The notes under the pieces: model-generated
The model's database searches: none
What the model was told of the DNA's origin: nothing
Seen by the model: only the letters and a program-made list of their open reading frames with translations
Shown: piece after piece, positions 1 to 64,000 of the stretch
Layout of the letters: each line of letters starts with the position of its first letter
Numbering within the stretch: the first letter of the stretch is position 1
Translations under genes and position numbers: made by a program
Assembly (NCBI GenBank): GCA_003213165.1
Contig: QCNO01000003.1
Location: 85,009 to 149,008 of the forward strand
Length of the DNA: 64,000 bases
Reading direction: 5' to 3'
DNA from: OCS155 cluster bacterium AG-426-D23
GTDB taxonomy: Bacteria > Actinomycetota > Acidimicrobiia > Actinomarinales > Actinomarinaceae

Positions 1-802
1 TAACACCGTAAGCAAAACACTCTTCTGTTGTTAGAATACCTACGTTTTGTAAACGTCCTTTCCAAATTGGATTGTCAAGTAGCATATCATCGTAATCTTG
101 AAGTTTTTCAGGAATTATTTTTAAAATTTCTTCTATATCTTTTTGCCATCCATCAGGAAGATCTGCTGCTACTCCGCCTGGACGAATGTAATTATGGTTC
201 ATTCTTAGACCTGTAGTTTTTTCAAAAAAATTAAGTATTAACTCGCGCTCCCTAAATCCAAAAATCATCATTGATAAAGCACCTATATCCATTCCACCAG
301 TTGCCAGTGCAACTAAATGTGAAGATATTCTGTTTAGCTCTGTCATAAGAATTCTTATATTTTTTGCTCGATCTGGAACTTCGATCCCGACTAGTTTTTC
401 TGTAGTTAAGGAAAAGACCAGTTCGTTAAATAATGGAGATAAATAATCCATTCTTGTCGTATTTGTTGGACCTTGAAAATAATTTAACTCTTCTCCAGTT
501 TTCTCCATTCCAGTATGTAGGTATCCAATTATTGGCTTAACTCTTCTAACTACTTCTCCCTCTAGCTCAGCTTGTAATCTTAAAACACCATGAGTTGATG
601 GATGCTGAGGTCCCATATTTACAATCATTCTTTCATCATCAGAAGTATCTTCATCGATTACAAAATCATCGATGACATCTGTCCCTGTTTGAATTTTTAT
701 TTGTTTTTCATTTTCTTCTTCAAGCATTTTCTGAGAACCTTCATCAGTAGAAGAAATGTTCCAGCCACCTTCCTCGGAATTTGTTGCCCAGAAATCAAAC
801 AT
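1..802 (-). CDS. nuoD: NADH-quinone oxidoreductase subunit D (partial, 3' end outside window)
   Basis: This is the 49-kDa quinone-site subunit of respiratory complex I. The frame stays open to the window edge, so about 267 N-terminal residues are present of a family length near 400-440. After a charged leader of about 60 residues it shows NMGPQHPSTHGVLRL and IGYLHTGMEKT, both hallmarks of NuoD, then RISSHL and LRMNHNYIRPGG. I start at the ATG at 802. An in-frame TTG at 838, directly after the nuoC stop, would add 12 Lys-rich residues; neither has a clear ribosome binding site. It is fourth in a nuoABCD operon and should be co-transcribed from the Rex-controlled promoter upstream of nuoA. Identity is certain; the start is not. 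Confidence 0.93.
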   Translation of the reverse strand, partial: MFDFWATNSEEGGWNISSTDEGSQKMLEEENEKQIKIQTGTDVIDDFVIDEDTSDDERMIVNMGPQHPSTHGVLRLQAELEGEVVRRVKPIIGYLHTGMEKTGEELNYFQGPTNTTRMDYLSPLFNELVFSLTTEKLVGIEVPDRAKNIRILMTELNRISSHLVALATGGMDIGALSMMIFGFRERELILNFFEKTTGLRMNHNYIRPGGVAADLPDGWQKDIEEILKIIPEKLQDYDDMLLDNPIWKGRLQNVGILTTEECFAYGV

Positions 803-838
803 GTCTTTAAATTTATTTTTTTTTGTATCTTTCTTCAA

Positions 839-1252
839 TTATTCAACCTTTGGTGCATTCTTAAATTGGACTGGGATTCTGCCAGAACCATAATTTTTTC
901 TTAAAGGGTGGCCATTCCAATCATCGGGCATCAAAATTCTTGTTAAATCCGGATGTTCTAAAAAATTTATACCAAACATATCATAAGCTTCTCTCTCATA
1001 AAAATTAGCACTTGGATAAATATCAGTTATTGAGGGGATTGATAATTCTTCGTCGTCAACAAAAACTTTTACTGTTTTTCTTTCATTTTTTGATACTGAT
1101 AAGAACTGTACAACTACTTCAAATCTTGGCTCTTTTTTTCTAAACCAATCTACAACTGTGAGATCTACCATCATCTCGAAGCTTTCTGAATGTAATGACT
1201 CTACTAATTTTTTGTATTCTGCAACTGATGTATTAATAATTTCATAACTCAT
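839..1252 (-). CDS. nuoC: NADH-quinone oxidoreductase subunit C
   Basis: The 30-kDa peripheral-arm subunit of complex I. It carries the family signature [13 protein letters not shown] followed by [20 protein letters not shown] near residues 88-125. At 137 residues it is close to the minimal domain and lacks the long N-terminal extension of many actinobacterial NuoC proteins. Its ATG overlaps the nuoB stop in an ATGA junction, so the two are translationally coupled, and nuoD follows at once. Nothing in the sequence suggests a NuoCD fusion: a stop codon (839-841) separates them. Confidence 0.95.
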
Positions 1253-1710
1253 CTATTGATTTCACCACCCATAATTTTGTCATGTAAAGTTAAAATTCCA
1301 TGCATTAATGATTGTGGTCCAGGAGGGCAACCAGGAACATAAATGTCTACTGGAACAATATGGTCAACCCCTTGAACTAGCGCATAATTATTAAACATTC
1401 CACCAGTTGATGAACAAGCACCCATGGCAATAACCCATTTGGGATCAGCCATTTGGTCATAAACTTGTCTTAAAACGGGGGCCATTTTTTGAGAAACTCT
1501 ACCGGCAACAATCATCAAATCTGCTTGCCTCGGAGACGCTCTAAAAACTTCCATCCCGTATCTTGCTAAATCATATTTGGCACTTCCAGCTGCCATCATT
1601 TCAATTGCACAACAGGCAAGTCCAAAAGTTACTGGCCACATCGATTGTGTTCGAGACCACCTTACAGCTTTATCTATTGTTGTAGTCAGAATGTTGTCAG
1701 GTGTATACAT
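1249..1710 (-). CDS. nuoB: NADH-quinone oxidoreductase subunit B
   Basis: The subunit that holds the terminal [4Fe-4S] cluster N2 of complex I, which passes electrons to quinone. The four ligand cysteines are visible: the adjacent pair Cys33-Cys34 in [10 protein letters not shown], Cys99 in GACSSTGG and Cys128 in PGCPPGP. Its 153 residues match the usual core length. It overlaps nuoA by one base (TAATG) and nuoC by four (ATGA), so the run nuoA-B-C is tightly coupled in one message. Confidence 0.97.
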
Positions 1711-2114
1711 TAAGCAGCCTCTTTATTTATATCTTGCTTTAAATAACGTTCTCTTCTTGGAATATTCCAGTCGAGTACTCCTTTTTTCCAAACGTAATAC
1801 AAAGTCTCAAGAACAAAGAAAGTAAAAATAGAAATTGCCAATATTCCATACCAACCAAGGTCATTAAATCTTGTTGCCCATGCAAATAAAAATATTATTT
1901 CTATATCAAAAACTATGTATAACATTGCAACCATATAAAATTTAACTGGAAATCTCTGTGATGGCTCTACTTCAGGAAATATGCCACATTCATAGGGTGC
2001 TAACTTTTCAGGAGTTGCTTTTTTAGGAGATAATAAATAAGAGGCACCTAGTGAGACTAGTGCAAATCCAACAGCAACAACAAACATTACCAAAATTGGT
2101 AACCACTCAATCAT
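1710..2114 (-). CDS. nuoA: NADH-quinone oxidoreductase subunit A
   Basis: A three-helix membrane subunit of complex I. Hydrophobic segments lie near residues 3-28, 60-82 and 88-112. The loop between helices 1 and 2 has YECGIFP with the conserved Cys, and helix 2 begins [20 protein letters not shown] with the conserved acidic pair. The ATG at 2114 is set by a strong ribosome binding site (GGGAGGGAA, 2117-2125). It is the first gene of the nuo operon; the promoter and a perfect Rex operator lie directly upstream, so its synthesis should respond to the NADH/NAD+ ratio. Confidence 0.97.
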
Positions 2115-2127
2115 GTTCCCTCCCTAT

Positions 2128-2145
2128 TTGTGAAATTTTTCACAA
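2128..2145. promoter_or_regulatory. Rex operator in front of nuoA
   Basis: On the given strand the site reads TTGTGAA-ATTT-TTCACAA, a perfect 7+4+7 palindrome and an exact match to the Rex consensus (TTGTGAA-N4-TTCACAA). It lies 14 bases upstream of the nuoA ATG and just downstream of the -10 box, covering the expected transcription start, a position where a bound repressor blocks initiation. A rex gene lies 1.4 kb away. In Streptomyces coelicolor Rex is known to control nuo; here this is inferred from the site. Confidence 0.9.
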
Positions 2146-2151
2146 ACATTA

Positions 2152-2180
2152 CTTATATTTTACTAGCAAAATCATGTTAA
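2152..2180 (-). promoter_or_regulatory. nuoA promoter
   Basis: Reading the minus strand: -35 TTAACA (2180-2175), a 17-base spacer, then -10 TATAAG (2157-2152). Each box differs from the sigma-70-type consensus at one position and the spacing is ideal. The start would fall near 2145, inside the Rex operator. It lies between the stop of the upstream reductase (2194) and nuoA, so nuo has its own promoter. Confidence 0.75.
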
Positions 2181-2193
2181 CTTCAGTCGACTA

Positions 2194-3459
2194 TCAGTTT
2201 TTTGACAACAACATTAGGACTTTTGAAGGAAGTAAAAATTTGTATACAATCTTCATAACCTCACCAAATGTTAAGTAGGCTTCATCAAATAAAAGTTCTA
2301 CAACAAAATCAATTGTGTTCTGATCATTTGAAGCAACTTTTAAAAGCCTTTTTGTCATAAAAGGACTTTGAAGTAAAAGACGTGCTAATGCACAACTTAA
2401 ATAATGCTTTCTAAACCTTTTTGAAAAAGCTTTTTCATAGTCAGCAATTCCTTTTGTTAGTTCTGGAGAATCTATTAAATTATATGTATTTTTTGCAAGT
2501 AGGTACCCAGCCTCCATTCCATAGAATATTCCTTCTCCGCTCATAGGATTGATCATTGAACTTGCATCACCAATTAAAGCAACATTAATATCATTTCTAA
2601 ATTTTGGTCTTGATGATGCGAACGGCAATAAATATGATTTTTCATCTCTTATGTTCTCTACGACTACCCCTCTATTGGTTAATTGTGTAATGAAGTCTTG
2701 AAGTAGAACATTAATATCTAGTTTCTCTTTTTTGAAAATATTTAAAGGCACTCCAATTCCAATATTTAATAAGTTTCCTTTGCTTGGAAAAGCCCAGGCA
2801 TACCCTTTTTCAGCTGAAACATTGATTTCGAACATTAAAGTTCTTTCTTTGAAAATTTCAAGATAATTTGGACTATCAATATACGCCCTTATAGCTATTG
2901 CCTTATGCCAATCACTGTTGGTATTTACGTTTAATTGTTTTCTTACTCTAGAATTTGCTCCATCCGCGCCTACCAAAATTTTTGCTCCAAGTTTTGTGAT
3001 ATTATCTCCATTTTTAATTTCTACAACCAATTTATTGTCCAAATCTTTTTCGAACGACACAAAGCTATAACCTTCAAATACATCTACATCTAAATCTTTC
3101 GCTAAATTTAATATTCTGTTGTCAAGATCAATCCGTGGAATGACATAAACTACTGAATCTTCTTTGTTTTTTACTTCTGGAATATAATTTTGTATTCCTA
3201 TGTTTTCAGGACCATAGAGAGTTGTTGAAACAACTTGAGGTTCATTGTCTAATATATGCTGGTTATTAAATCTTTTTAAAGCACTAATTACACCGGGTCC
3301 TATCGCATCACCGCATGATTTATCCCTTGGAAATATAGATTTATCAATAAGGCCTACTTTCAAATCTGGATTTAAGTTTTTATAGGATATTGCTGCGTTT
3401 GAGCCAGATGGGCCAGCTCCAATTATCAAAACATCATATAATGTTGTGTATTTTTCCAT
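2194..3459 (-). CDS. FAD-dependent geranylgeranyl reductase family protein (likely menaquinone side-chain reductase)
   Basis: A flavoprotein that saturates isoprenoid double bonds. Seen: N-terminal FAD-binding GxGxxG in VLIIGAGPSGSNAAI (residues 10-24), the CGDAIGPG motif typical of the family near residue 49, PRIDLDNRI, GADGANSRVRKQL near 164, and the second FAD motif ALIGDASSMINPMSGEG near residue 292. Length (421) fits. A gene of this family next to nuoA is a recurrent actinobacterial arrangement, and the mycobacterial homologue MenJ reduces the menaquinone tail, so a quinone substrate is the best inference; a lipid substrate is also possible. It lies upstream of nuoA on the same strand but nuoA has a separate promoter. 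Confidence 0.85.
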   Translation of the reverse strand: MEKYTTLYDVLIIGAGPSGSNAAISYKNLNPDLKVGLIDKSIFPRDKSCGDAIGPGVISALKRFNNQHILDNEPQVVSTTLYGPENIGIQNYIPEVKNKEDSVVYVIPRIDLDNRILNLAKDLDVDVFEGYSFVSFEKDLDNKLVVEIKNGDNITKLGAKILVGADGANSRVRKQLNVNTNSDWHKAIAIRAYIDSPNYLEIFKERTLMFEINVSAEKGYAWAFPSKGNLLNIGIGVPLNIFKKEKLDINVLLQDFITQLTNRGVVVENIRDEKSYLLPFASSRPKFRNDINVALIGDASSMINPMSGEGIFYGMEAGYLLAKNTYNLIDSPELTKGIADYEKAFSKRFRKHYLSCALARLLLQSPFMTKRLLKVASNDQNTIDFVVELLFDEAYLTFGEVMKIVYKFLLPSKVLMLLSKN

Positions 3460-3533
3460 TATTTAATAACTTACATTGATATTGTCACAATCATAAACCA
3501 AATAATCTCAATAAATATTTGAATTTAATTACA

Positions 3534-3539
3534 TATAAT
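3534..3539 (+). promoter_or_regulatory. Probable -10 box for rex
   Basis: A perfect TATAAT. Transcription would begin near 3546, giving a leader of about 20 bases before the GTG at 3567 and excluding the TTG at 3519 as start. No good -35 hexamer is seen 16-18 bases upstream, so this rests on one box. Confidence 0.4.
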
Positions 3540-3566
3540 TTTCATATCTCATTAGATTGTGCATTA

Positions 3567-4211
3567 GTGAAAGAAAACAAAAAAATTCCACCTGCAACGG
3601 TAAAAAGATTACCAATTTATCTTCAGTGTCTTGATCAGATTGACCCAAACGACATTGGCATTTCATCAAAAAAACTTGCAGAATTAGCCAAAGTTAATGA
3701 TGCTCAAGTTAGAAGAGATCTTTCACATTTAGGCACACTTGGTACTCGAGGCGTAGGATATGATATTTCAACATTAAGAAACCAGCTTCAACTAGAACTT
3801 GGATTAGTTGAAGGTTGGAGTGCTGTAATTGTTGGTGTGGGAAATCTAGGTTCTGCGTTAGCTCATTATGGAGGTTTCAAGGATAAAGGTTTCGGGGTTG
3901 TAGGATTGTTTGACGATGATCCAAAAAAAATTAATAGCCAAGTTGCAGGATTAGTTATCAAACCTTTAAGTGAATTAGAAGATTATTGTAATAAATTTAA
4001 TGTTGCAATAGGTATTATTGCAACTCCAGGAGAGTTTGCACAAAATGTCGCTGACCAATTAATTAATTGTGGTGTTAGATCTATACTTAACTTTGCTCCT
4101 GTACTTCTGAAGAATGTCAAAGATATACAAATTAGATCAGTTGACTTATCCCAAGAATTACAAATATTAAGTTATTATCTGGACCGACCGATACTAAAGG
4201 CTGTAGATTAA
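3567..4211 (+). CDS. rex: Redox-sensing transcriptional repressor Rex
   Basis: A winged-helix repressor that releases DNA when NADH binds. The N-terminal part has the Rex signature KIPPATVKRLPIYLQCL and the recognition helix region SKKLAELAKVNDAQVRRDL (residues about 36-54); the C-terminal Rossmann domain has VIVGVGNLGSALAHY (about 93-107) and ends in the family's domain-swap helix. I choose GTG 3567, which gives VKENKKIPPAT and 214 residues, the usual length; the frame extends back to a TTG at 3519 but those residues are unlike Rex and precede the likely transcript start. Its target is visible in front of nuoA. The stop overlaps the stop of the convergent MATE gene by four bases. Confidence 0.93.
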   Translation: MKENKKIPPATVKRLPIYLQCLDQIDPNDIGISSKKLAELAKVNDAQVRRDLSHLGTLGTRGVGYDISTLRNQLQLELGLVEGWSAVIVGVGNLGSALAHYGGFKDKGFGVVGLFDDDPKKINSQVAGLVIKPLSELEDYCNKFNVAIGIIATPGEFAQNVADQLINCGVRSILNFAPVLLKNVKDIQIRSVDLSQELQILSYYLDRPILKAVD

Positions 4212-5497
4212 TCCTCTATTTGGTGGTAATAACCCAATAACGCTCTACTCAATAAGCTAGCATTTAGACCAATCCACAAACTTGAAAGCGAATTATCTTG
4301 AGCTAAAAGGTATGCACAAGATAAAAATCCAAGGATAGATGATATAACAGTCAAAGTTGAAAACTGTCTAGATTTGTCTAACCCCAACAAAATACCATCC
4401 CACAAAAATGCAAAACTACCAATTAAAAGACTTAATGCAAATAATATTTTAAGCTCAACATCAATTATGGAGACAAGAGAGACATCTGTAATTAAAAGAA
4501 CCATATTTTCAAGAAATATAAATGAAATAATAAAAAGAAATGCAGCAATCTTTAAAGTTAAACTATTTAAATATTTTTTTAGTTCTGAATTTTTATACAG
4601 ATTAAATTTTGCTTTGTATTCCGCTACTAAGGTTTGTGCTGCAATAGCTAGGGCATCAACAAAAACATATCCAAAGGACCAAAGTTGTAACAAAACATGC
4701 TGCAAAGCAATCTCAGACATTGACATTAGTGAGGCTCGATTTCTCAAATAAGCCATAAATAATGTTAGGAACATTGATCTAATAAAAATAAAGAAACCTA
4801 CGCTAAAAAACTTTTTACTTATTTCTTTTTTTTCTTCTGATATGACAGAATTTGTTGTTTGAGTTTGAGTATCGATCAATACTTTTGTCGAATACAATGA
4901 ACTAATAAAAAATGCTATAGAGCTTGAAACTGCTATTCCTGTTATTCCAAAATTTAAAACTATTCCTAAAAAGTAGCTTAATACCACATTTGACACTCCA
5001 ACAATTACAGAAGAATAAAGTGTAATTTTTGGATATTTCATTCCTCTCAGAACCGCTGTTGAATGCATGTTAAGTAAATAAAACGGTAGTCCTAAACTCC
5101 GTAATATGAGATATGAAATAGCTTTAGAAGAAACATTGGGAGTCGGTTCAAAAAAATTAATTAACTGCGATGAAACAAAAATTAATAATCCTGCAGATAA
5201 TATTCCAATAAGTAGGGAAGATTTTCTACCAAATGATATAAAATAATTTAATTTACTAATTTGTTTTGTTGCCTGCAAGCTAGAAACATATGGGGTTGTG
5301 CCGTATGCTAAAAAAATAAAAATCCAAATAAATACAAAGTATATAGTTTCTCCTATACCGACTGCAGCTAGAACATCGATATCAATATAACTGGCAATTT
5401 TTGAGTCGATTAGACCTACTAATGGTTCAGAAACTAGCCATAAAAAAATAGGGTATGAATTGAGCCAGACTTCTTTTTTTTCGAATTCATTTTTCAT
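4208..5497 (-). CDS. MATE family efflux transporter (DinF-like)
   Basis: A polytopic membrane protein of 429 residues with about twelve hydrophobic segments in two similar halves, as in MATE multidrug/toxin exporters, which are driven by Na+ or H+. The N-terminus has the MATE-type GLIDSKIASYID and AVGIGETIYFVF, and the second half repeats the pattern (ALQHVLLQLWSFGYVFVDALA). It most resembles the DinF branch. Substrate cannot be told. It is last in a three-gene run with the 99-residue protein and the CvpA-CAP protein (overlaps of 11 and 4 bases). Confidence 0.85.
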   Translation of the reverse strand: MKNEFEKKEVWLNSYPIFLWLVSEPLVGLIDSKIASYIDIDVLAAVGIGETIYFVFIWIFIFLAYGTTPYVSSLQATKQISKLNYFISFGRKSSLLIGILSAGLLIFVSSQLINFFEPTPNVSSKAISYLILRSLGLPFYLLNMHSTAVLRGMKYPKITLYSSVIVGVSNVVLSYFLGIVLNFGITGIAVSSSIAFFISSLYSTKVLIDTQTQTTNSVISEEKKEISKKFFSVGFFIFIRSMFLTLFMAYLRNRASLMSMSEIALQHVLLQLWSFGYVFVDALAIAAQTLVAEYKAKFNLYKNSELKKYLNSLTLKIAAFLFIISFIFLENMVLLITDVSLVSIIDVELKILFALSLLIGSFAFLWDGILLGLDKSRQFSTLTVISSILGFLSCAYLLAQDNSLSSLWIGLNASLLSRALLGYYHQIED

Positions 5498-5786
5498 TGA
5501 AAAACTTTGCTTTTTCTATACCCCACAAAATAAGAGTATTATTGACCTCACTACCTAAATTATGTGGTGTAATTTTTATATCCTTATTTAATTTATTTTT
5601 AATATAATCATTTAACATCTGAGTAGGTGTGTAAATTTGCTCATTAAATGGTTTGGCAAGCTCCGTACTCAATATAATCATTAATTCTTCATAAAAATTC
5701 TCATTTACTTGAATTTGATTCACTTCGAAATAATTTTTTAAGCCTTCTACAATCTGAGATATTAATTCAGAGATCGAAATATTCAT
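5487..5786 (-). CDS. Small protein of unknown function
   Basis: I do not recognise this 99-residue protein. It has no signal peptide, membrane segment or cysteine; the sequence alternates hydrophobic and charged residues and looks like a soluble, mostly helical domain, with a TPTQMLNDYI segment near residue 54. Translation is supported by its overlaps: ATGA with the CvpA-CAP gene upstream and 11 bases with the MATE gene downstream. That position makes it a likely true gene. Confidence 0.65.
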   Translation of the reverse strand: MNISISELISQIVEGLKNYFEVNQIQVNENFYEELMIILSTELAKPFNEQIYTPTQMLNDYIKNKLNKDIKITPHNLGSEVNNTLILWGIEKAKFFNEK

Positions 5787-6796
5787 GAGGAGAAAATTTG
5801 GACAATAATAAGTCCCAAGGGTCCAGAGACAATACCGATTCCAACTCGCTTAAATTCATTATCTAATATTGTATTCTTGTGCGATTCTGAATTCATAAGA
5901 CTAATGTGACCAGACCTTACTGAGGAGGAAAGAGCAAGGTTTTCGCCAATATCAATATATGGAAATCCTTGTTTTGACAGCCTATCACCAACAAGTTCAC
6001 CATTTTTTGGATTTTTATGACACCAGAATCCATCTTGATACATTACATATGCATAGTTAAGTGCTATGTTTGACAATTTTTCACTTAATTCAAGAGGTGC
6101 TAGATTTTGATTACTTCTCTCAGTTAACAACAGTTCGTATAACTCATTTTTTTGTTCGTTATTATTTGATAGGTTAGACAGAGAATATTTAGGAATTTCT
6201 ATACATCCTTGTTCACCAACTACTACTGAAGATTTTCCCGTAAGATCTTTAATCCTAGACACTACCTTTATAAGATCAGTACCAGTTATTAACTCAAGTG
6301 CCTGTTGTGGCGTACCGCTGGTATCGGTATAAAAAGAGACTAGATTTGAATTTTCAAGTGTGTCTTCAAAGAATTGTGGAACTGAGATAATTGATGTAAT
6401 TGTGAATATGAGAGTAAGAATTAAATTACTCACTAATAACGATACAAATCCTCCAAGAAGCTTATTGCCTACGTCTCTTTGTTTTTGATTGTTTGCTAAA
6501 AAATTTTGAAAAAAAGATGACACGGTTAATACGGTGATAAAGATTAACACCCCACCAAATATTTCAGATAATTGAATATTTGAGTTAAACCAACTACTTA
6601 TATAAGAACCAACTTGATCTGAATATCTAAAACTTAATGAAATTGAAATTAGTAAAACCATTAAATAAAAGAATTGAAGAAAAAAGCCTTTCTTCCAACC
6701 ATTAATTACAAAAAATACTATAAAAATATAGACAAATAACTCAATATATTCAATATTTCTTAGGCTTAAAAGTAAGGTTTCAATTGCGTTATTCAT
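5783..6796 (-). CDS. CvpA-like membrane domain fused to a CAP (SCP) domain
   Basis: A 337-residue two-part protein. Residues 1-145 hold four hydrophobic helices, with FFVINGWKKGFFLQFFYLMV typical of CvpA. After a linker with one Cys (GEQGCIEIP), residues about 215-337 form a CAP/SCP domain of the YkwD type: NELYELLLTERSNQNLAPL, ALNYAYVMYQDGFWCHKNP, GENLALSS and HKNTILDNEFKRVGIGIV. The CAP domain should face outside the cell. The build recalls MarP, where a CvpA-like anchor carries a serine protease and helps acid resistance; here the extracellular part is different. The role is not known; binding or modifying envelope lipids or glycans is a guess. Confidence 0.8.
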   Translation of the reverse strand: MNNAIETLLLSLRNIEYIELFVYIFIVFFVINGWKKGFFLQFFYLMVLLISISLSFRYSDQVGSYISSWFNSNIQLSEIFGGVLIFITVLTVSSFFQNFLANNQKQRDVGNKLLGGFVSLLVSNLILTLIFTITSIISVPQFFEDTLENSNLVSFYTDTSGTPQQALELITGTDLIKVVSRIKDLTGKSSVVVGEQGCIEIPKYSLSNLSNNNEQKNELYELLLTERSNQNLAPLELSEKLSNIALNYAYVMYQDGFWCHKNPKNGELVGDRLSKQGFPYIDIGENLALSSSVRSGHISLMNSESHKNTILDNEFKRVGIGIVSGPLGLIIVQIFSS

Positions 6797-6824
6797 ATTT
6801 TGATTAAATTATTTAACTCTGCTA

Positions 6825-6852
6825 TTGAATAGTACTAAATTTCCGCTATTGT
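6825..6852 (+). promoter_or_regulatory. Candidate promoter for the ABC binding protein gene
   Basis: TTGAAT (6825-6830), 16-base spacer, TATTGT (6847-6852). Transcription would start near 6859 and produce a leader of about 54 bases that holds the hairpin and palindrome listed next. The boxes are fair matches only. Confidence 0.4.
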
Positions 6853-6861
6853 TTAAGAATT

Positions 6862-6884
6862 CCTACAAATAAGTAGGTTTTTTT
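6862..6884 (+). terminator. Short hairpin with T-run in the binding-protein leader
   Basis: CCTAC (6862-6866), loop AAATAA, GTAGG (6873-6877), then seven T. The five-base stem is weak for a terminator but the T-run is clean. Lying between the candidate promoter and the start codon, it could end a fraction of transcripts. Confidence 0.3.
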
Positions 6885-6886
6885 AA

Positions 6887-6901
6887 TTTCAGTGACTGAA
6901 A
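6887..6901. repeat. 15-base palindrome overlapping the ribosome binding site region
   Basis: TTTCAGT-G-ACTGAAA is a perfect 7+1+7 inverted repeat ending where the ribosome binding site (AAAGGAA) begins. It could be an operator for a dimeric regulator or an RNA stem that affects access to the start of the binding-protein gene. No factor can be named. Confidence 0.35.
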
Positions 6902-6912
6902 GGAAATTATAT

Positions 6913-8211
6913 ATGAAGAATCGCAAAGCTTTGGCTTTGATTGCGATTTTAGCACTTGTTGCTGCGGCTTGTGGCGGTAGTGATGGTGGAAGTGATGAAG
7001 CGGTAGTGGAAGTTGAAACAACTGAAGCACCAGCAACTACTGAAGCCCCTACAACTACAGCTGCTCCTGCGCCTGCTAGTGATCCGTTAATTTTGGCATC
7101 TTTAATGCCTTTATCTGGTGACCTTGCATCGTTAGGACCTGGTATTGCACTAGGTGCAGCTCTTGCTGTTGAGCAAATCAATGCCGCTGGCGGTATAAAC
7201 GGACAACCAGTTCAACTTATTGAAGGTGATAGTGGTTGTGATGGAGCTGTAGCTCTTACAAGTTTAAATGATGTAATTGCCCAAGGTGCTCAAGGTGTTA
7301 TGGGAGCTGCATGTAGCAGTACTTCTCTAGCCATACTTGACACAGCAATTGCTGCAGAAGTTGTAATGATATCTCCATCAAATACAAGTCCTCAATTTAC
7401 AAAAATTGATAAAAAAGGATTTTACGCAAGAACTGCTCCATCAGATCTTCTTCAAGGTGATGTTTTAGCATCACTTTTAGTTGAGGATGGAGTACAAACA
7501 GTTTCTATAATTTCAAGAGCAGACTCTTATGGTAGAGGTCTTGCTGAAGCTACTGCTGCAGCTTTTGAAGCAGCTGGTGGAACAGTCAAGACAATCGTTT
7601 ACCACGCAGTAGATGCAACAGAATTCTCTTCTGAAGTAACTGCTGTTGGTAAGGGTGCTGCTGAAGCAATTGTAGGAATTTTATTCCCAGAAACTGGTTG
7701 TGGTGTTCTTCAACCTGCATTCGAACAAGGACTTCTTGACACACCTTGGTACATGACTGACGGTGTAAAAGATGCTGGTCTTGCATCTTTGTGTGGTCTA
7801 GGAACTGCACTTGATGGATTCAAAGGAACAGCACCTGGTTCAGCAGCAGGTGAAGCAAAAGATGCATTTGAAGCAGCCTATGCAGAAGTTTCTGCAGACG
7901 GTTCTCCAACTTTCATCTTTGCTCCTCAAGCTTATGATGCTGTAATGCTCATGGCAATATCAGCAGCCGCTAATGGTGTAACTGGCCCAGAAATTGCGTC
8001 TGGTTTAGTTGCTGCATCATCTGGTGGTGAAAAATGTATCGGAGTTGCATGTATTGCACTTGCAGCTGACGGTGTAGATGTTGACTATGTTGGCGCATCT
8101 GGTGAAATCGAATTAGATGCAGTTGGTGATCCAACAGCAGCTACTTACGATATTTGGACAACTGAGGGTGATACTAACCCTGTCCTCAGATCGGTAGATT
8201 TCGGTTCATAA
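6913..8211 (+). CDS. Branched-chain amino acid-type ABC transporter substrate-binding lipoprotein (LivK-like)
   Basis: The extracytoplasmic solute receptor for the LivHMGF-type importer encoded opposite it. The N-terminus is a lipoprotein signal, MKNRKALALIAILALVAAAC, with the lipidated Cys at residue 20, then a Gly/Ser and Thr/Ala/Pro-rich tether (TTEAPATTEAPTTTAAPAPA) and the receptor fold: LASLMPLSGDLASLGPGIAL, AAGGINGQPVQLIEGDSGCD, SPSNTSPQFT and DSYGRGLAEA. I choose ATG 6913, seven codons inside an upstream GTG, because AAAGGAA lies at the right distance. Codon choice is richer in GCT/GCA/GGT than nearby genes, which suggests high expression. The ligand may be an amino acid, amide or urea. 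Confidence 0.9.
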   Translation: MKNRKALALIAILALVAAACGGSDGGSDEAVVEVETTEAPATTEAPTTTAAPAPASDPLILASLMPLSGDLASLGPGIALGAALAVEQINAAGGINGQPVQLIEGDSGCDGAVALTSLNDVIAQGAQGVMGAACSSTSLAILDTAIAAEVVMISPSNTSPQFTKIDKKGFYARTAPSDLLQGDVLASLLVEDGVQTVSIISRADSYGRGLAEATAAAFEAAGGTVKTIVYHAVDATEFSSEVTAVGKGAAEAIVGILFPETGCGVLQPAFEQGLLDTPWYMTDGVKDAGLASLCGLGTALDGFKGTAPGSAAGEAKDAFEAAYAEVSADGSPTFIFAPQAYDAVMLMAISAAANGVTGPEIASGLVAASSGGEKCIGVACIALAADGVDVDYVGASGEIELDAVGDPTAATYDIWTTEGDTNPVLRSVDFGS

Positions 8212-8227
8212 TCTTTAATTAGATTTT

Positions 8228-8259
8228 AAAAAAGGCCTGAGTAATCAGGCCTTTTTTTT
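8228..8259. terminator. Two-way intrinsic terminator between the convergent importer genes
   Basis: A-run, GGCCTGA, loop GTAA, TCAGGCC, T-run: a perfect seven-base G+C-rich stem extended by A-T pairs. It has T-runs in both directions, so it can end the binding-protein message (+) and the livHMGF message (-). The livF stop codon (8258-8260) lies in its edge. Confidence 0.92.
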
Positions 8260-8974
8260 ATAGTTTTCCTAAATATAAATCAATTACTCTAGAATCGTTT
8301 AGCAGCTCTTCACCTTTTCCTTGATACGCATTACGACCCTGATCAAGAACATATCCTCTGTCACTAAAAGAAAGTGCTCTTTTTGCATTTTGCTCAACTA
8401 AAAGAATTGAAACCCCAGAAGCGTTTATCTCTTTTACAGATGTAAAAACCTCATTAATTGCTACCGGAGATAATCCTGCTGAAGGTTCGTCGAGTAACAA
8501 TAGAGACGGGGAAGTGATCAATGCTCTTGCTAAAGCTAAAATTTGCCTTTGTCCCCCAGAGAGATTGCCTGCTTTGTCTTTTTGTCTATCTCCCAACATT
8601 GGAAAGTCATTATAAATTTTAGTAAGTGCTTCTTTTTTATTTCGTTTAATACTCCAGGACCCTATCTCTAAATTTTCGGCAATAGTTAAGGATGGGAAAA
8701 CATTTGCTACTTGTGGAACATAGCCTATTCCTTCCATAACAATTTTATGAGTAGATAGGTTTGTTTTTTCTTCTCCATTTACAAAGAATCTCCCTGCGGA
8801 TACTTTTATTAAACTCATGATTGCTTTTAATAAAGTGGACTTACCTGCTCCATTAGGTCCAATTATTGAAACTATTTCACCTTCATTAACTACTAAATCT
8901 ATTCCTTGTAAAATGTTTAATCCTTTTACATAACCTGCAGCAATACCGTTACATTCCAATATTGGTTTAATCAT
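8258..8974 (-). CDS. livF: Branched-chain amino acid-type ABC transporter ATP-binding protein LivF
   Basis: One of two ATPases that power the importer. Seen: Walker A GPNGAGKSTLLKAI near residue 39, ABC signature LSGGQRQILALARAL near 138, Walker B SLLLLDEPSAGLSP near 157 and the H-loop region LLVEQNAKRAL. The Q-rich C-terminal extension of larger ABC ATPases is absent; 238 residues is the LivF norm. It is the last gene of livHMGF, overlaps livG by eight bases, and ends in the shared terminator. Confidence 0.93.
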   Translation of the reverse strand: MIKPILECNGIAAGYVKGLNILQGIDLVVNEGEIVSIIGPNGAGKSTLLKAIMSLIKVSAGRFFVNGEEKTNLSTHKIVMEGIGYVPQVANVFPSLTIAENLEIGSWSIKRNKKEALTKIYNDFPMLGDRQKDKAGNLSGGQRQILALARALITSPSLLLLDEPSAGLSPVAINEVFTSVKEINASGVSILLVEQNAKRALSFSDRGYVLDQGRNAYQGKGEELLNDSRVIDLYLGKL

Positions 8975-9737
8975 TGTCTTTTCCTAAATATGCTTCTATT
9001 ACATTTCTATCTGTTCTAATTTCATTTGGGTTTCCATCTGCAATTAGTGATCCTTCAGCTAGAACGACAATTCTTTCAGAGATTTTCATTACTGCTTCAA
9101 TATTGTGTTCGACCATCAAAATTGTTATACCCTCATTTGAAAGCTTTTTTATAAGCGACAAAATATCATCTGCTAATTTTGGGTTTACTCCAGCTAATGG
9201 TTCATCTAATAACAGTATTTCGGGTTCATTAATAATCGACCTTGCTAATTCAAGTAATTTTTTTTGACCACCAGAAAGTTCTCTTGCATAAGAATCTGCC
9301 ATATGCAAAATATTTAGTTCTTCCATTATATTTTTAGCTTTGTCTTTCAGATTTTCTTCATATTTTCTTTGAGATTTTGATTTAATTACAGACTTAAATA
9401 AAGAGTCGTTACTTATTTCTGAACCAGAAAATAGTAAATTTTCTAAAACTGTCATCCTGTCAAAAACTTTTGTAAGCTGAAAAGTTCTGACCATTCCCAT
9501 TCTTGCAATTTTGTAAGGTTGAGAATTAGAGACATCTTTATCTTTTAAATAAATATCACCACTGTCAGAATTTTGAAAACCTGATATCAAATCAAAAAAT
9601 GTGGTTTTACCAGCACCGTTTGGGCCAATAATTGAAGTTAATTCACCGTTGTTAAATCTTAACTCTTTAATGTCGACTGCTGTTATACCTCCAAAGGTTT
9701 TTTTCAAATTTTTTACTTCAATAAGGCTATTTGACAT
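8967..9737 (-). CDS. livG: Branched-chain amino acid-type ABC transporter ATP-binding protein LivG
   Basis: The second ATPase of the importer. Walker A GPNGAGKTTFFDLISG near residue 37, signature LSGGQKKLLELARSI near 156, Walker B EILLLDEPLAGVNP near 173 and LMVEHNIEAVMK. The C-terminus has NPNEIRTDRNVIEAYLG, the LivG-type tail that packs on the permease. It overlaps livM by eleven bases and livF by eight, so all subunits are made together. Confidence 0.93.
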   Translation of the reverse strand: MSNSLIEVKNLKKTFGGITAVDIKELRFNNGELTSIIGPNGAGKTTFFDLISGFQNSDSGDIYLKDKDVSNSQPYKIARMGMVRTFQLTKVFDRMTVLENLLFSGSEISNDSLFKSVIKSKSQRKYEENLKDKAKNIMEELNILHMADSYARELSGGQKKLLELARSIINEPEILLLDEPLAGVNPKLADDILSLIKKLSNEGITILMVEHNIEAVMKISERIVVLAEGSLIADGNPNEIRTDRNVIEAYLGKDND

Positions 9738-10782
9738 CTAAAAGTAGCTCTTCTTTCTTTCCTAACAACCCACTTGGTCTAAATATCATTAGTACCATTA
9801 TCAACAAACCAACAAGAAGAAATCTTACGCCTGCTAATTGTTGGCCATTTGCATTTTCAAATAAAATAAATGCTAGTCGATCGGTTTCAGAAATAATGAC
9901 CCAAAAAATTATAGAACCAAATATAGGTCCAGTAATAGTGCCTACACCTCCAAGAATCATGATTGCCCATACATAAAATGTAAGTAGAGGGACAAAAACT
10001 GTAGATTCTAATGATCCATAATTAAATGCTAAAAAAACTCCTGATAATCCTGCAATTCCTGCCCCCAACATAAAGCTCTGTAGTTTAAGCCATACTGCAT
10101 TTTTACCCATAGCCCTTACTGCATCTTCGTCTTCTCTAACCGCTCTTAAAGCTCTTCCCCATGGAGAATTATTCAAACGTTTTAAAAAAATAACTGTAAA
10201 AAATATTGAAACCCAGGCAAGTAAACAAACCCAAGCTTGAGAAGGTGAAAATCCAAAACTTTCTGAAAAATTATTAATGAAATTTGGTCGGTATTGTTGT
10301 AAATTTTCTGTGTAATTTATAATTCCATAAACGCCACCTGTAATTGACTCTAAGTCTCTGACAAGTAGTCTAAATATTTCCGCTGCTGCAATAGTTACAA
10401 TTGCTAGGTAGTCACCACGCAATCTAATAGCTGGTAAGCCTAGAAGAAGTCCAAACAAAGCAGCAGATAATATTCCAATTATTAAAGCAAAAATAAATGG
10501 AAGACCAGTGGAAGTAATTTCTCCTTCTCTACCAGCTGCGTGGGGCATTAATATAAGAGTAACATACGCACCAACACCCATAAAAGAGGCATGCCCAAAA
10601 TTTAATAGTCCAGTCCAGCCAAAATGAACATTCAAACCAATTGCACTTAGTCCATAAATTCCTGCAAAAGTCAGTAAGTTTAATAAAATTCTTGACGCAC
10701 CTTCAGGATTTAATGCAAATACTAGATAAATTGAAAACCCTGTTAAGAAGACAGCAAATAAAAATTTATTTGAAATTTTCAT
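9727..10782 (-). CDS. livM: Branched-chain amino acid-type ABC transporter permease LivM
   Basis: A membrane subunit with about ten hydrophobic segments in 351 residues. Family marks: GLNVHFGWTGLLNFGHASFM near residue 49, LRGDYLAIVTIAAAEIFRLL near 125, WGRALRAVREDEDAVRAMG (the cytoplasmic coupling loop) near 211, and GGVGTITGPIFGS. It pairs with LivH to form the channel. Its start overlaps the livH stop by four bases. Confidence 0.93.
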   Translation of the reverse strand: MKISNKFLFAVFLTGFSIYLVFALNPEGASRILLNLLTFAGIYGLSAIGLNVHFGWTGLLNFGHASFMGVGAYVTLILMPHAAGREGEITSTGLPFIFALIIGILSAALFGLLLGLPAIRLRGDYLAIVTIAAAEIFRLLVRDLESITGGVYGIINYTENLQQYRPNFINNFSESFGFSPSQAWVCLLAWVSIFFTVIFLKRLNNSPWGRALRAVREDEDAVRAMGKNAVWLKLQSFMLGAGIAGLSGVFLAFNYGSLESTVFVPLLTFYVWAIMILGGVGTITGPIFGSIIFWVIISETDRLAFILFENANGQQLAGVRFLLVGLLIMVLMIFRPSGLLGKKEELLLDVK

Positions 10783-11696
10783 GAGATTCTCTCTTTTTGT
10801 CCAAAAATTCCCTGTGGTCTAAAAAGTAAAATTAAAATCATAATTGCAAGAGCAACAGCATTTTTAGCTTCAGTGTGCCCTTCCATAAATGGAAGACCCA
10901 CTGAAACTTGGACTAAAATCCCAATCAGGAAGCCTCCAACCATTGCTCCGAAAGATGTTCCAATCCCTCCTAGAACAGTTCCAGCAAAAATTAGTAGAAG
11001 TATTAGAAAACCCATATTCCATCTGACATCATTAATGATTGCTTGAAATATTCCTGCGAGACCAGCAAGCATGCTAGATGAAATCCATGTTATCAAAATA
11101 ATATTGTCAGAATTTATGCCTGAAACGCTTGATAGCTCCTCAGAATCTCTTACCGCTCTCATCGCCTTACCTAATCGTGTATAAGTGAGTAGAAAGCCAA
11201 ATATTAACATTACGACAATTCCGGCGATAAGAACATTTAAGTTTCTTGGAGTCATGTCAAAAAATAAATATGTTTGTCTTCTCTGAAGTTCAAGCGGAAA
11301 ATCCTGCACTTTACCTGTTGCAAATAGAAGATACAGATGTCTTATAAATATTGAGAGTCCAATTGTTACAACCAGTACAGCAATATTTCCAACATTACCC
11401 TTTCTTAGAGGTCGAAAAAGACAAATTTCTAATAAGGCACCGAAAAGCCCACAGGCGAATACTGCAAGAATACAAGATAGGGCAAAATTATATCCTAATG
11501 GTGAATATTTCTCTAAAAAGAGCACTCTATAATCTACGGGACTAGAGAAAAATAAGGTCATAATTGCACCCAACGCAATTATTTCACCGTGAGCGAAATT
11601 AACAATCCTAGTTACACCATATAGTAAAGATAAGGCAACGGATGCTACCGAAATAATAATTCCTAATAATAAACCGTTTCCTAATTGATCTAACAT
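10779..11696 (-). CDS. livH: Branched-chain amino acid-type ABC transporter permease LivH
   Basis: The partner permease, 305 residues with about eight membrane spans. Marks: LLYGVTRIVNFAHGEIIALG near residue 23, LGKAMRAVRDSEELSSVSGI (coupling loop) near 180, and GTVLGGIGTSFGAMVGGFLI. It begins the livHMGF block and follows the LiaF-like gene by only four bases, so the two are probably on one message. The matching receptor gene runs toward this block from the other side. Confidence 0.92.
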   Translation of the reverse strand: MLDQLGNGLLLGIIISVASVALSLLYGVTRIVNFAHGEIIALGAIMTLFFSSPVDYRVLFLEKYSPLGYNFALSCILAVFACGLFGALLEICLFRPLRKGNVGNIAVLVVTIGLSIFIRHLYLLFATGKVQDFPLELQRRQTYLFFDMTPRNLNVLIAGIVVMLIFGFLLTYTRLGKAMRAVRDSEELSSVSGINSDNIILITWISSSMLAGLAGIFQAIINDVRWNMGFLILLLIFAGTVLGGIGTSFGAMVGGFLIGILVQVSVGLPFMEGHTEAKNAVALAIMILILLFRPQGIFGQKERIS

Positions 11697-11700
11697 CTAA

Positions 11701-12549
11701 CTATTCTCCATTTTGAAAAACAATATTTGAGCCTTCTTCAACGATAACCTTAAATTTATAGTTTTCATTTGTTTGATTTAAGTACCCTATTGTAGCATCT
11801 ATCCATCCTGCGGGTACTTCTGCTGACCCTATAACAACTATTGGCAAACTGGTATCGACATAGACATTAAAATTTCCACTTATAAAAATATCACCTGAGT
11901 TTAAATTTTTTCCCATATTTATATCGCCTGTACCAATAATTTCAGTGTTTATAAGATTTAAATTATTCAGATTGATATTTGATCCAAATGACATTACATA
12001 TAGATTCCAAAATGTCTGATTTCCGAGCTTCAAGTCCCACCCTTTTACCTGGAGCAACCTATCAGTTTCTATTTCTCTAAATTTAACAAGTCTTGGATTG
12101 CCTATTTTTGATTCGATTACTTCTGGAAATCCCACTCTTCCCGGTCTATTTTGAATATCAATAATATAGCCTGATCCTTCATAAGAATTTAAATTAACTG
12201 ATCCATCTATGTCGATAATTAAACTGTAAATAATATCCTGCTGAAAATTGTCACTATTAAAGCCAGAGCTAAAAGTATTTGTTGTCAGGATTTCTTGGTT
12301 TGATAAAAGCACAGTTGGAAAAAGTGAATAAACAATAATTAAAAACCCATAAATATAATTATCTAATCTAGAATTGCTGAAATATATTTTGTTAAAAATT
12401 AGAATCAAAAATGGTACCAAAGATATTTGCCAATTATCTAAATAATCATAAATGATTGAAGGTCGTAAGATTCCAAACAATATCAAAGAAGCCTGTATGG
12501 CTAAAACAAAATAAAATACATTCCTAAATGTTTTGTGATAATTAGTCAC
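11701..12549 (-). CDS. Membrane protein with a LiaF-like C-terminal domain
   Basis: A 282-residue protein whose first 95 residues hold three or four hydrophobic helices (FYFVLAIQASLILFGILRP; LVPFLILIFNKIYF; YIYGFLIIVYSLFPTVLLS). The rest is strand-rich with repeated turns (TGDINMGKNL, SGDIFISGNFNVYVD, VVIGSAEVPAGW), resembling the LiaF/toastrack type of domain found with envelope-stress systems. I am not sure of the family. The start is a GTG one base after the 3' end of tRNA-Thr, so its ribosome binding region is tRNA sequence and translation may begin near a 5' end made by tRNA processing. It is followed at four bases by livH. Confidence 0.6.
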   Translation of the reverse strand: MTNYHKTFRNVFYFVLAIQASLILFGILRPSIIYDYLDNWQISLVPFLILIFNKIYFSNSRLDNYIYGFLIIVYSLFPTVLLSNQEILTTNTFSSGFNSDNFQQDIIYSLIIDIDGSVNLNSYEGSGYIIDIQNRPGRVGFPEVIESKIGNPRLVKFREIETDRLLQVKGWDLKLGNQTFWNLYVMSFGSNINLNNLNLINTEIIGTGDINMGKNLNSGDIFISGNFNVYVDTSLPIVVIGSAEVPAGWIDATIGYLNQTNENYKFKVIVEEGSNIVFQNGE

Positions 12550-12550
12550 T

Positions 12551-12626
12551 TGGAGCCGGAGAGGGGAGTCGAACCCCTGACCTGCCGATTACAAGTCGGC
12601 TGCTCTGGCCACTGAGCTACTCCGGC
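12551..12626 (-). tRNA. tRNA-Thr (anticodon TGT)
   Basis: A 76-base cloverleaf on the minus strand with CCA encoded. Acceptor stem GCCGGAG/CTCCGGC pairs fully; the anticodon stem GCCGA/TCGGC closes the loop CTTGTAA, giving anticodon TGT (reads ACA and other Thr codons); the T-arm has GGTTCGACTCC. It lies 38 bases after rlmB and one base before a protein start. Confidence 0.97.
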
Positions 12627-12664
12627 AAACATTAAAATAATAGCAAAGAGATAATTGAATAAAT

Positions 12665-13402
12665 CTATTTTTTTATAAATATTTCATGCATTGCTATTGC
12701 ACTTGCAACGGATGCATTTAAAGATTCCATATTGTTTGTCATTGATATGTTGATAATTAAATCCAATTTTTTTTGAATTTCATTGCTTAATCCAGTTCCT
12801 TCTGAACCAACTATCAATGCAATATTTTGATTTTTTAAATCTAAATCTTTTATTTCATTTGAAGAATTCATATCTAAACCAATTATCCAAAAACCAAGGT
12901 TTTGTAGTTTTTTAATCAAAGAAAATATAGAGTTATACATAACAATATTTATAAACTCCATTCCACCTGATGATATTGCAAAAGTCTTTTCAGTAATTTG
13001 TACAGATCTTTTTTTTGGCAAAAATATTGTTTGAAAATCAAATGCAGCTGCACTCCTTACAACTGCGCCCAGATTATTTGTATCTTGAAAATGATTTAAT
13101 ATCAATATTTTTTCTGATAGTATATTTTCAAAATTTTTTTCATCATATATTTTTTTTTCATCGCAAATTCCAACTATATTATGCCTGGCATGAAATTTCC
13201 ATAATTTTACATCTTGAATGATTTCAATATCAATATTTTGTTTTTTAATATTTTCAATTAAAACACTTAATTTATTTGATTTATTTGATTTTTTATCAAG
13301 AACAAAAACTTTTCTAACTCTATTAGAATTTAGTGCTGCCTCTAAAGCATTAACACCTTCAACTATTTTTCCAACGCCATCCACTTTCGTTCCCGTCTTC
13401 AA
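12665..13402 (-). CDS. rlmB: TrmH/SpoU-family 23S rRNA (guanosine-2'-O-)-methyltransferase, RlmB type
   Basis: A SPOUT enzyme that puts a 2'-O-methyl on ribosomal RNA with S-adenosylmethionine. The three family motifs are present: DTNNLGAVVRSAAAF (near residue 108), ALIVGSEGTGLSNEI (near 197) and ESLNASVASAIAMHE (near 225). The N-terminal 80 residues match the RNA-binding L30e-like domain (GVNALEAAL). The frame opens at ATG 13402, 44 bases inside cysS; the GTG at 13384 is an alternative closer to the usual start. cysS-rlmB is a standard actinobacterial pair. Confidence 0.88.
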   Translation of the reverse strand: MKTGTKVDGVGKIVEGVNALEAALNSNRVRKVFVLDKKSNKSNKLSVLIENIKKQNIDIEIIQDVKLWKFHARHNIVGICDEKKIYDEKNFENILSEKILILNHFQDTNNLGAVVRSAAAFDFQTIFLPKKRSVQITEKTFAISSGGMEFINIVMYNSIFSLIKKLQNLGFWIIGLDMNSSNEIKDLDLKNQNIALIVGSEGTGLSNEIQKKLDLIINISMTNNMESLNASVASAIAMHEIFIKK

Positions 13403-14753
13403 TCACAATTCCGATTTCGTCTAATCTATTTCTCATGTAATCAGCTTTTTCAAATTCTTTATTATTTCTGTATTCATTTCTTTTAGCAATAAATTTATTA
13501 ATCGAAACATTAATATCATTTTCAATCTGTATATTTTGTTCAATTAATATATTCTCCAACAATTTAATATCAACTTTTTGTTCTTTATCCTCAAAAACAA
13601 AACCTAAAATTTCGAATAAATATTTTATTGTGGATTTCGTTTTAATAAATTGGGTACGGTTTCCATTTTTATTTTTATTAATGTATTCAAACATATCTCC
13701 CAAAAACTTGGGTGTATTCAAATCATCATTCATTGCATCGTTAAACATTTTTTCAAGATTGCTGTCTTCTAAACCAGCTTCTACTCCATAAATTAAACTT
13801 TCGATATTATTGAAAGTTACTTTTGATTCTTCCAATAAAGATTCAGAGAATTCCTGAGGTTTTCTATAGTTTGCTCTTAGAAAAAAATACCTTAATACAT
13901 TTCCACCATAATTATCAATGTACTCTGCAAGAAACTTAGAATTTCCTTCAGATTTTGACATTTTTTTACCTGAGAAATTTATCATTCCATTGTGTACCCA
14001 GTGTTTTACGAAGTTATGACTAAATGCTGAAGTTGACTGTGCTCTTTCATTTTCATGGTGAGGAAAAATTAAATCATTTCCACCACAATGAATATCAATT
14101 TCGCCTTTAAAAATATCATGAATCATTGCCGAGCATTCAATATGCCAGCCTGGACGACCACTACCCCATGGTGATTTCCAGCTTGGTTCGTTCTCTTTTG
14201 AGATTTTCCATAAAGCAAAATCTTCAGAATTTTTCTTATCTTCTTCAATATTTACTCTGGTTCCACTTAAAACTTCATCAAAACTCCTGCCTGAAAGCTC
14301 CAGATAGGAGTCGTATTTGCTTACGTCAAAATAAACACCAGACTTAGTAACGTAAGCGTAATCTTTTCTTATTAAATCATCAATTAAATCAATCATCTGA
14401 TCAATTGTTTCAGTTGCCTTAGGTTCAAAATCTGGAGTTAGACAATTCAATTTATCATAGGAATCTTTAAACTCTTTAGTTACTCTGTCGCCTAACTCTT
14501 TGTAAGAAATATTTTCTTCAATTGATTTTTCAATAATTTTGTCATCAATATCTGTAATGTTTCTAGCAAAAATAACATTCATGCCAGAATATTTTATGTA
14601 ACGAACCATAAAATCAAATACTACTGCGGACCTACCATGTCCTATGTGAGGAGAGGATTGAACTGTTGGGCCACAAAGATATACTTTAATATCAGAATCA
14701 GTACTTGCTAAATTCTCTAGGGATTTAGTAAACGTGTTGTATAACTTAAGCAT
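13359..14753 (-). CDS. cysS: Cysteinyl-tRNA synthetase
   Basis: A class I synthetase that charges tRNA-Cys. Seen: YLCGPTVQSSPHIGHGRS with the HIGH-type motif and the first zinc Cys near residues 25-42, WHIECSAM and IHCGGNDLIFPHHENE with the other zinc ligands near 200-230, and the KMSKS loop GKKMSKSEGNSKF near 264. The C-terminal DALR-like and anticodon-binding region ends in WRWKN. Length 464 is normal. The ATG overlaps ispF by eight bases. The order ispF-cysS-rlmB matches many actinobacteria. Confidence 0.96.
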   Translation of the reverse strand: MLKLYNTFTKSLENLASTDSDIKVYLCGPTVQSSPHIGHGRSAVVFDFMVRYIKYSGMNVIFARNITDIDDKIIEKSIEENISYKELGDRVTKEFKDSYDKLNCLTPDFEPKATETIDQMIDLIDDLIRKDYAYVTKSGVYFDVSKYDSYLELSGRSFDEVLSGTRVNIEEDKKNSEDFALWKISKENEPSWKSPWGSGRPGWHIECSAMIHDIFKGEIDIHCGGNDLIFPHHENERAQSTSAFSHNFVKHWVHNGMINFSGKKMSKSEGNSKFLAEYIDNYGGNVLRYFFLRANYRKPQEFSESLLEESKVTFNNIESLIYGVEAGLEDSNLEKMFNDAMNDDLNTPKFLGDMFEYINKNKNGNRTQFIKTKSTIKYLFEILGFVFEDKEQKVDIKLLENILIEQNIQIENDINVSINKFIAKRNEYRNNKEFEKADYMRNRLDEIGIVIEDGNESGWRWKNS

Positions 14754-15216
14754 GCGATAAAGATATTATAGTTTGGCATGCTGATGCCTCTTTACTTCCA
14801 ATCATGCCAATATTGTCGGTTGTTTTACCTTTTATATTAATTTTTGATGCATCAATATTTAATAAAATACCTAAATTTTCAACCACTTCAGTTCTGATAT
14901 CTGCGATATTAATTGTTTGTGAAATAACAATAATATCAATATTGTTAATGATATATTTTTTGTATTCAATAATCCGTAAAACCTCTTTCAGCATTTCAAC
15001 ACTGGATATTTTTTTAGGCGTCTCACTATTAGACGGGAAGTAGTTGCCTAAGTCTTTTTTAGATAAAGCTCCTAACAAAGCATCACACAATGTATGTAAA
15101 AGAATATCACCATCCGAATGTGCTTCGAATCCAGGTCCTTCTATTTTTAGACCACCTAGATAAAGAGCCTCTTCTTGAGAATGTCTGTGTATATCAAAAC
15201 CTATTCCAACCAACAT
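14746..15216 (-). CDS. ispF: 2-C-methyl-D-erythritol 2,4-cyclodiphosphate synthase
   Basis: An enzyme of the non-mevalonate isoprenoid pathway that closes the cyclodiphosphate ring. Metal ligands are seen in GIGFDIHRHS (Asp8, His10) and the HSDGDILLHTLCDALLGAL block near residue 34; the C-terminal INIKGKTTDNIGMIGS completes the site. Length 156 is standard. Upstream is carD; ispD, which usually sits between carD and ispF or is fused to ispF, is not here, so the preceding cytidylyltransferase must be encoded elsewhere. Confidence 0.95.
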   Translation of the reverse strand: MLVGIGFDIHRHSQEEALYLGGLKIEGPGFEAHSDGDILLHTLCDALLGALSKKDLGNYFPSNSETPKKISSVEMLKEVLRIIEYKKYIINNIDIIVISQTINIADIRTEVVENLGILLNIDASKINIKGKTTDNIGMIGSKEASACQTIISLSHA

Positions 15217-15246
15217 AATTACCTCAGATAACTTGGTTTAATTTGA

Positions 15247-15804
15247 TTATAAACCGTCTTCAGGATCTTCTTCTGGAAGATGCTGATTAATTTTATCTAT
15301 CGCAGTTTCTTCATCAACATTAAGTGCACACGCAATTTCACTTGCAAGCGTTGTCCTCGCTTTAGCTAACATTCTTTTTAACGCTGGAGAAATACCTTTA
15401 TTGATTTGTGCATGTGTTAAATCTCTGACAACTTCAGCTACTTGTATGACATCACCAGATGTCATTTTTTCAGTTAAAACTTTATACCACCTGCTCCAAT
15501 TCGTGCCTGCCTCTTCAGGTTTTTCTTTGAAAATAGGAAATACTTTTTTTGAAACTGCATTTTTTGAAATTACTGGTCTAATAACTTCATCAACACTATC
15601 AACCGGAACCATAACTAATAAACCATCTGTAAGAACTTCTATTTCAAAATATTGAATTCTTTTTGATCTTGGTTCCCCATCAACGAATATCTCTACATTT
15701 TTATTAACTTTTCTTAATACTTTTGCTGCGCCATGGTGAGGGTGAACTACAAATTGATTGGGTTTGTATTTATCTTTTGGAGTTTTTTTAGTTTTAGTTG
15801 CCAT
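15247..15804 (-). CDS. carD: CarD-family transcriptional regulator
   Basis: A global factor that binds RNA polymerase beta and steadies open promoter complexes, important for rRNA transcription in actinobacteria. The N-terminal RNA-polymerase-interaction domain has FVVHPHHGAAKV and IQYFEIEVLTDGLLVMVPVD; the C-terminal helical DNA-binding part has TNWSRWYKVLTEKMTSGD and PALKRMLAKARTTLASEIA, with the conserved Trp-Ser-Arg-Trp cluster. Upstream ATGs lie at 15816 and 15804; I take 15804 (MATKTKK, 185 residues) because the likely -10 box would put the transcript start downstream of 15816. Confidence 0.93.
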   Translation of the reverse strand: MATKTKKTPKDKYKPNQFVVHPHHGAAKVLRKVNKNVEIFVDGEPRSKRIQYFEIEVLTDGLLVMVPVDSVDEVIRPVISKNAVSKKVFPIFKEKPEEAGTNWSRWYKVLTEKMTSGDVIQVAEVVRDLTHAQINKGISPALKRMLAKARTTLASEIACALNVDEETAIDKINQHLPEEDPEDGL

Positions 15805-15817
15805 AAATAACAACATT

Positions 15818-15823
15818 ACTATA
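15818..15823 (-). promoter_or_regulatory. Probable -10 box for carD
   Basis: TATAGT read on the minus strand. Initiation about seven bases on (near 15811) leaves a leader of only a few bases before ATG 15804, so translation would be nearly leaderless, a common actinobacterial style. No firm -35 box seen. Confidence 0.35.
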
Positions 15824-15836
15824 GATTGAAATCTAA

Positions 15837-16889
15837 CTAATTACCATTTAGATAAGAAAAACCAACATTTTTTAACAATGTATCAAAATAATCACGTAAC
15901 TGCTGAGCTCTTCCACGTCCAATTCCCTCAACGCTGTAAAGAATTTCAGGAGAGGAGACAAGCAACTTAGGAAGAGTTTTAAATTTTTGAACTAAAGAAT
16001 CATGTAGATTTTCTGGTAAGTTTGGCAGTCTTGCAAGAACCCTGTAGCCTTTAGAAACTGATAAGTCATCTAGTGGAAGTTTACTTAACACTGAACCAAG
16101 AAAGTCTATATTATTTAATTCCTCGTATGTAAGTTCCGAAATTGCTTCAACTGCTTTTGTGATATTTCTATATTTTTTTGATGGCAAATGATCTTTTAAA
16201 ACTAGGTTAAAAGTTTTTTTGACCCCAGACTCAAAAGAATCTATCTGAATCAATATCAACCCAGCTTCACCACCTAGTTTTAAGGCTTCAGTTCTGACTT
16301 GTTTAGCTAATCGAGTTAGAAGCTCCCCTCTCTGAATTACTTCTAATACTTCCTGATTAGTTAGAGAGTTTTCAATTTCTAGTTCTCCAAGCTCTGCAAC
16401 AGCATCATCGAATCTTCTTCTCATTCTGTCAACTGACTGCAACGATTCATTAACTCGACCCAATGTAACTGATGGTTCTTCTAATTCAGTTGTGCCAGCG
16501 TTTGTAAAAACTTTTACTAAAGAAGACTCTTCAGAAACAGTCAAAACCGTTAAATTAGTTTCTTCAGCTGTTCTTTCAGCTGTTCTATGCCTGGTACCAG
16601 TCTGAGAAGTTAATAGTGTGTCAGAAGGATTTAAATGAACATTAGCCTTCAATATTTTTGTTACATCATCGCTCACAATAATTGCTCCGTCCATCTTCGA
16701 CAATTCACTGAGCATTTCTGGAGAATACATACAATCAATTAAATTAATTCCACCAGAAGAAATTTTTTCTAATTTAGTTGAAGTGCCTATGACAATTAAT
16801 GCTCCAGAATTCTTATCTGCAATTAAATCAACACCAACTCTTAATGGTTGGCCAGGCAGTAGTTGATTAAGTTCATTGCCATTTTCCAT
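15837..16889 (-). CDS. disA: DNA integrity scanning protein DisA, diadenylate cyclase
   Basis: It makes the messenger c-di-AMP from two ATP and slides on DNA, pausing at branched structures. The cyclase domain shows the catalytic MDGAIIVSDD near residue 84 and GTRHRTAERTAEETN near residue 122; a coiled helical spine follows, and the C-terminal helix-hairpin-helix DNA-binding domain has YSVEGIGRGRAQQLRDYF near residue 320. Length 350 is typical. An AGAGGA ribosome binding site precedes ATG 16889. radA, its common neighbour, is not in the window; the gene upstream is divergent. Confidence 0.96.
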   Translation of the reverse strand: MENGNELNQLLPGQPLRVGVDLIADKNSGALIVIGTSTKLEKISSGGINLIDCMYSPEMLSELSKMDGAIIVSDDVTKILKANVHLNPSDTLLTSQTGTRHRTAERTAEETNLTVLTVSEESSLVKVFTNAGTTELEEPSVTLGRVNESLQSVDRMRRRFDDAVAELGELEIENSLTNQEVLEVIQRGELLTRLAKQVRTEALKLGGEAGLILIQIDSFESGVKKTFNLVLKDHLPSKKYRNITKAVEAISELTYEELNNIDFLGSVLSKLPLDDLSVSKGYRVLARLPNLPENLHDSLVQKFKTLPKLLVSSPEILYSVEGIGRGRAQQLRDYFDTLLKNVGFSYLNGN

Positions 16890-16969
16890 ATTTCCTCTTT
16901 TATATATGAGTGATTTTTTTATTTGAATGTTACTGTATTATTTTATTATTAGTAATTAACTTATAATTT

Positions 16970-17788
16970 ATGGAAAAAATTGAATGTAAAAGTTGTTCTG
17001 CTGTTGTAGACAAATCTATTGAGTTTTGCTCAAGTTGTGGAGACTGGCTTGGATTAAGTCTTAAAGACTTAGAAAAAGAAAATTCTGAGCATGAAGAAAA
17101 GATTCAGAGAACAACAAAAGTTCCTGAAAAGCTGTTAAATAAACCTTTATCTACTTATGGAGCTACTCCACTACCTTCTAGAAAAGAGGTTCCCGGAATA
17201 AGGGCTGTATTTTTCCTTACTTTCTTAATCCCGGTTATTGCTTTAGCAAGTTATTTCTACAATTTAAATATCTCAGAAGAAGTAATAGAACAGGTGGAGA
17301 TTGTTCAACAATCAACAACGACAGCCCCGACAACTACAATTCAAACTATTTTGCAAAAACAGTATCCCATCGAATGCTCATCTTCCAGTTCATACAACGA
17401 TGGTGATGGATGGTCTTGTCAAAATTTATACGATGGAGAGCCCTCTTCTTGGCAGGATAACAGTTTACAATGTCAAGACGGCTGGGTCGAATTTAGTTTT
17501 TCAAAAGAACTTTATATAGAATTTCTAGTTTTTCAAAACGTAGAGGATTCAAAATCATTTTCAAGAAATTTTAAAGCTAGAGATATTCTGATAACTACAA
17601 ATGACAGCGAATTTCTATTAAATAAGGAGCTCGAAAATGATAATACATCACAATGGGTAGATGTCAATACAACAACGTCTTATTTAAAGATAGATATACT
17701 CAGCTCATACCCTGGTATAGAGGTCAGTGGTAGTAATCCTTTTGATGAATGTGCCATTCAAGAAATTACTTTTTATGGAAGGGGCTAG
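16970..17788 (+). CDS. Zinc-ribbon, single-pass membrane protein with discoidin-like extracellular domain
   Basis: A 272-residue protein in three parts. Residues 5-23 form a zinc ribbon with two Cys pairs (CKSC...CSSC). A single membrane helix (FFLTFLIPVIALASYFY) spans about residues 80-98. Outside, a Thr-rich tether (STTTAPTTT) leads to a strand-rich domain of about 140 residues (DGWSCQNLYDGEPSSWQDN, WVEFSFSKELYIEFLVFQNV, YLKIDIL, IQEITFYG) that looks like a discoidin/F5-8C-type binding fold. Zinc ribbon in the cytosol plus an outer binding domain suggests a sensor or scaffold; the ligand is unknown. It is divergent from disA and convergent with the BMP permease (four-base overlap). Confidence 0.72.
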   Translation: MEKIECKSCSAVVDKSIEFCSSCGDWLGLSLKDLEKENSEHEEKIQRTTKVPEKLLNKPLSTYGATPLPSRKEVPGIRAVFFLTFLIPVIALASYFYNLNISEEVIEQVEIVQQSTTTAPTTTIQTILQKQYPIECSSSSSYNDGDGWSCQNLYDGEPSSWQDNSLQCQDGWVEFSFSKELYIEFLVFQNVEDSKSFSRNFKARDILITTNDSEFLLNKELENDNTSQWVDVNTTTSYLKIDILSSYPGIEVSGSNPFDECAIQEITFYGRG

Positions 17789-19038
17789 CCACCCTCACCT
17801 TTTTTATATGGTTGACCCACTGATTTTGGCATTCTGAGCCTTTGACTTGCAAAACTTAACACAACAAGTGTGGTTATATGAGGAGTAAAGTATACAAACT
17901 CATTTGGAACAGATGTTGAATTCAAGAACCATATGCCAAATCCAAATGCCATTAATAAAGATATTGCACCATTTCTGGACTTTTTATTAAATAAGAGATA
18001 GATAGATAAAGCTAGCAAGACAATGCTTATGAGTAAGAGTAGCCCGTGAACAGACTCTTCTGATCTCAACTGTAAAGCATCAGCATATCCAAATAATCCT
18101 GAGCCCATCAGAACACCCGTTGGCCTCCAGTTCCCAAATATAACTGAAGCTAAAGCAATAAATCCCCTACCACCAGTCTGATTTTCTCTGTAAATTCCGG
18201 AACTTTCGATGACTAAATAGGCGCCAGCCAATCCAGAAAAAGCACCAGATAAAGTTACTCCAATATACTTCATCAAATATACATTAATTCCTAAAGACTC
18301 ACTGCCTACAGGAAACTCTCCAACGCTCCTTAGTTGAAGGCCAAATGGAGTAGACCACAAGACCCACATACATATTGGAACTAATGATAAGGCTATAAAT
18401 GAAAGATAGGATATATCTCTAGTTAATCCACCTAGAAGACCAGAAATATCTGATATGAAAAATAAATTCAAATCTTCGAGGTTTCGTAGCAAATCAATAG
18501 TTTCATTGCCCAGAAAAGTCCCACCTGAAAGAAATGGTAGTGAGAAAGATGATATCTCGCCAGAAATCCTGGGAGACTGTGTTGCACCTCCTTGAGATTC
18601 GTTTGCATATGCGACGACTGAAAAAAACCTTGCAGTGCCAGCAGCCAAAATATTTATTGCAACCCCTGAAACAATATGGTCAACTTGAAAAGATACCGTT
18701 GCTATTGCATGTATTAGACCAAAGATTAATCCTCCAAAAATACCCGCAGCTACACCCCACCACGGACCATACAACCAAGCTGCCCAAGCACCAAACCAAG
18801 TTCCCATAATCATCATACCCTCAAGTCCAATATTGACGACACCAGATCTTTCAGAGAATATTCCTCCAAGGCCAGCCAAAAGAATAGGAATGGCAAGCCT
18901 CATTGTTGCAGCGAAAGTACCACTGGTTGTTAATTGTGAATATGTCTCTATTTGAGCAATGACTAAAAGCCAAAATAATATAAAAATAAAAAAAGTCTTT
19001 TCTTTGTTATCTTTAATGAAATTAAAAAAGTTACTCAT
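17785..19038 (-). CDS. BMP-family ABC transporter permease (second permease)
   Basis: One of two permeases of a nucleoside-type importer (YufQ/NupC-like). It has about ten membrane helices, and the family signature GGIFSERSGVVNIGLEGMMI near residue 57, GVAINILAAGTARFF, and LRSVGEFPVGSESLGINVYL (coupling loop). The protein is 417 residues, longer than the usual 300-320, because of an insert around residues 150-200 and a C-terminal extension of about 90 residues with two extra hydrophobic segments. It overlaps its partner permease by eight bases and is last in the operon. Confidence 0.88.
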   Translation of the reverse strand: MSNFFNFIKDNKEKTFFIFILFWLLVIAQIETYSQLTTSGTFAATMRLAIPILLAGLGGIFSERSGVVNIGLEGMMIMGTWFGAWAAWLYGPWWGVAAGIFGGLIFGLIHAIATVSFQVDHIVSGVAINILAAGTARFFSVVAYANESQGGATQSPRISGEISSFSLPFLSGGTFLGNETIDLLRNLEDLNLFFISDISGLLGGLTRDISYLSFIALSLVPICMWVLWSTPFGLQLRSVGEFPVGSESLGINVYLMKYIGVTLSGAFSGLAGAYLVIESSGIYRENQTGGRGFIALASVIFGNWRPTGVLMGSGLFGYADALQLRSEESVHGLLLLISIVLLALSIYLLFNKKSRNGAISLLMAFGFGIWFLNSTSVPNEFVYFTPHITTLVVLSFASQRLRMPKSVGQPYKKGEGG

Positions 19039-20122
19039 CTTTATCTACCATTCTTGATGCTAGTTTTACTTCTTGAGTTAATATATATCTTCTAACAACC
19101 TCATAAGAGACAACCACTACCAAAATTACTATCCCTTGCATTATTCGCTCTATTTCTTTTGGTATGTTATTCAAATCAAGTATTTGAGAAGATCTTTCTA
19201 AAAAAGATATTAATAAAGCACCTAACGCCATACCCACAGGATGGTTCCTTCCTAGCAATGCGACTGTAATTCCGGCAAAACCCAGACCTGTTGGGAAATC
19301 TATCGTATAACGGTGGAAGTAACCAACTAAATTGCTCATTCCAACTAATCCTGCAATACCTCCAGATATTAGCATTGCCAAAACAATTAATTTATTAGGA
19401 TCAGCACCACTAAATTTTGCTGCAACTGGATTAAGACCTGTAGCCCTTAAATCAAAGCCAAGAGATGTTTTCCAAACTAACCAGTAGTAAAATATTCCCA
19501 CAAAAACTGCACCAATTATAAAACTATTTAAATTTGGCAGGTCTTCAATTCCCAAAATGTTATTTAATGGAGGTAGTTGACCAGACTCTGATAAATAGTT
19601 TGTTTGAGGTACTTTTAAAGAATTGTTTTCGTCTTTTTCAAAAAAAACATTTGCAAGGAGATAAGCTACTATACCAGCCCCAATGTAGTTAAGCATAATT
19701 GTTGAAATAACTTCATGGACTCCCTTTTTAACTTTCAAGTATCCAGATATACCTGCCCAAATTCCAGAGACCACTGCAGCAACAATAAAAATAGTAAGGA
19801 CATGTAAAGGTCTTGGAAGTATTAATACAGCACCAACCTGTGCAGCAATTAATGCGCCAAGGATATATTGACCCTCCACACCTATATTAAACATACCCAT
19901 TTTAAAACCTACTGCAACAGCAACTGCTGAAATATAAAGTGGAATAGATCTGTTAAGTATTGAAATGATCGACTTACCAGTTGTGCCGTAATCAAACATT
20001 AAAGTAAAAGTTTCAACAGGATCTCTATCGATCATAATTAATATAAAAGTAGTAAGACCGAATGAAATGGCTAAAGCTATAACGGGTGTAAAAAAACTTA
20101 ATATTTTAAGATAGATTTTCAT
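19031..20122 (-). CDS. BMP-family ABC transporter permease (first permease)
   Basis: The partner permease (YufP/NupB-like), 363 residues, about nine membrane helices. Marks: VGFKMGMFNIGVEGQYILGA near residue 71, KKGVHEVISTIMLNYIGAGI near 132, LGFDLRATGLNPVAAKFSGA (coupling loop) near 221, and GFAGITVALLGRNHPVGMAL near 282. It starts inside the stop of the ATPase gene (four-base overlap) and runs into the second permease, so the complex is made from one message. Confidence 0.9.
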   Translation of the reverse strand: MKIYLKILSFFTPVIALAISFGLTTFILIMIDRDPVETFTLMFDYGTTGKSIISILNRSIPLYISAVAVAVGFKMGMFNIGVEGQYILGALIAAQVGAVLILPRPLHVLTIFIVAAVVSGIWAGISGYLKVKKGVHEVISTIMLNYIGAGIVAYLLANVFFEKDENNSLKVPQTNYLSESGQLPPLNNILGIEDLPNLNSFIIGAVFVGIFYYWLVWKTSLGFDLRATGLNPVAAKFSGADPNKLIVLAMLISGGIAGLVGMSNLVGYFHRYTIDFPTGLGFAGITVALLGRNHPVGMALGALLISFLERSSQILDLNNIPKEIERIMQGIVILVVVVSYEVVRRYILTQEVKLASRMVDKDE

Positions 20123-21630
20123 ATGCCTAGTCCAGTCATATATGATCCTAGTTGTTCCGGAGTAGCTTCTGTAGGTTCTAGTTGTTTGACAAGTTTTCCT
20201 TCGTATATAACGTACAATTTATCAGAAAGTCCAAGAAGTTCATCTAGATCTGCTGAAATAAGTAAAACACCGAGCCCCATATCTCTTGCTTCTTTGAGTT
20301 TATCCCAAATTAATGCCTGAGCACCAATATCTACACCTCTAGTTGGCTGAGAAGCTAAAAGAAATGTGGGTTTGCCATCAATTTCCCTTCCAACGACAAA
20401 TTTTTGTTGATTGCCTCCGGACAAAGCAAGAGCTAAAGTTTGAACATTAGGTGTTTTAACTTCATAGTTATCAACAACATCCTTGGAATTTTTTGAAGCA
20501 TTTTTAAACAAAACGTTTTTAAATTTTGAACTATATGTATTGCTGCTTTGTTTTCCTAAAATTATATTTTCGATAAGATTCGACTCTACAACAAGGCCTT
20601 GCGACTGTCTATCTTCTGGTATAAAACTAATACCTGTAAGCCTTCTTTCTCTTGTTGATAATTTTGTAATTTCTATATCTTCTAAGAATATTTGTCCTGA
20701 TTCAACTGGGTATAGACCTAAAATTGCTTCACTTAATTCTCTTTGGCCATTACCTTCAACACCTGCTATTCCACATATTTCACCCTTTTTAATTTCTAAG
20801 TTGATATCTTCAAAAGGTATTTTCCCTAAGCTAGGTACTCCATTTAAATCTTTAAGCTGGAGGCAATTTTCACTCGAAATCAAAGTTTCTCTACTTGGAG
20901 GAGTTGGTAAATCTTTTCCAATCATCATTTCAGCGAGTATTTTTTTTGAAGCCTTCTCCTTACTGACCGTCCCTACGTGTTGACCACCCCTCATGACAGA
21001 TATCCTGTCTGCTATTTCCATGACCTCATCCAATTTGTGAGAAATGAAAAGTATGGTCACTCCCTGGCTGACTAAATTCTTCAAGTTTTCAAACAATTCT
21101 TCAACTTCCTGAGGAACAAGTACAGCTGTTGGTTCATCTAGGATTAAAATATTAGCCCCTCTGTATAAAACTTTTAAAATTTCGACTCTTTGTTTTTCAC
21201 CAACCCCCAAATCATCGATTGTCAAATTAACATCAATTGGTAAACTATATTTTTTTGATAAATCCGTAATATCAGGAATATATTTTGATTTTTTAATTTT
21301 TGATAAATTTGAACTATCAATGCCCAGAACTATATTTTCCCAAACAGTAAGGTTGTCAGCAAGCATAAAGTGTTGATGCACCATTCCTATGCCAGCTGAA
21401 ATTGCATCTTTTGGTGATTGAAATTTTGCTATGTCTCCATTAATTTTTAAAATTCCATTGTCTGGTTTTTGCATACCATATAAAATCTTCATCAAAGTAG
21501 ATTTTCCAGCACCATTTTCACCAACTATTGCATGAATAGTTCCACTTGTAATGTCAAAAGAAACAGAGTCATTAGCTAATACACCTGGAAAAGACTTTGA
21601 AATATTTTCGATATTTATTGCAGTATTCAT
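20119..21630 (-). CDS. BMP-family ABC transporter ATP-binding protein with two ATPase domains
   Basis: The ATPase of the nucleoside-type importer (YufO/NupA-like, 503 residues). The first cassette has GENGAGKSTLMKILYG near residue 37, GVGEKQRVEILKVLYRG near 142 and LILDEPTAVLVPQE; the second has GVEGNGQRELSEAI near 290 (a modified Walker A), LSGGNQQKFVVGREI and a Q-type site LLASQPTRGVDIGA in place of the usual DEP. This asymmetry is normal for sugar/nucleoside-type tandem ATPases. The ATG at 21630 has no ribosome binding site and lies four bases after the T-run of the terminator-like hairpin that separates it from the receptor gene. Confidence 0.9.
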   Translation of the reverse strand: MNTAINIENISKSFPGVLANDSVSFDITSGTIHAIVGENGAGKSTLMKILYGMQKPDNGILKINGDIAKFQSPKDAISAGIGMVHQHFMLADNLTVWENIVLGIDSSNLSKIKKSKYIPDITDLSKKYSLPIDVNLTIDDLGVGEKQRVEILKVLYRGANILILDEPTAVLVPQEVEELFENLKNLVSQGVTILFISHKLDEVMEIADRISVMRGGQHVGTVSKEKASKKILAEMMIGKDLPTPPSRETLISSENCLQLKDLNGVPSLGKIPFEDINLEIKKGEICGIAGVEGNGQRELSEAILGLYPVESGQIFLEDIEITKLSTRERRLTGISFIPEDRQSQGLVVESNLIENIILGKQSSNTYSSKFKNVLFKNASKNSKDVVDNYEVKTPNVQTLALALSGGNQQKFVVGREIDGKPTFLLASQPTRGVDIGAQALIWDKLKEARDMGLGVLLISADLDELLGLSDKLYVIYEGKLVKQLEPTEATPEQLGSYMTGLGI

Positions 21631-21633
21631 ATT

Positions 21634-21669
21634 TAAAAAATTTTGGGGCCATATCTTATGGCCCCAAAA
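21634..21669 (-). terminator. Terminator-like hairpin between receptor and ATPase genes
   Basis: Stem TTTTGGGGCCATA/TATGGCCCCAAAA, a perfect 13-base pair with a three-base loop, followed on the minus strand by TTTTTTA. It should stop most transcripts after the receptor gene; partial read-through would make the ATPase and permeases in smaller amount, as is usual where receptor must exceed transporter. Confidence 0.88.
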
Positions 21670-21687
21670 CTATATTAACAAATAATT

Positions 21688-22794
21688 TTATGGTGTGTCT
21701 GGAACGACTATTTCACCACTTACAATTCTTGCTTTGTAATCTTCAAGCTGATCAACAATGTCATCAACATATCCACCTGAGGTAGAATATCCAACACCAT
21801 CAACACTTAAATCAAACACAGATACACCACCGGCAAATGTGCCGTCAACTATTGCTTTGATTGTTAGATAAACAGCGTTATCAACTCTCTTAAGCATAGA
21901 TGTTAAGATGTATGGCTTTAGCTCATCGCTAACTGTTTGGTACTGATCTGCGTCAACACCGATAGCCCAAACTTTTGAACCTGTGGACTCTGAAACTTCT
22001 TTAGCAGCTTCAAACAGTCCAGCACCAGTTCCACCAGCAGCATGATAAATAATATCAGCTCCTGCTTCATATTGTGCTAAAGCAATTTCTTTACCTTTAT
22101 CAGGTAAGTTAAACCCTGAAAAGTCAGGTGGTACTGTTGCGTATTTAACATCTACAGTACATTCTGGACAAGCCGCTGCTACACCAGCAACGAACCCTGC
22201 TTCGAATTTTTGAATTAGTGCGAACTCAACACCACCAATAAAACCAACTTGTTTTGTTGTGGTTTTAAGTCCTGCTGCAACACCAACTAAGAAGGAACCT
22301 TCGTGTTCTGTGAACACCATTCCAGCTACGTTACCTGGTTCTACAACTGAGTCAACAATACCGAAGTTTACTCCTTCGTTTGCAGTTGCAACTTCTGTAA
22401 TAGAATCAGCAAACAAGAATCCAACACCTATGATTAGATCTTTGCCTTGTTCTGCCAATAATCCCAGAAGCTCTGCTCTGTTTTCTCCACCTTCGCTTGG
22501 CTCTAAGTCAACGCCATCAACACCTAACTCATTGATAGCTCTTTCCAAGCCAGCATATGCCATGTCATTAAATGAAAGGTCTCCTCGACCACCAATGTCA
22601 TACACCATACCAATACTTGCGGTTGGACCAGCTGTTGTTGTTGGTGCAGCGGTTGTAGCTGGAGATTCTAACTCTTCAGCTGGCTCCTCTGCAACCTCAA
22701 CTACTTCTTCTGCTGTATCAGACCCACCACAAGCGACCATTACGAGACCGAGTACCAAAAAAAGTATCAGCCATTTTGACTTCATTCGAGTCAC
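21688..22794 (-). CDS. BMP-family substrate-binding lipoprotein (nucleoside-type)
   Basis: The receptor of the importer, of the PnrA/TmpC/Med type that mostly binds purine nucleosides. The lipoprotein signal ends LGLVMVAC, with the lipidated Cys at residue 22, then an acidic and Thr/Ala/Pro-rich tether (ATTAAPTTTAGPTA). The fold shows IGMVYDIGGRGDLSFNDMAY near residue 61, GFIGGVEFALIQKFEAGFVA near 182 and YHAAGGTGAGLFEAAKE near 250. A strong AAGGAG six bases away fixes GTG 22794 as start rather than the ATG three codons in. Two palindromes lie just upstream. Confidence 0.92.
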   Translation of the reverse strand: MTRMKSKWLILFLVLGLVMVACGGSDTAEEVVEVAEEPAEELESPATTAAPTTTAGPTASIGMVYDIGGRGDLSFNDMAYAGLERAINELGVDGVDLEPSEGGENRAELLGLLAEQGKDLIIGVGFLFADSITEVATANEGVNFGIVDSVVEPGNVAGMVFTEHEGSFLVGVAAGLKTTTKQVGFIGGVEFALIQKFEAGFVAGVAAACPECTVDVKYATVPPDFSGFNLPDKGKEIALAQYEAGADIIYHAAGGTGAGLFEAAKEVSESTGSKVWAIGVDADQYQTVSDELKPYILTSMLKRVDNAVYLTIKAIVDGTFAGGVSVFDLSVDGVGYSTSGGYVDDIVDQLEDYKARIVSGEIVVPDTP

Positions 22795-22807
22795 GTCTTA
22801 CTCCTTG

Positions 22808-22836
22808 TTCAACTAGTTGAAGGTATACAAAATACC
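22808..22836. promoter_or_regulatory. Two adjacent palindromes in the receptor-gene leader
   Basis: TTCAACTAGTTGAA (22808-22821) is a perfect 14-base palindrome; GGTAT-ACAAA-ATACC (22822-22836) is a 5+5+5 inverted repeat touching it. Both lie just upstream of the AAGGAG site of the BMP receptor gene. They look like operators or a folded leader. Nothing identifies the regulator. Confidence 0.45.
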
Positions 22837-22916
22837 TATACGTGATACATAGTAGACAATAAATGATTAAGAAGATGGCTTCTTGTAGAACTTTTTTAGT
22901 TCAATTTGACAAGCAA

Positions 22917-25397
22917 TTATGATTCTGAATCTACAAAATCTACTGGAGGTTCATCTGGTGCTTCAACCGGTTCAAACTCAAGTGTATTATTTTCGCTATT
23001 AAGAGAAACTATAATTGTGGAACCTGCTTTATATTTACCCATTAAAAGTTCCTCAGATAAAGGATCTTCTAATAAACGTTGGATAGACCTTCTTAATGGT
23101 CTTGCACCAAACTCTCTATCGTAACCTTCTGTTGCTAAATATGTTTTTGCTTCTTCAGAAAGAACAATCTCTAAGTCAGAATTTTTTAATTGGTCATGAA
23201 CTCTGTCAAGCATCAAGTCAACGATTTCTTTTACTTCATCTAACGTAAGTTCATGGAACACGATTGTTTCATCAATTCTGTTTAAAAACTCCGGCTTAAA
23301 GTATCTTTTTAATTCTTCGCCTACTTTAGATTTCATTTTTTCATAATTGTCAATCTTTGAAAGGCTACTAAAGCCAACATTCTTTGCTATGTCTTTAGTT
23401 CCAAGATTAGAAGTCATGATTATTATTGTATTTTTGAAATCAACCGTTCTTCCTTGAGCGTCTGTAAGTCTTCCATCTTCAAGAATTTGCAAAAGGGTAT
23501 TAAATACATCTGGATGTGCTTTTTCAACTTCATCAAGAAGAACAATGCTAAATGGTTTTCTTCTTACTGCTTCTGTTAGCTGTCCACCTTCATCATAACC
23601 AACATATCCAGGTGGAGAACCAATTAGTCTGCTGACAGTATGTTTTTCCATATACTCTGACATATCGATTTGTATTAATGATTCTTCATCTCCAAATAGA
23701 AACTCTGCTAAGGCTTTTGCAGTCTCTGTTTTACCAACACCAGAAGGTCCCAAGAAAATAAATGAACCCGATGGTCGTTTTGGGTCTTTTAATCCTGATC
23801 TTGTTCTTCTAATTGCTTTAGAGACTGCTGAAATAGCTTCGTCTTGTCCAATGATTCTCTTGTGCAGTTCGTTTTCCATTTCAAGCAATCTAGCTGTCTC
23901 TTCTTGTGTTAGCCTGTGAACTGGAATACCAGTCCACTGAGCTAAAACTTCAGCTATTTCTTCTTCATCAATAACCATCTCAATTTCTGAAACTTCACTA
24001 GGATTACTTCCAGAAACTTCATCTAGTAGCAGTTTTTCTTGATCACGAATTTGTGCTGCTTTTTCATACAGTTGCGATTGGACAGCGTCAATCTTTTGCT
24101 CTCTTAGGTTTTTAAGCTTATCTGCCATTTCTTGTTTTTCCGGTTCTAAAGGCTTTTTATAAACTCTCATTCGACTACCTGCTTCGTCAATTAAATCTAT
24201 TGCCTTATCAGGTAAGAATCTATCTGATATATATCTATCAGCCATATTTACGGCTGAAGCTATAGCTTGGTCTGTAAATCTCACACCGTGATGAACTTCA
24301 TACCTGTCTTTAAGCCCGTCAAGAATTTCAATAGCGTCAGATAACTTAGGTTCATCTACTTGAACAGATTGAAATCTTCTTTCTAAAGCAGCATCCTTTT
24401 CAAAATGTTTTCTGAATTCTTCAAGTGTTGTAGCACCGATCGTTTGTAACTCTCCTCTAGCTAACATGGGTTTCAAGATTGATGCTGCATCAATGGCACC
24501 TTCTGCAGCTCCAGCACCAACAAGAGTGTGGATTTCGTCAATAAACAGAACTATGTCACCTCTTGTTTTTATTTCTTTTAATACTTTTTTGAGTCTTTCC
24601 TCAAAATCTCCTCTATATCTTGAGCCAGCTACTAAGGCTGATAGGTCAAGTGTATATATTTGTTTTCCTTCAAGAGTTACAGGCACATCTCCTGAAATAA
24701 TTTTTTGAGCTAAACCTTCAACTATTGCTGTTTTTCCTACTCCAGGCTCCCCAATCAAAACAGGGTTATTTTTTGTCCTACGTGAAAGAATTTGCATTAC
24801 CCTTTCAATTTCCGTTGTACGTCCAATAACAGGATCTAGTTTTCCTTCCTTTGCCATTCTCGTCAAATTTCTACCAAATTGATCTAAGATTGCAGATCCT
24901 GTGCTTGATCCAGGCCTTTCTCTTCCACCAGTTGATGCGGATTGTTGTTTTTTACTTTCTCCTGATGAGGAAATTAATTTAATTACAGTTTGTCTTACCT
25001 GTGCAAGTTCAGCTCCAAGCTTTTTAAGTACCTGTGCAGCAACACCTTCTCCTTCTCTAATGAGACCCAAAAGAATGTGTTCGGTACCGATGTAGTTATG
25101 ACCTAGTTGTAATGCTTCTCTTAATGAGAGTTCTAAAACTTTTTTTGCACGAGGTGTGAATGGGATATGCCCACTCGGAGATTGCTGACCTTCACCAATT
25201 ATTTCAACAACTTCTGTCCTAACACTGTCTATGTTTATATTAAGTTCATCAAGAGCTTTTGCAGCATGTCCTTCACCTTCTTGAATTAGGCCGAGAAGAA
25301 TGTGCTCAGTACCGATGTAATTGTGGTTAAGCCTTCTTGCTTCTTCTTGAGCAAGAACAACTACTCTTCTGGCTCGATCTGTAAATCTTTCAAACAT
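22917..25397 (-). CDS. clpC: ATP-dependent Clp protease ATP-binding subunit ClpC
   Basis: The Hsp100 unfoldase that feeds proteins to ClpP. Residues 1-145 hold the double Clp-N repeat ([18 protein letters not shown] and [18 protein letters not shown]). The first AAA+ module has [16 protein letters not shown] near residue 220 and [15 protein letters not shown]; a UVR-containing middle segment runs about 425-475; the second AAA+ module has [19 protein letters not shown] near 560 and [15 protein letters not shown]. ClpP-binding in this family uses a loop after the second module. Length 826 is typical. It is near lysS as in other actinobacteria but is separated from it by a divergent prenyl synthase. 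Confidence 0.96.
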
Positions 25398-25476
25398 GTA
25401 TTTATATTAATAACTACTCGTTTTTACACTTAAATGAAAATTACAAGTATTTATACATTTCACGTATTCTTTAACT

Positions 25477-26460
25477 ATGGAAAGCAAAGAAATACAAAAA
25501 ATTATACCATTTGAAGATTTGTGGGAAAATTTAGAGAAATTAGAACAAAGATTAATAAATGTTTCAAGTTCGGATAATGAGTATCTTTCTTCGATTTCAC
25601 AATATTTAATCAAAGCTGGAGGAAAAAGATTTAGACCGATTATTTCATTGCTTGCGGGTAAATTTGGAGATGATAAAAAACATATACACAAAATTATAGA
25701 TGCGGGTGTTGCAGTTGAATTAATCCATATTGGAAGTCTTTATCATGATGACGTAATGGACAATGCTACAACAAGAAGGGGTGTAGAAAGTTCAAATTCA
25801 AAGTGGAATTCTAATTTATCTATATTGGCTGGAGACTATCTTTTAGCAAGATCATCTGAATTGGCTGCCGAAAATCTAGGTCTAGAATCTGTAAAATTAC
25901 TTGCATCAACTTATGCGGAACTAGTCGAAGGCCAAACTAGAGAACTTAATCTTGCTTTCAACTTAGATCATAGTATTAAAGATTACCTAAAAGTAATCGA
26001 AGGAAAAACAGCTAGTTTAATAAGAACAAGTGCGAGACTTGGTGCAGTTGCTGGTAATGCAGATGGTGAAATTGTTGATGCTTTGAGTCAATGGGGATGG
26101 AACTGTGGAATAATATTTCAGATATCTGATGATATTTTAGATTTGACCTCGGATGAAAAAACTCTTGGCAAACCTTCTGGAAATGATATTTTGGAGGGAA
26201 CTTATACCCTTCCAGTGCTAATTGCACTAGACATCAATCGTGGAAAATATGAAGACATTTTAAAATCAATACAACGGGAAGAAATTGAAATAAATTCTGT
26301 TATTAACGAATTTACAACAAGTGAAATAATTAGTAACTCTAAGGATGTAATTAATGACTATTTCAGTAAAAGTATAGAGTCAATATTTGAATTAAAAGAC
26401 CATGCTCTATTCCCTGTCTTGGAGAACATAAACAATTATTTAATTAATAGAACTAACTAA
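25477..26460 (+). CDS. Polyprenyl diphosphate synthase
   Basis: A trans-prenyltransferase that extends allylic diphosphates with isopentenyl diphosphate. Motifs: GGKRFRPIISLLAGKFG near residue 48, the first Asp-rich motif LYHDDVMDNATTRRG near residue 89, GDYLLARSSELAA, and the second Asp-rich motif QISDDILDLTSDEKTLGKP near 211. Residues before the first Asp motif (HIGSLY) are small to medium, in keeping with a long product such as the menaquinone tail, but chain length cannot be fixed by eye. It sits alone on the plus strand between clpC and lysS, and its stop overlaps the lysS stop by four bases. Confidence 0.9.
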   Translation: MESKEIQKIIPFEDLWENLEKLEQRLINVSSSDNEYLSSISQYLIKAGGKRFRPIISLLAGKFGDDKKHIHKIIDAGVAVELIHIGSLYHDDVMDNATTRRGVESSNSKWNSNLSILAGDYLLARSSELAAENLGLESVKLLASTYAELVEGQTRELNLAFNLDHSIKDYLKVIEGKTASLIRTSARLGAVAGNADGEIVDALSQWGWNCGIIFQISDDILDLTSDEKTLGKPSGNDILEGTYTLPVLIALDINRGKYEDILKSIQREEIEINSVINEFTTSEIISNSKDVINDYFSKSIESIFELKDHALFPVLENINNYLINRTN

Positions 26461-27944
26461 TTCTCTGGTTTCAGATGAGGAAAAGCGATTACCTCTCTAA
26501 TTGAATCATTGTTCGTAATCATCATTACAAACCTGTCAACACCAAAGCCTAGTCCTCCAGTCGGAGGGAGTCCAAACTCCAGAGCTTCAATGTAATCATT
26601 ATCTTCAACATGAGCTTCTTCATCACCTTTAGCTTTTTTTTCTGCTTGGCTTTTCAATCTCTTTTTTTGTTCAACAGGATCTATCAATTCTGAAAATCCA
26701 TTCGCTAATTCGCTACCAAATGCAAAAAGTTCGAATCTCTCAGTGATGCCCATTTTCTCATCACTTTCTCTAGCAAAAGGAGAAACTTCTTTGGGATAAT
26801 CAGTTACAAACACAGGGTCTACAATATCATCCTCAATATAATTTTCAAAAATGTCAAACACAAGCTCTCCAACTGTTGTTGATTCAGATTCAATTTGATA
26901 TTTTGACTCTAACAATGCCCTGACTTCATCAAGGTTTGAATCATATGATAGGTTTATTTCAAACTTTTCATTGACTAATTCAAACATACTTTTTCTATCC
27001 CAAGGAAAACTAAAATTAGCAACTTTTTCATTGAATTCAATGCTTTTATCTATTTTTAAATTTTCAAGTACATATTGGCACATATTTTCAACCATATCCA
27101 TCACTCCATTGACGTCTGTATATGCTTCATAACTTTCCATCATCGTGAATTCTGGTGAATGTGTTTGGTCAACTCCTTCATTTCGAAATACTTTCCCAAG
27201 TTCAAATACTTTTTCAAAACCTCCAATAATTAATCTCTTGAGATAAAGTTCAGGAGCAATTCGTAAATACATATCTATATTCATTGCATTGTGATGAGTA
27301 GAAAAGGGTCTTGCTATTGCTCCACCTGCTTTTGGCTGGAGTGTTGGTGTTTCAACTTCAATAAAACCCTCCGATATCATGAATTCTCTAATCAGCTTTA
27401 AAATATTAAATCTTGTTGAAATTGTATTCTTTGCATCTTCGTTTACTACAAAGTCTAAGTATCTTTGTCTAAATCTAGTTTCTTTGTCTTTAAGCCCGTG
27501 CCATTTTTCAGGGAAATTTCTGAAAGATTTTGTAAGTAGTGAAAGATTGCTTATGTATATTGATAGTTCCCCTTTTTTTGTTTTCATTATTATTCCAGAA
27601 ACTCCAACAATATCTCCTACATCAAGATTTTGAAGATAATCAATTAGCTCATCTGAAAGGTCGTTGTCTGAATAAACTAACTGAATTTTTCCATTTTCAT
27701 CTTTAAGGTCAATAAATGTTAATTTTCCAAAAGATCTAATGCTTAAAATTCTTCCCCTTACTGAAACATTTATATCTGTCTTAAAACCATTTTCTATATC
27801 TTTATGTTCTCTGTGAAGAAAATCTATTGGGGTAGAATTTTTAAAACTAGTTTGGAATGACTCAAGCTTACTATCTCTTATTTTTTGCTCTTTTTCTTTT
27901 CTTAAAGAGTAAATTTCATTCTCTGATTTTGATAAGTCACCCAC
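26457..27944 (-). CDS. lysS: Lysyl-tRNA synthetase (class II)
   Basis: Charges tRNA-Lys. The N-terminal OB-fold anticodon domain covers about residues 55-150 (VSVRGRILSIRSFGKLTFID); the class II core has motif 1 around FIEVETPTLQPKAGGAIARP, motif 2 FELGKVFRNEGVDQTHSPEF near residue 245 and motif 3 GLGFGVDRFVMMITN near 465. Length 495 is normal. It starts at a GTG (27944), ten bases after coaX, and ends the panC-coaX-lysS run. Confidence 0.95.
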   Translation of the reverse strand: MGDLSKSENEIYSLRKEKEQKIRDSKLESFQTSFKNSTPIDFLHREHKDIENGFKTDINVSVRGRILSIRSFGKLTFIDLKDENGKIQLVYSDNDLSDELIDYLQNLDVGDIVGVSGIIMKTKKGELSIYISNLSLLTKSFRNFPEKWHGLKDKETRFRQRYLDFVVNEDAKNTISTRFNILKLIREFMISEGFIEVETPTLQPKAGGAIARPFSTHHNAMNIDMYLRIAPELYLKRLIIGGFEKVFELGKVFRNEGVDQTHSPEFTMMESYEAYTDVNGVMDMVENMCQYVLENLKIDKSIEFNEKVANFSFPWDRKSMFELVNEKFEINLSYDSNLDEVRALLESKYQIESESTTVGELVFDIFENYIEDDIVDPVFVTDYPKEVSPFARESDEKMGITERFELFAFGSELANGFSELIDPVEQKKRLKSQAEKKAKGDEEAHVEDNDYIEALEFGLPPTGGLGFGVDRFVMMITNNDSIREVIAFPHLKPEN

Positions 27945-27953
27945 AACTACAGC

Positions 27954-28721
27954 TTAATTATTTAATTTAAATATTTCTTCAAGACCAACTAATGTTAAAT
28001 TTTCTATATATTCAACATTAACATTCAGAATCGGTTGCACCACTTTACTTAATCCACCAGTTAAGATAATCTTTGGTTCAATATCTATTTCTAGTATTAT
28101 CTTTTCTACCATAGAATCAATCATTGAAGCGTGTCCCATTATTAATCCACTTTGTATTGCTTCGTAAGTGTTTTTTCCAATAACTTTATTTGGAGTATCG
28201 AGTTCGACCGATTTTAGTGATGCTGTTTTTAATGTTAATGCATCAAGACTTATCTTTATTCCGGGCGCTATAGATCCCCCAAGATATTCCTTATTTTTAC
28301 TAACTACATCAAAAGTTGTAGCTGTACCTAGGTCAATTACTACAGTATCAGCTTCAGTTATGAGATATCCAGCTACTGAATTTGCAATTCTATCGGGACC
28401 AAGTTCTTTAGGGTTATCAATATTAACTTTTAATCCAGTCTTAATTCCAGGACCCACAATAATTGGTTCTAAATTTAAATACTTGCGAATAGCTTCACTA
28501 AAACTATTGGTAGCCTGCGGAACAACAGAGCAAATGATAGCGCCTTCAATATCTTTATTCACTTCACTCTTAATTTGAAAAGTTGAATTAAAAAGAGCTA
28601 ATAATTCGTCTGGTGTATTTGTGTCTCTCGTTGTAAATCTGTAAGAATCCCAATTATCCTTACTCCCTATCCCTACTGTTGTTTCTGTATTCCCAATATC
28701 TACTGCAATTATGTTCTTCAT
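27954..28721 (-). CDS. coaX: Type III pantothenate kinase
   Basis: First step of coenzyme A synthesis: phosphorylates pantothenate, usually with a potassium-dependent, feedback-insensitive enzyme. ASKHA-fold motifs: VDIGNTETTVGI (phosphate 1, residue 5), LGPDRIANSVAGYLI (near residue 107, with the catalytic Asp), VIDLGTATTFDVV (phosphate 2 region) and GGSIAPGIKIS. The start is set by GGAGGT within the end of panC, and the ATG overlaps panC by four bases. panD, commonly between panC and coaX in actinobacteria, is missing here. Confidence 0.95.
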   Translation of the reverse strand: MKNIIAVDIGNTETTVGIGSKDNWDSYRFTTRDTNTPDELLALFNSTFQIKSEVNKDIEGAIICSVVPQATNSFSEAIRKYLNLEPIIVGPGIKTGLKVNIDNPKELGPDRIANSVAGYLITEADTVVIDLGTATTFDVVSKNKEYLGGSIAPGIKISLDALTLKTASLKSVELDTPNKVIGKNTYEAIQSGLIMGHASMIDSMVEKIILEIDIEPKIILTGGLSKVVQPILNVNVEYIENLTLVGLEEIFKLNN

Positions 28722-29545
28722 TGTATTACCTCCATATTGTCAATTAATCGAATTCCTTGCACATAAGCAGCAGTAATTAACAATAATTTCTCCCGATTAC
28801 TATCTGGTGTTTCAAAATATTTTGGATCTACGAAATTTAAATAGTCATATTCAATAGTATTTTCATCAAATAGCTTTTTTCCAAAATCTTCTGATTGTTG
28901 AATATCTTGATTTTGAATGAAGTGTTCTTTTGTATTCTCAAGAATCTGAAAAATATTCCTAGCAATATTAATTCCACTTTTGGAAAGTAAACGATTTCTA
29001 CTGCTCATGGCTAATCCATATTCATCTCTAATTATTTCTGCTTCTATTATTTTTAAATTATTGCTTTTATTAGCTAAAAATTCTTTCACTAGATAAAGTT
29101 GTTGTGCGTCTTTTTTTCCAAAAACTACTGATGTTGGGTTTACTAAATCAAACAACCTGTTGACAACAGTTAAGACCCCGTCGAAATGGCCCGGCCTGTG
29201 AGCACCCTCAAACAGGCTTCCTTTTTCTCCAGATTTTATTCCATCTAGTTCTGCAAAATCTTTTGGATAAATGTAATTTTCTTGTGGTATAAATATGTAA
29301 TCAACTTCCTCTTTTCTCAGGAGTTCGATATCTTTATCAAGGTCAATCGGATAATTATCGTAATCACTCTCATCATTAAATTGCCTTTTATTGACAAAGA
29401 TCGAGACAATTGTTTTGCCATTTGTAGACTTCTTCCCAAGTTTAACTAATGACAAATGTCCTTCATGCAATGCTCCCATCGTTGGAATAAAGCATTTCTC
29501 TTCATGAAATATTTTTTTATCAATTTTATTTATTATTCTTGTCAT
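28718..29545 (-). CDS. panC: Pantothenate synthetase (pantoate-beta-alanine ligase)
   Basis: Joins pantoate and beta-alanine with ATP. The nucleotidyltransferase HxGH motif is PTMGALHEGHLSLVKLG near residue 22; SIFVNKRQFNDESDYDNYP, GAHRPGHFDGVLTVVNRL and VFGKKDAQQLYLVK (near 142) shape the pocket, and the KMSKS-like site is the MSSRNRLLS segment near residue 175. In many homologues SIFVNP has Pro where this has Lys (FVNKRQF). Length 275 is typical. It is followed by coaX, so two steps of coenzyme A synthesis are coupled. Confidence 0.94.
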   Translation of the reverse strand: MTRIINKIDKKIFHEEKCFIPTMGALHEGHLSLVKLGKKSTNGKTIVSIFVNKRQFNDESDYDNYPIDLDKDIELLRKEEVDYIFIPQENYIYPKDFAELDGIKSGEKGSLFEGAHRPGHFDGVLTVVNRLFDLVNPTSVVFGKKDAQQLYLVKEFLANKSNNLKIIEAEIIRDEYGLAMSSRNRLLSKSGINIARNIFQILENTKEHFIQNQDIQQSEDFGKKLFDENTIEYDYLNFVDPKYFETPDSNREKLLLITAAYVQGIRLIDNMEVIQ

Positions 29546-29572
29546 ATCGTGCCCTAAATATGGTGCCCGTAC

Positions 29573-30046
29573 TTACAGATTTATACTACCTACTCTTTTG
29601 ACTTTTTGACCACTAATTTTATATTCAGATTTATTCAACTCTAGCTCTAAAACTTCATACAGTGGCTCTATAACAAATAATCTATTTTTCCAGTCATAAT
29701 GTGGAATAGTTAGATTATCTTGAATGACTTCATAATTGTTAAAAAATATTATGTCTATGTCAATTAATCTAGGTCCATACCTAAATGTAGATTCTCTCCC
29801 CATATCATTTTCTATTATCTTTATACTTTCTAACAATTGGTCTGGAGACCCTTTATAATCAACTTCCAAAACCATATTTAAAAAACTATTTTGGTTTTCA
29901 AAAAGTAATGGTTCCGTTTCATATATAGAAGAAAATTTAACAATTTTCATTTTTTTAGAAAGTTCTACTATTGCTTTGGTAAGGTTGTCTGTTCTGTCTC
30001 CAATATTTGATCCTAAAGAAAGATAAATACTATTTAAATTTTTCAC
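29573..30046 (-). CDS. folK: 6-hydroxymethyl-7,8-dihydropterin pyrophosphokinase
   Basis: Transfers pyrophosphate from ATP to hydroxymethyl-dihydropterin in folate synthesis. Motifs: YLSLGSNIGDRTDNLTKAI near residue 8, SIYETEPL, QNSFLNMV, and the signature GRESTFRYGPRLIDIDIIFF near residue 92, with the two metal Asp residues. The Arg-rich loop before GPR is one residue shorter than in the E. coli enzyme but the key arginines remain. It starts at a GTG inside the end of folB (17-base overlap). Confidence 0.92.
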   Translation of the reverse strand: MKNLNSIYLSLGSNIGDRTDNLTKAIVELSKKMKIVKFSSIYETEPLLFENQNSFLNMVLEVDYKGSPDQLLESIKIIENDMGRESTFRYGPRLIDIDIIFFNNYEVIQDNLTIPHYDWKNRLFVIEPLYEVLELELNKSEYKISGQKVKRVGSINL

Positions 30047-30401
30047 TGTAAGTAACCGATAAATTATTTGTTTTTTCTTTCAAAATAGTATCTGGCTTAT
30101 GAACTGTCACAATGATTTCAAATATTTTTACATTACTTTCTGAATTATATTTTTTATAAATTTCTTGGGTGATTTCTTTTGATAATGTCTCGATAAGATT
30201 AAAGCTTTCAGTTTTAACAATTCTGATTACATCATCCACTACGTTTTCATAGTTAATTGTGTCATGTATTTCATCACCTAAAAAATTATCTATAATAATT
30301 TTTATATCTACAAGGAATTTTTGATTGTTTGACTTTTCAATTTCGTAAATTCCGTGTTTTCCTGATGTTTTGATCCCAATAATATTTATGTCATATGACA
30401 T
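30030..30401 (-). CDS. folB: Dihydroneopterin aldolase
   Basis: Cleaves dihydroneopterin to hydroxymethyl-dihydropterin and glycolaldehyde. Family marks: GKHGIYEIEKSNNQKFLVDI near residue 13 with the pterin-binding Glu, NYENVVDDV, FNLIETLSKEI with the conserved Glu near residue 72, and VTVHKPD with the catalytic Lys near 102. Length 123 is standard. It follows the phosphatase-like gene by three bases and overlaps folK. Confidence 0.93.
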   Translation of the reverse strand: MSYDINIIGIKTSGKHGIYEIEKSNNQKFLVDIKIIIDNFLGDEIHDTINYENVVDDVIRIVKTESFNLIETLSKEITQEIYKKYNSESNVKIFEIIVTVHKPDTILKEKTNNLSVTYSEKFK

Positions 30402-30404
30402 TTT

Positions 30405-30875
30405 TTAAGTATTTGGAATTAGGGCAATAGCTTTTGGAGATAGTGGCTTCTCTAAAATCTTTTCTAATATTGTTCTGGCCAGAATTGGATCATCTAAAAG
30501 TTTAGAATAAATTAAGTATCCAGCAAGTATACCTGGTACCTCTTCATCTAAATACTCTCTGTGTATAAGTAGCTTTCTTTCTTTGTCTAAAAGTGCTTCT
30601 TTTATTGCCTCAAATATTATATTTAATGACTCCATTGGGACATCATCTGCAAGAGGATAGTGGTAGGTCCTAAACCCTACTTCCTGGTAGTTTTTTAAAT
30701 TGAAATCTGAGTCTAACAAAGAAAAAATTGCATTTATTCCCTGACTCTTAATCCATTGAATTTCTTCTTCTCTTCTAATTTTTCTTGGTGTTAATCCAGC
30801 GCCACCAATACATTCAGAAACTGCCAGTTTACCTTCAATAATCCAGTTGAAGTCATTTGGTTTTAAACCAGCCAT
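30405..30875 (-). CDS. Dual-specificity-phosphatase-like protein lacking the catalytic Cys (pseudo-enzyme)
   Basis: A 156-residue protein with the outline of a small DSP/PTP fold: FNWIIEGKLAVSECIGG at the start, WIKSQGINAIFSLLDSD, GFRTYHYPLADDVPMESLN (general-acid loop region), then LLIHREYLDEEVPGILAGYL where true phosphatases have HC(x5)R and RTG. The catalytic Cys position is Arg, and the phosphate-loop Arg is gone, so catalysis by the usual route is not possible. I start at the ATG with AAAGGA in front (30875), not the ATG seven codons upstream. It sits between folP and folB in an otherwise pure folate operon, so a structural or regulatory part in pterin synthesis is inferred; it could also be mere drift. 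Confidence 0.7.
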   Translation of the reverse strand: MAGLKPNDFNWIIEGKLAVSECIGGAGLTPRKIRREEEIQWIKSQGINAIFSLLDSDFNLKNYQEVGFRTYHYPLADDVPMESLNIIFEAIKEALLDKERKLLIHREYLDEEVPGILAGYLIYSKLLDDPILARTILEKILEKPLSPKAIALIPNT

Positions 30876-30915
30876 AATTCCTTTCTGTAAACACAATAAT
30901 AGCTTACACTAATTA

Positions 30916-31659
30916 CTAATTTGTTAGATGCATTCTCACTAGTGAAACTCCGGAATCAACACAGTGTTTAAATAAATCAGAATTTGACATTGGAATATTT
31001 TTAATAAATTTCTTTTTTGAATATCCAACAATCAAGGGAAAGTTTTCTTTAAGTTCTTTGATATTGATCAACAACTCTGCAGAGTCAGATAAATTCTTAC
31101 CAAAGCCTAAACCCGGATCGATTGCGATTTGTTCTTCCTTAACTCCCAAACTTATTAGTGATTTTATTTTTGAATTCAGATGTTCCTTTACTTCCTTCAC
31201 GACATCTTTATAAATCATTTTTTGATGCAAAGATTCTGATTTAGGGTGTCTATGAACTAAAATAATTTTTAATTTTGAATCAACGGCTATTTGAATCATT
31301 TCTTCATTCAAAAAGCCACTTACATCGTTAATTATTTCAAAGTTATTTTCAACTGCATGTCGTACCACAATTGGATTAAATGAATCAATTGAAAATGTAA
31401 ATGTTTCTTGATTTGAATTTATAAAATAATTTAGTCTTTCAATTTCCTCTTCAGTGGTGACACTGTCAAATCCTGGTTTTGAAGAGGCGCAACCGATGTC
31501 AATAAAATCTATATCCTTTTGCTTTGCTGATTGCAATAATTTTTTTAAACCTTCATCATGATTAAAAACACCATCACCTGTAAATGAATCATTAGATAAA
31601 TTTATAATTCCTAATATTTTTGAATTATCTCTAGATAATATAGAATTCCAATTGGACAA
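30916..31659 (-). CDS. folP: Dihydropteroate synthase, divergent
   Basis: Joins p-aminobenzoate to the pterin in folate synthesis; the target of sulfonamides. A TIM-barrel with the catalytic set kept: Asn in LGIINLSNDSF (usually NVTPDSF), Asp in FSIDSF, Asn in IINDVSG, Asp in IAIDPGLGFGK, Lys in VGYSKKKF and Arg/His in VRMH. Loop 2, normally GGESTRPG, reads GCASSKPG: the Glu, Thr and Arg are changed. Length 247 is slightly short of the usual 260-285. It is followed by the phosphatase-like gene and preceded by folE at three bases. Probably active, with altered loops. Confidence 0.85.
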   Translation of the reverse strand: MSNWNSILSRDNSKILGIINLSNDSFTGDGVFNHDEGLKKLLQSAKQKDIDFIDIGCASSKPGFDSVTTEEEIERLNYFINSNQETFTFSIDSFNPIVVRHAVENNFEIINDVSGFLNEEMIQIAVDSKLKIILVHRHPKSESLHQKMIYKDVVKEVKEHLNSKIKSLISLGVKEEQIAIDPGLGFGKNLSDSAELLINIKELKENFPLIVGYSKKKFIKNIPMSNSDLFKHCVDSGVSLVRMHLTN

Positions 31660-31662
31660 TTT

Positions 31663-32220
31663 TTAAAAATTTAGTAGCGCTTCATTGCGAAGTGTATGGT
31701 CAATTTCATAAATTCCAGTGCTGTAAGTTGTTTCAAATACAGTTTCAGAATTTTCAATATTTAACAAACTTGAACACATATGGTTCGCACTTATTTTTAC
31801 CATTACACCTTTGGGGTCTAATGCGTTTTGGATTTCAGCTGCTATTTTTTTTGTTAAAGATTCTTGTAATGTCAAATTATTTGAAAGCAAACTGACGAGT
31901 TCACTAAATTTAGAAACTCCAGCTATTTTATTACTTGGATAAACAGCTATATTTACTAATCCTGTAAAAGGAAGCAAATGATGCTCACATAAGCTTACAA
32001 AATTTATTCCTTTTAAGTAGATGGGCTGATTGTGTTCAACATTCTCAAGATTGGTTAGAATTGCAGATGGTAATTGCGATTTGTGTAGTTTTGATTCAAT
32101 TTGCTCAAGAAACTTTTTGGAAAGTTTCATTATTTCTTCTTCTGATTTATCAGTCTTTGTTTTTAAAAATTCAAAAAGAGCAATCTCTATATTGCTCTTT
32201 GTTTCATTTATAGAACTCAT
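31663..32220 (-). CDS. folE: GTP cyclohydrolase I family protein, atypical substrate site
   Basis: By position and fold the first enzyme of folate synthesis, which opens GTP to dihydroneopterin triphosphate. Zinc ligands are present: Cys and His in SLCEHHLLPF (near residue 82) and the Cys in SANHMCSS (near 148). GVSKFSELV keeps the Ser-Lys of the phosphate site. But the two arginines that in the E. coli enzyme hold the triphosphate (Arg139 and Arg185) are Glu (GVSKFSE) and Leu (HMCSSLL), and the MxxRG stretch after the zinc Cys is lost. The ATG overlaps the ftsH stop by one base. Either the pocket has been rebuilt or the substrate differs. Confidence 0.8.
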   Translation of the reverse strand: MSSINETKSNIEIALFEFLKTKTDKSEEEIMKLSKKFLEQIESKLHKSQLPSAILTNLENVEHNQPIYLKGINFVSLCEHHLLPFTGLVNIAVYPSNKIAGVSKFSELVSLLSNNLTLQESLTKKIAAEIQNALDPKGVMVKISANHMCSSLLNIENSETVFETTYSTGIYEIDHTLRNEALLNF

Positions 32221-34079
32221 TAAGCAAGCCTTAAGCTTTTACCAGAACCGGTTATTTTGACTTTTGCAATTGTTTTAAAGATTTCTGCTACTTCTTCTTT
32301 GTTTAATGTCTCTTTTTCCATTAGCTGTTTAACCATGGCGTCCATTTGTTTCTTAAATTTCTTAAGTATCTTTCCAGCAATTACATGTGCATCATTTAGC
32401 AAATTTCTTACTTCGTCATCAATAGAAGAGGCTATTTCGTCAGAGTAGTCCTGTTGTCGTCCGTAGTCACGACCTAAAAATACTTCATTCGATCCTTTTC
32501 CGTAAAGCATTGGCCCTAACTTTTCACTCATACCAAACTCCATGACCATTCTTCTGGCAATATCTGTGGCTTTTTCTATATCATTAGAAGCACCTGTTGT
32601 AGGGTCTGCAAAAATTAATTCTTCTGCAACTCGACCTCCCATCAACATCGCAAGCCTATCTTTAAGTTCAGCTTTAGACGCAAGATACTTTTCACTATCA
32701 GGAAGTGCTTGAGTATAACCTAAAGCTCTACCACGAGGAATAATAGTAACTTTGTGGATAGGATCAGCATTAGGAAGTGCCCAACCCACTAACGCATGAC
32801 CTGTTTCATGATAAGCGATAATTAATTTTTCCTCTTCTGTCATTACTTGACTTTTCTTTTCTGGACCAGCCATTACCCGATCTATCGAGTTTTCAATATC
32901 TGCAATTCCGATTGATTTTTTATTTTTTCTTGCAGCTAGTAAGGCTGCTTCATTTAATAAATTTGCTAAATCAGCTCCAGTAAAACCAGGTGTTTGTTTT
33001 GCTAATGTTTCAAAATTGACATTTTTTGCTAACGGCTTATCTTTTGCATGAACCTTAAGTATTTGTGTTCTTCCAGATAAATCTGGCCTACCAACAATAA
33101 CTTGTCTATCAAACCTGCCTGGTCTGAGAAGTGCTGGGTCTAAAACATCAGGTCTGTTGGTTGCAGCCATAAGGATTACACCCTGATTTGCTTCAAATCC
33201 ATCCATCTCAACCAAAAGTTGGTTTAATGTTTGCTCTCTCTCATCATGACCTCCGCCTAAACCAGCTCCTCTCATTCTTCCAACTGCATCAATTTCATCA
33301 ATAAAAATTATTGCTGGAGATGCTTCTTTAGCTTTTTTGAATAGATCTCTTACTCTACTTGCCCCAACTCCAACAAACATTTCGACAAAATCAGATCCTG
33401 AAATACTAAAGAATGGAACTCCTGCCTCTCCTGCTACTGCTTTTGCTAAAAGAGTTTTTCCAGTTCCCGGAGGCCCAACAAGTAAAACCCCTTTTGGTAT
33501 CTTTGCTCCCAACTTATTAAATTTTTCTGGAGACTTAAGGAATTCTTTAATCTCTTCAAGTTCTTCTTTCGCTTCTTCTACACCGGCAACGTCTTTGAAA
33601 GTTACTTTTGGAGATTCTTCATCTAGCTCTTTGGCTTTCGATTTTCCAAATTGCATTATTTGATTTCCATTTGATCTAACTTGTGAGAACATATAAAACA
33701 TGAAAGCAGCTAAAAATAGCCATGGTAAAAATGCAAAAAAGTAGTCCTGAAATCCTGCAGGTTCTGTATCTGTATTCAAAATAATATCTTGATCCACAAG
33801 GAGTTGAAACACTTCCCCTTCAAAACCTTCTGGATACTCTGTTTGATAAATTGTGTCATCATTTCTTAATTTAAATTCAACAAGATTTGACTGTTCTTTT
33901 ATAGTTGCTTCAGATACATTTCCAGATTGTATGTCGTTTTTAAAAATTGTGAAAGATTTACTTTCAGGTGAGTTTACAGTTGAATTATATTGCTGAACTC
34001 CAAAAAATATTAAAAGACCAAGTCCAGCATAAAGAAGAAAAGACCTGTTGTTTTTTTTGTCTACTTTTTTATTTTCCAT
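32220..34079 (-). CDS. ftsH: ATP-dependent zinc metalloprotease FtsH
   Basis: A membrane-anchored AAA+ protease that removes damaged membrane proteins. Two N-terminal helices (about residues 14-30 and 108-128) enclose a short outside domain; then [19 protein letters not shown] near residue 203, [12 protein letters not shown] near 259, the second region of homology [13 protein letters not shown] near 310, and the zinc motif [12 protein letters not shown] near 424 with the third ligand Asp in the following helix region. Length 619 is typical. The tail ends KSLRLA. It is followed at once by folE, as in other actinobacteria. Confidence 0.97.
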
Positions 34080-34122
34080 CTTCTTAATTTAATACTATTG
34101 AGTTTAAAAGCAATAGTGAGAT

Positions 34123-34635
34123 CTATGACAGAATACCAAGGAAAGGAAGTTCCCTATATTTTCCTTCATAATCAAGACCGTATCCAACAACAAATTCTGG
34201 TCCTATCTCAAATCCTGAATATTTGATATCCACTGGTTCAGTTGAAATATCTTTTTTAACAAACATACATAATATCTCAATGCTTTTTGGATTTCTGGAT
34301 TCAAGTAAATTTTTTAAATGAGATAAAGTTAAACCAGTATCAAAAATATCTTCAACAATCAATATATTTTTTCCGGTAATATCTATATCCAAATCCTTAT
34401 CAATTTTTATTTGTCCGGTAGATTTAGTTCCTTCATAAGATTGTATGCTCATAAATTCAAATGTTACATCTACATCGAGTTGTTTTGCTATATCGCTGAT
34501 AACGATGAATGCGCCTTTTAGTATTCCAACTATTACAAGTTCCTCACCCAAATAGTCTTTATTAATTCTCTCAGCTAATTCTTTTACTTTTTGTTCAATT
34601 TGATTTTGTTCGATTAGAACTTTAGATATTTTCAA
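34123..34635 (-). CDS. hpt: Hypoxanthine phosphoribosyltransferase
   Basis: A purine salvage enzyme that makes IMP or GMP from free bases and PRPP. The PRPP-binding signature is ILIVEDIFDTGLTLSHL near residue 91 and the pyrophosphate loop is VGILKGAFIVISD near residue 35; VGYGLDYEGKYRELPFLG at the end binds the base. Length 170 is usual. The start is a TTG (34635) inside the end of tilS (14-base overlap). The tilS-hpt-ftsH order is widely kept in bacteria. Confidence 0.94.
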   Translation of the reverse strand: MKISKVLIEQNQIEQKVKELAERINKDYLGEELVIVGILKGAFIVISDIAKQLDVDVTFEFMSIQSYEGTKSTGQIKIDKDLDIDITGKNILIVEDIFDTGLTLSHLKNLLESRNPKSIEILCMFVKKDISTEPVDIKYSGFEIGPEFVVGYGLDYEGKYRELPFLGILS

Positions 34636-35887
34636 AATTGCTCTTTTCTATTGAAGTAGTAATTGTATGTTGGTTGTTCTCTGAATCAAAATCCTTTACT
34701 AAGTCACTTTTTCTAATGCCTGGAATCCATATAACTTTATTATCAAATTTTACAATAGGCCATACTTCTCTGAGAGGTTCTTTAACTCCAAAAGACCTCA
34801 TTACCTCAGAAACTTTCTGCATCGAACCGTCGATTAAAATTTTATCACCTTTAGAGATTGTGGATAGATTCAAGTTTTCTATGAAATTTTTCGGTGCTAA
34901 AAGTTTCCAATTATTCAAGTAATTACAGCTTGTAGTTTCTTGAAAATTAAAATAACCAAAAATCATATCTTCATCAGAATTAAATTTCCACATTTCTTTT
35001 TCAATAAATATAACTAAACCAGCATGATTGGAAACTGCCCAATTTTTGTGATAACTTACATGACTTCCATTATCAATAACTGAAAATATCTTTTTCAAAT
35101 CATCACCTTGAAGACCAATTTGTCCAATAGACGAAGAGATTAAAGAAATTAAGTAATTTGATCTTGAATCATTTTCCTGAATTAGTGAAAACGGTACTTC
35201 AAAGTATCCTTTTGCGAACTTAATATATTTTTTTACTTCTACTTTACTTTCAAGCAGCATCTCAATTTCTAAAATTAAATTGGAAATTTTTTTATTTATC
35301 TGACCTGGAAATCTTTCATCTACTTCTGGTATTAATTTGTTTCTAATCCAATTTCTAGAGATTTCATTATTTTGGTTTGTAGTGTCTTCAGTAAATACAA
35401 TATTATTTCTAATTGCATAATCTTCGATTTCAGATTTCTTTATATTTATTAATGGTCTTAACAAATTATCATTTTCAGCTTTTATTGATGTTAGCCCTTT
35501 TAATCTGGTTCCTCTAAATAGATTAATTAAAAAAGTTTCAACTTTATCATCTTTGTGATGACCTGTTACTAATATTTCTTTTTTTTTAAGATTATCAAGT
35601 AGTAAACCGTACCTTTTTTCTCTCATTTTCGTTTCGGAGGCGTTTTCTTCTAAGTCTGAAATTATGTTTTCGTGGTTAGTTTTGAGATTTTTTGCAATTT
35701 CTTCAGCAGATTTTTGTAGTATATTTGAGTCTTTTTGATTATGGTTGACAAAAATTGTTCTATATGACAAATCTAAATCCTTAAAGATTGAAGCTAAAAC
35801 TGCACTATCAACGCCTCCACTGAGTGCTAAAACATATTCATGGTTCTTATTAACTAACTTGAGTATGTTATTTTTAATATCTGTCAT
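34622..35887 (-). CDS. tilS: tRNA(Ile)-lysidine synthetase
   Basis: Changes the wobble cytidine of one tRNA-Ile to lysidine so it reads AUA, an essential step. The ATP-pyrophosphatase P-loop is LALSGGVDSAVLAS near residue 21; ETKMREKRYGLL, VTGHHKDDKVETFLINLFRG near residue 106 and NQNNEISRNWIRNKLIPEV are standard. The C-terminal part (KVSEVMRSFGVKEPLREVWP) is the substrate-binding domain. Length 421 fits. Stop overlaps the hpt start. Confidence 0.94.
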   Translation of the reverse strand: MTDIKNNILKLVNKNHEYVLALSGGVDSAVLASIFKDLDLSYRTIFVNHNQKDSNILQKSAEEIAKNLKTNHENIISDLEENASETKMREKRYGLLLDNLKKKEILVTGHHKDDKVETFLINLFRGTRLKGLTSIKAENDNLLRPLINIKKSEIEDYAIRNNIVFTEDTTNQNNEISRNWIRNKLIPEVDERFPGQINKKISNLILEIEMLLESKVEVKKYIKFAKGYFEVPFSLIQENDSRSNYLISLISSSIGQIGLQGDDLKKIFSVIDNGSHVSYHKNWAVSNHAGLVIFIEKEMWKFNSDEDMIFGYFNFQETTSCNYLNNWKLLAPKNFIENLNLSTISKGDKILIDGSMQKVSEVMRSFGVKEPLREVWPIVKFDNKVIWIPGIRKSDLVKDFDSENNQHTITTSIEKSNFENI

Positions 35888-35899
35888 TAAGAAAAATTT

Positions 35900-36163
35900 T
35901 TATTTCTCTATAACCTTATATCTTTTTCGAGTTACCTGTCTGAAATATTGAATAACGTTTCCAAGGATTACTAATGTTGCTATAGCAACAGTTGTTGGAA
36001 TTAAAAATCTATAGGTCCATGCCACATCTTCAATTTGCTCTGGTGGCTCTTCAACCACGATTGCAGGGGTAGGTACTTCTCCTTCAGTATGGTCATCTGC
36101 AATTGCAATTGCTGCAGGAGAAAACAAAATTAATAAACCGAAAATTAAAACAAACTTTTTCAC
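35900..36163 (-). CDS. Small exported or membrane protein of unknown function
   Basis: An 87-residue protein with a clear N-terminal signal sequence (KKFVLIFGLLILFSPAAIA, cleavage likely near residue 22), a short acidic, Pro-rich segment (HTEGEVPTPAIVVEEPPEQ), one membrane helix (FLIPTTVAIATLVILGNVIQ, residues about 53-73) and a basic tail (QVTRKRYKVIEK) that should be cytosolic. I do not know its family. It lies twelve bases upstream of tilS on the same strand, so it may be co-transcribed with it. Confidence 0.65.
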   Translation of the reverse strand: MKKFVLIFGLLILFSPAAIAIADDHTEGEVPTPAIVVEEPPEQIEDVAWTYRFLIPTTVAIATLVILGNVIQYFRQVTRKRYKVIEK

Positions 36164-36226
36164 AATATGAGACTACTAAAAGTAATTAGAAATAAGAAGA
36201 ATTTAATGATTTTTATTTTCCGATTA

Positions 36227-37060
36227 TTAAATATTTAATCTGTATTTTTCAGAAAATTTATTCAGCTTAGTTTGATTTATGTCTCTTACTTTGTAGTCTT
36301 CAATATCCTTTGGAACATTTACAGTTTTTTTTAATGTTGTTAATTCTTTAAATAATTTTAGAAGTTTAAAATTGTTAGATATAGTTTCGGCATGTCTTTC
36401 ACCACCCCTAACTGTTTTTTTCCAATTGTCTATATCATTTAAAATTAAATCAATATTTTCATATTTTTGAAGTAGCAAGGTCGCAGTCTTTTGACCTATT
36501 CCTTTCATTCCTGGAATTCCATCAGAACTATCTCCTGTGAGAGCAAGAAAATCTGGTATCTGATTTGGCAAGATGCCAAATTTTTCTTTTACTCCTTTAT
36601 CGTTTGTAAAAGTTTTATACCTAGTCGAATACATTACAATTTTATCTTCTTTTACACATTGCATTAAATCTTTATCTAACGATCCAATAATGATTTTTAT
36701 ATTTTTGCTAACAAATTGTTCGCATACCGATGCAATACCGTCATCAGCTTCATATTCCTTCATGGACAAAAGGGTTATTCCAAGTAATTTCGTTACTTCT
36801 TCTGCTAGAGGAAATTGATTTAGGATATCTGGATCAATATCGTTACTAGATTTATAACCGTCATAAAGCTCATTACGAAATGACTCAACCGTTGAATCAA
36901 AAGATACGCACAAATATTCATATTGTTTTTTTAAAGAGTTAAGGTGGGTTATATATCCCTTTAATGCTCCAACTTCAGTTCCATCTGGTGAAGTTCTACT
37001 TGGGTAACCAAAATGTGACCTAAATAATTCATATGTACCATCAACAATATAAAGCTCCAT
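36227..37060 (-). CDS. 5'-3' exonuclease (stand-alone FEN/PolA N-terminal type)
   Basis: A structure-specific nuclease like the first domain of DNA polymerase I, used to remove RNA primers and flaps. Residues: VDGTYELFRSHFG at the start, TEVGALKGY, the metal-binding KEYEADDGIASV near residue 102, GSLDKDLMQCV near 125, and the helix-hairpin-helix block GDSSDGIPGMKGIGQKTATL near residue 172. No polymerase domain follows: the protein ends at 277 residues. Separate exonucleases of this type are common in actinobacteria beside full PolA. Confidence 0.9.
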   Translation of the reverse strand: MELYIVDGTYELFRSHFGYPSRTSPDGTEVGALKGYITHLNSLKKQYEYLCVSFDSTVESFRNELYDGYKSSNDIDPDILNQFPLAEEVTKLLGITLLSMKEYEADDGIASVCEQFVSKNIKIIIGSLDKDLMQCVKEDKIVMYSTRYKTFTNDKGVKEKFGILPNQIPDFLALTGDSSDGIPGMKGIGQKTATLLLQKYENIDLILNDIDNWKKTVRGGERHAETISNNFKLLKLFKELTTLKKTVNVPKDIEDYKVRDINQTKLNKFSEKYRLNI

Positions 37061-37096
37061 ACTTTGATTTTACTTTATAAAAAGTAACTGTTTAAA

Positions 37097-37181
37097 GCAA
37101 AAATCCCGATTGATCTTGCGACCCTTCGGGATTTTCTGTTCTATCTTCTTTTCTATCTTTCGATTTCTTTTCCGATAGTGT
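37097..37181 (-). ncRNA. Candidate small RNA or leader, about 85 bases
   Basis: The 193-base gap between metY and the exonuclease gene holds, on the minus strand, a promoter-like pair (listed separately) followed by a purine-rich stretch with a five-base hairpin (CTATC...GATAG, within 37153-37180) and then a strong intrinsic terminator. That makes a short transcript independent of metY. It might instead be an attenuated leader of the exonuclease gene, whose ATG lies about 40 bases after the terminator. It matches no RNA family I know. Confidence 0.4.
37099..37135 (-). terminator. Intrinsic terminator after metY / candidate small RNA
   Basis: Stem AAAATCCCGA/TCGGGATTTT with a 16-base loop, followed on the minus strand by a run of five T. 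Within the loop side, CCCGAAGGG could form a competing small stem. It probably ends messages from metY and the candidate small RNA. Confidence 0.65.
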
Positions 37182-37187
37182 TTTATA

Positions 37188-37216
37188 AATATACGTCAGT
37201 TTTTCAACTTATGCAA
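37188..37216 (-). promoter_or_regulatory. Candidate promoter of the small RNA
   Basis: On the minus strand, TTGCAT (37216-37211), 17-base spacer, TATATT (37193-37188). The start would be near 37181. The -35 is a half match, the -10 has one mismatch. Confidence 0.4.
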
Positions 37217-37253
37217 GATATTTACTAATCTATTTTTCGCGAACTTTATGGAG

Positions 37254-38534
37254 CTATTTTGTACTTTCAAGTGCTTGTGAGAGATCTTCAACGATATCTT
37301 CAATGTCTTCAATGCCGATTGACAGTCTAATTAGTTCAGGTGGTGAACCTGCTTCAATAAGTTGATCTTCATCTAATTGTGAATGAGTTGTTGTTGCTGG
37401 GTGAATAGCTAGGGATCTAGTGTCTCCTACATTAGCAACATGCCTAAACATTTTTAGATTGTCTATAAATTTTTGTCCAGCGTCTTTTCCACCTTTGATC
37501 CCAAAAACCACCATTGTTCCACCAGTGCCTTTCAAATACTTTTTAGAAAGGTCATATGCCGGATCATCTTTGAGTCCAGGAAATCTAACCCATTCCACAA
37601 GCTCATGTCCAGACAAGTACTCCGCAGCTTTAATTGCATTCTCACAATGACGCTCCATTCTTAGAGCTAGTGTTTCAAGTCCACTCAAAACTTCAAAAGC
37701 AGTATCTGGAGACATATTCGCACCAAGGTTTCTTAATGGAACTGTTCTAAGTCTGAGGGAGTATGCAACATTTCCTAAGTCACCAAGGTCATGACCCCAT
37801 CTCATACCTCCATAGCTGGTATCGGGTTTATCATAAAGTGGAAAATTACCATTACCCCAATCAAAGCCACCCTTTTCAATTACTGCACCTGCAATAACTC
37901 TTCCGTGACCAGACATCCATTTTGTTAATGAATAGACAACAATATCAGCATCAAATTCAAATGGTTTTAGTATTGCTGATGTTGTAAAAGTTGCATCAAC
38001 AATTAATGGAATTCCCTTTGAATGAGCAATGTCCGCTAATGCAGAAATATCAGCAACAACTAGGCCTGGGTTGGTTATTGTTTCACAATAGATCGCTCTA
38101 GTCTTTTCGTCGATTGCCGATTCAACAGCTTCAAAATCTGTAATGTCTACTTTTTTGGAATTAATACCATATTCTGGCAAAATATTGTCAAACATTGTAT
38201 ATGTTCCACCATAAAGTTGGTTTGCAGTAACAAAATTGTCTCCTTGACTCATAATGTTGATGAGTGAATACATTACAGCAGAGGTTCCTGAAGATAATGC
38301 TACACACATAGCACCGTCTTCAAGAGCAGTTAATCTAGCCTCAAGTGCTCCAACAGTTGGGTTGCCTAATCTAGAATAAATGTTACCAAACTCTTTTAAT
38401 CCAAATAGATTTGCAGCGTGTTCAGTATTATTAAATTGATAAGCTGTTGTTCTGTAAATAGGCACTGTTATTGAACCTTCCGAATTTTCATCAGAATCCC
38501 AACCTGCATGTATCAATTTTGAATTAAATCTCAT
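37254..38534 (-). CDS. metY: O-acetylhomoserine sulfhydrylase (MetY type)
   Basis: A PLP enzyme of the Cys/Met metabolism family that makes homocysteine from O-acetylhomoserine and sulfide. Marks: YSRLGNPTVGALEARLTALE near residue 54, SSGTSAVMYSLINI, the cofactor Lys in VYSLTKWMSGHGRV near residue 208, RLRTVPLRNLGANMSP and the MetY-type end SLAIHPATTTHSQLDEDQ near residue 382. Length 426 is right for MetY and longer than cystathionine gamma-synthase. The ATG has AAGGAG at six bases; that site can be hidden by a hairpin in the SAM riboswitch leader. metK, the next step to SAM, lies upstream with its own riboswitch. Confidence 0.9.
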   Translation of the reverse strand: MRFNSKLIHAGWDSDENSEGSITVPIYRTTAYQFNNTEHAANLFGLKEFGNIYSRLGNPTVGALEARLTALEDGAMCVALSSGTSAVMYSLINIMSQGDNFVTANQLYGGTYTMFDNILPEYGINSKKVDITDFEAVESAIDEKTRAIYCETITNPGLVVADISALADIAHSKGIPLIVDATFTTSAILKPFEFDADIVVYSLTKWMSGHGRVIAGAVIEKGGFDWGNGNFPLYDKPDTSYGGMRWGHDLGDLGNVAYSLRLRTVPLRNLGANMSPDTAFEVLSGLETLALRMERHCENAIKAAEYLSGHELVEWVRFPGLKDDPAYDLSKKYLKGTGGTMVVFGIKGGKDAGQKFIDNLKMFRHVANVGDTRSLAIHPATTTHSQLDEDQLIEAGSPPELIRLSIGIEDIEDIVEDLSQALESTK

Positions 38535-38538
38535 AAAT

Positions 38539-38650
38539 TTCTCCTTAAATTTGGAGAAGGATTTTGACTACTTAGTTGCAATTTTGCCACATCTTTAGGC
38601 ACCTTGGATAGTCTTCCAGGTTGCCGAGGTCTTAACCTTCTCTTTATGCT
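38539..38650 (-). promoter_or_regulatory. SAM riboswitch controlling metY translation (SAM-I clan, compact)
   Basis: Minus-strand leader. Core (38649-38586): GCATAAAGAGA, a short P2 hairpin (AGGT-TAAG-ACCT), CGGCAACC, P3 hairpin (TGGA-AGACTA-TCCA), AAGGTGCC, then GATGTGGC. AAGAGA, CAGCAACC/CGGCAACC and AAGGTGC in this order are the SAM-I signature; P2 is cut to a tetraloop stem without kink-turn, as in SAM-I/IV-type variants. Platform: CCTTCTCC (38560-38553) can pair with the SD (GGAGAA, 38544-38539) or with GAGAAGG of the aptamer 5' strand (38642-38636). Folded aptamer should therefore free the anti-SD and close translation. Confidence 0.87.
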
Positions 38651-38657
38651 TACAAAA

Positions 38658-38663
38658 ATTATA
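38658..38663 (-). promoter_or_regulatory. -10 box of the metY riboswitch promoter
   Basis: Perfect TATAAT on the minus strand, between the metK stop (38683) and the riboswitch; transcription would start near 38650, exactly at the aptamer's 5' end. The -35 region (TTAGTT at 17 bases) is weak. metY thus has its own promoter. Confidence 0.6.
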
Positions 38664-38682
38664 TCAAAATATTTTGACATAA

Positions 38683-39771
38683 CTAAATATTTTCTATTTT
38701 TTCCCAGTTCCTTTCTGGGTCTCCAAAATGAGAAAAAAGTGTGTCAGTCGTATAATCAACACTTGTTAAATTTAACCTTTCAATAATTGCTCCGGGTTTC
38801 ATGTCAAAAGCTCGAACAAAATCATTTAGTTTCCTGTCATTCACTTTAAGAGTATCGAAAGTTTCAATTGTTAATTCATAAGGTTCAGCTTTTCCGATAG
38901 CATATGAGACCCTAACCAGGCATTCCTCTGCTAAATCATGGGCTACAATATTTTTAGCTAAATGCCTAGCAGCATAAGCAGCAGATCGATCCACTTTACT
39001 TGGATCTTTACCTGAAAAAGCTCCGCCACCTACCGGCACAGTAGGTCCATATGAGTCAACTACTATTTTTCTTCCTGTTAGGCCTGTATCTCCAGCTGGT
39101 CCACCTTTGATAAAAGAGCCCGATGGATTTAAATCTAATTCGAAATTTCCAGAAACATGCTTAGAAACAATTTTGGAAACTTCATCATGAAGATTTTCCA
39201 TATCGATATCTTTATGGTGTTGAGTCGAAACAACAATCCTTGTTTTTTCTCCTCCACTGGTAACTTGTACTTTAGAATCTAAATCTAAAAATTCATTAGA
39301 ATTTTGAAGTTCCCACATATCTTTTTGTATATTTCTTGATTTATCAAATGTTGGTGGCATGAATGATTCAGTCTTATTTGTTGCAAAACCAACCATAATT
39401 CCCTGGTCTCCAGCACCTTGATCTGTATCATCTTCAACTGCAGCACGGATTTCTTCAGACTGCGGTGTCAGCTCATTAAAAATTGACAAATTCTGTAAGT
39501 TAAAATCTTCAAAACTTGTTTTTATTGTTTTATTTAAGGCTTCTTTCACAATACTGATTATGTCTTCTGTTGTGATATTAGCAATTTCACTTATTTCTCC
39601 TCCAACAAGAACTAAGCCACCTTTTTTTGTACCCGTAAGAAAAGTTTCTACTGCGACTCTTGACGAACTATTATTTTCTAAAGCTTTTGTCAATACATTA
39701 TCAGATATAAAATCTGCGATTTTGTCGGGATGACCAGGTGAAACTGTCTCAGCAGTTACAAATTTAGTCAA
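38683..39771 (-). CDS. metK: S-adenosylmethionine synthetase
   Basis: Makes SAM from methionine and ATP. Motifs: SPGHPDKIADFISDNVL near residue 11, GDQGIMVGFATNKT with the GAGDQG site near residue 112, and the glycine-rich phosphate loop PVGGGAFSGKDPSKVDRSAA near residue 250. I take TTG 39771 (MTKFVTAETVSPGHPDK) because GGAGG lies five bases before it; the TTG at 39783 lies at the edge of that ribosome binding site. The 362 residues are a little fewer than the usual 380-400. A SAM riboswitch fills its leader, giving direct product feedback. Confidence 0.94.
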   Translation of the reverse strand: MTKFVTAETVSPGHPDKIADFISDNVLTKALENNSSSRVAVETFLTGTKKGGLVLVGGEISEIANITTEDIISIVKEALNKTIKTSFEDFNLQNLSIFNELTPQSEEIRAAVEDDTDQGAGDQGIMVGFATNKTESFMPPTFDKSRNIQKDMWELQNSNEFLDLDSKVQVTSGGEKTRIVVSTQHHKDIDMENLHDEVSKIVSKHVSGNFELDLNPSGSFIKGGPAGDTGLTGRKIVVDSYGPTVPVGGGAFSGKDPSKVDRSAAYAARHLAKNIVAHDLAEECLVRVSYAIGKAEPYELTIETFDTLKVNDRKLNDFVRAFDMKPGAIIERLNLTSVDYTTDTLFSHFGDPERNWEKIENI

Positions 39772-39776
39772 CTTTT

Positions 39777-39890
39777 CCTCCAATTATATTTTATGCAAGA
39801 GATTTGAAAATACCATTTTTTGTCGTTAAACCACATCAAAAAGCACCTTAGTTGGTAATCTAGGTTGCTGAGGATTCCCTCTCTTTATGC
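39777..39890 (-). promoter_or_regulatory. SAM riboswitch controlling metK translation (SAM-I clan, compact)
   Basis: Minus-strand leader with the same core as the metY one (39890-39831): GCATAAAGAGA, P2 hairpin (GAGG-GAAT-CCTC), AGCAACC, P3 hairpin (TAG-ATTACCAA-CTA), AAGGTGC, GATGTGG. P2 again lacks a kink-turn. Downstream, TCTCTT (39802-39797) can pair with AAGAGA of the aptamer (39885-39880) or, with G-U pairs, with the SD GGAGG (39781-39777). The same three-strand choice is thus present in both leaders, with different bases, which supports it. Binding of SAM should lower MetK synthesis. Confidence 0.87.
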
Positions 39891-39973
39891 AAACCTCATG
39901 GTAATAAAATAAATAATCTTTTTCAAAGAACTTATATGAAAGATTAAATTACCAAATTAGCTAATCTTCTTGT

Positions 39974-41152
39974 ATGCTCACCGAGATAAGAAAAATTTCA
40001 AGCCTTCTTTTGTCAGTAGCTTTTTCTTCAATAGGTTTCATAGCTTCAATAACAGTTACCGTGCTGGCAGCAAGAGAAGTTTCTAATAATCCACTTTTTG
40101 TTGGCTTTCCAAATGCAGTAGGGGTAGGTGGTGCGGTCCTTGGAACGCGAATGATATATCTAATATCTAAATCTAATTCGCAACTTAATGCTCTTGCTTT
40201 TATTTTTTTAATAGGTGCTTTTGGAGGAGCAATTATGTTCTATAGTCTAATAATTGACTCTTTTGTGCTTCTGTTGTTAGGTGCTTTCGTCTTAGGCATT
40301 GGTCAATCGGCAACACTTCAAACCAGATACGCTGCTTCATTTGTGGCAGGTGCGAAATTTAAAGCTACTGCATTGTCTCTAGCAGTATGGTTTTCAGTTT
40401 TTGGGTCTATATTTGGACCACGTATGGTTGGTAGTTATTCAAATTTTTTTGAAAATATATTTAACTCAGAGCTAATCGTTGGTTATGTAATTGCGTTTGT
40501 TGGAATGCTATTTGCAGCCGCCTCTCTGTTCACATTTACTTCAAAAAAAAGTATTCTAAGGAGCCCAAGTGATTTAGAAGGTGAATCAAGTGATCAAAGT
40601 TCTGAAAGAAAAAATGGTAGCTTATTATCGCTACTTTTAGTTTTGAATCATTTCACAATGGTTGTAATAATGTCTGCTACACCATTGCATATACAAGATA
40701 TAGGTGAAACCGTTCAGCTGGTTGGAATTATTATTAGCTATCACACTTTAGGGATGTTTTTATTTTCACCGATTCTTGGAAATTATGTAGATAAATATGG
40801 ATACGAGAAATTTACATATGTGGGAACTGTAATTTTATTTATAAGTTGCTTAATTACTTTAATTAATTCTGGACCAACAGCATTAAAAATAAGTTTATAC
40901 CTATTAGGACTTGGATGGAATTTTAATTATGTTGCAATTAGTGCAGCTATTTCAAAATTTTCAATCAAATATAGGACTCCCCTAAACATAAAAAGCGATT
41001 CTTTTGTTTTCTTAGGAAGTTTTGTAGCTCATACATCCTTAGGCTTAAGTTACTTGTTAGTTGGATATAAAGGTTTATCTTTTGTCGGAATTGCTGTGAG
41101 TATTTTTTTATTTTACAATTTAAAAAATCTAAATAAGTTAAATATTGAATGA
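39974..41152 (+). CDS. Major facilitator superfamily transporter
   Basis: A 392-residue membrane protein with about twelve hydrophobic helices and a charged central loop (residues about 195-215). Features: NPLFVGFPNAVGVGGAVLGT after helix 1, LGIGQSATLQTRYAASFVAG in helix 4, and LGNYVDKYGYEKFTYVG, the MFS loop-2/3-like motif repeated at the start of the second half (near residue 275). Substrate is unknown; drug or metabolite export is likely. It is divergent from metK and overlaps the downstream glycosylase gene by four bases (ATGA). Confidence 0.82.
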   Translation: MLTEIRKISSLLLSVAFSSIGFIASITVTVLAAREVSNNPLFVGFPNAVGVGGAVLGTRMIYLISKSNSQLNALAFIFLIGAFGGAIMFYSLIIDSFVLLLLGAFVLGIGQSATLQTRYAASFVAGAKFKATALSLAVWFSVFGSIFGPRMVGSYSNFFENIFNSELIVGYVIAFVGMLFAAASLFTFTSKKSILRSPSDLEGESSDQSSERKNGSLLSLLLVLNHFTMVVIMSATPLHIQDIGETVQLVGIIISYHTLGMFLFSPILGNYVDKYGYEKFTYVGTVILFISCLITLINSGPTALKISLYLLGLGWNFNYVAISAAISKFSIKYRTPLNIKSDSFVFLGSFVAHTSLGLSYLLVGYKGLSFVGIAVSIFLFYNLKNLNKLNIE

Positions 41153-41754
41153 ATAAAAATTTTTCAAAAGCTGAAAAAAGTTTGATAGAAAGTGATCCAA
41201 AATTAGGCAAAGTTATTGAAAATAATGGTCATTTAAAATTTTCAATCAAAAAAATAGACCCGTTTAATGAGTTGGTAAATATTGTTATTTCACAGTTCAT
41301 TTCCACAAAAGCTGCCAAAGGCATCAAAGAAAAAATGTTGAAGCAACTAAATGAAGAAAGTTTTAAAATATTAAGTTTCAAAAACCTTACTATCAGTCAA
41401 ATAAAAAATCTCGGATTAAGTAAAAACAAGGCTAAGTCTATTAAATCGTTAGTATTGTTTTTTGGTCAAAATCCGAATTCTAAAAATCTCTATAGGCTGT
41501 CCGAGGAAGAACGGTACGATAATTTAATTAAAATTTTTGGAATCGGTAAATGGAGTATCGAGATGTTTGAGATGTTTTATATTAGAAACAAAAATATTTT
41601 TTCTAGCGGAGATGCTGCTATTAGAGTCGCAATGGAAGAACTTGAAATGGTAAAAAAAACTAACGATTTTGAGAAATATGATAAGTATGCAAAAAGGTGG
41701 GACCCTTATAAAACTATAGCGTGCCTACATCTTTGGCATTTTATTGAATCTTAA
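41149..41754 (+). CDS. DNA-3-methyladenine glycosylase, AlkA-like (HhH-GPD)
   Basis: A base-excision repair enzyme that removes alkylated bases. The helix-hairpin-helix is KIFGIGKWSIEMFEMFYI near residue 127, followed after about 15 residues by the catalytic Asp in FSSGDAAIRVAME; NIVISQFISTKAAKGIKEKM is the N-terminal helical element. No iron-sulfur cluster cysteines follow, in keeping with AlkA rather than MutY/Nth. At 201 residues it lacks the N-terminal domain of E. coli AlkA. Its stop overlaps the stop of the P450 gene by four bases. Confidence 0.86.
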   Translation: MNKNFSKAEKSLIESDPKLGKVIENNGHLKFSIKKIDPFNELVNIVISQFISTKAAKGIKEKMLKQLNEESFKILSFKNLTISQIKNLGLSKNKAKSIKSLVLFFGQNPNSKNLYRLSEEERYDNLIKIFGIGKWSIEMFEMFYIRNKNIFSSGDAAIRVAMEELEMVKKTNDFEKYDKYAKRWDPYKTIACLHLWHFIES

Positions 41755-43019
41755 GCTGAAACAAGCACATCCTTAACTGGATGTGGTATCGGGGTTGGCC
41801 TAATCTCAAGCGATTCATCAATTTCAAAATTGTCAATATTTTGAACAAATTTGTAGATTACATTTTTGTAAATATAGCTTGCAAAAAACTTACCTAAACA
41901 TGTATGCGCCCCTCCAGCAAATGGAAAATATGCTTTGTTATGATAGTTTGGATCAATAAATCTATATGGATCAAAAAGATCTGGATTGTCCCAGTACCTA
42001 TCATCGTGATGTAAAAGTAATGGACTTATCGTCAAATAAGTTCCAGCTTTAAGTGGGTAACTCTGAATTTCGGTATCCCTTACGACATGTCTGATTGAAA
42101 ATGGCACAGGTGGATAATATCTCATAGCTTCTTTAAATATTGATTCCCCTACTAATCCATTCTTCAATGAGGAGATATCAGAATGATTCACTTCATTCGC
42201 TTCTCTAATTAGGTCATTTCTGAAATCTACATTTTGAGACAAACTATAAATTGAATTTGTGAGAGTGATGGTCGTAGTGTCATGAGCTGCCAACAATAAA
42301 AAAATCATGTGTTCAGCTATCTCAAAATTTGTTAACCCCACATCCCCTTTGTTTGTATTTACTAATTCAGCGAATAAAGTCTTTTTACTTTCATTGTTAA
42401 TAAGTCCTGCTTTTGATTCAAAATAATCAAGCAAAAACTCACGTGCTTTGAGTCCTTTTTTCATTTTGGTAAATGGAAGTGGCCATCTTATTGCAGATGT
42501 TGCAGAAGCAATTGAATCCATAAAAAGTTTGTTTAACTTTTCAGATTCGTCTGGTTTTACATCAAGAAAAAAGAGGCTTAGAGAAATATCAAACATAAGC
42601 TGTTTAACAGATTGATACAAATTAAAACTCCCAGCTTTTTTTAAATTTTCTACCCACTGGTTAATAATTGGTTGAATAATTTCTAAATATCCATGAATTG
42701 CATCATGTCGAAAAGAATCTTGAAGTAATGTTCTATGATATTTGTGATCATCAAAATCTCTTAACATTAAACCGTTTTCAAAAGTTGGTCCTAGTGATAC
42801 AGCCCAACCTTCCTTGGAAGAAAATAGATCGTCTTTATCTAAAAAGATATCTTTTGTAGCCTCTGGGGTTAAAAGCGCAATAAATTTTTCATTTAACAAC
42901 GAAATTTGAAATACATCTCCATATTTTTTTTGCATTTCGGAAGTAAATTTAAGCGCATTTCGCTGAAAAGGCAAGGAATGACCAATGATTGGAAGGCTTG
43001 GAATTACTGGAACTGTCAT
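41751..43019 (-). CDS. Cytochrome P450
   Basis: A haem mono-oxygenase. The haem ligand loop is PFAGGAHTCLGKFFASY near residue 374; the I-helix oxygen site is LLLAAHDTTTITLTNS near residue 240; the K-helix ExxR is IFKEAMRYYPPVPFSIRH near 293. There is no N-terminal membrane helix, so it is soluble, as usual in bacteria. The substrate cannot be read; the long hydrophobic B-C region and family look fit a sterol, fatty acid or terpenoid. No ferredoxin or reductase gene is beside it, so redox partners must lie elsewhere. Confidence 0.92.
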   Translation of the reverse strand: MTVPVIPSLPIIGHSLPFQRNALKFTSEMQKKYGDVFQISLLNEKFIALLTPEATKDIFLDKDDLFSSKEGWAVSLGPTFENGLMLRDFDDHKYHRTLLQDSFRHDAIHGYLEIIQPIINQWVENLKKAGSFNLYQSVKQLMFDISLSLFFLDVKPDESEKLNKLFMDSIASATSAIRWPLPFTKMKKGLKAREFLLDYFESKAGLINNESKKTLFAELVNTNKGDVGLTNFEIAEHMIFLLLAAHDTTTITLTNSIYSLSQNVDFRNDLIREANEVNHSDISSLKNGLVGESIFKEAMRYYPPVPFSIRHVVRDTEIQSYPLKAGTYLTISPLLLHHDDRYWDNPDLFDPYRFIDPNYHNKAYFPFAGGAHTCLGKFFASYIYKNVIYKFVQNIDNFEIDESLEIRPTPIPHPVKDVLVSA

Positions 43020-43072
43020 GTAAATATTTTACAATTTAAAATTAAAGTTTAAAAAGAAAAAAAATAATTCTA

Positions 43073-43897
43073 TTAGATATCAAATTGTAATAAATCTTTA
43101 CCAACTACAATATCTCCATCAAAATGTTTAGCAATTCTTTGTACTAAGATATTTTCATCAAATACAGGGGGTACAAAATGGTTTAAAACTAATTTTTTAA
43201 TCCTTGCATTACTTGCTAAAAGCCCAACTTCTTCCGGTGTCGTGTGATAATCACTAATGTTTTCAATCGTTTCAGATGACATTCGCGCTGAATCGTAGTC
43301 CAAACCCACAAAGACTTCATGCACTAAAATATCGGCATCTTTTGAAGCTTTTTCCAGAACCTCACTGTATCGAGTGTCTCCAGAAAAAATTATATTCTTT
43401 GATCCCAAAATAAATTTATATCCATATGCAGGATCAACAGGGTGGTGGTCCACTGTTACACTTTCTATAGTTGTGTTATCTAGGTTAATTTTTAATTCAT
43501 TATTAATTTCGTTAATTTCATATGCTAAACCATCTAAATTAGGTCTTTTCTCCCATTCTTTTCGTAAATCTAATTCTTCTTTGTAAGCTTCAAAAATTTT
43601 ATTGAAATGGCTTTTTAGACCTTTTGGGCCAAATACTTTAAATTTAGTTTCTCGCCCAGTGTGCCATCCAGATATAAATAATTGATATAAATCAACAATA
43701 TGATCGGAATGTAAATGGGTAATAAAAATGTAATCTATTTCACCTGGTTTTATTCCTACTTCACTAAGCCTTTGAGTAACTCCCGAACCAGCATCAATTA
43801 AATAATTTATTCCGTCATATGAAATTAAACTACTTGGTCCGTATCTTAAGTGACTTGGGCTTGGGCAACCAGTGCCTAGAAGGGTTAATTTGTTCAT
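43073..43897 (-). CDS. Metallo-beta-lactamase fold hydrolase, RNase Z-like
   Basis: A two-metal hydrolase. The metal site is FITHLHSDHIVDLYQLF (HxHxDH near residue 62), a further His near residue 138 (VTVDHHPVD), Asp in NIIFSGDTRYSEVL near 158 and His in LVLNHFVPP near residue 246. The opening LTLLGTGCPSPSHLRYGPSS matches RNase Z and arylsulfatase-like relatives; the tRNA exosite arm of RNase Z is replaced by a short helical insert (residues about 95-125). I take ATG 43897, not the TTG at 43912. It follows holB at one base. The substrate is not settled: tRNA 3' ends or a small ester. Confidence 0.82.
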   Translation of the reverse strand: MNKLTLLGTGCPSPSHLRYGPSSLISYDGINYLIDAGSGVTQRLSEVGIKPGEIDYIFITHLHSDHIVDLYQLFISGWHTGRETKFKVFGPKGLKSHFNKIFEAYKEELDLRKEWEKRPNLDGLAYEINEINNELKINLDNTTIESVTVDHHPVDPAYGYKFILGSKNIIFSGDTRYSEVLEKASKDADILVHEVFVGLDYDSARMSSETIENISDYHTTPEEVGLLASNARIKKLVLNHFVPPVFDENILVQRIAKHFDGDIVVGKDLLQFDI

Positions 43898-43898
43898 A

Positions 43899-44738
43899 TT
43901 ATGAAACCTCAAGTGACAAGTTGCTTAATACTACTTGTGGCCTCATTCCAGAACTTATATCTGCCATAGCAATTTCCACTTTGACAGCAAATTCATACAT
44001 CTCTCTTGACATGTTCTGTTGAATTATTATTGAGTTAGTTAAATACTCTAGACATCTAACAATCAGCGAATTAAGGGTTAAAGATACATCATCATCAAGA
44101 CCATCAATGACTTTCTTGCATTCGTTTATTAAAGAAAATGAGTGGATCAAATTACTTAACTCTTTTTTTTGAATTGTTAGGACATCTAAAACCTTTTTAA
44201 AAGATTGCTTTTCGTCAAATATTTCGAGATCTAAAAAATCAATAAAGTCTTCATTTGAATAATTAAACTGTATATCTTTGTCAGTATCAACGAAAATAGC
44301 TCTACATCTACTTTTTATAGTTGAAAGAATCATATTATTTGAATCATCTCGGCTGTGAGACCAAAAATTACCAGTAGATAGTATTAAAAATACACTTGTT
44401 TTTGATGGCTCTTCAATAGTCTTCAAAAGTGCATTTGAAGCTTCCTCGGTCAAAGATTTTAGTGGTGGAAATATAACGACCTTATACCTTCCCTCAATTG
44501 GAGAAAGGTTATCTTGAGTTATAACTGTTCTGATATCTTCAACTCCTAATGTGCGAAGATTGTCAGATTCAACTATTTTTATATCTGGATGATTGTCAAT
44601 AGATTCATCATCAAATGCAATAAGGCCTGCGAATTTTTTTGCTTGTTTGATAAGTTCTCTTGATGAGTTTGAAAACAAAAGATAGGCATGAAATACGCCA
44701 TCAAGCTCTTTTTCAAGTGATTTATTTAGCTTTGTCAA
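43899..44738 (-). CDS. holB: DNA polymerase III subunit delta prime
   Basis: Clamp-loader subunit that helps open the sliding clamp. The sequence shows HAYLLFSNSSRELIKQAKKF where ATP-binding relatives have a P-loop (altered here, as is usual in delta prime), RYKVVIFPPLKSLTEEASNA, LLKTIEEPSKTSVFLIL near residue 111 and the sensor-like STIKSRCRAIFV near 140. The zinc-binding Cys cluster of E. coli delta prime is absent. The start is a TTG (44738) within the end of tmk, and tmk-holB is a conserved pair. Confidence 0.87.
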   Translation of the reverse strand: MTKLNKSLEKELDGVFHAYLLFSNSSRELIKQAKKFAGLIAFDDESIDNHPDIKIVESDNLRTLGVEDIRTVITQDNLSPIEGRYKVVIFPPLKSLTEEASNALLKTIEEPSKTSVFLILSTGNFWSHSRDDSNNMILSTIKSRCRAIFVDTDKDIQFNYSNEDFIDFLDLEIFDEKQSFKKVLDVLTIQKKELSNLIHSFSLINECKKVIDGLDDDVSLTLNSLIVRCLEYLTNSIIIQQNMSREMYEFAVKVEIAMADISSGMRPQVVLSNLSLEVS

Positions 44739-45333
44739 TTCCTAACCAGTCGCGTACCATAAACAAATTTTCTTCTAAACTATTTTCAGCGTCTAATACT
44801 AGAAAGTTTTCCAAAAATTCGTTTGAAAGTCTCAAGTATCCTTCTCTTATTCTTTGAAAAAATTCTATTTTGTCGCTACCAATTCTGTCTGCAACTTTTT
44901 GACGATCTAAGGAAACTAATGGATCAATATCAAGTAAAACAACTTTTTCTGGCCAGAGACCTCCAACAGCGATATCGTTTAACTGATATATTTTTTCATA
45001 ACCCAATTCTCTTCCAACTCCCTGGTAAGCAACAGAGGAATATGCACTTCTATCTGACAAAATTTTAATTCCATTTTGAATTGATGGTTTTATGAGTTCA
45101 TTTACTAACTGAGATCTTTGAGCACAGAATAATAGAGCTTCGGTTAGGGGGCTAACTTTATAATCATGACTTAACAATAACTCCCTGATACCTTCGCCAA
45201 CTTTAGTCCCACCTGGTTCTCTAACTATCTTATTTTCTATTTTTTTCTCATCTAAAATTTTTGAAAGCTGCTCAATTATACTTGACTTTCCAGATCCATC
45301 AATCCCCTCAAAGGCTACATAGTCACAATTCAT
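44722..45333 (-). CDS. tmk: Thymidylate kinase
   Basis: Phosphorylates dTMP to dTDP. P-loop FEGIDGSGKSSIIEQLSKIL near residue 8, the dTMP-binding REPGGTKVGEGIRELLL near residue 40, LLFCAQRSQLVNE, and the DRSAYSSVAYQGVGREL block near residue 93. Length 203 is standard. It overlaps holB by 17 bases and the upstream MFS gene by four. Confidence 0.95.
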   Translation of the reverse strand: MNCDYVAFEGIDGSGKSSIIEQLSKILDEKKIENKIVREPGGTKVGEGIRELLLSHDYKVSPLTEALLFCAQRSQLVNELIKPSIQNGIKILSDRSAYSSVAYQGVGRELGYEKIYQLNDIAVGGLWPEKVVLLDIDPLVSLDRQKVADRIGSDKIEFFQRIREGYLRLSNEFLENFLVLDAENSLEENLFMVRDWLGIDKAK

Positions 45334-46661
45334 AATGGTTCATCTTCATCAGTATCAAGATTTAATCTTAACTTGTTAAAATTGGAATTTTCAAATCCAA
45401 AATCTTTAATTATCATCCTGTAGCCTTTAATAAATGTAATTAAACCAGAAGTCAATATAAGACCAGAGCTTATTCTTAAAACGACCAGCACTCCGTCGAA
45501 TTCAAAATATTGATTTATGAAATTTGCAGCAAATCCAGAAATAAATAATGAGAGTAGAATTGATAATCTTCCAATTGTATAAAAGTTACCAAATACTCTT
45601 CCCCTTAAATTTTTGTCTGTTGTACTTTGAAGATAACTTATAGTCAACAGATAAACAGATCCTGAACCTATGCCTGAAATAAAAATAAAAAATAAGAGTG
45701 TTGAAAATTCTGATGAGTTAAATGCAAATAAAAGTGAGAGACCAGTTATTACCATGCTTATTCCAATAAAAAATGAAATTCTACTGAATGAGGTAACAAA
45801 ATAACTTAAAATTACCATAGTAAAAATTATCCCAAACCCAAACGAAGCAATCATAAAGCCAAAAGAGCTTTGGGTAAACTTTAGTGACTCTGTCAAGTAT
45901 GTATTTCCTAATACAAAAAGAGCGCCTGCCCCTACCAAACTTAATGATATGGATGTTGTAACTGTTCTAAGTTCATGAACTGAAAGAAAATAATTTAAGC
46001 CTTCCTTAAGATCACCAAAAACATTTGATTGTTTTTTTACATTTTCGTTTGGCGATCCTGTTTCAAGATATAAAAGCAATAATGATGAAATTAAAAAAGT
46101 GATTGAATCAACAACAAATATTACAGACCCATTCCAACCATTTCCATAAGAAACAATTCCTTCAATCAATGAATTATCAGAGATTACACCGAAAGCTAAC
46201 GAAGCTAATGGAAGGGACGCGTATGTACCTACTGTAAATAGAGAGTTTGCTTTTACTAAATATTCATCATCAACCACTTCGGGAACTACTGATTCTCTTG
46301 AAGGTTGCCTAATAAGAGAAAATATTTCAGATAAAAAATTTATAAGGAAAAGTTGAATTAGGGTCGTCGTGAAAAAAAGACCAAGAACTATACCCATTCT
46401 TGATAGATCACATATGATCATCACATTTTTTTTATTAAACCTATCAGCCAATATTCCTGCAAATGACGACATAAGTGCAGGGATTATCCTTGCAACAATT
46501 GGAATAACAGCGGTTAGTTCGGAATTGCCACCTTCGGTCCCTAGATAGCTTGCTAATGCAACAGAAGCAAATAATGTTGCCCAATCACCAAAGCTTGATA
46601 AAGTGCCTGACCACCAAAGAACTGAGAACTGAGATTTTGAAAATATTTTTATTGATTTCAT
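45330..46661 (-). CDS. Major facilitator superfamily transporter
   Basis: A 443-residue permease with twelve predicted helices. Seen: WWSGTLSSFGDWATLFASVA at the N-terminus and SFAGILADRFNKKNVMIICD, the loop 2-3 motif near residue 67, then RQPSRESVVPEVVDDEYLVK near residue 118, typical of the macrolide/enterobactin exporter branch. The C-terminal 40 residues are hydrophilic (TDEDEPL at the end). Substrate unknown. It is the first gene of the run to tmk, holB and the MBL hydrolase, divergent from topA. Confidence 0.83.
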   Translation of the reverse strand: MKSIKIFSKSQFSVLWWSGTLSSFGDWATLFASVALASYLGTEGGNSELTAVIPIVARIIPALMSSFAGILADRFNKKNVMIICDLSRMGIVLGLFFTTTLIQLFLINFLSEIFSLIRQPSRESVVPEVVDDEYLVKANSLFTVGTYASLPLASLAFGVISDNSLIEGIVSYGNGWNGSVIFVVDSITFLISSLLLLYLETGSPNENVKKQSNVFGDLKEGLNYFLSVHELRTVTTSISLSLVGAGALFVLGNTYLTESLKFTQSSFGFMIASFGFGIIFTMVILSYFVTSFSRISFFIGISMVITGLSLLFAFNSSEFSTLLFFIFISGIGSGSVYLLTISYLQSTTDKNLRGRVFGNFYTIGRLSILLSLFISGFAANFINQYFEFDGVLVVLRISSGLILTSGLITFIKGYRMIIKDFGFENSNFNKLRLNLDTDEDEPL

Positions 46662-46748
46662 TGCCTTATATTCATCCTAGTAAATGTTTAGAATACTTTT
46701 TTTCTTAAATCCTGTACATATGACAAAAATAGTGTTATCAATAAGGAC

Positions 46749-49439
46749 ATGTCAAAACCTTTAGTTATTGTTGAGTCGCCAACAAAAGTTAAAACTATTT
46801 CTAAAATACTCGGTTCTGAATACATCGTAAAATCAAGTGTTGGTCACATAAGAGATCTTCCACGGAATACTAAAGCTATACCTGCTAATTTTTCCAATAA
46901 AGAAATTTTATGGGGTGCTGTTAAGCCTAAAAATTTTGAAAATATATATGTAATACCCGAAGATAGAAAAAAAATTGTCAATGAACTGAAAGATTTAGCA
47001 GATGAAGCATCGGATGTATATCTAGCGACTGATGATGACAGAGAAGGTGAAGCTATTGCATATCATTTGATGGAATCTCTTGAACTCAAAAGTGAACCTA
47101 AGAGAATTAAATTCAATGAGATCACAGAAGCAGCTGTAAAAACAGCAATAAATAACCCTGAAACCATAGATATTGGTAAATTTAAATCTTACGAAGCTAG
47201 GAGAACCCTTGATCGGATGATAGGATATGAAATTTCACCAAAAGTTAGAGATCTCGGAGGAGCATTTATCTCTACAGGAAGAGTGCAGGGTCCTGCGATT
47301 AGGTTAATAGTTGAAAGAGAAGAAGAAAGATTAAAGTTTGTAAAATCAAAATATTTTGAAATCAAGGCATTGTGTAAAAGTGATGATTATGAATTTACAG
47401 CAAATCTTAAAAGAGTTAATGGAAAAAGGTTAGCTTCATCTTCTGATTTTAATGAAAATGGAAATAAGACTAGTAAGGATAAAAAATACCTAGATGAAAA
47501 TGAAGCTAACGAAATAGTTAGTATATTAAAAAATCAAACTGCATCAATCTCATCCATTAAAGAGTCTTCTCGGAGTGGTAAGCCTCCAAAGCCATTTAAA
47601 ACAACAAGTTTACAATCTTCAGCTAGAAGCAACTTGGGTTTTCAGCCAAGAAAAACTATGAGTGTGGCCCAGCGACTTTACCAAGAAGGATTAATTACAT
47701 ATATGAGAACTGATTCAATTAGGTTATCAGATGTCGCAATTAAAGCCTCGAGAGCTTATATTAAGGATAATTTTTCTGAAAAACACTTACCTGATTCTCC
47801 AAATCTATATGGTGACAGCAAAAATGCACAAGCAGCCCATGAAGCAATTAGGCCTTCTGGTGAAAGCTTTACTACTCCTCGCGAATTACTGAAAACACAT
47901 AAAGAGGACAGTGATGAATACAAGCTTTACAGTTTAATTTTCAACACAACAGTCGCATCTCAGATGACTGATGCTCAAGGAATTACGAAAACTATTGAAA
48001 TAGAAGCGAAAGAAAATATTTACTCTCCTTTAATTTTGGGAATCTCAGGGACAACTTGGACATTTGGTGGATATAGGGATTTAATTAAAGATTTGTCAGA
48101 GAAGTCTCAAGAGCTTCCAGACTTGAGAGAAAATGATGAAATAAAAATTATTGAATCAGAGAGTGAAGAAAAATATACAAATCCACCCAATAGATATTCT
48201 TCAACTTCTCTTATTAATAAATTGGAGGAATTAGGTATAGGTAGGCCATCAACATATGTTTCAATTATTGAAAGTATTACTTCTGTGTTTATAAATTCTG
48301 AATCTAGTCTGAAACCAAGAATTTTGGCAATAGCTTTAATCAATAACTTCATGAAACCGTATTTCAATCAATATATTGATTATGAGTTCTCAAAAACTAT
48401 GGAAGATGAATTAGATTTAATTCTTGAAAGTAAAAATCCAGAGGAATCAAAAATTAAATTTCTTCAGAAATCTCATGAGACAATCAAAAGCCACGTTGAA
48501 GATTATGGTATCCAAGACCCACTGGCTTTGACTACTGTAAAATTACCATTTGAATCACGGTACGTCGTAAAAACAGGAAGAATACAGGGGAAAATACCAT
48601 ATCCATATTTATTGAGAGATGATGATTTTAAGGTTGGATTACCTCCCGAAATAACCATAGAAGAAATAGAAGAAGAATATATAAGTGAAGTTGAAGACCA
48701 ACAAGAAAAAAGCTTAAAAAAGGAGAGGATAGTTACAAAATGCCCTGAATGTTCTTCATCCATTTTTATAAAACTTGGACCAAATGGAAGTTTTTATATA
48801 CAACATGGAATAAAAGAAAAAGGTGTAAGGCAAGAAAAATGCGTTTACAAAAATTTAATTGGACCTATTTTTGAAGATGAAGATCCAGATAAATTAACAG
48901 AAGAAGAATGTATTAAGAGATTTTCACTATCAGCTAAAAATCCTAGATATGTCACATCGTTAAATGAATGGACCTATTCTGCAGCAGTTGGACCCTATGG
49001 AGGTTATGCAATGAAACAACGAAACAGAACGGTATTCGAAAATTTAGAATTAGCGGAAATGAAGAAGGATGAAATAAGAGAGTTGATAGAAAATGAAAAA
49101 TCTAGAAAAATATCTAATTTTCTTGGTGGTGAAATATTGAAACTTCCAAAAAGTGCAAGCAAGGAAAGTATGATTGATAAAATTTCTAAACATTTTGAAC
49201 TTAGTGAGAAGGACATAAAGACACTATCGAAAGAACATCTAGTAGAACTTGCTAAATCACTAGAGATAGTATTTTATAGAGGAAGATTCAGAATGAAGCC
49301 TGAGGATGCAACTAAAGATAATCTTATTAACAAAATTCTTTTTGAGAAAAAAAACAAACCACTAGAAAGTCCAAGAAAAGCTCTAACTGTTACGCCTTCA
49401 GAAGTTCTTGAATTGTTTGGAGATATTGAAACTAGTTAG
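46749..49439 (+). CDS. topA: DNA topoisomerase I
   Basis: A type IA enzyme that relaxes negative supercoils. TOPRIM domain: LVIVESPTKVKTISKILG at residue 5 and VYLATDDDREGEAIAYHL near residue 92. ARRTLDRMIGYEISP near 152; the active-site Tyr is in LITYMRTDSIRLSD near residue 318. The C-terminal third has a CxxC ribbon (KCPECSSSIF, near residue 661) with only one later Cys (QEKC), so the zinc site is incomplete, then GPYGGYAM-type repeats and a Lys-rich tail. Length 896 is typical. AAGGA precedes the ATG. It is convergent with the glycosyltransferase gene (eight-base overlap). Confidence 0.95.
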   Translation: MSKPLVIVESPTKVKTISKILGSEYIVKSSVGHIRDLPRNTKAIPANFSNKEILWGAVKPKNFENIYVIPEDRKKIVNELKDLADEASDVYLATDDDREGEAIAYHLMESLELKSEPKRIKFNEITEAAVKTAINNPETIDIGKFKSYEARRTLDRMIGYEISPKVRDLGGAFISTGRVQGPAIRLIVEREEERLKFVKSKYFEIKALCKSDDYEFTANLKRVNGKRLASSSDFNENGNKTSKDKKYLDENEANEIVSILKNQTASISSIKESSRSGKPPKPFKTTSLQSSARSNLGFQPRKTMSVAQRLYQEGLITYMRTDSIRLSDVAIKASRAYIKDNFSEKHLPDSPNLYGDSKNAQAAHEAIRPSGESFTTPRELLKTHKEDSDEYKLYSLIFNTTVASQMTDAQGITKTIEIEAKENIYSPLILGISGTTWTFGGYRDLIKDLSEKSQELPDLRENDEIKIIESESEEKYTNPPNRYSSTSLINKLEELGIGRPSTYVSIIESITSVFINSESSLKPRILAIALINNFMKPYFNQYIDYEFSKTMEDELDLILESKNPEESKIKFLQKSHETIKSHVEDYGIQDPLALTTVKLPFESRYVVKTGRIQGKIPYPYLLRDDDFKVGLPPEITIEEIEEEYISEVEDQQEKSLKKERIVTKCPECSSSIFIKLGPNGSFYIQHGIKEKGVRQEKCVYKNLIGPIFEDEDPDKLTEEECIKRFSLSAKNPRYVTSLNEWTYSAAVGPYGGYAMKQRNRTVFENLELAEMKKDEIRELIENEKSRKISNFLGGEILKLPKSASKESMIDKISKHFELSEKDIKTLSKEHLVELAKSLEIVFYRGRFRMKPEDATKDNLINKILFEKKNKPLESPRKALTVTPSEVLELFGDIETS

Positions 49440-50475
49440 TGTTTATTTTAAATTTTTCAACCACTGTTTCCCATGAAAAATTTTCTTCAACAAATAACTT
49501 TGAATTACTTCCAAATTCTTTAATCATGTCCTTATTTTCGTTGAAATATTTAATGGCATCATATATTTCGTTTCTTGAACCAACAATAAAGCCAGTTTTT
49601 CCAGGAATAATAGTTTCGAAAGCCCCTCCAGAACTTCCAACAAGAACCGGCAATCCATAGCTTGCAGCTTCTAAATAAACTAGTCCAAGGCCTTCATATT
49701 CTCTTCCAAAAAATCTAGATTTTGCAGGCATGACAAATATGTCTAAGTCTTTGTAAAAGCCATCCAACGCATTTTCATCATCATCTGAGTAAAAATTTAC
49801 TTCTTGAGATGAAATATCAGAAAGTTTTTTTAGATAATTCTCTAGTTTTCCATAACCAAAAATATTTAATGTAACGTCATATCCATCCATTTGTAAATCA
49901 TTTAAAGAATCTATAACCCAATCAATTTTTTTTCTGGATACAAATCTACTACTTACTCCTACAGTTAATTTTTCATTTACATTAAATTCTTTTTGATATT
50001 CATTTTTTTCAACACCTGCACCCATAAGTACAATCTCAGTTGAAGTAATTTCTTGTAATTTTCTACCTGTAAAATAGCTAACAGTAAATATTTTTTCTAA
50101 GGACTCAAGCGATCTTCTAAATATTTTTTTGACAATAGGAATCGAATCAATCACGTTAAATTCAGCTCCGTGAATAATCATATACTGCTTCAATCCAAAA
50201 TTTTTTAATTTATCAACTAAGTAGAACTGTGGATTGCTTGATGCGTGTAAAATTATTTCGATGTTGTGCTGGTTAATTATTTGATTAATTTCACTTAGAT
50301 GAGTTCTACTACCAAAGATAAACTTTGATTTAGAGTTAACAACATTAGGTCCTTCTGCCCAATTTGGAGCATATATTATTTTTTCAAATTCAAGATGATT
50401 TTCAAAAGATTTTATGTAAGTGGAAATTCCACCTTTTTTTGGAAAATAATCATTCGTTATAACTAATGTTTTCAT
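49432..50475 (-). CDS. Glycosyltransferase family 4 protein
   Basis: A retaining GT-B enzyme of the kind that adds mannose or similar sugars to lipid carriers. Seen: NDYFPKKGGISTYIKSFENH at the N-terminus (acceptor side), GAGVEKNEYQKEF, SRFVSRKKIDWVIDSLND near residue 181, and the nucleotide-sugar motif EYEGLGLVYLEAASYGLPVL near residue 262 followed by SSGGAFETI. The outline fits the PimB-like branch of actinobacteria; donor and acceptor are not certain. It starts 26 bases inside the phosphatase gene. Confidence 0.86.
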   Translation of the reverse strand: MKTLVITNDYFPKKGGISTYIKSFENHLEFEKIIYAPNWAEGPNVVNSKSKFIFGSRTHLSEINQIINQHNIEIILHASSNPQFYLVDKLKNFGLKQYMIIHGAEFNVIDSIPIVKKIFRRSLESLEKIFTVSYFTGRKLQEITSTEIVLMGAGVEKNEYQKEFNVNEKLTVGVSSRFVSRKKIDWVIDSLNDLQMDGYDVTLNIFGYGKLENYLKKLSDISSQEVNFYSDDDENALDGFYKDLDIFVMPAKSRFFGREYEGLGLVYLEAASYGLPVLVGSSGGAFETIIPGKTGFIVGSRNEIYDAIKYFNENKDMIKEFGSNSKLFVEENFSWETVVEKFKINTN

Positions 50476-51679
50476 ATCCTATTTTTCCTACATTATACGA
50501 CCATAAAGAATATTTGTTGTCCTTGACCTCCAAACAAGATACTCCTAAATTATTCGGAATCGTAAATGATGAAGCAGCTTTATGTTCTGGACAGTTTAAA
50601 AAAGTTGTAATTGCAGCTTTAATAGTTCCGCCATGACTTGCAATTAACATTTTGGCTTTATCATAATCGTTTAATAAATCTCTTACTCTAATGCCGGCTT
50701 CATTCATTGACTCTCCATCTATTCCATACTTAACTTTGAAGTTAACGAACAAGGACTGAATGAAATTTTCTCTATAATTTTCCATTATTTCTGATGTGCT
50801 TAAACCTTCCCACCGGCCTAAGTCCATTTCAGCTAAAAGGTTAGTTGCTGTTATATCTTGATCATCCACTATTAATGAGATAGTTTCTAAAGCTCTTTTA
50901 AACGAAGAAGATAAATATAAATCATAATTTGAAAATTTACCTTTGAGTTGTTTTGCAGTTTCAACACCATATGTATTTAAAGGATTGTCAACATGACCCT
51001 GCCATACGCCTTGAGTGTTAGAATCGGTCTGACCGTGTCTAATAAATGTTAAAATTCTACTTTTATCTTTAGCTGGATAATCAATATACGAATTAGGTAG
51101 ATGAATAGCATCGTTGAATTTATTAACTTGCATTACAGAGTCTCTTTTTATAACTGTAGAAATAGATGTATTTTGAATGTTGCCAATTGGATATGGATAC
51201 TGATTAAACCCTAGAACCAACCCTATAGCAGTACCAATAAAGAAGCCATGTGTCACTACTACGCATTCGGAGTCTTCATCAATATTGTCAAAAATATGAT
51301 CAACCTCTTTTTGAACTCTTAATTTAAATTCCTGAACAGATTCTCCATTTGGAAAAACATATGTGTCATATTGTAAAGCGTCGAATATGTCTAAATTGTT
51401 TGAGTATGTTTCTTTTACAGACTTGCCTGTAAAGTCTCCAACATTTATTTCTCTTAAATTTTCTCTTACGTTTGGTGAATCTGACAAGAAATAAGCAGTT
51501 TCTTTTGCTCTAGCTAGATCTGATGTAAAAACTGTTTGATTTTTTAAATTTATCCTTTTTGACAAAAGCTTGGCTTGAGCTTTTCCAGTTTTACTTAATT
51601 GTGTATTTGTATGACCTTGCCAAATTCCATCTTTATTTTGCTCTGTTTCTCCATGGCGAACAAAATGAACTGTTTTCAA
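50450..51679 (-). CDS. Tandem histidine phosphatase (two phosphoglycerate-mutase-like domains)
   Basis: One chain of 409 residues with two complete histidine-phosphatase domains. Domain 1 (about 1-195): HFVRHGETEQNKDGIWQGH, second acidic site NLREINVGDFTG, C-terminal His in VVTHGFFIG. Domain 2 (about 205-405): LTFIRHGQTDSNTQGVWQGH, LAEMDLGRWEG, His in LIASHGGTIKA. Both catalytic sets look intact. The domains are similar enough to suggest internal duplication. Substrate unknown; in actinobacteria such domains serve as alpha-ribazole or sugar phosphate phosphatases. Followed by the glycosyltransferase (26-base overlap). Confidence 0.87.
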   Translation of the reverse strand: MKTVHFVRHGETEQNKDGIWQGHTNTQLSKTGKAQAKLLSKRINLKNQTVFTSDLARAKETAYFLSDSPNVRENLREINVGDFTGKSVKETYSNNLDIFDALQYDTYVFPNGESVQEFKLRVQKEVDHIFDNIDEDSECVVVTHGFFIGTAIGLVLGFNQYPYPIGNIQNTSISTVIKRDSVMQVNKFNDAIHLPNSYIDYPAKDKSRILTFIRHGQTDSNTQGVWQGHVDNPLNTYGVETAKQLKGKFSNYDLYLSSSFKRALETISLIVDDQDITATNLLAEMDLGRWEGLSTSEIMENYRENFIQSLFVNFKVKYGIDGESMNEAGIRVRDLLNDYDKAKMLIASHGGTIKAAITTFLNCPEHKAASSFTIPNNLGVSCLEVKDNKYSLWSYNVGKIGYENISYNE

Positions 51680-51685
51680 TTATAT

Positions 51686-53728
51686 TTAAAACGCAGAAGC
51701 AAAAATCAGACTTACTATGGTCATAACCTTGATAACAATATTCATAGCTGGACCAGAAGTATCTTTGAATGGGTCGCCTATAGTGTCGCCAATTACTGCA
51801 GCTTTATGTTCTTCAGATCCTTTACCAGCGCCGCCACCAGCTTCAATATATTTCTTTGCATTGTCCCATGCACCGCCTGAGTTAGCCATAAATATTGCGA
51901 GTAAGAACCCTGTTACTAAAGCACCAGCTAAAAATCCGCCAAGAGCTTCTTTGTTCCAGAAACCAATAATTAAAGGTGATACAATTGCAAGACCACCTGG
52001 AAGAAGCATCTCTTTTAAAGCTGCTGAAGTTGCAATATCAACACATTCTTCATATTCAGGAGTTACTCCTTCTTTTCCTTCACGCAATCCAGGTATTTCT
52101 CTAAATTGACGCCTGACTTCTTCAATCATTTTAAATGCAGCTCTTCCTACTGCATTAATTGTCATTGCAGCAAATAAGAAAGGAAACATTCCACCTAAAA
52201 ACAATCCTGCCGTAACTTCTACTTGCGTAATATCTAGTTCAGTCAGACCTGCGCTTTGCACAAATGCAGAGAATAAAGCTAATGCTGTTACAGCAGCAGA
52301 CCCAATTGCAAATCCTTTTGCAATGGCAGCTGTTGTGTTTCCTAATGAATCAAGTTCATCTGTAGCTTCTCTAACTTCAGGATCCAAATGGGCCATTTCT
52401 GCAATACCGCCTGCGTTGTCTGCAATAGGACCGTAAGCATCAACTGCAACGGTTATTCCGAGTGTTGCCAAAACACCAATCGCTGCAACAGCAACACCAT
52501 AAATTCCCCCAGACTCTCCTAAAGCCCATGCTCCAGATGTGTAAGCTCCACCAACACCAATAACAACTACTATTACAGAGAATGCAGCAGATCGCATTCC
52601 TTCAGAAATTCCAGATAAAACTACTGTCGCTGGTCCAGTTTTAGCTTGATCTGCAATATTTTTAACAATTGAATAGTGATCAGAAGTAAACCATTCTGAT
52701 ATTTGGCCAACAGTAATACCAACGAGCAAACCGATGATAACTGATATAAACAATCCTATTGGGTTTTCAGAAAAATCAGCAAACATCGTATCTGATAGAA
52801 AATACACGCCAATAGCAGTTATTCCTGCAGCTGAGTAAGTTCCTCTATGAAGTGCTTGAGCCAACTTGCCTTCCTTAGGGACTACAAGAAAAGAGGAAAC
52901 GATAGATGCCAACATACCAATAGTTCCTACTGCTAGTGGGAAAAAAAGTAGCGAAGGCAAAACATCTGTTCCAGCAAATACAATTGCTGCATAAGCTAAT
53001 GGTGCTACTAGAGATCCAACGTAGCTTTCAAAAAGATCTGCACCCATTCCTGCAACATCGCCAACATTGTCTCCAACGTTATCTGCAATGGTTGCTGGGT
53101 TTCTTGGATCGTCTTCCGGTATTCCTGCTTCTACTTTTCCAACTAAATCAGCACCAACATCCGCTGCTTTTGTATAGATACCACCACCGACTCTGGCAAA
53201 GAGAGCAATGGAAGATCCACCTAAGCCTATTGCAGCTAAAATATCATACCCATTTTCTAAATTCATTATGTCGATAAATACCCAATAACCTAATGCCACA
53301 CCAAGAAGACCTAGTCCAGCAACAGAAAATCCCATTACTGCTCCACCTCTGAACGCTACAGGTAAAGCTTTGAGTGTACCTCCGTCTCTTGCAGCTTCTG
53401 TAGTTCTACCGTTGGCAGCTGTTGCAATTCTCATTCCAATAAATCCTGCTAGTGATGAAAAAAGTGCACCTCCGATAAATGCTATTGCTCCATATGGATA
53501 GCCCCAATCAGTTAATGTCGAAATTAAAACTGCAAGTATGACAACAAAAATACTTACCCAAGAATATTGTCTTTTAAGAAATGCCATTGAGCCTTTCCTT
53601 ATCGCATCAGATAAGCTTTGAACTTTCCTGTCTGTTACCTCTATTGAAAGTATTCTGTTAGCAAAATAGCCTGCAAGTACTAGACCTAGTAAGGCTGCAA
53701 TGATTGAACCTTGGTAGTTTAATAACAT
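51686..53728 (-). CDS. hppA: Membrane-bound pyrophosphatase, potassium-dependent type
   Basis: Uses pyrophosphate hydrolysis to pump H+ or Na+ out of the cytosol. Sixteen or so membrane helices in 680 residues. The active-site block is KAADVGADLVGKVEAGIPED near residue 187 and NPATIADNVGDNVGDVAGMG near 212, with EVREATDELDSLGNTTAAIA near residue 456. The NTTAA sequence has Ala where potassium-independent pumps have Lys (NTTKA), which marks the K+-dependent class. Actinobacterial pumps I know (Streptomyces type) are of the Lys class. H+ against Na+ cannot be decided from this alone. It follows the antiporter gene (64-base gap), same strand. Confidence 0.94.
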   Translation of the reverse strand: MLLNYQGSIIAALLGLVLAGYFANRILSIEVTDRKVQSLSDAIRKGSMAFLKRQYSWVSIFVVILAVLISTLTDWGYPYGAIAFIGGALFSSLAGFIGMRIATAANGRTTEAARDGGTLKALPVAFRGGAVMGFSVAGLGLLGVALGYWVFIDIMNLENGYDILAAIGLGGSSIALFARVGGGIYTKAADVGADLVGKVEAGIPEDDPRNPATIADNVGDNVGDVAGMGADLFESYVGSLVAPLAYAAIVFAGTDVLPSLLFFPLAVGTIGMLASIVSSFLVVPKEGKLAQALHRGTYSAAGITAIGVYFLSDTMFADFSENPIGLFISVIIGLLVGITVGQISEWFTSDHYSIVKNIADQAKTGPATVVLSGISEGMRSAAFSVIVVVIGVGGAYTSGAWALGESGGIYGVAVAAIGVLATLGITVAVDAYGPIADNAGGIAEMAHLDPEVREATDELDSLGNTTAAIAKGFAIGSAAVTALALFSAFVQSAGLTELDITQVEVTAGLFLGGMFPFLFAAMTINAVGRAAFKMIEEVRRQFREIPGLREGKEGVTPEYEECVDIATSAALKEMLLPGGLAIVSPLIIGFWNKEALGGFLAGALVTGFLLAIFMANSGGAWDNAKKYIEAGGGAGKGSEEHKAAVIGDTIGDPFKDTSGPAMNIVIKVMTIVSLIFASAF

Positions 53729-53792
53729 TTAATTTTTCCCCTTTTTAGAACAAATTAATAATAATAAAGTTAAATTATTTTGTAGTAAAAAA

Positions 53793-55019
53793 TTACTCTA
53801 CAACAGGAGTTTCGAACCTTTCATCATCATCTCTTTCAGATAAAGGTACTTTTTGCAGTATTCTGTTGAGTAATATAGGCGCAATAACTGTCGTGACTAT
53901 TACCATCCATATTATAATTGAAATAATATCACCTGAAATAATGTCAGATAGCGTAGTTGTAGCAACAGCAACAAATATTAATCCAACCTCTCCTCTAGGA
54001 GACATTCCAATTCCAATGAGAGATGTGTTTAAACCTTTGCCCATAGCTCCAAGAGCTGATACATATTTACCAACAAACGCTAAGAGACTTACCAGCATTC
54101 CGTATAAAAATACATCAAGAGAAGCTAAAGTTTGAATGTTCACTTCCGAACCAATATAAACAAAAAATATTGGAACGAGTAAAAAGTTTAAAGGCTTCAT
54201 CTCATCTCTAATTCTATGAGTCATGCCTGATTCACCGGCAACTACTCCCCCTGCAAAAGCTCCTACAATAGGATGAAGCCCAACAAAGTGTGCTGCAGCA
54301 CCGAGAAGCATTGCAAAAATAAAGCTTCCCGTTACAAATGTTCCTGGTGATGGAATTTTTACTAAGAAGTTAAATATTGGTTTTGAAAGCTTTCTTCCAA
54401 CAATTACTACTGCAACTAAAAACCCGACTGCCTTTGCGCTAATTACTCCAAGATCAACTATTGAAAAATCTCCTGAACTCCCTAAAACCCCTGCAACGAC
54501 AGTTAGAATCAATAAACCTAAAATATCATCTACAACTGCTGCACCTATGATTGTTTTTGCTTCTCTTGATTTTAAAGCACCTAAGTCTCCAAACACTCTG
54601 GCGGTAATGCCCACTGAAGTTGCTGTCATTGCGGCACCTACGAATAAAGCTATTCCAAACTGATCTTCTCCTCCTAAATTGAGTGCATAGATTGAGCCAA
54701 AACCCAACGCAAATGGTGCTACAACACCTATTAACGCTACGAGAAGAGAAGTTGAACCTAATTCTATAAACTCGTCTAAATTAGTTTCTAATCCTACTTC
54801 AAACAGCAAAAGGACTACTCCAATTTCAGCTAAAGTTGATACAACATCTCCGGATTCAAAATGTGGAAGAAGTCCTAACCCATAATAACCAATGATGATT
54901 CCGATGACTAGCTCGCCTATTACTGCAGGTTGATTAATTCTTCTCATTAATTCTGCGCCAAATTTAGCAGCTACTAATATAATCGCTATTTCCAAAAACT
55001 TTTCAATAATTGTTTCCAT
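53793..55019 (-). CDS. Cation:proton antiporter, CPA2 family
   Basis: A 408-residue exchanger with about twelve helices and no regulatory (TrkA-N) domain at the C-terminus, as in NapA-type Na+/H+ antiporters. Seen: AELMRRINQPAVIGELVIGI near residue 20, EIGVVLLLFEVGLETNLDE near residue 66, ATSVGITARVFGDLG near 131, and the ion-binding VDDILGLLIL near residue 163 (Asp-Asp pair typical of electrogenic exchangers). With the neighbouring pyrophosphatase on the same strand it may help set the cell's Na+/H+ balance. The specific ion is inferred. Confidence 0.87.
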   Translation of the reverse strand: METIIEKFLEIAIILVAAKFGAELMRRINQPAVIGELVIGIIIGYYGLGLLPHFESGDVVSTLAEIGVVLLLFEVGLETNLDEFIELGSTSLLVALIGVVAPFALGFGSIYALNLGGEDQFGIALFVGAAMTATSVGITARVFGDLGALKSREAKTIIGAAVVDDILGLLILTVVAGVLGSSGDFSIVDLGVISAKAVGFLVAVVIVGRKLSKPIFNFLVKIPSPGTFVTGSFIFAMLLGAAAHFVGLHPIVGAFAGGVVAGESGMTHRIRDEMKPLNFLLVPIFFVYIGSEVNIQTLASLDVFLYGMLVSLLAFVGKYVSALGAMGKGLNTSLIGIGMSPRGEVGLIFVAVATTTLSDIISGDIISIIIWMVIVTTVIAPILLNRILQKVPLSERDDDERFETPVVE

Positions 55020-55099
55020 GATGATTTATTCTAAATGAGCAGAGATTAAATGGTAATAAAACAAAAAACAACTCTATAGAATAAATTAAAAAAAAATAA

Positions 55100-55105
55100 T
55101 ATAAT
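55100..55105 (+). promoter_or_regulatory. -10 box of leuC
   Basis: Perfect TATAAT, 11 bases before ATG 55117. Transcription would begin near 55112, leaving a leader of about five bases, so leuC is probably translated as a near-leaderless message; no ribosome binding site is seen. The -35 (TAGAAT) is poor. Confidence 0.5.
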
Positions 55106-55116
55106 TTATATCTGAA

Positions 55117-56514
55117 ATGGCAAAAACATTATTTGAAAAAATTTGGGATAAGCATCTTGTAGCTTCAATTGATAAAAGTACAAATTTAGTATTCATAGAT
55201 CTTCACTTAGTACATGAAGTTACTTCGCCTCAAGCATTTGATAGTCTTAGAATCGCAGGCAGGTCAGTCAAACATCCTGAACTTACACTTGCTACAGTGG
55301 ATCACGGAGTTCCAACCTCTAACAGATTGCTTGGAATTAAAGATCCACTGTCAAAAATTCAGATAGAAGCTTTAGAGACTAATTGTGAAGAATTTGGAGT
55401 TACATTATTTGGTATTAATGATCCACGTCAAGGAATAGTCCATGTTATAGGGCCAGAACAAGGAATAACCCAACCAGGAATGACAATTGTATGTGGTGAT
55501 AGCCATACAGCAACCCATGGAGCTTTCGGAGCACTAGCTTTCGGTATAGGGACTTCAGAAGTAGAACATGTTTTAGCTACACAAACATTGGCAATGGAAA
55601 AACCAAAAACAATGAAAGTGGAAGTAATTGGAGATGTATCTGTAGGAGTTGGACCAAAAGATATAATTTTAGGAATAATCAGAAAAATTGGAACTGGTGG
55701 TGGAGCCGGTCATGTCATTGAATATGTAGGTGATGTTATTCAAAATATGAGCATGGAGAACAGAATGACTATCTGCAATATGTCGATTGAAGGAGGAGCT
55801 AGAGCAGGAATGATTGCTCCAGATGAGGTAACTTTCAATTATCTGAAAGAGAAAAATTATGCCCCTAGGGGTTCTGACTGGGATGATGCAATTGCTGAAT
55901 GGAGAAATCTATACTCTGATGAAGATGCTGAGTTTGATAAAGTTGTAACAATAAACGCTGATGAACTTGAACCATCTATATCATGGGGAACAAATCCTTC
56001 ACAGGTAATTTTTGTTAACGATACCATTCCTTATCCAGATGATTTTAATGAAGAATCTGAAAAGGAAGCGGCATCAAGAGCTTTGGAATATATGGATTTA
56101 AAGCCTGGAGAAAAAATTAATGAAATCCAATTGGATAGAGTTTTTATTGGTAGCTGCACTAATGGGAGAATCGAAGATTTAAGAGAAGCCGCAGAAGTAG
56201 TAAAAGGGAAAAAAGTTTCGTCAACAATTGGTGCAATGATTGTTCCTGGATCAACACTTGTTAAAAAACAAGCGGAAGAGGAAGGATTAGACAAAATCTT
56301 TATTGAAGCTGGTTTTGACTGGAGAGAAGCAGGTTGCTCAATGTGTTTAGGAATGAATCCAGACATTTTAAGTCCCGGTGAAAGATGTGCCTCTACATCA
56401 AATAGAAATTATGAAGGTAGACAAGGTGCTGGAGGGCGAACCCACTTAGTGAGTCCAAAAATGGCGGCTGCTGCAGCTTTATACGGAAAATTTGTTGACA
56501 TAAGGAACCTGTAA
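55117..56514 (+). CDS. leuC: 3-isopropylmalate dehydratase large subunit
   Basis: Leucine synthesis: isomerises 2- to 3-isopropylmalate with LeuD, using a [4Fe-4S] cluster. Motifs: [20 protein letters not shown] near residue 28, [20 protein letters not shown] near residue 128, and cluster cysteines in [13 protein letters not shown] near 346 and [13 protein letters not shown] near 407. Length 465 is standard. It is directly followed by leuD with no gap. leuB and leuA are not here. Confidence 0.96.
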
Positions 56515-57102
56515 ATGAAGAAACTAATCACTATAAATTCAACAATGCTTCCACTTAATATGTCTAATGTTGACACTGATCAAATAATGCCAAAACAATT
56601 TCTTAAACGTGTTGAACGCTCAGGTTATGGTGAATTCTTGTTTTTTGATTGGAAGAAAGAGCCTGAATTTCCTTTAAATAATGAAGCATATAAAGGGTCA
56701 CAAGTTTTAGTTGCCGGAGATAATTTTGGGACTGGTTCTTCTAGAGAGCATGCACCTTGGGGGTTACAAGATTGGGGATTTGATGCAATAATTTCAACTA
56801 AATTTGCTGATATTTTCAGATTAAATTCAATCAATATCGGTCTTGTACCTATAGAAACAAGTCAAGAAAATGTAGATGCACTTTTTGAGAAAATTGAAGC
56901 TACTCCAAGTACTAACATCGTGATTTCTATAGAAAATAAAACAGTTCAATGTGAGGAAATAGCATTTTCATTTGAATTAGATGATTTTTCTCAAAAAAGA
57001 ATCCTTGAAGGTTTAGACAAAATTGATATAACGTTGGGGTATATAGATCAAATAGACAGCTTCAATAAATCTAGAAAAAAATGGATGCCTAAACTAGCTT
57101 AG
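56515..57102 (+). CDS. leuD: 3-isopropylmalate dehydratase small subunit
   Basis: The swivelling partner of LeuC. Seen: SNVDTDQIMPKQFLKRVERS near residue 18 and DNFGTGSSREHAPWGLQDWG near residue 70, both standard. Length 195 fits. The ATG comes straight after the leuC TAA, so the two are coupled. Its 3' end overlaps the convergent ald gene by 14 bases. Confidence 0.95.
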   Translation: MKKLITINSTMLPLNMSNVDTDQIMPKQFLKRVERSGYGEFLFFDWKKEPEFPLNNEAYKGSQVLVAGDNFGTGSSREHAPWGLQDWGFDAIISTKFADIFRLNSINIGLVPIETSQENVDALFEKIEATPSTNIVISIENKTVQCEEIAFSFELDDFSQKRILEGLDKIDITLGYIDQIDSFNKSRKKWMPKLA

Positions 57103-58192
57103 ACAAAGTCAAACTTAAGCTATCTGCGACTTCTTCTGATAACAAAAGTCCATTGTGTATTTGCAGTGAAGGTCTTAAGCTTTCATTATTTTTATATTTA
57201 TCAAACCAGTTTTCAATTAAAAGATTATCAACATATTTTTGTAAATTTGTAGATAGCTCAATAGAAGAGGTTCTAGGAACTGCTCCTGGTAGGTTTGCAA
57301 TTGCAGAAACTATCACACCGTTTCTTATTTCAAAAGGGTCGCTGTGGGTATTAGGTTTGACACCTTCAACGCAACCACCTTGATCAATAGCAACATCAAC
57401 AATTACTGTTCCTTGCTCCATTGCACTAATGTCTTCCTTTGTTACTACTACTGGCGGCTTTCTGCCTGGAAGTAAAACAGCACCGATTACTAAATCGGCT
57501 GATCTAATTGCATTTACAGCTTCATCAGTTCCACTAATTATTGTTGAAATATTTTCGCCGTATTTATTTTTTAAATCCTCCAAAGTGTTCTCATTTACAT
57601 CAATTGCAGTTACCAAAGCTCCAATTTGAATAGATTTGTGTATCGAAGCTCTGCCAACTTCACCACAGCCTATTATTGTAACTTTTGAATTTTTCTCTCC
57701 TGAAATTGCAGATAGAAGGACTCCTTTACCTTGAGATGAATATTCTAAAAATTGCATACCTTTCTGAATTGCTAGGTTACCTGCAATCCTTGACATTGGA
57801 ATTAACAATGGGTACTCATTACCATCCATTATCATTTCAGTTGCAATACCGGTTAATTTTTTATCAAGCAAGGCCTTTGTTAATGATATATTTGATGACA
57901 AATGAAGATATGCAAACAAAATATGGGATGAATTTAACAATTCTAGTTCTTGAGGTTGAGGCTCCTTAACTTTACATATAATTTCAGAAATTTCATAAAG
58001 CTCTTCTGCAGAATGTACTATTTTTGCTCCGGCATCCTCATAATCTTTATCAGTGAATCCAGACCCAAATCCTGCTTGTGTTTCAACAAAAATATCTGCC
58101 AAACCAGTAAATTGGGTAATGTGCTCAGGTATTAATGCAACTCTTCCTTCATCCTGTTTTACTTCTTTTGGAATTCCAAGCTTTTTAATCAT
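57089..58192 (-). CDS. ald: Alanine dehydrogenase
   Basis: Interconverts alanine and pyruvate plus ammonia with NAD. Opening LGIPKEVKQDEGRVALIPEH; the catalytic Lys in CKVKEPQ near residue 74 and His in FAYLHLS near residue 95; nucleotide fold VTIIGCGEVGRASI near residue 172; and VDVAIDQGGCVEGVKPNTHS near residue 270. Length 367 is standard. It overlaps the dioxygenase gene upstream by eight bases, so the two are one operon: tryptophan breakdown by way of kynurenine releases alanine, which this enzyme could then use. Confidence 0.94.
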   Translation of the reverse strand: MIKKLGIPKEVKQDEGRVALIPEHITQFTGLADIFVETQAGFGSGFTDKDYEDAGAKIVHSAEELYEISEIICKVKEPQPQELELLNSSHILFAYLHLSSNISLTKALLDKKLTGIATEMIMDGNEYPLLIPMSRIAGNLAIQKGMQFLEYSSQGKGVLLSAISGEKNSKVTIIGCGEVGRASIHKSIQIGALVTAIDVNENTLEDLKNKYGENISTIISGTDEAVNAIRSADLVIGAVLLPGRKPPVVVTKEDISAMEQGTVIVDVAIDQGGCVEGVKPNTHSDPFEIRNGVIVSAIANLPGAVPRTSSIELSTNLQKYVDNLLIENWFDKYKNNESLRPSLQIHNGLLLSEEVADSLSLTLSKLV

Positions 58193-59300
58193 TTCCTGGA
58201 ACTGTCTCCTGTAAATGTTTATCTAGATACTTCATGAATGGAGTTCCACCTGTACCAACAATGTTAGAGTTCGAATTATTTGTTAATGACTGTTCGTAAA
58301 TATAAACTCTCGCATACTCTAGGTGCTTGTCCCTAAAAGTGTGCACCTCTTTTATCAATTCGTTGATTATCTCAACTGATTCTTGATTTATATTTAATTT
58401 TGTTCTTTCATTTTTTGACCATTCATCTAAGCCGTTTAATAGCTCCCTATGTTCTTTTGGCATATAAAGTCTCATCTCATCAAGATACTCTCTTAAAGGA
58501 TCGTTGGAATGAGTAACTCCAAGAAGAGCATCTAATGCAGGAACAATTGAACTTTGGGCACCTGTCTCTCCCCTGAAAAGCTGTGGTTCTCCATTATATG
58601 CTTCAACACCTTCGTAAATTACACCAATAGGTGTTGCAGGATTATTTTTCCATCCAAATATGTATGGCCTTACTCGATTGTAATAAATAAATGGATCACA
58701 TTTTTCTGGCATCCTATTCATAATCGAATTTATTTTTTTAATACTATCTAATGCTTTTTGTAAATGTGTTTGATCTAAATTTTTTTCAAAAAAATAGGAT
58801 TTCAAATTTGATAATATTTCTTTCGCTTCATATTCAATGGCAACGTGAATCATGATAAACCAGTCTTCATCTACTCCACCAAGAAAATTTTGCATAATAG
58901 ATATATTTTCAACATCAAAAGGCTTGTCTGGGTCTGCTATTTTCCAGTTATTTAAAGCGTATGAAGCATAAGAAAGTATTGGAGGTCTATGTAGTTTTTG
59001 TGAAATCTCATACCAGGTTTTTGAGATTTGAATAGGTATTACGTTTTCGACTTTACTCTTTCCCCACATGTAAGCATGGCCAATATATGAATAAAGAAGC
59101 ATTGCTCTCTCAAGTTCGCTTAAAGATAATTTTGAAATATCTTTTTCTATTTCAAGCTTTGATATCCTATCTGTTATTTGTTCGTTGGCCAAAACTTTTG
59201 GTAACTCTTCTGCTAGCAATTCTATATCTTCAAAACCCTCAGGTAGTTGTTCACAAATAACTTCTGGAATAAATCCGCTATTTAAGATATCTTGATTCAT
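58185..59300 (-). CDS. Indoleamine 2,3-dioxygenase family haem protein
   Basis: Opens the indole ring of tryptophan to N-formylkynurenine. Marks: PILSYASYALNNWKIADPD near residue 104, FIYYNRVRPYIFGWKNNPAT near residue 205 (the substrate Arg kept; the Phe-Phe of the human enzyme is Tyr-Tyr), FRGETGAQSSIVPALDALLG near residue 241, the proximal haem His in FRDKHLEYARVYIYEQ near residue 333 and the IDO-type GTGGTPFMKYLDKH near 351. Length 371 is right. A GGGGGAA site precedes ATG 59300. Coupled to ald by an eight-base overlap and divergent from the photolyase gene. Kynureninase and formamidase genes are not seen here. Confidence 0.88.
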   Translation of the reverse strand: MNQDILNSGFIPEVICEQLPEGFEDIELLAEELPKVLANEQITDRISKLEIEKDISKLSLSELERAMLLYSYIGHAYMWGKSKVENVIPIQISKTWYEISQKLHRPPILSYASYALNNWKIADPDKPFDVENISIMQNFLGGVDEDWFIMIHVAIEYEAKEILSNLKSYFFEKNLDQTHLQKALDSIKKINSIMNRMPEKCDPFIYYNRVRPYIFGWKNNPATPIGVIYEGVEAYNGEPQLFRGETGAQSSIVPALDALLGVTHSNDPLREYLDEMRLYMPKEHRELLNGLDEWSKNERTKLNINQESVEIINELIKEVHTFRDKHLEYARVYIYEQSLTNNSNSNIVGTGGTPFMKYLDKHLQETVPGND

Positions 59301-59363
59301 GTTTCCCCCATGGCTATAGATTTATTACTTCTACATTACAATGGTAAACTATGTTCGATTAAC

Positions 59364-60857
59364 ATGGAAAGCAAATTTTTTATAATACTTGGCAATCAGC
59401 TCTTTAATCCAAAAATACTAAATAAAAATAATTGTAATGAAGTTTTCATGGCCGAGGATCTTGGATTATGTACTTATTTCAAACACCATAAAGCAAAGCT
59501 ATATTTATTTTTAACAGCAATGAGAGAATACAGAGATGAACTTACGAAAAATTCAATTAAAGTCAATTACTTTAAACTAGATGAGAGAGATGACAACGAT
59601 AAATATTCCATATTTTTGGCTAAATTCTTAAAATCAAAAAAAATAAACCGTATTCATATGTTTGAAATAGAAGACAAAGAATTTGAATTTGAATTAGTTT
59701 CACACTTAAAAAAAGAAGAGATTGAAATAACATTTATCAAATCACCAATGTTTTTATTTAAAAGGGAAGATTTTGTACCTATGGCTAAAGGTAAAAAAGT
59801 TTACAGAATGTCTTCTTTTTATCAAAAGGCTAGAAAAAGTTTAAATATATTGGTCGATGAAGATCAAAAACCCATTGGAGGTAAGTGGTCATTCGATGAA
59901 GAGAACAGAAAAAAAATTCCTAAAGGAGTAGAGCCACCAAAAAACTTAAAATTTAAAGCTTCTGAACATCATAACGACATAGTTAATTTGATTCACAAAT
60001 ACTTTAATAAACACCCTGGAAACTTAGAAAATATTTGGTTTCCAGTCACCAGAAAAGGAGCTGAAAAACAACTCGAAGATTTTTTAAAAAACAAATTTAC
60101 TAATTTTGGAATTTATGAAGATGCGATGTTGGAGGGGAAAAATTTCCTATTTCATAGTTGTATAAGTGCGTTGTTAAATATTGGTTTACTAGATCCAGAA
60201 ACTGTCATTAAGAAAACCATGAAGTTCGCATCAGATAATAATATTCCAATTAATTCACTTGAAGGTTTTATTAGGCAGATAATTGGTTGGCGTGAATTTA
60301 TAAGAGGTATTTATCATGAAGAAGGCAAGTTTCAAATTAAACAAAATTATTGGAATCATAAAAAAAAGTTGACGAAGTCTTGGTACGAGGGAACAACTGG
60401 TATAGACCCTCTTGATGATTGCATCAAAACTACTTTAAATGATGGATACATTCATCATATACCAAGGTTGATGGTAATTAGCAATATCATGAATCTTGCC
60501 GGAATCTCTCCTAAAGAAATTTATAAATGGTTTATGGAAATGTATATAGACTCTTCAGACTGGGTGATGGTACCAAATGTATTCGGAATGGCAACATATG
60601 CCGATGGTGGTCTTATGTCAACAAAGCCTTACACATGTGGATCGAATTATATTTTAAAAATGTCCAATTATAAAAAGGGTGATTGGTGTGATGTTTTAGA
60701 TGGACTTTATTGGAAATTTACGGAAGAAAATAGAACATTTTATGAAAATAACCCACGACTTGCACTATTAACTCGTTCACTTGACAAAATGAATCCAGAA
60801 AGAAAACAGCATATTTTTAGTAAAGCTGAAATGTTTATAGAAAAAAATACAAATTAA
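59364..60857 (+). CDS. Photolyase-related protein of the FeS-BCP/(6-4) type, with cluster cysteines missing
   Basis: A flavoprotein of the bacterial (6-4) photolyase/CryB family. N-terminal domain: FIILGNQLF at the start, RMSSFYQKARKSLNILVD and GGKWSFDEENRKKIP near residue 172; catalytic domain: GFIRQIIGWREFIRGIYH near residue 303, GYIHHIPRLMVISNIMNL near 364 and DGGLMSTKPY near 410. I start at ATG 59364 (MESKFFIILG, 497 residues). In PhrB four Cys hold a [4Fe-4S] cluster. Here LDDC keeps the first and the Cys in KKGDWCDV may match the last, but the YCxxC pair after KMS is YKKGD. The cluster is probably lost; flavin site looks intact. Confidence 0.87.
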   Translation: MESKFFIILGNQLFNPKILNKNNCNEVFMAEDLGLCTYFKHHKAKLYLFLTAMREYRDELTKNSIKVNYFKLDERDDNDKYSIFLAKFLKSKKINRIHMFEIEDKEFEFELVSHLKKEEIEITFIKSPMFLFKREDFVPMAKGKKVYRMSSFYQKARKSLNILVDEDQKPIGGKWSFDEENRKKIPKGVEPPKNLKFKASEHHNDIVNLIHKYFNKHPGNLENIWFPVTRKGAEKQLEDFLKNKFTNFGIYEDAMLEGKNFLFHSCISALLNIGLLDPETVIKKTMKFASDNNIPINSLEGFIRQIIGWREFIRGIYHEEGKFQIKQNYWNHKKKLTKSWYEGTTGIDPLDDCIKTTLNDGYIHHIPRLMVISNIMNLAGISPKEIYKWFMEMYIDSSDWVMVPNVFGMATYADGGLMSTKPYTCGSNYILKMSNYKKGDWCDVLDGLYWKFTEENRTFYENNPRLALLTRSLDKMNPERKQHIFSKAEMFIEKNTN

Positions 60858-61636
60858 TTTTGTGAATTTATATATTTTCTAAACAATATTGGTTCATCAG
60901 TAATAATTCCATCACATCCTAAATCCAAACATATTTTTAAATTATCTAATGAATTCAAGGTCCAAATATGAAGTTGTAAATCGTTTAATTTACAAAAATC
61001 AACTAATTTTTTTGAATAAATCTGCATACCTCTCCACTTGAATGGAGCTTGCAAAGCTTGTACTTGAAAATTTCTTTTTTTTATTGGCAGGAATCTAGCA
61101 ATTGCGTTTTCTCTAAAAGTTCCTGATGTTGCAATTTGACCTTTACTTTCAAGTAAAAATTCATCAAGCCTTGATGGGTTAAATGAAGAAACTAGAACTC
61201 TGTTTTGTGCGTTTAATGAAAAGACAATTTCTACAACTTTTTTTGCTAGACCTGTCTCTTTCAAATCAAGATTAAATTTTAAAACTTGGCTCATCAATAA
61301 AGCATCCTCTAGTCTTACAAAACTTGTTGTATTGCCTGGTAAATTGTTTCTATTGTAAAATTCGTAACCAGCATTAATTGTTTTTATTTCAGACCAATTG
61401 AAATCTCTTACTTTTCCTTCTACGTCAGTGGTCCTATTAAATGAATCGTCATGATGAAGAAATATTTCGCCATCCTTCGACATTCTCAAATCAGTTTCAA
61501 AATGAGTAAAACCTTCAGATATGACCATTTGGAGACCGTGAAGTGTATTTTCAGGAACTATATTTGCACCACCTCTGTGAGGAATAATTAATGGTTTTTG
61601 ACCATCAAAATAGCTTAGTTTATCCAGAAACACCAC
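60854..61636 (-). CDS. Glycerophosphodiester phosphodiesterase
   Basis: Splits glycerophosphodiesters to glycerol 3-phosphate and an alcohol; used in lipid turnover or phosphate gain. Motifs: IIPHRGGANIVPENTLHG near residue 17 with catalytic His, GFTHFETDLRMSKDGEIFLH near residue 40 with the metal Glu/Asp and second His, and the end block LGCDGIITDEP. No signal peptide, so it is cytosolic. The start is a GTG (61636) inside the end of the tldE gene. Its stop overlaps the photolyase stop by four bases. Confidence 0.92.
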   Translation of the reverse strand: MVFLDKLSYFDGQKPLIIPHRGGANIVPENTLHGLQMVISEGFTHFETDLRMSKDGEIFLHHDDSFNRTTDVEGKVRDFNWSEIKTINAGYEFYNRNNLPGNTTSFVRLEDALLMSQVLKFNLDLKETGLAKKVVEIVFSLNAQNRVLVSSFNPSRLDEFLLESKGQIATSGTFRENAIARFLPIKKRNFQVQALQAPFKWRGMQIYSKKLVDFCKLNDLQLHIWTLNSLDNLKICLDLGCDGIITDEPILFRKYINSQN

Positions 61637-62945
61637 CAGTAAAATTAAATTCTTTTAAATGAAGTTGAGGAACTGAAAGTATTCCTTCACCAAATTCTGA
61701 ATCAGAGTACCTTGAATGTTTTCCGACTGAGTTGACATTTCCGTTTGCTAGTGCAGATATAAAGCTTTGTGTAAAGCGTAACCTTCCAACTGGTTTAGTT
61801 ATTCTTCCATTTTCCACTAAAAATGAGCCATTCCTGTTCAAACCTGTAACTACTTGCGTTATTGGATCTAATACTCTGCAATACCAAAATTCATTAATGT
61901 AAATTCCTTTTTTTACGTCCGATATCATATCTTCAAAACTTTTGTCTCCATTCAATAGCTTTACATTTGTTCCAATTCCTCCAAAGTTTTCACCCCAACC
62001 AAAAAGTTCATGAAATGTATTTTTCATTCCAAGTTCGTTAGCAGTTCTTCTTGTATGGAAATAGGATTTGGGTACACCATTATTAACAATATCTAAATTT
62101 AACTTTTTGGAACCCGATGCATCAATTTTAAAACCAATTGAATCTTGATCTTCAGGGGTATCAACTAAGCTAATTTTTTCATCAAATTGTTGTTCTCCAA
62201 TAATTATCGGACTCATGCCGTCGATTTTACTTTTTGCGTTAAAACCGTAGACTTCTAAAAAGACCAATATTGTACTCACTGCTTCATGTCCTAAAACAAC
62301 TTCATAATTTCCTGGATCAATATCGACTGGATTTTGTGAGTCAGTAGCAAGTTTGGCTGCTTCAAACCCAGCAGCTGTACCTTCAAGAGAGGCAAGAGTT
62401 TGACCGCCTCTGTGTGATGATCCAGCAGATGTATCGGTTCTAAAGATGCCATCTATAAATGCACTACTTGATGAATCGCAAGATTTTAATCCATTAGAGT
62501 TCCAAACAAAATAATTGTTAATATAAGTTGAACAATATCCAGCCGCATTCATACTTTTCCCCTCCTTAATAAACTCTTTAACAACTTTTGCTCTGTCGTC
62601 AGGAGTGGACTCTTCAATGTCTTTGAATCCTTCATAAGAATTAGATTTATCTGGAAGCCCTGACCATCCCTTGTCAATAGGGCTGTCCTCTAAAGAGACT
62701 ATGGCTTTGTTGACAAATTCTCCTACATCCTTAATAGCTGTCAGATTATTGGAGATTGTTGTGGTTTTTGAATCTTTATGAATTGTTAAATAAATTTCTG
62801 CTGATTCTTCATCTACATTTTGATGAATTTGGGAATTAGCAAATCTTGTAAGTGCACTTTTTGAATGCATGAATTTTAGTTCACACTCTATTTCGTCTGG
62901 AAGATTTTTTTTAACCTCATCGAGTAAGTCATCCCAAATTTTCAT
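61620..62945 (-). CDS. TldE/PmbA-family protein (partner of TldD)
   Basis: The non-catalytic half of the TldD/TldE peptidase, which trims unfolded or modified peptides. Seen: HSKSALTRFANSQIHQNVDE near residue 27 (the N-terminal U62-type fold), TLASLEGTAAGFEAAKLA and GNYEVVLGHEAVSTILVF near residue 207, GWGENFGGIGTNVKLLNGDK near residue 309 and ITQVVTGLNRNGSFLVENG near the end. The HExxxH zinc motif is absent, as expected for TldE. It overlaps tldD by four bases. Confidence 0.87.
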   Translation of the reverse strand: MKIWDDLLDEVKKNLPDEIECELKFMHSKSALTRFANSQIHQNVDEESAEIYLTIHKDSKTTTISNNLTAIKDVGEFVNKAIVSLEDSPIDKGWSGLPDKSNSYEGFKDIEESTPDDRAKVVKEFIKEGKSMNAAGYCSTYINNYFVWNSNGLKSCDSSSSAFIDGIFRTDTSAGSSHRGGQTLASLEGTAAGFEAAKLATDSQNPVDIDPGNYEVVLGHEAVSTILVFLEVYGFNAKSKIDGMSPIIIGEQQFDEKISLVDTPEDQDSIGFKIDASGSKKLNLDIVNNGVPKSYFHTRRTANELGMKNTFHELFGWGENFGGIGTNVKLLNGDKSFEDMISDVKKGIYINEFWYCRVLDPITQVVTGLNRNGSFLVENGRITKPVGRLRFTQSFISALANGNVNSVGKHSRYSDSEFGEGILSVPQLHLKEFNFTGGVSG

Positions 62946-64000
62946 CCTCTAACTCCAACTCTTGTCTCTTTAAATCTTGCGGGTGATGCTGGATGACCAG
63001 TATGTCCTACTTGGCTTGGTTGACCTTTTCCACAGTTTGGAGTTCCCCAAAAAACCCACTCTTCTTCACCGGCTAACATATCCATATTCCCCCAAAAAAG
63101 AGGCGTAATTCCTGTATAAGTCGGGTTTTTTACCATATCTATAATTTTTCCATTTTTAACAAGCCAGCCAACTTCACATCCAAATTGAAAATTTAATCTA
63201 AGGTCGTCTATCGACCAAGACCTGTTTGTCTCCATATATACACCATTTTCAGTTGACTGAATTATTTCATCTAATGAAGATGTACCAGGCAACAGCCCAA
63301 CATTAGTCATTCTTACCATAGGAAGTCTGCCAAATCCATCTGCTCGAACCATTCCGCCAGGTTTGACTCCTGCGACTGCTGCACTATCTCTCCCTGAAAG
63401 AACTCCAGTCCAAATTCCTTCTTTTACGATATCTACTCGTTGTGCAGGCGTGCCTTCGTCATCATACTTAAAAGTTGCAAGTGCGCCTGGCAAAGTTGCA
63501 TCAGCAACAATATTCATTAATTCTGAACCATATTTATGTTTGTTTAGTTTTTTTAATTCTAAGTGTGATGTACCTGCATATGCCGCTTCCCATCCTAGGA
63601 TTCTATCTAGTTCTATTGCGTGGCCTACAGATTCATGAATTTGCAGAGCAAGTTGACTTCCTTCTAGAATCAAATCCATTGTTCCTTCAGGACATTGTGG
63701 TGCGACTAATAATCTCTGAGATTCTTCGGATAATCTTTCAGTGTGTTTTTCAAATTCAAAACCCTTTATTACTTCCCATCCACCTGTTCGATATTCACCA
63801 AAAGATTGTGGATATGAACGAATTTGAGTTTCACCATCACCAACTGCAAGAGATGAAATGCCTCCTCCGGACTCAATAATATTTTGATAAATTTTATGGC
63901 CCTGGCTTGATGCAAACCATTTTTCAGTATCCCAAAAATCCAGTCTTCCTGAAGCTCTAGAACTCCCTAGTTTTTTCATTTGCTCGGTAGCTCTTAAGAG
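62942..64000 (-). CDS. tldD: TldD-family metallopeptidase (partial, 5' end outside window)
   Basis: The zinc-carrying half of the TldD/TldE peptidase. The frame stays open to the window edge, so about 353 residues are present of about 460-480; the N-terminal domain is missing and the ATG at 63979 is internal. The zinc motif is LQIHESVGHAIELDRILGWE near 120 residues into the visible part; further marks are GALATFKYDDEGTPAQRVDI, KPGGMVRADGFGRLPMVRMT and YMETNRSWSIDD, with EVGWLVKNGKI. Length and motifs fit; the tldD-tldE order is usual. Confidence 0.92.
   Translation of the reverse strand, partial: LLRATEQMKKLGSSRASGRLDFWDTEKWFASSQGHKIYQNIIESGGGISSLAVGDGETQIRSYPQSFGEYRTGGWEVIKGFEFEKHTERLSEESQRLLVAPQCPEGTMDLILEGSQLALQIHESVGHAIELDRILGWEAAYAGTSHLELKKLNKHKYGSELMNIVADATLPGALATFKYDDEGTPAQRVDIVKEGIWTGVLSGRDSAAVAGVKPGGMVRADGFGRLPMVRMTNVGLLPGTSSLDEIIQSTENGVYMETNRSWSIDDLRLNFQFGCEVGWLVKNGKIIDMVKNPTYTGITPLFWGNMDMLAGEEEWVFWGTPNCGKGQPSQVGHTGHPASPARFKETRVGVRG

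Follow-up and report, generated by a model that had tools for sequence, protein, structure and literature searches.

An exact inverted repeat in front of the complex I operon of Candidatus Actinomarina is very probably an operator for the redox-sensing repressor Rex, which would hold complex I expression down until NADH levels go up. Actinomarina, an uncultured lineage that is widespread in the ocean, consists of streamlined marine photoheterotrophs with tiny genomes, yet it appears to have kept a letter-perfect predicted NADH switch. The assembly examined in this study comprises 964 kb in 18 contigs (86% completeness), and the window analyzed is a stretch of 64,000 nucleotides from it. Evidence throughout consists of sequence comparison. 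The relevant features of the window are as follows.

1 to 838, minus strand: start of nuoD (an ORF in locus L086), from which the operon continues to nuoN beyond the window
839 to 1252, minus strand: nuoC (PF00329, TIGR01961)
1249 to 1710, minus strand: nuoB (PF01058, TIGR01957)
1710 to 2114, minus strand: nuoA, which opens the NADH-type complex I operon of 14 genes (PF00507, E 5.8e-32)
2118 to 2124, minus strand: GGGAGGG, the Shine-Dalgarno sequence of nuoA, recognized from the sequence and kept in relatives
2128 to 2145, no strand assigned: TTGTGAA-N4-TTCACAA, the predicted Rex operator, located shortly after the predicted transcription start of nuoA
2157 to 2162, minus strand: TAAAAT, the probable -10 element (TAnAAT in relatives)
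2175 to 2180, minus strand: TTAACA, the -35 element of the initial annotation, weakly supported
3552 to 3572, plus strand: 21-base element across the rex start codon, holding the half-operator TTGTGCA
3567 to 4211, plus strand: rex, redox-sensing repressor (NF003992, 269.8 bits against a cut-off of 226; closest PDB chain a Rex, E 5e-46)

A pattern scan of the window located TTGTGAAATTTTTCACAA at positions 2128 to 2145, 13 bases from the nuoA ATG (2114, minus strand), with zero mismatches to TTGTGAA-N4-TTCACAA, confirming the perfect palindrome that the initial annotation had placed before nuoA. Base composition alone predicts 0.0008 exact matches for the window and 0.012 for the whole assembly, where three were found. 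When the arms were permuted to give 210 palindromes including the real one, the other 209 had zero occurrences in the window. Matches with three or fewer mismatches numbered 11 against an expected 10.9, and therefore only the exact match stands out. That agreement with expectation is what one would see if the palindrome had arisen by chance in an AT-rich genome, but the probability of such an origin is negligible given how rarely an exact match is expected, the invariance of the site among 39 promoters (see below) and the absence of the reversed pattern from all 148 genomes of the class Acidimicrobiia. One-mismatch sites within coding sequence (in L004, and in L005 at window position 40641) were discarded as chance.

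The nuoA promoter was compared across 39 sequences, made up of the window and 38 relatives, which are all the close relatives having that region. The site, whose presence in close relatives had been proposed as a test of the Rex reading, occurs in every one of these promoters; the 14 positions of its two arms do not vary at all, whereas mean identity over the 50 bases upstream of the operator is 63%. A TAnAAT motif ending approximately 11 bases before the operator is also found in 39 of 39 promoters, and because of this it is the likelier -10 element, the one chosen earlier being probably wrong. The -35/-10 pair first described, TTAACA and TATAAG separated by 17 bases, is literally present in the window, but TATAAG is in place in just one of the 39 promoters and TTAACA lies within 50 bases in 14, so that the pair was mostly rejected; the distance from TTAACA to the conserved -10 is 12 bases. 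On these grounds, transcription of nuoA probably starts a few bases ahead of the operator, which would then cover roughly +4 to +21.

This position places the palindrome within the predicted 5' leader, where it could also form an RNA hairpin (10-bp stem, -9.7 kcal/mol, z -2.15) and act as such instead of as a protein-binding site. However, folding is common to any palindrome, the same sequence precedes unrelated genes, and it occurs in tandem before rhodopsin genes. In addition, the arms never vary and hence offer no compensatory changes, which indicates that the sequence and not the pairing has been kept; a function as a hairpin is thus very unlikely.

Several observations point to Rex as the protein that recognizes the palindrome. 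As the initial annotation stated, rex lies nearby, its GTG start codon (3567) being 1.42 kb from the site. The rex product scores above the cut-offs of several NCBIfam Rex models, carries both domains of the family above cut-off (an N-terminal winged helix, PF06971, and a C-terminal Rossmann/CoA-binding domain, PF02629), and can be aligned with Rex structures over its Rossmann domain. Rex was detected in 38 of 42 genomes of the genus, and the four cases of non-detection may be gaps since these genomes are only 51-94% complete. The palindrome also includes the core TGTGA-N6-TCACA of the CRP/FNR/GlxR family, as bound by CRP/GlxR in other Actinobacteria, and whiB1, another gene bearing the operator here, is a CRP target in mycobacteria. 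Nevertheless, a site for that family is extremely unlikely, as the 42 genus genomes yielded no CRP/FNR-type protein: a cNMP-binding domain was detected in none of them, whereas the same search gave hits in 10 of the 14 genomes used as controls. The sole HTH_Crp_2 match in the genome under study is a 228-aa ORF that lacks a cNMP domain and resembles a DtxR-type iron regulator. Moreover, two arm letters that are dispensable for CRP, the T at the outer end and the A in seventh position, are invariant in 39 of 39 promoters. With Rex present in most genomes and the cNMP-binding domain in none, Rex is the likely binder. At rex itself, a full operator was sought and none was found. The 21-base element TTAGATTGTGCATTAGTGAAA (window 3552-3572), which spans the rex start and contains the half-operator, is invariant in 39 genomes; it may act as the promoter of a leaderless rex message or in autoregulation.

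Complex I control by Rex has precedent in Streptomyces avermitilis, in which Rex acts as a repressor that binds at nuoA1-N1 and wblE through the consensus TTGTGAANNNNTTCACAA, has been footprinted on nuoA1 and binds less in the presence of NADH; its regulon there includes nuoA1-N1, wblE, cydA1B1CD, atp, rex-hem, hppA and ndh2 (PMC5355995). Since Rex represses nuoA1-N1 there, the nuoA operator described here is a further case of a known control. The two systems have in common the consensus as well as complex I and wblE/whiB1-like targets, which suggests that these targets represent an old actinobacterial Rex core. Likewise, in S. avermitilis validated sites with 1-3 mismatches are in use, the footprinted rex operator has the TTGTGCA arm of the menA site reported below, and at cydA1, too, transcription starts upstream of the operator (PMC5355995). 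They differ in that the nuoA1 operator of S. avermitilis overlaps the -35 region whereas the Actinomarina operator follows the -10, and in that Actinomarina rex is without a full operator; menA-menG, the 64-aa protein and rhodopsin (see below) are absent from the S. avermitilis targets considered here (PMC5355995). The Actinomarina site also fits the Staphylococcus aureus Rex operator, TTGTGAAW4TTCACAA, letter for letter, but Rex governs fermentation and nitrate respiration in that organism, not complex I (PMC2883068).

By analogy with studied Rex proteins, from which binding, release by NADH and repression at nuoA are carried over, Rex would occupy the operator just downstream of the nuoA start and block RNA polymerase when NAD+ predominates. 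As NADH builds up, Rex would take up NADH and leave the operator, allowing the 14-subunit, NADH-oxidizing complex I to be produced; this direction of control is inferred from S. avermitilis and other Rex proteins. The operon belongs to the NADH type, as it contains nuoE, nuoF and nuoG (L086 15872-16486, 14586-15875 and 12277-14589, respectively; ORFs named from sequence). A second nuo cluster on contig C3 (about 50.5-59.0 kb; L087 513-8962) is without E, F and G, and no Rex operator was found where it was sought at that cluster. An EFG-less nuo cluster has been reported earlier, and F420 was suggested to be its partner (PMC7771536). The predicted NADH switch is thus found only on the NADH-oxidizing complex I, with none on the EFG-less paralogue.

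The genome-wide motif scan that had been suggested as a check returned a small, coherent bioenergetic set of targets. The three exact copies in the assembly precede nuoA, a whiB1/wblE-like gene and a gene for a 64-aa Cys-rich protein. Every one of the 42 genus genomes contains between one and five exact copies and zero of the reversed control pattern, and exact matches occur in 22 Acidimicrobiia genera, the genus itself included. The 66 exact-copy loci that were fetched precede five kinds of genes, namely the 64-aa protein (24), whiB (21), nuoA (15), rhodopsin (4) and a 157-aa protein (2), numbers that mirror the choice of fetched loci and are not frequencies. The WhiB protein whose gene carries the operator has WhiB1 as its closest PDB match. 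On the far side of this operator (L001/L083) from whiB, at a distance of 24-46 bases, lies a divergent GDPD-like gene that may be regulated too. The 64-aa protein has conserved Cys and His residues and no match in Pfam or NCBIfam; downstream of its gene are those encoding an HMA-domain protein and a P-type ATPase for a heavy metal, probably copper. At this locus (L084 5233-5463) the operator is TTGTGAATATATTCACAA, and the spacer is nearly invariant as well. Of 297 genomes from the phylum, 62 encode homologues of the 64-aa protein, and a paralogue is present on contig C8 of the assembly studied here; the homologues outside the genus had no nearby site at two or fewer mismatches. A one-mismatch copy, TTGTGAAATAATGCACAA, lies on contig C7 between menA-menG and a divergent ABC transporter (L085 3174-3191), upstream of menA-menG, and is identical in eight of eight genomes. 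The menA-like gene encodes a PNPOx-UbiA fusion whose resemblance to MenA stays under the NCBIfam menA cut-offs; a gene for a MenG/UbiE-type methyltransferase accompanies it. In two genomes, an exact operator is located approximately 100 bases before the gene for the 157-aa protein (L131 1552, L139 1477).

Both tests of the Rex-complex I reading that could be run support it, but the regulon extends beyond complex I; most likely nuoA-N, the whiB1/wblE-like gene, the 64-aa Cys-rich protein and menA-menG are all under the same Rex switch. The small number of regulators presumed by the initial annotation agrees with the published description of Actinomarina as having little regulatory capability, with no two-component systems and two sigma factors (PMC7771536); the main text of that paper, which describes these genomes, makes no mention of Rex. 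The link between the operator and nuoA is hard to trace beyond the genus: when nine nuoA regions from other Acidimicrobiia were inspected, a site immediately ahead of the gene was seen in the nearest of them (L074) alone, and it had two mismatches.

Operator-like sites with 0-2 mismatches were also identified upstream of MACR rhodopsin genes in 21 of 30 regions from the genus (L153-L182), a count that overstates the number of events because related sequences are not independent. Permuted palindromes averaged 0.14 matches in the same promoters, and none but the real one exceeded three; this comparison was chosen after the sites had been seen and describes their strength. Most of the sites lie some 30-40 bases ahead of the start codon. 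Three genomes (L153-L155) contain two perfect tandem operators together with divergent rhodopsin and photolyase genes, and all nine members of one clade (L174-L182) carry TGTGAA-CGT-TTCACA, with a spacer of three bases, one short; the best match at the L171 promoter has three mismatches. The rhodopsins of 12 other Acidimicrobiia genomes had no site at three or fewer mismatches. No rhodopsin gene was found in the 86% complete assembly studied here, but contig C7 begins inside dsbB, which adjoins rhodopsin in a relative, and the gene therefore probably falls in an assembly gap.

The operators at rhodopsin promoters suggest redox control of the light-driven proton pump; if they work, expression of the pump would be coupled to the respiratory redox state. 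The balance tips slightly toward Rex controlling MACR rhodopsin and menaquinone synthesis as well, in which case a single NADH sensor would coordinate light-driven pumping with complex I and the quinone pool. A literature search of a partial library found no paper linking Rex to rhodopsin. What is new is the occurrence of Rex-type sites before the genes of a WhiB regulator and of menaquinone synthesis, and before rhodopsin genes of relatives, the complex I site being already known in Streptomyces. Finally, two of the loci compared, L024 and L036, are titled Chloroflexi (SAT182) and Flavobacteriaceae (NAT175), respectively; their DNA is of the Actinomarina rex-nuo type, and the titles look wrong.

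Follow-up and report, generated by a model that had tools for sequence, protein, structure and literature searches.

Two leaders on the minus strand of the window (the whole stretch of DNA analysed here, 64,000 nucleotides from Candidatus Actinomarina, a marine actinobacterium), one preceding metY and one preceding metK, raise the question of which RNA strand serves as the switch in a compact SAM riboswitch. An earlier note on this DNA had proposed that the 5' strand of the aptamer does so, by competing with the ribosome binding site for a pyrimidine segment downstream. The first gene, metY (37254–38534, minus strand; NCBIfam TIGR01326, 552.6 bits against a cutoff of 495.1), lies downstream of the first riboswitch and encodes O-acetylhomoserine sulfhydrylase, for homocysteine synthesis; the second, metK (38683–39771, minus strand; TIGR01034, 351.0 bits against a cutoff of 309.4), encodes methionine adenosyltransferase. 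The metK start is most likely the TTG at 39771–39769, the point at which all relatives align, and the start of the longer, mechanically called open reading frame is disfavoured on that ground. A purine-rich stretch with a terminator-like hairpin at its end (AATCCCGA...TCGGGATTTTTGC) lies at 37110–37250 (minus strand), between metY and the next gene.

SAM-I/IV aptamers in the metY and metK leaders

In a scan of the whole window with Rfam 15, three features exceed the threshold: a tRNA and the two SAM-I/IV aptamers. The metY aptamer (38562–38654, minus strand) scores 75.3 bits and the metK aptamer (39806–39895, minus strand) 61.8 bits with cmscan against RF01725, in each case over the full length of the model (1–99 of 99) and above its gathering score of 41.1 bits; in the comparison across the SAM clan in Rfam, the check that the earlier note had suggested, SAM-I/IV is preferred over the other SAM models for both leaders. 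We conclude that both leaders contain real riboswitch aptamers of the known SAM-I/IV family, for which SAM binding is predicted. The elements that had been listed for the two leaders (GCATAAAGAGA, a short P2, GCAACC, P3, AAGGTGC and GATGTGG) are all present on the minus strand where they had been placed, as are the downstream pyrimidine segments; the list had overlooked a P5 hairpin, present in both leaders in the cmscan alignment, and PK-2, a pseudoknot of L3.

P2 is a short uninterrupted hairpin in both leaders, without internal loop, kink-turn or loop pseudoknot, as had been described. Neither leader has the P2 kink-turn and P2-loop pseudoknot of SAM-I (RF00162), and neither has the P2a/P2b and PK-1 of SAM-IV (RF00634), a single short P2 standing in their place. 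What had been taken for a departure from textbook SAM-I is, by the RF01725 scores, ordinary SAM-I/IV, and the full fit to that model rules out a novel compact SAM-I class. The compact P2 is not a novelty, because a P2 without kink-turn is a published hallmark of SAM-I/IV (PMC2864571): Weinberg et al. (2010) described SAM-I/SAM-IV variants without the P2 internal loop, typically from metagenomes.

PK-2 joins L3 to the 3' tail. In metY, GACTA (38609–38613, minus strand) pairs with TAGTC (38570–38566, minus strand), which ends 5 nt upstream of the pyrimidine segment; in metK, TACCA (39853–39857, minus strand) pairs with TGGTA (39815–39811, minus strand). The complementarity is found in 56 of 56 leaders of the genus, including 32 of 32 metY leaders, and the metK leaders show the compensatory variants TACCA/TGGTA, TGCCA/TGGCA, AGCTA/TAGCT and AGCA/TGCT. 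An architecture of the same kind has been described for SAM-IV (PMC6890682).

Upstream of the aptamers, −10 boxes can be read from the sequence: TATAAT for metY (38658–38663, minus strand), retained at this position by almost all metY leaders in the genus, and TACCAT for metK (39898–39903, minus strand), in the arrangement TTGAAA, 17 nt, TACCAT, with TAnnAT retained at the corresponding position in relatives; a promoter scan of the metK leader gave no excess over shuffles. The boxes lie 8 nt (metY) and 7 nt (metK) before GCAT, with about the same spacing in relatives, and their position places the predicted transcription start no more than a few bases from each aptamer. We rejected a pairing between ATGGTA and the TACCAT that precedes the metK aptamer, since TACCAT is the −10 box and lies outside the transcript.

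The window's own genome (964 kb) holds exactly two copies of RF01725, the metY and metK leaders. Among named genomes, those of uncultured Candidatus Actinomarina are nearest, with MetK identities of 76–92%, and 28 of 34 same-genus genomes in a first survey carry at least one copy. At E ≤ 0.001, RF01725 has no match in the same-genus genomes G012, G018, G021, G022, G023 and G027, reflecting either assembly gaps or loss or divergence of the riboswitch; G012 and G021 are nonetheless about 90% complete. One contig assigned to the MAG of an uncultured gammaproteobacterium (CAJWNO010000031.1, L033) has an Actinomarina MetK (91% identity) and both riboswitches, and is probably mis-binned; a MetY search of viral contigs returned distant homologues only. 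In two Actinomarina genomes (L029, L030) a SAM-I/IV aptamer precedes a metF-like gene, an arrangement not seen in the window's genome. Three Actinomarina genomes contain a third RF01725-scoring RNA (L050:1057–1155, plus strand; L051:1100–1199, minus strand; L052:989–1088, minus strand) with an altered core (GCCAACC, AAGGTGG, AGGAGTGAATAAG) and a GAGGAA/TTCCTC pseudoknot. In each of the three genomes this RNA is followed by unrelated accessory genes, with a tRNA adjoining it in L050; it could be the leader of an island or a variant aptamer that binds a different ligand.

Pairing of the linker with the aptamer 5' strand

In the window, the segment that would act as anti-Shine-Dalgarno (anti-SD) in metY, CCTTCTCC (38553–38560, minus strand), can form a 7 bp pairing, GAGAAGG/CCUUCUC, with J1/2 and the P2 5' strand of the aptamer, the proposed anti-anti-SD (38636–38642, minus strand; complement of 38560–38554), or a 6 bp pairing, UUCUCC/GGAGAA, with the Shine-Dalgarno sequence (38539–38544, minus strand), from which the start codon is within a few nucleotides in all metY leaders. 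In metK, the linker segment TCTCTTGCA (39794–39802, minus strand), which includes TCTCTT at 39802–39797, can pair with the proposed anti-anti-SD GCATAAAGAGA (39880–39890, minus strand), made up of the P1 5' strand, J1/2 and the start of P2, through AAGAGA/UCUCUU (6 bp) and a GC/GC extension, or with the Shine-Dalgarno sequence GGAGG (39777–39781, minus strand; placed by the alignment of relatives) through UCUCU/GGAGG, which includes two G-U pairs. The claim that the pyrimidine segment has two alternative partners is thus borne out strongly for metY and more weakly for metK. Compared with dinucleotide-shuffled linkers, in the window alone, the alternative duplex has an energy of −10.2 kcal/mol for metY (p=0.027) and −8.2 kcal/mol for metK (p=0.077). 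Support from the window alone is mild, and the strong evidence for the alternative pairing comes from relatives. That two leaders agree had been offered as an argument against chance; this argument is weak, because the J1/2-P2 strand (AGAGAGG) and the Shine-Dalgarno sequence are both GA-rich, so that any anti-SD tends to fit the aptamer strand as well.

The genus sample comprises 32 metY and 24 metK leaders, 23 distinct metK leaders entering the covariation test. MAFFT alignments (A1, A2) had too many gaps in the linker for pairs to be counted column by column, and we therefore used swap tests, in which the pairing of each linker with the strand of its own leader is compared with its pairing with the strands of other leaders. 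For the 24 metK leaders, the mean energy of the linker with its own P1-5'/J1/2/P2-5' strand is −8.42 kcal/mol, and with those of other species −7.12 kcal/mol, with 0 of 5000 swaps as good; an energy-free complementarity score gives 0 of 10000. Eight other segments of the genus metK leaders, including P1-3', P3-L3 and P5, show no excess of own over swapped. The variable positions 5–6 of J1/2, after GCAT, read GG, GA, AG or AA (with two AT exceptions) and are answered in most genus metK leaders by linker CC, UC, CU or UU. On the metK tree the GG type and the GA type each form one well-supported clade, and therefore the independent covariation events are few; in L014 and L037 the linker has not followed recent changes in J1/2.

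In metY the GAGAAGG strand is invariant across 32 leaders and thus permits no covariation test, and the linker-aptamer pairing shows no own-vs-swapped difference. The metY anti-SD is conserved, as CCTTCTCC in 22 leaders, TCTTCTCC in six, CCTTCTCT in one and CCCTCTCC in three, the last with one aptamer-linker pair broken, while the hairpin loop varies freely. Also conserved is its 5' C(C/T), for which the aptamer GG is the sole possible partner.

Of the 296 Acidimicrobiia genomes covered by a class-wide search, 95 have RF01725 matches; in a search of the phylum, the family is rare outside this class. From the class we parsed 61 further leaders, mostly GC-rich, of which 40 have a usable linker; at several of the translated loci the leader precedes metX. 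Pairing with the 5' strand reaches p≤0.05 against shuffled linkers in 21 of the 61 leaders, and pairing with other segments in 2–8; two-thirds of the 61 leaders tested have no significant 5'-strand complement. The swap test over the 40 leaders gives −13.50 for own and −11.47 for swapped pairings (0 of 5000). The count is again 0 of 5000 within family f3 (17 leaders), where the control segments are flat. Using one leader per family (15 leaders) gives p of 0.001–0.027 over 20 draws, and one leader per genus inside family f3 (nine leaders) gives 0.003–0.081. Outside family f3 the control segments are slightly raised too (231 and 333 of 5000), and part of that signal may therefore be base composition.

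Several class linkers come close to being full reverse complements of the 5' strand: 15 of 16 positions pair in L055 (CGUAUCACGAGUGGUC with GACCGCUCGGGAUGCG) and 13 of 16 in L079, L058 is likewise striking, and in L101 CAUCAGGAG pairs with CUCCUGAUG. On rechecking class loci in Rfam, SAM-I/IV is above threshold in 14 of 17, L058, L114 and L111 being sub-threshold RF01725 matches. In L082, L093, L094, L096 and L103 the downstream strand is complementary to P3-L3, instead of or besides the 5' strand (for example, GGUGGCCCUCCC against GGGAGGGACACC); with such linkers in a minority of class leaders, the aptamer family has more than one platform.

The results show that the aptamer partner of the downstream segment is, as had been claimed, the 5' strand, with which the linker covaries in the metK leaders of the genus and across Acidimicrobiia. 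The swap tests and their control segments reject chance as the cause for metK and for the class, the rejection resting on covariation that metY does not display. A P1-3' exchange as in SAM-I is rejected by the lack of an own-vs-swapped signal for that strand, in genus metK and inside family f3 alike. Whether the SAM-I/IV riboswitches of Acidimicrobiia commonly share one platform is, in our estimate, evenly poised; in such a platform the anti-SD would be the reverse complement of the 5' half of the aptamer (P1-5', J1/2, P2-5'), SAM binding and ribosome blocking would compete for the same pocket nucleotides through the likeness of J1/2-P2 to a Shine-Dalgarno sequence, and other lineages would use P3-L3.

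Possible closure of the Shine-Dalgarno sequence and the proposed switch

The second half of the alternative, pairing of the linker with the Shine-Dalgarno sequence, differs between the genes. Nearly all relatives retain the metY hairpin UUCUCC/GGAGAA. For metK, pairing of the linker with the Shine-Dalgarno sequence is no better than with swapped linkers (6063 of 10000) or shuffled linkers; at class level it is marginal (213 of 5000). The compensatory changes in relatives that the earlier note had called for are therefore found for the 5'-strand pairing (0 of 5000), and for the metK anti-SD pairing do not rise above controls. Linker shuffles have little power here, because pyrimidine content alone sequesters the Shine-Dalgarno sequence. 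Withdrawing the aptamer strands from folding lowers its mean modelled exposure to 0.19 for both genes, from 0.51 in metK and 0.35 in metY, a drop in the expected direction that pyrimidine-rich linkers produce in such models anyway. For the window leaders, the fold with the alternative pairing and that with the Shine-Dalgarno hairpin are 1.2–1.5 kcal/mol apart at 37 °C and 0.7–2.9 kcal/mol apart at 20 °C, a modelled difference small enough that SAM binding could tip it; in the unforced metY fold the closed hairpin is favoured even without ligand.

According to the reading that we prefer, to which we assign a probability of about 0.75, both leaders are SAM-I/IV riboswitches that would repress translation of metY and metK at high SAM through exchange of the 5' strand. 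At low SAM, the 5' strand (P1-5', J1/2, P2-5') would leave the aptamer and hold the linker, and with the linker held the Shine-Dalgarno sequence would be free and the genes translated. At high SAM, P1, J1/2, P2 and PK-2 would lock around the ligand and release the linker, which would then pair with the Shine-Dalgarno sequence (through a 6-bp hairpin in metY and weakly in metK) and close translation. The invaded strand would hold part of the SAM pocket and be taken from the 5' side, not the P1 3' strand usual for SAM-I. The covariation data suggest that the aptamer 5' strand probably doubles as the switch that keeps the ribosome-blocking sequence away at low SAM.

The main rival is that PK-2 is the switch: the SAM-stabilised L3 pseudoknot alone would position or free the linker, and the 5'-strand complementarity would be secondary. 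In favour of this rival, the leaders do have a PK-2 that covaries, in metY 5 nt separate its end from the anti-SD, and the second strand in five class leaders (L082, L093, L094, L096, L103) is complementary to P3-L3. The SAM-I/IV crystal paper of Trausch (2014) is said to call PK-2 part of the regulatory switch. Against this, the linkers of metK and of family f3 covary with P1-5'/J1/2/P2-5' and not with P3 or L3, and we judge PK-2 unlikely to be the switch on its own; it may act together with 5'-strand exchange.

Alternatively, the pairing with the 5' strand could be a by-product of GA-rich sequence in both J1/2-P2 (GAGAGG) and the Shine-Dalgarno sequence (GGAGG), the leaders acting by plain anti-SD sequestration with no dedicated anti-anti-SD. 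The window-only p values of 0.027 and 0.077 and the metY leaders, without own-vs-swapped difference, agree with such a by-product, but a by-product would not track species-specific changes in J1/2, as the linkers do in the swap tests, run with control segments, for both genus and class, and the linker complementarity reaches into P1-5', which is not Shine-Dalgarno-like; we consider it improbable. That the leaders act mainly on transcription, through Rho or a distant terminator, with the Shine-Dalgarno hairpin incidental, is more improbable still: a terminator-like hairpin and U-run follow the third RF01725 RNA of three Actinomarina genomes, and transcriptional SAM-I/IV RNAs may therefore exist in the genus, but neither aptamer is separated from its gene, metY or metK, by an intrinsic terminator on the coding strand, and the metY anti-SD is conserved.

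Comparison with known systems

On the preferred reading, 5'-strand exchange, these leaders would provide a natural series of translational platforms, backed by covariation, whose exchanged strand holds part of the ligand pocket, and the near-complete complements in L055, L079 and L101 would be suited to probing. The reading would also carry an evolutionary rationale: a conserved aptamer strand that resembles a ribosome binding site makes an anti-SD capturable by that strand. The aptamer is already known, and the proposed strand-exchange platform is less usual and probably extends across the class; an earlier description of it is possible.

In SAM-I riboswitches it is usually the 3' arm of P1 that switches, whereas the covarying partner here is the P1-5'/J1/2/P2-5' strand. 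With SAM-I (S-box, RF00162) the leaders share the binding-core sequences and, as predicted here, the repression of methionine genes, and they differ in having no kink-turn, P4 or P2-loop pseudoknot. SAM-IV (RF00634; cryo-EM, PMC6890682) has in common with them a P5 hairpin and the pairing of L3 with the 3' tail in PK-2, but has a split P2a/P2b and PK-1 where the leaders have a single short P2 hairpin. With SAM-I/IV (RF01725, SAM-I-IV-variant, PMC2864571; crystal structure 4L81) the leaders share the SAM-I core, P2 without internal loop, P5, L3 pseudoknot, marine occurrence and association with methionine genes; compared with the crystallised RNA (4L81), the present leaders are shorter and without P4. 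The portions of the SAM-I/IV literature examined describe no expression platform of the metY/metK kind.

In the translational SAM-I riboswitch of Xanthomonas (PMC7270179), as would be the case here, a platform hairpin closes the Shine-Dalgarno sequence and start codon in a SAM-dependent manner; according to the parts of that report consulted, the anti-SD hairpin there stays formed when SAM is absent, and uncharged initiator tRNA opens it; those parts describe no 5'-strand exchange. A 2024 review regards strand-exchange processes as poorly understood and expression platforms as highly variable (PMC10907184). The strand-exchange riboswitches that it places in group 3 likewise have a switching sequence common to aptamer and platform; in that group the sequence lies mostly in the first helix, whereas here it would span P1-5', the ligand-contacting J1/2 and P2-5'.
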